This document shows, in pieces, positions 1 to 21,975 of a stretch of DNA of 21,975 nucleotides. The notes under the pieces are model-generated. The model saw only the letters and a program-made list of their open reading frames with translations, ran no database searches and had not been told where the DNA came from. Each line of letters starts with the position of its first letter. Within the stretch, counting starts at the first letter, position 1. Where the stretch lies: positions 1-21,975 of the forward strand of contig JAFARM010000411.1 of assembly GCA_019245455.1 (NCBI GenBank). The letters are read 5' to 3'. The DNA is from Sphingomonadaceae bacterium (GTDB taxonomy: Bacteria > Pseudomonadota > Alphaproteobacteria > Sphingomonadales > Sphingomonadaceae). The position numbers were made by a program, and so were the translations under genes.

Positions 1-2283
1 GACCTGCCGGCGGCGAGCTTCACCCGCCACCCCTATGCGCGGTCGCCGATCGGCAGCATCGCCGATCTGGACAGCGCGACGCTCGACGACATCCGCGCCT
101 TCCACGCCACCTACTACCGCCCCGACAACGCCGTGCTGGTGGTCAGCGGCAATTTCGATCCCGTGCAGCTGAACGCCTGGGTCGATCAGTATTTTGGACC
201 GATCCCGACGCCCAAGCGGCCGATCCCGCGCGTCACCGTGACCGAGCCGCCGCGAACCGTGCCGACGCGCGTCACGCTCCACGCCGCCGCGACGCCGCTG
301 CCGGCGGTGGCGATCAGCTGGCACATCCCGCCGGCGCGCTCGCCCGACGACGCCGCGCTGACGGTGCTCGACGCCGTCCTGTCGGCGGGCGAATCGTCGC
401 GGCTGTACGAGGACCTCGTCTACAAGGATCAGCTGGCGACGAGCGCGGGGAGCCAGCTCGACGATCGCCACGATACCGGGCTGCTCGCCGTCTATGCGAT
501 CATGGCCGGCGGCAAGGACGCGGCGGCGGGCGAGGCGGCGCTGCGCCGCGAGGTCGCCCGGCTGCGCGATGCGCCGGTCAGCGCGGCCGAGCTCGACATC
601 GCCAAGAACCAGCTGCTGACCGCGGCGATCAAGAGCCGCGAGACGCCGCTCGGCCGCGCCTCGACGCTGGCGCAGGCCGTGATCGTCGAGGGCGATCCGG
701 CGGCGGCCGACCGCGACCTTGCCGCGCTCGCCGCGGTGACGGCGGCCGACGTGCAGCGGGTCGCGCGCAAGTACCTGGCGGACAACGCCAGCGCGACGAT
801 CCGCTACCTCCCCGCCGCCCCCGGCGCGGCGTCGGACCCATCGCTCAAGGTCGCGCCGACGGTGGTCGTCGCCCCGCTCGCGGTGCCGCCCGACGTGCCG
901 GTCGTCACCGCCGCCGCGCCGGGCGAGCGCCTTGCGCCGCCGCCGCCGGGCGCGCCGGTGCCGGTGCCGGTGCCGGTCGTCGCCGAGCGCACCTTGCCGA
1001 ACGGCCTGCGCGTCGCGGTCGCCAGCCGCCACGACGTGCCGCTGATCGCCGCCGTCCTCGTCACGCCGGGCGGGGCGGCGACCGATCCCGCCGGCCGCGC
1101 CGGCACGGCGGAGCTGATGGCGACGCTGCTGACCAAGGGCACCGCCACCCGCTCGGCGACGCAAATCGCGCACGAGGTCGAGGCGCTCGGCGGCAGTATC
1201 GGCGCCGGCGCTGGCTGGGACGGGGTAACGCTGAGCCTCGCCGTCAAGGCCGACCGTATCGCGCCGGCGATGGCCGTGTTCGCCGATGTCGCCCGCCACC
1301 CCGCCTTCGCGCCGGAGGAGATCGAGCGCGCGCGGACGCAGGCGATCGACGACGCGACGATCGCGCTGACCGACCCCAAGGCGGTGGCGCGGATGACGGC
1401 GACCAAGGCGGTTTTCGGCGCGACGACCTATGGCCATGTCGCCAGCGGCACGCCGGCATCGCTGAAGGCGATCACGCGCGCCGACATCGCCGGGGCCTAT
1501 GCCGCCGGGGCCGGCACCGCCGGCGCGACGCTTATCCTGACCGGCGACATCACGCCCGACGCCGCGGTCGCGCTGGCGACGAAGGCGTTCGGTGAATGGA
1601 CCGCGCCCGCCGCGCCGCCTGCGCCGCCGCCGGCGGCACAGGCCTACCCCGCGCCGCGCACCGTCGTCGTCGACCTGCCGAGCGCGGCGCAGGCGTCGGT
1701 CGTCGTCGCGCGTCCCGGCCTGGCGCGGGGCGACCCCGCTTACTACCCAGGCCTCGTCGCCAACGCGGCGCTCGGCGGCGGCTTCGGCTCGCGGCTCAAC
1801 ATGGAGATCCGGGTCAAGCGCGGCCTCGCCTACGGCGCCGGCAGCGGGCTCGACGCGCGGCGCGGGGTCGGCTCGCTGACCGCAGCGACGGCGACCAAGA
1901 ACGCGTCTGCCGCCGAGGTGGCGACGCTGATCGCCGGCGAGATGCGGCGGCTGGCGACCGTCCCCGTCGCGGCGAACGAGCTCGCCGTGCAGAAGGCGGT
2001 GTTGACCGGCGACTTCGGCCGCCAGGTCGAGACCGTCGCCGGACTGGCCGGGCGGCTGGCGGGGCTGGCGATCGACGGGGTGCCGCTGGACGAACTCGCC
2101 GCCTTTTCAGCGAAGGTCGAGGCGGTATCGGCGGCGGATGTCCAGAGGGTCGCGGCGAGCCTGTTCGATCCGGCCAAGGCGAGCACGGCCATCGTCGGCG
2201 ACGCCCACGCCTTTCCGCTGCCGGCGGGGGCGAGCGTGGTTCCGGCGGCGAAGCTCGACTTGGATGCGGCGGTGCTGCCGTGA
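1..2283 (+). CDS. M16 family zinc peptidase, two-domain (5'-truncated by window)
   Basis: The frame is open from base 1, so the gene starts upstream; 760 residues and the TGA stop are visible. The fragment opens inside the first M16 domain, just after where its catalytic part should be (PIGS near residue 16, then TYYRPDNAVLVVSGNFDP, typical of M16 N-terminal domains). A Pro/Val-rich linker at about residues 310-328 leads to a second M16 unit from about residue 330 (LPNGLRVAV). Where a catalytic unit has the inverted zinc motif HxxEH, the second unit has GTAELM, so it lacks the zinc ligands. This is the usual arrangement of periplasmic pitrilysin-like proteins, with an active first half and a structural second half that close around peptides. 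The HxxEH of the first half and any signal peptide lie outside the window. The peptidase family is secure; the substrate is unknown. Confidence 0.93.
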   Translation, partial: DLPAASFTRHPYARSPIGSIADLDSATLDDIRAFHATYYRPDNAVLVVSGNFDPVQLNAWVDQYFGPIPTPKRPIPRVTVTEPPRTVPTRVTLHAAATPLPAVAISWHIPPARSPDDAALTVLDAVLSAGESSRLYEDLVYKDQLATSAGSQLDDRHDTGLLAVYAIMAGGKDAAAGEAALRREVARLRDAPVSAAELDIAKNQLLTAAIKSRETPLGRASTLAQAVIVEGDPAAADRDLAALAAVTAADVQRVARKYLADNASATIRYLPAAPGAASDPSLKVAPTVVVAPLAVPPDVPVVTAAAPGERLAPPPPGAPVPVPVPVVAERTLPNGLRVAVASRHDVPLIAAVLVTPGGAATDPAGRAGTAELMATLLTKGTATRSATQIAHEVEALGGSIGAGAGWDGVTLSLAVKADRIAPAMAVFADVARHPAFAPEEIERARTQAIDDATIALTDPKAVARMTATKAVFGATTYGHVASGTPASLKAITRADIAGAYAAGAGTAGATLILTGDITPDAAVALATKAFGEWTAPAAPPAPPPAAQAYPAPRTVVVDLPSAAQASVVVARPGLARGDPAYYPGLVANAALGGGFGSRLNMEIRVKRGLAYGAGSGLDARRGVGSLTAATATKNASAAEVATLIAGEMRRLATVPVAANELAVQKAVLTGDFGRQVETVAGLAGRLAGLAIDGVPLDELAAFSAKVEAVSAADVQRVAASLFDPAKASTAIVGDAHAFPLPAGASVVPAAKLDLDAAVLP

Positions 2284-2296
2284 ACACTTCCTTCTT

Positions 2297-2409
2297 GTCA
2301 TCCCGGCGAAAGCGGGGACCGGGACCGCTCTCTTCCTGTCATCCCCGCGAAAGCGGGGACCCATCTCCCGCGGCTTTGAGAGATGGGCCCCCGCTTTCGC
2401 GGGGATGAC
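2297..2409. repeat. Family A palindromic repeat: one partial and one full copy
   Basis: The full copy has arms 2338-2367 and 2380-2409 that pair almost perfectly around a loop of about 12 bases; the arms begin GTCATCCCCGCGAAAGC and end in the reverse complement. A half copy (left arm only, with GTCATCCCGG) precedes it at about 2297-2320. The element starts 14 bases after the M16 stop codon. Its transcript would form a long hairpin, so it may stabilise the 3' end or end transcription, though no T-tract follows. Related copies are at 3499-3572, 10435-10545 and 12075-12184. Confidence 0.9.
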
Positions 2410-2438
2410 AAGGGTGGTCGGATGACACGGGCGGGCGA

Positions 2439-3446
<1,008 letters not shown>

Positions 3447-3498
3447 GCGGAGCGGGCGTGTTCGCGCGGATCGTGGCGATCCGTGGCCACCGTTCGAT

Positions 3499-3572
3499 GT
3501 CATCCCGACGCAGGCCGGGACCCATGATCTCCGACGTCCGTGATCATGGGTCCCGGCCTTCGCCGGGATGAC
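3499..3572. repeat. Family A palindromic repeat, variant copy
   Basis: Inverted repeat with arms 3499-3529 and 3542-3572 around a 12-base loop. It keeps the GTCATCCC outer end and GGGACCCAT inner part of family A, but the middle reads GACGCAGGCC rather than CGCGAAAGC. It lies 52 bases after the stop of the deacetylase gene and could act as a 3' hairpin for it. The rest of 3447-3687 is GC-rich and non-coding as far as I can see. Confidence 0.85.
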
Positions 3573-3687
3573 AAGTCGAAGGGCCGCCGGCGCGGCGAAG
3601 CTGCGAGCCTGCCCCGGCGCAGGCCGGGGGCGGACGGGTTCGGGCGTGAAGATCGCCCGCCCGCCGGCCGCTCGTCGGCTGAGTCGG

Positions 3688-3730
3688 GCGCTAAGCGGCA
3701 AACGCTGAAGGAGCGTTTCCCGCTTAGCGC
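3688..3730. terminator. Strong stem-loop between convergent genes, candidate bidirectional terminator
   Basis: Arms 3688-3706 (GCGCTAAGCG, GC, AAACGCT) and 3712-3730 pair over 19 positions with a single C/C mismatch (3699/3719) around the five-base loop GAAGG. It begins 9 bases beyond the TAG of the minus-strand gene at 3740 and also lies downstream of the plus-strand deacetylase. There is no T-run on either side, so a classical intrinsic terminator is not proven; it may instead be a 3'-protecting hairpin. Confidence 0.5.
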
Positions 3731-3739
3731 CTCGCCAGC

Positions 3740-4066
3740 CTAGAGGACGTGCTTCGTGCCCCGCACCCGGTTGTGCTTGAAGCGGTCGATGTGCCGCGCG
3801 GCGGCGTCCTGCATATCGAGGATCTTCTTCTTGTCGGCGGCGCTCAGATGGCCGCCGTTGCGCGCCTTCAGCCGTAGCTTGGCGCGCGTGATGAGGTTCT
3901 GCTCCTGGCGCAGGATGCGCGCCTCGTGGCCGCTGATGCGGCCGCTGCGGACCCCGGCGTCGATCGAGCTGCGCTGCTCGATCTGGCGGGCGTTGATCGC
4001 CGCGGCAGCGGGCATGGCGGTGCCGGCCATCAGGGCGACGGCGGCGGCGACGAGGATGCGGTTCAA
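3740..4066 (-). CDS. Small secreted basic protein of unknown function
   Basis: The gene encodes about 108 residues if it starts at the TTG at 4066, which has an AGGAG eight bases upstream. That start gives a clean signal peptide (MNRILVAAAVALMAG, ending near AAAA at residues 21-24); the open frame runs on upstream to 4234 but reads only promoter-like DNA. The mature part is basic and helical, with INARQIEQRSSIDAGVRSG, then GHEARILRQEQN, then LSAADKKKILDMQD. This resembles small exported alphaproteobacterial proteins with Arg/Lys-rich helices and no assigned function. It is divergent from the M13 peptidase gene and ends just before the hairpin at 3688-3730. I do not recognise a function; export is well supported, the start codon fairly so. 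Confidence 0.72.
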   Translation of the reverse strand: MNRILVAAAVALMAGTAMPAAAAINARQIEQRSSIDAGVRSGRISGHEARILRQEQNLITRAKLRLKARNGGHLSAADKKKILDMQDAAARHIDRFKHNRVRGTKHVL

Positions 4067-4102
4067 GACGGTTCTCCTGTGACGGAAGATCACGCGCGCC
4101 CT

Positions 4103-4127
4103 AACGCCGCCGGGGGCGAAACGATCC
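4103..4127 (-). promoter_or_regulatory. Weak EcfG-like promoter upstream of the small secreted protein
   Basis: On the minus strand GGATC (4127-4123) is followed by a 16-base spacer and CGTT (4106-4103). The EcfG consensus of the alphaproteobacterial general stress response is GGAAC-N16/17-CGTT, so there is one mismatch in the -35. The -10 lies 36 bases before the TTG start, leaving room for the AGGAG. A chance match cannot be excluded in GC-rich DNA. Confidence 0.3.
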
Positions 4128-4145
4128 GTCGCACTGGCGGCGGAC

Positions 4146-4174
4146 TTGCCGGTGGTGAAGCCCGGCGATAAGAC
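4146..4174 (+). promoter_or_regulatory. Possible sigma70-type promoter of the M13 peptidase gene
   Basis: TTGCCG (4146-4151), a 17-base spacer and TAAGAC (4169-4174) lie 33 bases upstream of the ATG at 4207. The -35 is good and the spacing is ideal, but the -10 is poor, so this is a tentative call based on position. Confidence 0.25.
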
Positions 4175-4206
4175 CTTGATCCCGAACAACCATCGGCCGG
4201 AGTCCC

Positions 4207-6249
4207 ATGCGCCCCATCGCTGTCGCTGCTTCACTTCTCGCCCTTGCCGCCGGCACGCTTGCCGCGCCGCTTCTCGCTGCGCGCGCAGCGGTCGCGCCCA
4301 AGTACGGCGACTTCGGCTTCGCCACCGCCGGCATGGACAAGTCGGTCAAGCCCGGCGACGACTTCTGGAGCTATGCCAACGGCACGTGGGACAAGACGAC
4401 GGCGATCCCCGCCGATCGCCGCACCTACGGCTCGTTCGCGCTATTGGATGACCTGTCGCGCGAGCGCACCCGCGCCATCATCGAGGGCGCGGCCAAGGCC
4501 GGGCCGGACGCCGACGCCGATACCCGCCGCGTCGGCACCTACTACGCCGCCTTCATGGACGAGGGCGGCATCGAGGCGCGCGGCACCGCGCCGATCAAGG
4601 CCGACCTCGCCCGCATCGCCGCGATCAAGGATGCCCACGACCTGGCGGTCGCCTTCGGCCGCGACGCGCGCGTCGGCGTCGGCGGCCCGTTCCGCATCGA
4701 GGTCGAGCAGGATCCGAAGAACCCGACGCGCTACATCGCCGGGCTCGGCCAGTCGGGGCTCGGCCTGCCCGACCGCGACTATTACCTGCAGGACACGCCC
4801 AAGTTCGTCGAGACGCGGGCGAAGTACGCCGCCCACATCGCCGCCATGTTCCGCCTCGCCGGCTTCGACAATGCCGACGCGCGGGCGAAGGCGGTCGTCG
4901 ACCTCGAGACGGCGATCGCCCGCGTCCATTGGACCCGCGTCGAGAATCGCGATCCGGTCAAGACCTACAACCCGCGCTCGCCCGCCGCGCTCGCCGCCGA
5001 GGCGCCGGGGATGGACTGGGCCGCCTACCTCGCCGCCGCGGGCCTCGAGCGGGAGAGCGTGCTCGACGTCGGCCAGCCGACCGCCTTCGCCGGCACGGCC
5101 AAGCTGATCGCCGGGCAGCCCGTCGCGGTCTGGCGCGACTACCTCGCCTACCGCCTGCTGTCCGCGCGCGCGCCGGTCCTACCCAAGGCCTTCGTCGACG
5201 AGAACTTCGCCTTCACCGGCACCGTGCTGAACGGCCAGCCGCAGCTACAGGCGCGGTGGAAGCGCGGCGTCGACGCGGTCGACGAGGCGATGGGCGAGGC
5301 GGTCGGCAAGCTGTACGTCGCCAAGTATTTTCCGCCCGAGGACAAGGCCAAGGTCGACGCGCTGGTCCACAACCTGCTCGCCTCGATGGGCGCGCGGATC
5401 GACGAGGCGACGTGGATGTCGCCGGCGACCAAGGCTGAGGCGCACGCCAAGCTCGCCACCTTCGACCCCAAGCTCGGCTACCCGTCGAAGTGGCGCGACT
5501 ACACCAAGCTCGTCGTGACCAACGATCCGGTGGCGAACGACGCGGCCGCCGCGGCGTTCGAGTATGACCGGAACCTCGCCAAGCTCGGCGGTCCGATTGA
5601 CCGGACCGAGTGGGGCATGACGCCGATGACGATCAACGCCTACTACAACCCGCCGATGAACGAGATCGTCTTCCCCGCCGCGATCATGCAGCCGCCGTTC
5701 TTCGACCCCAACGCCGACATGGCGCTCAACTACGGCGCGATTGGCGCGGTGATCGGTCACGAGATCAGCCACGGCTTCGACGACCAGGGGCGGCAGTACG
5801 ACGCCAAGGGGGCGCTGCGCGACTGGTGGACGCCGGCCGACGGGGCGGCGTTCAAGGCGCGCGCCGACCGGCTGGTCAAGCAGTACGACGCCTATGAGCC
5901 GCTGCCCGGCACGCACGTGCAGGGGGCGCTGACGCTCGGCGAGAACATCGCCGACCTGTCGGGACTGCGCATCGCCTATGAGGCGTACCACCTCTCGCTC
6001 CACGGCAAGCCCGACAAGGTCATCGACGGGCTGAGCGGCGACCAGCGCTTCTTCCTCGGCTGGGCGCAGGTGTGGCGCGGCAAGACGCGCGACGCGGCGC
6101 TGCTGGCGCGGCTGACGAGCGACCCGCACTCGCCGGAACGCTACCGCGTGTGGACCTTCCGCAACTTCGATCCGTGGTACGCCGCCTTCAATGTCCAGCC
6201 GGGCGACAAGATGTACCTGAAGCCCGTGGACCGCGTCCGGATCTGGTAG
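4207..6249 (+). CDS. M13 family (neprilysin/PepO-like) secreted metallopeptidase
   Basis: The 680-residue protein starts with a signal peptide (MRPIAVAASLLALAAGTLAA; cleavage probably near residue 28) and then the M13 opening GDDFWSYANGTW. The zinc site is complete: HEISH gives ligands H518 and H522 with catalytic E519, and ENIADLSG gives the third ligand E579 plus D583. The substrate-backbone motif NAYYNP begins at N477, 41 residues before the first zinc histidine, the spacing found in neprilysin. It ends in VRIW, matching the family's conserved C-terminal tryptophan. It should cleave oligopeptides in the periplasm or outside the cell. A GGAG lies four bases before the ATG, a short spacing. 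The gene converges with emrB, with a single base between the stops. Confidence 0.96.
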   Translation: MRPIAVAASLLALAAGTLAAPLLAARAAVAPKYGDFGFATAGMDKSVKPGDDFWSYANGTWDKTTAIPADRRTYGSFALLDDLSRERTRAIIEGAAKAGPDADADTRRVGTYYAAFMDEGGIEARGTAPIKADLARIAAIKDAHDLAVAFGRDARVGVGGPFRIEVEQDPKNPTRYIAGLGQSGLGLPDRDYYLQDTPKFVETRAKYAAHIAAMFRLAGFDNADARAKAVVDLETAIARVHWTRVENRDPVKTYNPRSPAALAAEAPGMDWAAYLAAAGLERESVLDVGQPTAFAGTAKLIAGQPVAVWRDYLAYRLLSARAPVLPKAFVDENFAFTGTVLNGQPQLQARWKRGVDAVDEAMGEAVGKLYVAKYFPPEDKAKVDALVHNLLASMGARIDEATWMSPATKAEAHAKLATFDPKLGYPSKWRDYTKLVVTNDPVANDAAAAAFEYDRNLAKLGGPIDRTEWGMTPMTINAYYNPPMNEIVFPAAIMQPPFFDPNADMALNYGAIGAVIGHEISHGFDDQGRQYDAKGALRDWWTPADGAAFKARADRLVKQYDAYEPLPGTHVQGALTLGENIADLSGLRIAYEAYHLSLHGKPDKVIDGLSGDQRFFLGWAQVWRGKTRDAALLARLTSDPHSPERYRVWTFRNFDPWYAAFNVQPGDKMYLKPVDRVRIW

Positions 6250-6250
6250 G

Positions 6251-7807
6251 TCACTCCATCGCTATATGCTCGGGGTCCGGTGCCGCCGCGCGGCGCGGGG
6301 CCCTGAGCAGCAGGACGAGCGGCACCAGCGCCACCGACATCCACATCATCAGCGTGAAGTCGTCGAGATAGGCGATCATTGCCGCCTGCCCGTTGACCGT
6401 CGCGTCGAGCAGCGCCAGCACCGTGTCGCCGGTCGCCCCCAATGCACGCGCGATGTTGGGATCGGCGCCGGGCAGCGCGAAGGGCGTCACCGCGCTGCCG
6501 ATGTCGGCATGGGCGATCTGCGTCTGGCGGGCGAGGATGCCGACCGACAGGCTGACCCCGACCGAGCCGCCGAGGTTGCGGAGCAGGCTGTAGAAGCTCG
6601 ACGCGTCGGTCCGAAGCGCCGGGGCGACGGTGGCGAACACCAGAGTGTTCAGCGGCACGAAGATCAGCCCGACGCCGAAGCCCTGGACGAAGCCCGTCGT
6701 CAGGAACGGCGTCATGCCCATCACCGGCGAGAAGCCGGTCATCACCCACATCGAGCCGGCGACGAGGCTCATGCCGATCATCATCAGCAGGCGTGCGTCG
6801 ACCTTGCCGATGATGCGGCCGACCAGCAGCATCGCCACCATCGTGCCGACGCCGCGCGGGGCCATGGCGAAGCCGGCGGTGACGACGGGGTAGCCGTACA
6901 GCTGCTCGAGCATCGGCGGCAGCAGCGCGCTGGTCGCCACCTGCAGCATCCCGACGACGAAGATGAAGCCGAAGCCGGTCAGGATGTTGCGGTCGCGGAG
7001 CAGCTCGGCGGGCAGGATCGTCTCGCCGCGCGTCAGGATGTGGACGCCGAACACCCACAGGCCGGCGACGGCGGTCGCGGCCTCGATCATCACCTCGCGG
7101 CTGCTGAACCAGTCGAGCTGCTGCCCTCGGTCGAGCATCAGCTGCAGGGCGCCGATGCCGATGCCGAGCGCGACGAAGCCGAACAGGTCGAACTTGCGCT
7201 TCAGCGACTCGCCGCCCGGCAGGAACAGGACCGCGCCCGCCAGCGCCAGCAGGCCGAACGGCAGGTTGACGTAGAACACCCAGCGCCAGCTGTAGTTGTC
7301 GGTCAGCCACCCGCCGAGCACCGGGCCCATCACCGGCCCGACCATGATGCCCAGCCCCCACAGCGCCATGGCCTGCCCGTGCTTCTCGCGCGGATAGGCG
7401 TCCAACAGGAACGACTGGCCGAGCGGGATGATGAACGCGCCCGACGCGCCCTGGATCAGGCGGAAGGCGACCATCTCGCCCAGCGACTGCGCCAGCCCGC
7501 ACAGCATCGACGCGCCGACGAAGCCGCCGATCGCGATCAGGAACAGCCGCTTGCGCCCCAGCTTGCCGCCGAGCCAGGCCGTCAGCGGCGTCGCGATGGC
7601 GGCGGCGACGATGTACGACGTCAGCACCCACGTCACCGTGTCCGACGCCGCGCCGAGGCTCGCCTCCATGTCGGGCAAAGCGACGTTGGCGATCGTCGAG
7701 TCGAGCACCGTGATGAACGACGCCAGCATGATGACGCAAGTGATGACGAACGGCGGCACGGGCTTCGCCCGGTCGCGCGCGCCGAAAGGCAGCGCGGCGG
7801 TGGCCAC
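6251..7807 (-). CDS. emrB: EmrB-type MFS multidrug exporter (DHA2 family, 14 TM)
   Basis: The 518-residue membrane protein has the DHA2 drug:proton antiporter signatures: LDSTIANVALPDM in TM1, the loop motif GGKLGRKRLF after TM2, and the antiporter motif region GIMVGPVMGPVLGGWLTD in TM5, followed by WRWVFYVNLPFG. The length fits 14 membrane helices. It would use the proton gradient to move toxic, often hydrophobic compounds into the EmrA-type adaptor and on to an outer-membrane channel. The start is the GTG at 7807, placed by the strong GGAGGGAG five bases upstream. That Shine-Dalgarno lies at the edge of a repeat that fills an unusual 200-base gap after emrA. Third gene of marR-emrA-emrB; drug specificity cannot be read from the sequence. 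Confidence 0.94.
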   Translation of the reverse strand: MATAALPFGARDRAKPVPPFVITCVIMLASFITVLDSTIANVALPDMEASLGAASDTVTWVLTSYIVAAAIATPLTAWLGGKLGRKRLFLIAIGGFVGASMLCGLAQSLGEMVAFRLIQGASGAFIIPLGQSFLLDAYPREKHGQAMALWGLGIMVGPVMGPVLGGWLTDNYSWRWVFYVNLPFGLLALAGAVLFLPGGESLKRKFDLFGFVALGIGIGALQLMLDRGQQLDWFSSREVMIEAATAVAGLWVFGVHILTRGETILPAELLRDRNILTGFGFIFVVGMLQVATSALLPPMLEQLYGYPVVTAGFAMAPRGVGTMVAMLLVGRIIGKVDARLLMMIGMSLVAGSMWVMTGFSPVMGMTPFLTTGFVQGFGVGLIFVPLNTLVFATVAPALRTDASSFYSLLRNLGGSVGVSLSVGILARQTQIAHADIGSAVTPFALPGADPNIARALGATGDTVLALLDATVNGQAAMIAYLDDFTLMMWMSVALVPLVLLLRAPRRAAAPDPEHIAME

Positions 7808-7810
7808 TTA

Positions 7811-8001
7811 AGCTCCCTCCCCCCCCGTGAGCGAAGCAAACGGAGAGCGGGGAGGGATAGGGTTGGGGCACGGGAGGACAGCCCCGCTCCTCCCCCACCG
7901 GGGGAGGTGGCGCGGAACGCGCCGGAGGGGGCGTGCGAGAGGCTGCGCTACCCCCTCCGTCACGGCTGCGCCGTGCCACCTCCCCCCGAGGGGGAGGAGC
8001 G
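7811..8001. repeat. Family C palindromic repeat block in the emrA-emrB gap
   Basis: Two nested inverted repeats fill the gap. One is CTCCCTCCCC near 7813 paired with GGGGAGGGA near 7850. The other has long arms at about 7886-7931 and 7951-8000 that share GCTCCTCCCCC, GGGGGAGGTGGC and GGAGGGGG in inverted order. The block takes up nearly all of the space between the emrA stop (8008) and the emrB start (7807). No open frame in it looks coding. It would fold into strong hairpins in the emrAB mRNA and probably lowers or sets apart emrB expression. Confidence 0.85.
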
Positions 8002-8007
8002 CCGGCG

Positions 8008-9066
8008 TCACTTCCCTGCGCTCCGCAGGTCCACCGTCACGCTCGCGCTCAGGCCCGCGATCGGCGGCAGGCTGCGGTGGTCGTCGATGGCGATGCGAAC
8101 CGGCACGCGCTGGACGACCTTGACCCAGTTGCCCGTCGCGTTCTGCGCCGGCAGGACCGAGAACTCGCTGCCCGTGCCGCCGCCGATCGACTCGACGTGG
8201 CCAGACAGCGGCGTGCCCGGATAGGCGTCGAGCTTGACGCGCGCCTTCTGCCCGACGCGCATATGGTCGAGGTCGGTCTCCTTGAAGTTGGCGTCGACCC
8301 AGTCGTGGTTGGACACCAGCAGGCTCATCGTCGGGATGCCGGTGGCGACGATCTGGCCGGGCTGAACCTTGGTCGTCTGGCTGGCGAGCCCGTCGGCCGG
8401 CGCACGCACCGTCGTCCGCCGCAGGTCGAGCGCCGCCTTGTCGACTGCCGCCTTCGCCGCGAGCACGAGCGGGTGCTGGTCGACCGGGCCCTTCATGTCG
8501 CCGGCCATCGCCGCGGCGGCATTCGCCTGCGACGCGAGCGCGCTGTCATAGTCGGCGCGCGCCTGCGCCAGCGTGTGCTCGGCCTGCTCCAGGCGCGCGC
8601 GGGTGGTGAAGCCGTTCGCCATCAGCTCCTGCTGCCGCTTGAGGTCGATCTCGGCATAGCCGATCGCCTCCTTCTTGCCGGCGACGTCGGCACCCTTGCC
8701 GGTGACGTTGGTGCGGAGCGCCAATACCTGCGCGCGGGCGCCGGCGAGGTTCGCCTGCGCCTGTTCCAGCGCGATGCGGAACGGCTCGGGATCGATCGTG
8801 TAGAGGATGTCGCCGCGATGCACGCGCTGGCTGTCACGCACGTTGACGGCGACGACGCGGCCGGTGACGTCGCTCGAAATCGACACCTTGTCCCGGGCGA
8901 CATAGGCGTTGTCGGTCGACACCGACCGGCCGGCGTTCAGGAAGTAATAAGCGGCGCCGCCCAGGATCAGCAGCGGGACCAGCGCCATCAGCACGGGGCG
9001 GCGCAGGCGCTGCCACAGCGTCCGCGGGGCGGCGACCGCCTGGTCGCGTCCGACGACATCGTGCAT
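8008..9066 (-). CDS. emrA: EmrA/HlyD-type periplasmic adaptor of the MFS exporter
   Basis: The 352-residue protein has one N-terminal membrane anchor (residues about 24-43), the EmrA opening STDNAYV at 50-56, a first lipoyl half-motif (VSISSDVTGRVVAVNV), a long alpha-helical hairpin with repeated Gln/Ala pairs at about 95-215, the second lipoyl half (APADGLASQTTKVQPGQIV) and a beta-barrel domain (WVDANFKETDLDHMRVGQ). This is the standard membrane-fusion architecture that links EmrB to an outer-membrane channel. The ATG at 9066 shares one base with the marR stop (TGATG), which implies translational coupling. The open frame continues upstream, but that part is the marR gene read in another frame. 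Confidence 0.95.
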   Translation of the reverse strand: MHDVVGRDQAVAAPRTLWQRLRRPVLMALVPLLILGGAAYYFLNAGRSVSTDNAYVARDKVSISSDVTGRVVAVNVRDSQRVHRGDILYTIDPEPFRIALEQAQANLAGARAQVLALRTNVTGKGADVAGKKEAIGYAEIDLKRQQELMANGFTTRARLEQAEHTLAQARADYDSALASQANAAAAMAGDMKGPVDQHPLVLAAKAAVDKAALDLRRTTVRAPADGLASQTTKVQPGQIVATGIPTMSLLVSNHDWVDANFKETDLDHMRVGQKARVKLDAYPGTPLSGHVESIGGGTGSEFSVLPAQNATGNWVKVVQRVPVRIAIDDHRSLPPIAGLSASVTVDLRSAGK

Positions 9067-9524
9067 CACGCCACTCCTGCCTTGGCCTCGGTGGTCCGCG
9101 CGGCGCGGTTCGACAGATTGGCCCGAACCGCGTTCAACGCGCCGATCGTCACGTCGAGCCGATCGGGCGCGATGCCCGTGACGCTTTCCGCCATCACCTC
9201 GTCGCCCAGCGCGCGCAGCTGCCCCAGCAGCGGGCGCGCGGCGTCGGTCAGGTGCAGCCGCCAGGCGCGGCGGTCGGCGGGATCGGGGCGGCGCTCGACC
9301 AGCCCCGCCTCGGCGAGCCGGTCGACCATGCGGCACAAGGTGATCGTCTCGACCTCGAGATAATCGGCAAGCCCGGTCTGATTGATCCCCTCGTTGCGCG
9401 ACAGGGCGAACAGCACCTGCCATTGCGCCCGGCTGACACCCAAGGCCCGCGCGCGCGCGTCGAAGCGGCGGCGGATCAGCCGGCTGACATCACCGACCAG
9501 GAACGCGAGCGAGTCATCTGCCAT
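9066..9524 (-). CDS. MarR family repressor of the emrAB operon
   Basis: The 152-residue protein shows the MarR winged-helix fold: helix GVSRAQWQVLFALSRNEG (29-46), recognition region QTGLADYLEVETITLCRMVD (49-68), and the wing with the conserved DPADRRAWRLHLT (81-93). MarR proteins bind palindromic operators as dimers and release on binding drugs or phenolic ligands. The ATG at 9524 is chosen because the family fold begins a few residues later and the palindromic promoter sits directly upstream; the frame stays open to 9749 but overlaps the neighbouring gene. No Shine-Dalgarno precedes the start. It overlaps emrA by one base and is probably its local, autoregulating repressor; the ligand is unknown. 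Confidence 0.94.
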   Translation of the reverse strand: MADDSLAFLVGDVSRLIRRRFDARARALGVSRAQWQVLFALSRNEGINQTGLADYLEVETITLCRMVDRLAEAGLVERRPDPADRRAWRLHLTDAARPLLGQLRALGDEVMAESVTGIAPDRLDVTIGALNAVRANLSNRAARTTEAKAGVA

Positions 9525-9530
9525 GCACGG

Positions 9531-9559
9531 CAGATAATAAGCACGCTTGTTATGTGCAA
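9531..9559 (-). promoter_or_regulatory. Predicted marR-emrAB promoter, probably leaderless
   Basis: On the minus strand TTGCAC (9559-9554), a 17-base spacer and TATCTG (9536-9531). Six bases separate the -10 from the ATG at 9524, so a normal start point 7 bases downstream is the A of the start codon itself. That agrees with the lack of a Shine-Dalgarno. It lies in a 37-base gap after the upstream gene, so read-through from that gene is also possible. Confidence 0.5.
9534..9553. promoter_or_regulatory. Predicted MarR operator, 20-bp imperfect palindrome
   Basis: ATAATAAGC, two central bases (AC), then GCTTGTTAT: arms of nine bases with one mismatched pair. The site lies 10 bases upstream of the marR start codon and overlaps the spacer and the edge of the -10 of the predicted promoter, which is where a MarR dimer would block RNA polymerase. 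Its AT-rich content stands out in this GC-rich region. Assignment to this MarR is inferred from position and symmetry. Confidence 0.7.
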
Positions 9560-9561
9560 GG

Positions 9562-10044
9562 TTATTTCGGCGTGGCGTCGACCGGTGCGCCAGGCGTGAT
9601 CTCGGGAACGATCGCCTGCGGGACCTGGCCCGCCTTGCGCGCGGCGCGGTACTGGTCCTGGATCGCCTGGTTGCACCCCGTCCCACCGCCGGGACCGACG
9701 GCCGAGCAGCTGCCGATGCCGCCGCCGGCGCCGCCCGTCGCGTCGCCAAGAAGCGCCTTGCGGTTGGTTCCCTCGAAAGGCCCGTCGGGCTTGACGTCGC
9801 TCCTCACGGTCGGCGGGATGCGGTAGCGGTCCTCGTCCGGCCGGCGGGTGCAGACGATGATCTCGTCGGGATCGGTCGACTTGGGGCAGGGATCGGTGCC
9901 GAAGACGGTGACGAGCTTCTGCCGCGGCAGGCTGGTGTCGGCAGGCGCGGGCTTCAGCGACGAATAGCCGGTCGCAGGCGCGGTCTGGGCAGACCCGGGA
10001 ACGGCGGCGAGCAGCATCAGGGCGGCGATCATGGGGCGCGGCAT
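9562..10044 (-). CDS. Small exported protein with two cysteine pairs, function unknown
   Basis: The gene encodes 160 residues from the ATG at 10044, which has GGAG eight bases upstream and gives a signal peptide (MPRPMIAALMLLAAVPGSA, cleavage near residue 19). The longer open frame to 10113 has no translation signal. The mature part carries C53 and C65 in a segment with DPDEIIVCTRRP followed by YRIPP, and C113 and C124 in a Gly-rich stretch, suggesting two disulphides after export. A Cys...DEIVVC.RR...YRIP core is, to my knowledge, common in unannotated sphingomonad exported proteins. It is divergent from the gene at 10200 and ends three bases before the -35 of the marR promoter. Export is well supported; role unknown. 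Confidence 0.78.
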   Translation of the reverse strand: MPRPMIAALMLLAAVPGSAQTAPATGYSSLKPAPADTSLPRQKLVTVFGTDPCPKSTDPDEIIVCTRRPDEDRYRIPPTVRSDVKPDGPFEGTNRKALLGDATGGAGGGIGSCSAVGPGGGTGCNQAIQDQYRAARKAGQVPQAIVPEITPGAPVDATPK

Positions 10045-10150
10045 CGCTTCGTCTCCAGGCGGGTCGGCGCGACCTTTAGCAGACCGCGATGAACGCTCAA
10101 TGCGGGTCCACAACCAAGGGGCCGCGGATATGTTTCGGCCCCGCCCTTGC

Positions 10151-10175
10151 GGAACAGCTGCGGCGAACCGACGTT
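10151..10175 (+). promoter_or_regulatory. EcfG-type general stress response promoter
   Basis: GGAAC (10151-10155), a spacer of exactly 16 bases, and CGTT (10172-10175) match the alphaproteobacterial EcfG consensus GGAAC-N16/17-CGTT at every position. The expected start of transcription is near 10182, followed by GAGGAG at 10186-10191 and the ATG at 10200. Motif, spacing and placement all agree, so this is a good candidate for PhyR/NepR/EcfG control. The sigma factor itself is not in the window. Confidence 0.72.
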
Positions 10176-10199
10176 TATCGTCGACGAGGAGAGCCGCCG

Positions 10200-10424
10200 A
10201 TGTCGCCGCTGCTGATCGCCATGACCCTTCTCGGTTGCAGCGACGCCGGCGATCAGTGCCGAGAGGTGCGCATCCTCCCCGCGCGCTACGCCACGGTCGA
10301 GGCGTGCAACGCCGCCGCGGGCGATGTCCTGACCCGCCTCGCCGAAGCCGAGGCGCCGGTCATGGCCGTCCACTGCGCGAAGGTCGCCGGTCCGGTCGCG
10401 CCGACGCTGATCGCGAGCCGGTAA
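10200..10424 (+). CDS. Small cysteine-containing stress-regulated protein, function unknown
   Basis: The gene encodes 74 residues from the ATG at 10200, chosen because a strong GAGGAG lies eight bases upstream and the EcfG promoter just before it; the open frame to 10089 would place the promoter inside the coding region. The protein starts with a short hydrophobic stretch (MSPLLIAMTLLGC) with a lipobox-like end at C13 but no basic residues, so neither a lipoprotein nor an ordinary signal peptide is certain. Cysteines are at 13, 20, 36 and 59, with a conserved-looking ARYATVEAC segment. It is monocistronic, followed by a family A palindrome. I do not recognise a function. Confidence 0.7.
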   Translation: MSPLLIAMTLLGCSDAGDQCREVRILPARYATVEACNAAAGDVLTRLAEAEAPVMAVHCAKVAGPVAPTLIASR

Positions 10425-10434
10425 ACTTCATTTC

Positions 10435-10545
10435 GTCATCCCCGCGCAAGCAGGGACCCATCTCTTGCGATTTGACAAGCGGCGACGGAACACGTCGCCT
10501 CTAGGCCAGCATCGGGAGATGGGTCCCCGCTTTCGTGGGGATGAC
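10435..10545. repeat. Family A palindromic repeat between convergent genes
   Basis: Arms 10435-10464 and 10516-10545 are inverted copies of the family A arm with a few substitutions, around a 51-base loop that itself contains a small hairpin (GGCGAC with GTCGCC). It fills the gap between the plus-strand gene ending at 10424 and the minus-strand channel gene ending at 10566. A hairpin of this size could end transcription from both sides. Confidence 0.9.
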
Positions 10546-10565
10546 AACAGGCTTCCGGACGACCG

Positions 10566-12209
10566 TCAGGACCCCGTCGGCACCGCCGCGCCCGGGTACG
10601 TCGTCGCCCAGCTGCCGCCGAGCGAGCGGATCAGCGCTACCGCCGTCGCCTGCTGCGTCACTTCGGCCTGGACCAGCGTCCGCCGCGCGGTGAGCGCCGT
10701 CGTCTGGTTGGTGACCACGGTGGTGAAGTCGACCTGGCCGGCGAGATACTGGTTCAGGACCAGCGCTTCGGTCTGATCGGCCGCCTGCGACGCGGCCTGG
10801 CGCAGCGTCGTCGTCACCGCCTCCTGCCGGGTACCGGCGAGCTGATCCTCGACATCCTGCAGTGCGGCGAGCACCGTCTGGCGATAGGTCGCGACCGTCT
10901 GGGCATAGGCCGCGCGGGCGGCGGCGACGCGGGCGCTCGTCAGCCCGCCGTTGAAGATCGTCTGCGCCAGCGACGCGCCGACCGACCACAGGAAGGCGCT
11001 GCCGGTGAACAGGTTGCTGATCGTCGTCGCCGACTGCCCGACCGATCCTGTCAGTGTCAGGTTGGGGAAATAGCCGGCGACCTCGACGCCGATGCCGGCG
11101 TTGGCGGCGGCGACGCGGCGCTCGGCCGCGGCAACGTCGGGGCGGCGCTGAAGGAGGGCGGCGGGCACGTCGAGCGGCACCGCCGGCACCACCGGCTGCC
11201 ACTTGACGGGCTGGATGACGAAGGTCGCCGGCGGCTGCCCGGCGAGGACGGCAACAGCGTGCTCGAGCACCGCCCGCTGGCGGACGAGCTCGGCCAAGTC
11301 GCCGCGGGTCGAGGCGACCTGCGTCTCGGCCTGCAAAATGTCGGTCCTCGCCGCGACGCCCGCGTTGTAGCGGTTGACGGTGATCTGCAGCGCCCGGTCG
11401 AACGATTTGCCCGTCGCCTCGACCAGCGCGATCTCGGCGTCGAGGGCGCGGACCTGGAGGAAGTCGGTGGCGAGTTCGCTCTGCGCCGACAGGCGGGCGT
11501 TGGCGAGGTCGGCGGCGCTGGCGGCGGCGTTGCCCTTGGCCTGCTCGACCGAACGGCGGACGCGGCCCCACAGGTCGGGTTCCCAGCTCGCGCCGCCGGT
11601 GATGCGGTAGCGCGCGCCGCCGCCCGCGGAGCCCAGCGTCGTGCTGCCACTGCCGGTCGAGGTGCCCCCCGTCGCCGTGCCGGTGCCGGTGCCGACGCCG
11701 CCGCCGCCGGCGGTGACGATCGTCCCCGCGCTGCCGCCGCCGCCCGACTTGGTCACCGACGGCGTCACCTGGAGGGTCGGGAAATAGCTGGCGCGGGCCT
11801 CGCGAACGAGCGCGCGCGCCTGGTCGTAAGCGGCGGCGGCAGCGAGCACGTTCTGGTTGTCGACGTTGATCCGGGCGCAGAGGTCATTGAGCACGGGGTC
11901 GCCGAACAGCGTCCACCACGCGCCCTTGTCGAGCGCGTCGCCCGGCGCGGCGGGGGTCCAGGTGACGCCCGCCGCCTCCTTGAACGCCGGCGGCGTGGCG
12001 GCCGACGGGCGGTGGTAATTCGGGCCGACGGTGCAGGCGGAGAGGGCGAGGGCGAGAGTTGCGACCTTCAGCTTGTCATCCCCGCGAAAGCGGGGACCCA
12101 TCTCCCGCCGTCCGATCGTGGCGACGGCGTGCGTCGCATCTGGACCAGGCTTGGGAGACGGGTCCCCGCTTTCGCGGGGATGACGACGAAAGGAAGGCGG
12201 CACCCTCAT
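10566..12209 (-). CDS. Outer-membrane efflux lipoprotein, OprM/NodT family
   Basis: The product is an outer-membrane factor with the lipobox LALSAC (C59 from the first ATG) followed by TVGPNYHRP, the usual NodT/OprM start, then two outer-membrane efflux repeats; ASWEPDLWGRVRR and YFPNLTLTGSVGQ are typical. It forms the trimeric channel for the pump encoded upstream. The first ATG at 12209 overlaps the mdtC stop (ATGA) and gives 547 residues, but the first 45 or so codons read straight through a family A palindrome. An ATG inside that repeat at 12101 gives 511 residues and a normal 22-residue lipoprotein signal, so it is the likelier functional start. A Gly/Ser/Thr-rich insert at residues 154-199 probably lies in a surface loop. 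Family certain; start uncertain. Confidence 0.93.
   Translation of the reverse strand: MRVPPSFRRHPRESGDPSPKPGPDATHAVATIGRREMGPRFRGDDKLKVATLALALSACTVGPNYHRPSAATPPAFKEAAGVTWTPAAPGDALDKGAWWTLFGDPVLNDLCARINVDNQNVLAAAAAYDQARALVREARASYFPTLQVTPSVTKSGGGGSAGTIVTAGGGGVGTGTGTATGGTSTGSGSTTLGSAGGGARYRITGGASWEPDLWGRVRRSVEQAKGNAAASAADLANARLSAQSELATDFLQVRALDAEIALVEATGKSFDRALQITVNRYNAGVAARTDILQAETQVASTRGDLAELVRQRAVLEHAVAVLAGQPPATFVIQPVKWQPVVPAVPLDVPAALLQRRPDVAAAERRVAAANAGIGVEVAGYFPNLTLTGSVGQSATTISNLFTGSAFLWSVGASLAQTIFNGGLTSARVAAARAAYAQTVATYRQTVLAALQDVEDQLAGTRQEAVTTTLRQAASQAADQTEALVLNQYLAGQVDFTTVVTNQTTALTARRTLVQAEVTQQATAVALIRSLGGSWATTYPGAAVPTGS
12075..12184. repeat. Family A palindromic repeat inside the 5' end of the channel gene
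   Basis: Arms 12075-12106 and 12153-12184 are near-perfect inverted copies of the family A arm with a 46-base loop. The element lies downstream of the overlapping start at 12209 and upstream of the lipoprotein signal. It is read in frame as RRHPRESGDPS on the way in and MGPRFRGDD on the way out, the products expected from this palindrome in one frame. Confidence 0.92.
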
Positions 12210-15200
12210 GCATACTCCGGGTTGAACTGGCTCGCGCGCCGTACCGCGCCCTTACGGCGGAAGCGGTCGAGCGCGAGGTAGACGACCGGCGTCGTCAGCA
12301 GCGTCAGCACCTGGCTGACCAAGAGCCCGCCGATGATGGCGATGCCGAGCGGGTGCCTGAGCTCCGCCCCTTCGCCCCAGCCGATCGCCAGCGGCACCGC
12401 GCCGAACACGGCGGCGAGCGTCGTCATGACGATCGGGCGGAAGCGGAGAAGCGAGGCGCGGGTGATCGCCTCGCGTGGGCTCAGTCCCTCCTCGCGCTCG
12501 GCGGCAAGCGCGAAGTCGATGATGAGAATGGCGTTCTTCTTGACGATGCCGATCAGCAGGACGACGCCGATCAGGGCGATGATCGAGAATTCGGTGCCCG
12601 TCGCCAGCAGGCCGATGACCGCGCCGACGCCGGCCGACGGCAGGGTCGACAGCACCGTAATCGGGTGGATCAGGCTTTCGTAGAGGATGCCAAGGACGAT
12701 GTAGATGGTGACGATCGCCGCCAGGATCAGCCACGGCGTCGACTTCAGCGAATCCTGGAACGCCTTGGCCGTGCCGGCGAAGCCGCCGTGGACGGTGGCG
12801 GGCGCGTTGACCTGCGCCAGCGCGTCGGCGAGCACCGGCACGGCGTCGGACAGCGACTTTCCGGGCGCGACGTTGAAGCTGATCGTCGCCGCCGGCGACC
12901 CCGCCTGGTGGTTGATCGACGCCGCCGTCGCGCGCGTGTCGTAACGGGCGAAGGCGGCGAGCGGGACCATGGTCGCTGGCGTCGCCGACAATGGGCTGCC
13001 CGACGCCTGGACATCGCCGTTGGTCGACGCCGCCGGCGCGGTCGCGTTCTGCGGGGTGGTCGCAGCCGCGCCGATGACCCCGCCGCCGGTCGTCGTCGCC
13101 CCCGCGCCGCCGCCCTTCAGCGCCGCCGCCGGGGCGTTCGCCGCGACGTAGATGGTGGCGAGCGCCTGCGGGTTCTGGCGGAACGGCGCGGCCGCCTCCA
13201 TGATCACCTTGTACTGGTTGAGGTCGGAATAGATCGTCGCCACGCCGCGCTGCCCGAAGGCGTCGTAGAGGATGTTGTCGACGTCGCGCGACGTGACGCC
13301 GAGCCGGGCGGCCGAATCGCGGTCGACGGTGACGAAGGTCTCGACCCCGTTCTGCTGCGTGTCGGCGTCGACGTCGGTCAGCACCGGCGACCGCTTGAGG
13401 ATCGCGACCATGCGGTCGGCATATTGCGGCAGCGTCACGGGGTCGTCGCCCGACAGCGTGTACTGGTAGTTGGCATTGCCCTGCCGGCCGCCGACGCGCA
13501 CGTCCTGCACCGGCGACAGGAACAGCTGCGCGCCGGTGACGCGCGCCAGCTTGGGCCGCAGCCGGCCGATGACGGTCATGCTGCCGACGCCGGGCCGCTG
13601 GCTCTTGGGGATAAGGGTCGCGAAGGCGAAGCCGCCGCCGCCGCCGCGGTTGCCGCCGCCGCCGGTGAAGCCGACGATGGTGGCGATGTCGGGATCGCTC
13701 TTCACGATCCGCGTCAGCTGCGCGAGCTTCGCCGACGACGCCTGGAACGACGCCCGCTGGTCAAGGCGCAGGCCGCCCGCAAGGCTGCCGGTGTCCTGGT
13801 CGGGGAAGAAGCCCTTGGGGATCGCCGCCCACAGATAGACGTTAATGCCGATCGTCGCGACGAGGATCAGCAGCACCAGCGCGACATTGTCGAGCGCCCA
13901 GTCGAGCGCGACTCCATAGCCGCGGATCGTCCGGTCGAACCCGCCCTCGATGGCGCGGGAGAAGCGGTTCGGCCGCCCCTCGTCCTTGCCCTTCAGCAGC
14001 AGCGCGGCGATCATCGGCGTGGTCGTCAGCGAGATGACGAGGCTGATCAGCACCGACGCCGACAGGGTGACGGCGAACTCGCGGAACAACCGCCCGACGA
14101 TGCCGCCCATGAACAGGAGCGGGATGAACACGGCGACGAGGCTGATCGAGATCGAGACGACGGTGAACCCCACCTCGCGGGCACCACGGAGCGCCGCATC
14201 CATCGGCGTCATCCCGTCCTCGACGTGGCGGACGATGTTTTCCAGCACGACGATCGCGTCGTCAACGACGAAGCCGGTGGCGACCGTCAGCGCCATCAGC
14301 GACAGGTTGTTCAAGGAAAAGCCGGCGAGATACATGACGCCGAGCGTGCCCAGCAGCGAGACGACGACGGCGACCGCCGGCACCACCGTCGCCCGCCACG
14401 AGCGCAGGAAGATGGACACGACGATGACCACCAGGATCGTCGCGATCGCCAGCGTGATCTCGACATCGCGGAGCGACGCGCGGATCGTCGTCGTGCGGTC
14501 GCTCGCCACCGTCAGCTCGATGTCGGCGGGCAGCCCCGCACGGAGCGCCGGGAGCTGGGCCTTGACCGCCTCGACCGCGGCGATGATGTTCGCGCCGGGC
14601 TGGCGGCTGATGACGGCGACGACCGCCGGGCGGCCGTTGAACAGGCCGACGGTGCGCGCGTCCTCCGGCCCGTCGGTCACCTCGGCGATGTCGCTCAGCC
14701 GAACCGCCGCTCCGTTCCGGTAGGCGATGATCAGCGGCCGATAGTCGGCGGCCGAGCGCCGCGTCGCGCTGGTCGTGATCTGGAACGATTCGCCGCCGGC
14801 ATGGACCGTCCCCTTCGGCCGGTTGGGGTTGGTTGCGGCCAGCGCCGCGCGCACGTCCTCAAGGCTGATGCCCAGCCGCGACAGGGCAAGCGGGTTGACG
14901 TCGACGCGCACGGCGGGGAGCGCGCCGCCGCCGATCTGCACCTCGCCGACGCCGGGCAGCTGCGACAGGTTCTGCTGCACGACATTCGACGCCGCGTCGA
15001 AGATCTGGAACGCGCTCCGCGTCTTGCTGGTCAGCGCCAGGATCATGATCGGCGCGTCGGCGGCGTTGATCTTGCGGTACGTCGGGTTCGACCGCAGCGT
15101 CGCCGGCAGGTCGACCCGCGCCGCCGCGATCGCCGCCTGCACGTCGCGCGCCGCGCCGTTGATGTCGCGACCGAGGTTGAACTGCAGCGTGATCCGCGCC

Positions 15201-15463
15201 GACCCCGTCGACGATTGGCTGGTCATCTCGGACACGTCGGCAATGGTGCCCAAGCGCCGCTCGAGCGGGGTCGCAACGCTGGACGCCATGGTCGCCGGCG
15301 ACGCGCCCGCGAGGCTGGCGTTGATGGCGATGGTCGGGAAGTCGACCTCGGGCAGCGGCGACACGGGCAGGACGAAGAAGGCGGCGATGCCCGACAGCGC
15401 GACGCCGATCGTCAAGAGGATCGTCGCGATCGGCCGGCGGATGAACGGCGACGACAGGCTCAC
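12206..15463 (-). CDS. mdtC: RND multidrug efflux permease, MdtC-like
   Basis: The protein has 1085 residues from the GTG at 15463, which overlaps the stop of the upstream permease by four bases (GTGA). It opens with [13 protein letters not shown], the first RND helix. The proton-relay aspartates in TM4 are D401-D402 ([14 protein letters not shown], with LEN as in MdtC), and the TM10 lysine is in [14 protein letters not shown]. It follows MdtC closely around [17 protein letters not shown] and REVGFTVVS segments. It should form a heterotrimer with the MdtB-like protein. It is longer than E. coli MdtC (1025) because of two periplasmic inserts: a Gly-run near residues 598-613 and an Ala/Gly/Thr-rich stretch at about 775-831. 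The open frame extends upstream to 15979 but that part overlaps mdtB. Confidence 0.95.
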
Positions 15464-18400
15464 GCGGCCGGCACCGGGCTGGCGATGGGGTGACGCGGCT
15501 TCGCCAGCCGGTCGAAGGCGAGATAGATGACCGGCGTCGTGAACAGCGTCAGCATCTGGCTGACGACCAGCCCGCCGAAGATGGCGAGGCCGAGCGGCCG
15601 CCGCAGTTCCGACCCCTCGCCCCAGCCGATCATCAGCGGCACCGCGGCGAACAGCGCGGCCAAGGTAGTCATCATGATCGGGCGGAAACGCAGCAGCGCC
15701 GCCTGGTGGATCGCGTCGCGCGGGGCCATGCCCTCCTCGCGCTCGGCGGCGAGGGCGAAGTCGATCATCATGATCGCGTTCTTCTTGACGATGCCGATCA
15801 GCAGCACGATGCCGATGATGCCGATGACGCCGAGGTCGTTGCCGGTGACGATCAGCATGAGGAGCGCGCCGATGCCCGCCGACGGCAGGGTCGACAGAAT
15901 CGTCAGCGGATGGATGTAGCTTTCGTAGAGCACGCCGAGCACGATGTAGACCGTGACCACCGCCGCCAGGATCAGCCACAGCTGGTTCGACAGGCTGCGC
16001 GTATAGGCGTCCGACGCGCCGAGGAAGGTCAGCCCGACCGTGTTCGGCAGGTGGACCGCCGCGGCCGCATCCTTCATCGCCTGCACCGCACCGCCGAGGC
16101 TGACGCCCGGCGCGGGGTCGAAGCCGATGGTCGAGGCCGGGTACTGCGCGACGTGCGTCACGGCGAGCGGCACGCGCTTGGGCACGATGCGGGCGATGGC
16201 GGCAAGCGGCACCGGCTTCCCCGTCGACGACTGCAGCTGCAGCTGACCGAGGCCCTGCAACCCGGCGAGCTCGTTCGGCATCGCCTCCAGGATGACGCGG
16301 TACTGGTTAGATTGGGTGAAGATGGTCGAGATGATCCGCTGCCCGAAGGCATTGTACAGCGCGTCGTCGACGGCGGACGCGGTGATCCCCAGGCGGGCGG
16401 CGGTGTCGCGGTCGATGTCGACGAAGGCCGACAGCCCGTCCTGCTGGACGTCGCTGACGACCGCGCCGAGCTTGGCGCTGGTCCGCATCTCGGCGGCCAG
16501 CTTCTGCGACCAGGTGGCGACGTCGGCGGTCGTCGCGCCGGTCAGGCTGGCGCGATAGGTCGTCGGCCCGGTCTCGGCGTCGATCGACAGGTCCTGCACC
16601 GGCTGGAACCACACCGTCACCCCGGCGACGCCGCGGGCGCGGTCCTGCAGGCGGGCGATGACCGTGTCGAGGCTGCCGTCGCGCTCGCCCTTGGGGTGCA
16701 GGTTGATGAGCAGCCGGCCGCTGTTCTGCGTCGGGTTGACCCCATCCACGCCGAGGTACGACGACAGGCTGGCGACCGCCGGGTCCTGCGCCAGCGCGCG
16801 GGCGACGTCGTTCTGCAAGCCCGCGGCGCGGTCATAGGCGACCGACTGGGCGGTACGGACGACCGCCTGCACCTGCCCCGTGTCCTGCACCGGGAACAGC
16901 CCCTTGGGGATGGCGATGTAGAGCACCGCCGCCAGCACCACCGAGGCGAGGAACACCGCCAGCGTCAGCGCACTGTGGTCGAGCACCCAGGTCAGCGCCT
17001 TGTCGTAGCGGCCGTTGACCCGGTCGAAGACGCGCTGCGTCGCGCGGGCGAAGCGCGAGTCGCTGCCGTGGCTCTTCAGCATCCGCGCGCTCATCATCGG
17101 CACCAGCGTCAGGGCGACAATGGCCGAGATGACGATGGTGACGGCCAGCGCCACGGCGAACTCGCGAAACAGCCGCCCGACGACGTCGCCCATGAACAGC
17201 AGCGGGATGAGGACGGCGATCAGCGATACCGTCAGGCTGATGATGGTGAATCCGATCTCCGCCGCGCCGCGGACGGCGGCGGCATAGGGCTTCATCCCCT
17301 CCTCGATGTGGCGGCTGATGTTCTCGATGACAACGATGGCGTCGTCGACGACGAAGCCGGTGGCGATCGTCAGGCTCATCAGCGTCAGGTTGTTGAGGCT
17401 GTAGCCGAGCAGGTACATGACGCCGCAGGTGCCGATCAGCGAGATCGGCATGGCGATCGAGGCGACGATCGTCGCCGGGAACGAGCCGAGGAAGGCGAAG
17501 ATCACCAGCACGACGAGGCCAACGGCGAAGACCAGCTCGAACTCGACGTCGCTGACCGACGCACGGATGCCGGTGGTGCGGTCGGCCAGCGTCCTGACCG
17601 TGATGTCGGGCGGGATCGCCGCGCGAAGGTCGGGCAGGACGGCGTTGATCGCGTCGACCGTCTTGATGACGTTGGCCCCCGGCTGGCGGCGGACGTCGAC
17701 CACGATCGCCGGCTCGGTGCCGACGAAGGCACCGAGCTTGGTGTTCTCCGCGCCGTCGGCGACGGTCGCGACGTCCCTCAGGAACACCGGCGCGCCGTTC
17801 CGGTAGGCGACGATCAGGTTGCGGTACTCGTCCGCCGTCGACAGCTGGTCGTTGGCGTCGATGGTGAAGGCCTCCGCCGCGCCGTCAAAGCTGCCCTTCG
17901 CGCCGTTTGCGTTGGCCGCGGCGATGGCGCTCCTGAGCGTGTCGAAGGCGATGCCGAAACTCGCCAGCAGCTGCGTGTTCGCCTGGATGCGGACCGCCGG
18001 CCGCGCCCCGCCCGACAGCGACACCTGGCCGACGCCGCCGACCTGGGCGATCTTGGCGGCGAGCTGGCTATCGACGATGTTCTGCACCTCCGTCAGCGGC
18101 CGCGTCCGCGAGGTGACCGCGAGCGTCAGCACCGGCGCGTCGGCGGGATTGACCTTGGCATAGACCGGCGGCGCGGGCAGGTCGGCGGGGAGCAGGCTGG
18201 TCGCGGCGTTGATCGCCGCCTGCACCTCCTGCTCGGCGACGTCCAGAGGAAGGCCGAGGTCGAACTGCAGCGTCTCGACCGACGATCCCGCGCTGCTGAC
18301 CGACGACAGGCGCTTCAGCCCCTCCATCTGGCCGAACTGGCGCTCGAGCGGCGCGGTCACGGTCGCCGCCATCACGTCGGGCGACGCGCCGGGATAGCCG

Positions 18401-18693
18401 GTCGTCACCTGGATCGTCGGGAAGTCGACCTGGGGCAGGGCGGCGAGCGGCAGCAGCTTGAAGCCGACCAGCCCCGCCAGCACGATGGCGATCATCAGGA
18501 GCGAGGTCGCCACCGGCCGGGCGATGAACGGCCGCGACGGGCTGGCGCGGCCATCCCCGCCCGCCGGGTCGTTTGCCGCGCCGTCGGGCAGCGCGCGCGG
18601 ATCGCCGCACTGCTCCCCCTCCCCTTCAGGGGAGGGGGCAGGGGGGTGGGGCGGTCGGTCCTTACGCCCGCCGCGCGGGTCGGCGTCAGCCAC
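15460..18693 (-). CDS. mdtB: RND multidrug efflux permease, MdtB-like, with repeat-encoded N-terminal extension
   Basis: The 1077-residue permease matches MdtB in TM4 and around it ([20 protein letters not shown], relay aspartates D450-D451) and has [14 protein letters not shown] in TM10. The first RND helix motif [14 protein letters not shown] begins only at residue 52; aligned with the partner permease, the protein has exactly 49 extra residues in front. No ATG, GTG or TTG lies in frame between the GTG at 18693 and that motif, so the GTG, overlapping the adaptor stop by eight bases, is the best start. Part of the extension ([14 protein letters not shown]) is a translated palindromic repeat. 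In E. coli, MdtB and MdtC together export bile salts and novobiocin; substrates here are unknown. Confidence 0.95.
18612..18660. repeat. Family B palindromic repeat within the mdtB N-terminal codons
   Basis: A perfect ten-base stem (CCCCCTCCCC at 18615-18624, GGGGAGGGGG at 18629-18638) with loop TTCA, followed by a G-rich tail up to GGGGCGGTCGG. Stem and tail match the copies at 20098-20128 and 20164-20185. On the minus strand it is read in frame in mdtB as [14 protein letters not shown]. Confidence 0.88.
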
Positions 18694-19984
18694 CGGCGTG
18701 GCGGTGGTGCCCGCCGCCCGCGCCCCCGGCTCCGCCGCGTCCGCCGTGCGCGCGGGGCAGCATGACCTTGCCGCCGTCCTTCAGCTTGTCCGCCCCTTCG
18801 GTGATGACGGTGGCCCCCGCAGCCAGCCCGGTGACGCTGACCGAGTCGCCCACCGCCGGGCCGACCGTCACCGGCACCAGCTTCGCCGTCGACTGCGGCG
18901 TGACGGTGAAGACGAAGCTGCCCTGCGGCCCCTGGCGGACGGCGGTGGCCGGCACCGTCACCGCGCCCTTCAGCGTCTCGAGCAGCAGGCGGGCGTTGAC
19001 GAACTGATTGGGGAACAGCGCGCCGTCGGCATTGGCGAAGCGCGCCTTGGCCTTGACCGTGCCCGTCGTCGTGTCGATCAGGTTGTCGAGCGTCAGGAAC
19101 TTGCCTTGCGCCAGCACCGCGTTCGCATCGCGGCTGAGCGCCGTCACCGGCAGCGCCGCACCGCTGCGCCGCCGCGCCTCGACCGCGGGCACGCGGTCCT
19201 GCGGCAAAGTGAACAGCACGTCGATCGGCGCGACCTGAGTGATGACGACGATGCCGGTCGCGTCGCCGGGGGCGACATAGTTGCCGACGTCGACACCGCG
19301 CAGGCCGACACGGCCGCTGACCGGCGCGACGATGGTGGTGTAGCCGAGGTTGACCTTCGCTGCCTTGACCGCGCCGCGGTCGGTCTCGACGACGCCGGTA
19401 TACTGCTTGACCTGCGCCGCCTGGGTATCGACCGTCTGCCGCGCGATCGAGTCCTGCTTGAGGAGCGTCTGGTAGCGGGCGAGGTCAACCTTGGCGGCGG
19501 CGAGCAGCGCCTCGTCGCGCGCCAGCGTGCCCTCGGCCTGGGTCAGCGCCGCCTGGTACGGCGCGGGGTCGACCTGCGCCAGCCGCTGGCCCTTGCGGAC
19601 GATCTGCCCCTCGCGGAAGTCGACCGCGACCAGCCGCCCGGCGATCTGCGTCCGCATCGTCGCGGTGACCGGCGATACCACCGTCCCGAGCGCATCGAGG
19701 GTGATCGGCACGTCCTGCTGCATCGCCTTGGCCGTTCCGACCGTGACCATGCCGCCGCGCCCGCCGCGGCCGCCGCGCCCGCCGCTGCCTGGTGCTCCGG
19801 CCGCGCCCGGTGGACCGCCGGCGGCACCGCCTGACTTGGCCCCGGTCGCGAGCTTCCAGGCGATGAACACGCCGAAGGCGATCGCCAACAGGACGAGGAC
19901 GGTCGACAGCGCGCGCCGCCGCCGCGGTGCGGCGGCGGGTTCCAGGACGGGCCGCTCGATCGGCCGGGGGTCAGCGTCGCTCAA
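18686..19984 (-). CDS. mdtA: RND periplasmic adaptor (membrane fusion protein), MdtA-like
   Basis: The product is 432 residues from the TTG at 19984, which has AGAAGGG just upstream; the frame is open to an ATG at 20047, but that would add 21 residues with no Shine-Dalgarno. Arg-Arg-Arg-Arg at 21-24 and a single membrane helix (about 25-43) anchor it; there is no lipobox. A Gly-rich linker (51-78, with [11 protein letters not shown]) is followed by the adaptor core: [11 protein letters not shown], the lipoyl halves ([20 protein letters not shown] and [16 protein letters not shown]), a short helical hairpin, and barrel and proximal domains ([20 protein letters not shown]). It ends in a Gly/His-rich tail of 20 residues. 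First gene of the operon, overlapping mdtB by eight bases. Confidence 0.94.
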
Positions 19985-20097
19985 GTCAGCCCTTCTCGTT
20001 ACGCCGTTGCGCCGCCCAGCAACGCCATACGCAAAGCCCCGATGCAATCCCCCGCGCGTTCCTCCCCCTCCCGTTGGCGTCCCGCCGCCTTCGGCTC

Positions 20098-20187
20098 AGG
20101 GGAGGGGGTCGGGGGATGGGGCAGTCGGAACGGTTGAGGCCACCTCGACTTCCCCGCCCCCGACCCCTCCCCTGAAGGGGAGGGGAG
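20098..20187. repeat. Family B palindromic repeat pair between aldehyde oxidase gene and mdtA
   Basis: Two inverted copies face each other: AGGGGAGGGGGTCGGGGGAT from 20098 and its near reverse complement at about 20151-20173. A nested perfect nine-base hairpin (CCCCTCCCC, loop TGAA, GGGGAGGGG) spans 20164-20185, three bases from the TAG of the oxidase gene. It is a plausible terminator for that gene. The rest of the gap (19985-20097) holds a further CCTCCCCCTCCC stretch; I could not call a promoter for mdtA in it. Confidence 0.85.
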
Positions 20188-21975
20188 CTAGGCGATCAGC
20201 TTATCGATGGTGATCGGCAGATCGCGGACGCGCTTGCCGGTCGCGTGGTACACCGCGTTGGCGATAGCGGCGTTGGTGCCGACGTTGCCCAGCTCGCCGA
20301 TCCCCTTGGCCCCCATCGGCACGCGGTCGTCCTCCTCCGACAGCATGATGACCTCGACCTTGGGCACGTCGGCATTCACCGGGATCAGATACTCGGCGAT
20401 ATTGTCGTTGACGTAGCGCGCGCGCTTCTCGTCGATCTCGGTCGCCTCGTGCAGCGCCGACGAGATGCCCCAGATGAGGCCGCCCATCAGCTGCGAGCGC
20501 GCCGTGCGCGGATTGATGATCCGCCCGGCGGCGAAAGCCCCCAGGATGCGCGGGACGCGGATCTCCTTCGTCCGCGCGTGGACGTGGACCTCGACGAACT
20601 CGGCGCCAAAGGCATAGGCGAGCAGCGGCTTCTCCTCCCCCTCGGCCCCGCCCGACATCTGCCCCTTGTAGAGGCGGCCGACGCTGCCCGGCGACTTCGG
20701 CGGGTTCCACTCGGCGTATTCCTCGACGACGCCGACGTTCATCTTCTCGAACGCCTTCGCCAGCGCGTCGCCGGTCGGCATCCGGTTGCCGAACCGCGCG
20801 GCGATCTTGTCGCACGCCGCCTTGACCGCGCTGCCGCCGCTCGCCGTCGTCATCGACCCGCCGGCGACCGGACCGGGGGGCAGGCGCGAATCGCCCATCT
20901 CGACCTCGACCCTGTCGAGCGGGATGCCGAGCGCCTCGGCCGCCACCTGCCCCATGACCGTCGTCGCGCCCGTGCCGACGTCGTGCGCGGCGATCTGGAC
21001 ACGGACACGGCCATCGGCCGACAGGCGCACGCGCGCGCTCGCCGCCATGGTGTTGGCGGGATAGCAGGTCGCCGCCGTGCCGTAGCCGACCAGCCAGTCG
21101 CCCTGCCGCATCGACGCGGGCTTCGGGTTGCGGTCGGCCCAGCCGAACGCCTTGGCGCCCGCGTCGAAGCACTCGACGAGATGGCGCGAGGTGAACTTCT
21201 CGCCCGTGATCGGCGACCGCTGCGTGTCGTTGATGCGCCGGAACTCGACCGGGTCGATGCCGCACTTCTCGGCCAGCTCGTCGATCGCGCACTCGAGCGC
21301 GAACATGTACGGCACTTCCGGCGGCGAGCGCATGAAGCCCGGCGTCTGGCGGTCGGCGCGGACGAGGCGCACGGTCGAGGTGACGTCGGGGCAGGCGTAC
21401 ATCTGCGTCGTCGCCTCGGTGCCGCCGACCTTGTACGGGTCGTTGCGGCTGGTCAGCTCCCACCCGTCGTGGCTGAGCGCCACCAGCCGCCCCTTGGCGT
21501 CGGCACCGATCTTGATGTGGTGGCTGGTCTCGGCGCGGAAGGTGGCGATGGTGAAGCCCTGGTCGCGCGTCGCCACCAGCTTCACCGGGCGGCCGACGAT
21601 CTTGGCGATGCGCGCGATGATGCCGGTGCGCTGGGTCATCATCCCTTTCGAGCCGAAGGCGCCGCCGACGAACGGGTTGATGACAGTGACCTTGGCCGGG
21701 TCGATGCCAAGGTTCTTTGCCGCCGCGTTCTTCAGGTTCCAGACGAACTGGCTCGGCTCGTAGATCGTCAGCTCGTCGCCGCGCCAGACGGCGGTGGTCG
21801 AGAACAGTTCGATCGGGTTGTGGTGCTGCGCCGGCGTCGAATAGTCGGCCTCGTGCGTCACCGCCGCCTTGGGCCAGGCGCGCTCGAAGTTGCCGGCCTT
21901 CTTGTCCTCCCAGCCCTTGGCGGCGTCGGCGGCGAGTTCGGTGACGGTGCCGCGGCTCTTGAGGCTGGCGGACGG
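20188..21975 (-). CDS. Molybdopterin-binding subunit of xanthine dehydrogenase/aldehyde oxidase family (N-terminus outside window)
   Basis: The frame is open to the window edge, so 595 C-terminal residues are visible and the start lies beyond. Family motifs are clear: YSTPAQHHNPIELFS, the molybdopterin-binding GGAFGSKG, the Gln/Gly-rich VGTGATTVMGQVAAEALG, GGSMTTASGGSAV, and the C-terminal GAKGIGELGNVGTNAAIANA, whose glutamate (E561 of the visible part) is the catalytic base of this enzyme class. It hydroxylates aldehydes or N-heterocycles using water, passing electrons to 2Fe-2S and FAD subunits that are normally encoded next door and here would lie beyond the window. The motif set fits the three-subunit PaoABC/YagTSR type better than a fused xanthine dehydrogenase. 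Substrate unknown. Confidence 0.94.
   Translation of the reverse strand, partial: PSASLKSRGTVTELAADAAKGWEDKKAGNFERAWPKAAVTHEADYSTPAQHHNPIELFSTTAVWRGDELTIYEPSQFVWNLKNAAAKNLGIDPAKVTVINPFVGGAFGSKGMMTQRTGIIARIAKIVGRPVKLVATRDQGFTIATFRAETSHHIKIGADAKGRLVALSHDGWELTSRNDPYKVGGTEATTQMYACPDVTSTVRLVRADRQTPGFMRSPPEVPYMFALECAIDELAEKCGIDPVEFRRINDTQRSPITGEKFTSRHLVECFDAGAKAFGWADRNPKPASMRQGDWLVGYGTAATCYPANTMAASARVRLSADGRVRVQIAAHDVGTGATTVMGQVAAEALGIPLDRVEVEMGDSRLPPGPVAGGSMTTASGGSAVKAACDKIAARFGNRMPTGDALAKAFEKMNVGVVEEYAEWNPPKSPGSVGRLYKGQMSGGAEGEEKPLLAYAFGAEFVEVHVHARTKEIRVPRILGAFAAGRIINPRTARSQLMGGLIWGISSALHEATEIDEKRARYVNDNIAEYLIPVNADVPKVEVIMLSEEDDRVPMGAKGIGELGNVGTNAAIANAVYHATGKRVRDLPITIDKLIA

What the first reader, a model, noticed from the sequence alone, without database searches (positions are those of the whole stretch)
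12075..12209. A dispersed palindrome supplies the N-terminal codons, and perhaps the start codon, of the efflux channel
The channel's frame runs from an ATGA overlap with mdtC (12209) through the whole 110-bp family A palindrome into the lipoprotein signal. The inner ATG at 12101, inside the right-hand part of the repeat as transcribed, gives MGPRFRGDDKLKVATLALALSAC (split here: repeat-derived MGPRFRGDD, then the native signal). That is a normal 22-residue lipoprotein signal whose basic n-region comes from the repeat. No other start lies before the lipobox, so the insertion seems to have replaced the original start.
Basis: partly seen in the sequence, partly recalled or inferred. Interest (0 to 1): 0.72.

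Follow-up and report, generated by a model that had tools for sequence, protein, structure and literature searches.

The report
Repeat DNA inside a signal peptide
A common bacterial hairpin repeat has landed just after the start codon of an efflux-channel gene and is open in frame as part of the throw-away signal peptide, while the gene's original start codon appears to have been kept.

Summary
Window 12075-12184 is a 110-bp near-perfect palindrome, one of many copies in this Polymorphobacter-like genome. The channel ORF is open from the ATGA overlap with mdtC (12209) through the repeat into a lipoprotein signal, and the inner ATG (12101) is as described. The repeat is best filed as a head-to-head dimer of CGTC-tagged REPs (Di Nocera 2013). 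That the insertion replaced the original start is not supported. Two relatives without the repeat (G001, G005) start at the same ATGA with the same GGAG five bases upstream. A third (G002) carries a different REP at the same 25-nt offset, again in frame. A homologue with a REP-like insert (P0009) has no internal Met. The inner ATG is buried in the hairpin (49 against 13 kcal/mol to open). About half of the stop-REP distances sampled here are 10-29 nt, so a gene whose start overlaps that stop receives the REP in its first codons. The same layout was found in ccmH, a second channel, an amidohydrolase and a MetH part. Best reading: native start used, REP translated, and in exported proteins removed with the signal peptide. 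Start use and cleavage are inferred, not measured.

The parts
12075..12184 (.). 110-bp CGTC-type REP head-to-head dimer (family A palindrome)
   Evidence: outer TGTC and CGTC tags, GAAA loops, inner tails CCA on one arm and CCG on the other; one of 107 dimers in the G000 sample
10566..12209 (-). Outer membrane efflux channel lipoprotein ORF (547 aa from ATG 12209), PF02321
12207..12209 (-). Native start codon ATG, overlapping mdtC's TGA (ATGA); GGAG at 12215-12218, five bases upstream
   Evidence: start at the same place in G001, G005 and G002; GGAG shared by G001 and G005, not G002
12185..12205 (-). The 21 nt between mdtC's stop and the REP
   Evidence: stop distance 21
12099..12101 (-). Inner ATG carried by the REP (MGPRFRGDD)
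   Evidence: buried in the predicted hairpin
12033..12074 (-). Native part of the signal peptide, KLKVATLALALSA, and the lipobox Cys
   Evidence: lines up with ILPITLTATLLASC of G001
12206..15508 (-). mdtC-type RND pump gene (part translated); its stop overlaps the channel's start
   Evidence: name from the finding and recall, no family search was run on it

Best explanation
A CGTC-type REP dimer was placed 21 nt behind the stop codon of mdtC, a favoured distance for this repeat in this genome. The channel gene starts inside that stop codon (ATGA), so the REP fell into codon 9 of the channel, between the native n-region and the hydrophobic core of the lipoprotein signal. It is stop-free in the frame HPRESGDP..MGPRFRGDD and its length keeps the frame, so the gene survived. 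Translation still starts at the native, SD-preceded and mdtC-coupled ATG at 12209 and reads through the REP. Signal peptidase II would then remove the 58-residue precursor segment, leaving the mature channel unchanged. Shown: sequence, frame, start position in relatives, placement, recurrence. Inferred: start use, coupling, export and cleavage.
For: Repeat-free relatives G001 and G005 have the start at the same ATGA with GGAG-5 nt. G002 has a different 74-bp REP at the same 25-nt offset, in frame. Database homologues P0005 (25 nt), P0006 (19 nt) and P0009 (25 nt) read a native-like MK/MT start, then REP-coded residues, then the core (offsets worked out from protein). P0009 has no internal Met (its DNA was not seen, so an inner GTG or TTG is not excluded). 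Opening the -15..+12 region costs 13.3 kcal/mol at 12209 and 49.2 at 12101; the native starts in G001, G005 and G002 cost 9.4, 9.2 and 12.9. Stop-to-REP distance is 10-29 nt in 60 of 123 pairs (pairs up to 300 nt apart) in the G000 sample and 18 of 52 in G005. Nine REP copies at five junctions (OMF1 G000, G002; OMF2 G000, G002; ccmH G000; amidohydrolase G000, G002, G005; MetH part G000) each have an ATG or GTG overlapping the upstream stop and in frame through the REP. The 14 repeat-free copies whose junction could be read each have an in-frame start at or beside the same stop.
Against: No protein or ribosome data exist here. A 45-residue stretch before the core is long for a signal peptide (general knowledge). 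G002 has a further ATG after its REP, and the database protein P0007, indistinguishable from G002 in the tree, is recorded from that later start. The inner Met is kept in five of the six REP-bearing sequences, window included, even in degenerate P0026. P0014, P0019 and P0021 lack a native-like start and could hide out-of-frame repeats. Genes open through a REP are not in excess: 17 of 49 in G000 and 7 of 24 in G005, against 323 of 636 and 131 of 300 stop-free frames over the dimers.
Confidence: 0.75

Rival explanations
1. The REP's own ATG at 12101 is the working start; the insertion displaced the native start and the upstream codons are untranslated leader.
For: It yields a normal 22-residue lipoprotein signal. 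The inner Met is kept in five of six REP-bearing sequences. Di Nocera 2013 says that many N-terminal REPs may be extragenic because translation may start downstream. REP-crossing frames are not in excess genome-wide.
Against: The ATG lies in a 32-bp stem (49.2 kcal/mol to open) with GGGAG directly abutting it. P0009 lacks an inner Met. None of the 49 downstream genes in the G000 sample needs an inner start alone; of 24 in G005 one weak call (3147733) does. The native start is intact and in frame.
Confidence: 0.15
2. Two starts: protein from 12209 and also some reinitiation at 12101 after a ribosome has opened the hairpin; both forms give the same mature lipoprotein. (Overlaps with the best explanation, so the odds do not add to one.)
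For: Both starts are in frame upstream of the lipobox; a ribosome coming from mdtC or 12209 would open the stem (inference); G002 has a third start after its REP.
Against: Nothing here measures it, and one start is enough to explain the data.
Confidence: 0.25
3. The REP is a regulatory hairpin kept by selection to tune channel against pump levels.
For: Strong hairpin in an operon near the stop; REPs at the same junction in several lineages.
Against: Absent from P0003 and P0004, which group with the window's protein in the tree; the same repeat sits behind many unrelated genes. Neutral insertion explains the pattern.
Confidence: 0.15

Closest known systems
CGTC-tagged REPs, family CGTC-1 type, head-to-head dimers (Di Nocera, De Gregorio, Rocco 2013, PMC3733652: abstract, sections 6, 14, 15 and passages seen)
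   Same: C/TGTC tag, 4-nt loop, CCA tail, tags outside (HH), mostly between co-directional or convergent genes and close behind stops, common in alphaproteobacteria, no dedicated transposase, some copies inside ORFs including N-termini
   Different: The first of the 8 stem pairs is usually A-C here. The paper takes many N-terminal REPs as probably untranslated; here comparison places the native start upstream of the REP
Rickettsia palindromic elements (RPE; Ogata 2000 and 2002 not read, known from passages in PMC10969869 and PMC3733652 and from recall)
   Same: Palindromes in frame in many unrelated genes. PMC3733652 equates RPE-4 and RPE-6 with CGTC REPs
   Different: Another genus. The focal copy sits in a segment expected to be cleaved off
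Different REPs at about the same site of recB in X. campestris and X. oryzae (PMC3733652 section 15)
   Same: Different REPs at one position of orthologous genes
   Different: No link to a stop-start overlap or signal peptide is stated there

Membership tests
CGTC-tagged REP | Terminal CGTC (or TGTC/CCTC) tag | tested here: met
   158 of 162 units of 81 dimers have TGTC (81) or CGTC (77)
CGTC-tagged REP | Family 1: 8-bp stem with paired A-T in first and second place, 4-nt loop | tested here: inconclusive
   With an 8-4-8 layout imposed by offset, 140 of 162 units pair 7 of 8 positions, 3 pair all 8, 19 fewer; inspection shows the first pair is usually A-C
CGTC-tagged REP | Unpaired CCA tail | tested here: met
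   150 of 162 units
CGTC-tagged REP | Predominantly head-to-head dimers (tags outside) | tested here: met
   107 of 121 elements in the G000 sample, 50 of 60 in G005; definition of HH. The sample was drawn by a single-arm pattern
CGTC-tagged REP | Mostly between co-directional or convergent genes, close behind stops | tested here: met
   45 co-directional, 21 convergent, 4 divergent, 9 overlapping genes, 2 at stretch ends, of 81; 60 of 123 stop-REP distances are 10-29 nt
CGTC-tagged REP | No dedicated tyrosine transposase (RAYT) | tested here: met
   PF01797: 0 matches in the own genome (95.2% complete); rings in 5 of 14 control genomes. Other genomes of the genus were not searched
Rickettsia palindromic element | Palindrome in frame inside genes of unrelated function | tested here: met
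   In-frame copies in MetH, CoaBC, DnaX and LigD (two) ORFs
Rickettsia palindromic element | Sequence relationship to a named RPE family | not tested
   No RPE sequences were compared
REP inside a translated signal peptide | Codons upstream of the repeat are translated | not testable with these tools
   Needs proteomics or ribosome profiling

The most novel reading that the evidence does not exclude
Because REPs settle about 20 nt behind stops, genes that start inside an upstream stop repeatedly receive REP codons, and signal peptides are the haven that tolerates them. In the frame RR(x)WVPAFAGMT the repeat may even serve as a working part of the signal, giving basic residues and the start of the hydrophobic core (ccmH, second channel, amidohydrolase), so a selfish repeat has become a recurrent source of export signals.
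Probability: 0.3. Interest if true: 0.6.

Novelty: new member of a known kind. Interest (0 to 1): 0.4.

Why it matters
It suggests a simple rule (repeat placed behind a stop, overlapping downstream start) for how palindromic repeats come to lie in translated N-termini. It bears on the published doubt whether N-terminal REPs are coding. It also warns that recorded starts in REP-rich alphaproteobacteria can be uncertain: P0007 is recorded from a start after the REP.

Tried and rejected
Rejected: replacement of the original start (native start present). No support: a Y1 (RAYT-type) transposase in the own genome (0 matches); a known Rfam RNA at 11950-12300 (0 at gathering score); a genome-wide excess of REP-crossing frames (17 of 49 and 7 of 24 genes open, against 51% and 44% stop-free frames).

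Literature: searches returned no paper; six and four, from which PMC10969869 (passages) and PMC3733652 were used; one search returned PMC4496055, which reports palindromic repeats within the coding regions of PA2077 and PA2078 of P. aeruginosa (passages; none places them in a signal peptide); one search returned PMC12350097 (listing only). PMC186582 is not held.

Rows dropped: two INTERNAL rows (G000 C116:1710 and G005 2034160) look like false repeat matches and were not used. In one search the G000 amidohydrolase was mis-indexed; it was read correctly. Orthologues that gave no junction: ccmH in G002 and G004 (no match), amidohydrolase in G003 (cut off), MetH part in G003 (match begins late) and G004 (no match).

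Limits of the counts: the G000 sample is 79 stretches (309 kb of 2.65 Mb) around most of the 100 listed of 246 places (C248 and C263 were not fetched) plus 20 stretches. The G005 sample is 40 stretches around part of the listed places (115 arms in all). Genes were called by a home-made codon-usage score, not by a gene finder; the arm pattern is slightly wider than that.

Full report
WHAT IS THERE. On the minus strand the RND pump gene mdtC ends in ATGA, and the ATG (12209) opens the frame of an outer membrane efflux channel (PF02321). After 25 nt comes a 110-bp palindrome (12184-12075), then KLKVATLALALSA and the lipobox Cys. The whole frame is open. In-frame starts upstream of the repeat are ATG 12209 and GTG 12203; none lies between the inner ATG and the lipobox.

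WHAT THE REPEAT IS. A 25-nt arm pattern has 122 + 124 places in the own genome and none for the reversed control; a second variant has 48 + 43 (the two sets overlap in part). In 81 dimers, 158 of 162 units carry the TGTC or CGTC tag and 150 a CCA tail. Tags face outwards. This matches the CGTC-type REP head-to-head dimers of Di Nocera and colleagues (PMC3733652; abstract and sections 6, 14 and 15 read; definition of HH), apart from a usual A-C first stem pair. That paper already reports REPs inside ORFs and at N-termini, and says that many of the latter may be extragenic. [quoted passage not shown]

WHERE THE NATIVE START IS. Of six genomes of the genus held, four have this channel at 72% identity or more. 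G001 and G005 lack the repeat and have MKRILPITLTATLLASC and MKRVLPIALTAALLASC from the ATGA. The GGAG five bases upstream is shared by the window, G001 and G005 but not G002. G002, 82% identical, has a different 74-bp REP at the same 25-nt offset, in frame. Of 4389 database homologues scored, 120 were listed and I read the N-termini of 37. P0005, P0006 and P0009 show a native-like start followed by REP-coded residues; P0026 shows a degenerate version and P0012 a different G-rich repeat-like insert. The REP nature of these rows is inferred from protein only. P0009 has no internal Met. In a tree of 35 rows the REP-bearing rows are interspersed with repeat-free ones, and P0003 and P0004, which group with the window's protein (89/61 and 99/96), lack it. 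So there were repeated gains at one place, or repeated losses; the data do not decide.

WHY THE SAME PLACE. In the G000 sample the distance from an upstream stop to a dimer (pairs up to 300 nt) is 10-29 nt in 60 of 123 (under 10: 2; 30-49: 12; 50-99: 14; the other 35 beyond). In G005 it is 18 of 52 (under 10: 3; 30-49: 7; 50-99: 15), a weaker peak. The focal value is 21. Closeness to the 3' end of the upstream ORF is also reported in PMC3733652. When the downstream gene starts inside that stop, a REP at this distance must fall in its first codons and, if that start is needed, can persist only in frame.

RECURRENCE. In one search, 73 downstream genes next to REPs were examined (49 in G000, 24 in G005): 24 open through the REP, 7 open only from inside it, 42 closed. 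All of the 7 and 42 have a start codon after the REP. Seven of the 24 had none in the stretch scanned after the REP: five of these have an upstream start (window, C54, C106, and G005 2035753 and 1488184), one has an ATG just past the cut (C165:7697), and one weak call has only an inner start (G005 3147733). Eight of the 24 have a start overlapping the upstream stop by 4 nt. Against my reading, REP-crossing frames are not in excess: 17 of 49 and 7 of 24 genes, while 323 of 636 and 131 of 300 frames over the dimers are stop-free.

ORTHOLOGUES. Second channel: REP in G000 (GTGA, and an ATG 9 nt later) and G002 (ATGA); none in G001, G003, G004, G005. ccmH: REP in G000 (GTGA); none in G001, G003, G005 (ATGA). 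Amidohydrolase: REP in G000, G002 and G005 at 26, 29 and 35 nt after GTG; none in G001 and G004. MetH part: REP in G000; none in G001, G002, G005. With the two at the focal junction, nine REP copies each have an upstream start in frame; the 14 repeat-free copies each have an in-frame start at or beside the same stop. Six of the nine were selected for being in frame; the three in G002 were not. The different offsets in the amidohydrolase point to separate insertions.

INSIDE GENES. Copies also lie in frame within MetH (apparently inside PF02965), CoaBC (between PF02441 and PF04127), DnaX, and twice in LigD between domains. G005 has one in a LigD-like ORF. Such insertions resemble Rickettsia palindromic elements (passages of PMC10969869).

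WHICH START. Freeing the -15..+12 region costs 13.3 kcal/mol at 12209 and 49.2 at 12101. The inner ATG has GGGAG directly abutting. P0009 does without an inner Met. I therefore hold the native start as the main one (0.75) and leave room for inner initiation. That the extension is cleaved by signal peptidase II follows from the lipobox and general knowledge of lipoproteins; it was not tested.

VERDICT. A real and well-seen feature with a mistaken last step. The element and its coding habit are known; the stop-anchored route into signal peptides is the part that looks new to me. Seven literature searches listed nothing whose title or passages I saw describe it; supplementary files were not searched and most subscription papers are not in that library.

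Noticed in passing
window 18616-18649 and 20152-20185: Inverted pair of a second G/C-rich repeat (CCCCTCCCC..GGGGAGGGG). The first lies in the open N-terminal frame of the mdtB-type gene just after the mdtA-type stop (18686-18688); the true mdtB start was not settled.
   Followed up: partly
protein P0012: A homologue of the channel carries a different G-rich repeat-like insert (SPRGGGACSFPPGGGGG) in the same part of the signal peptide.
   Followed up: no
G000:C208:377 and 1490; G005:C1:1494959: LigD-like ORFs with in-frame REPs: two in G000 between domains and one in G005.
   Followed up: partly
G000:C25:10738: REP in frame apparently inside the MetH activation domain (PF02965), not merely in a linker between domains.
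   Followed up: partly
L238, L240 and G000:C111:2408: Signal peptide of one amidohydrolase hit by REPs at three different offsets in three species; in G000 by a dimer plus a single unit.
   Followed up: partly
G000:C25:3765-3991: Two REP dimers in tandem in the open N-terminal frame of an RlpA-like ORF (PF03330 and SPOR); start not settled.
   Followed up: no
REP flanks: REP dimers often have a pyrimidine-rich left and purine-rich right flank with some complementarity, as if the element had a degenerate outer arm; by eye only.
   Followed up: no
genus genomes: REP arm counts differ sharply within the genus: 212 in G000, 115, 110 and 73 in G005, G001 and G002, but 5 and 4 in G003 and G004 (71% and 76% complete).
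   Followed up: no
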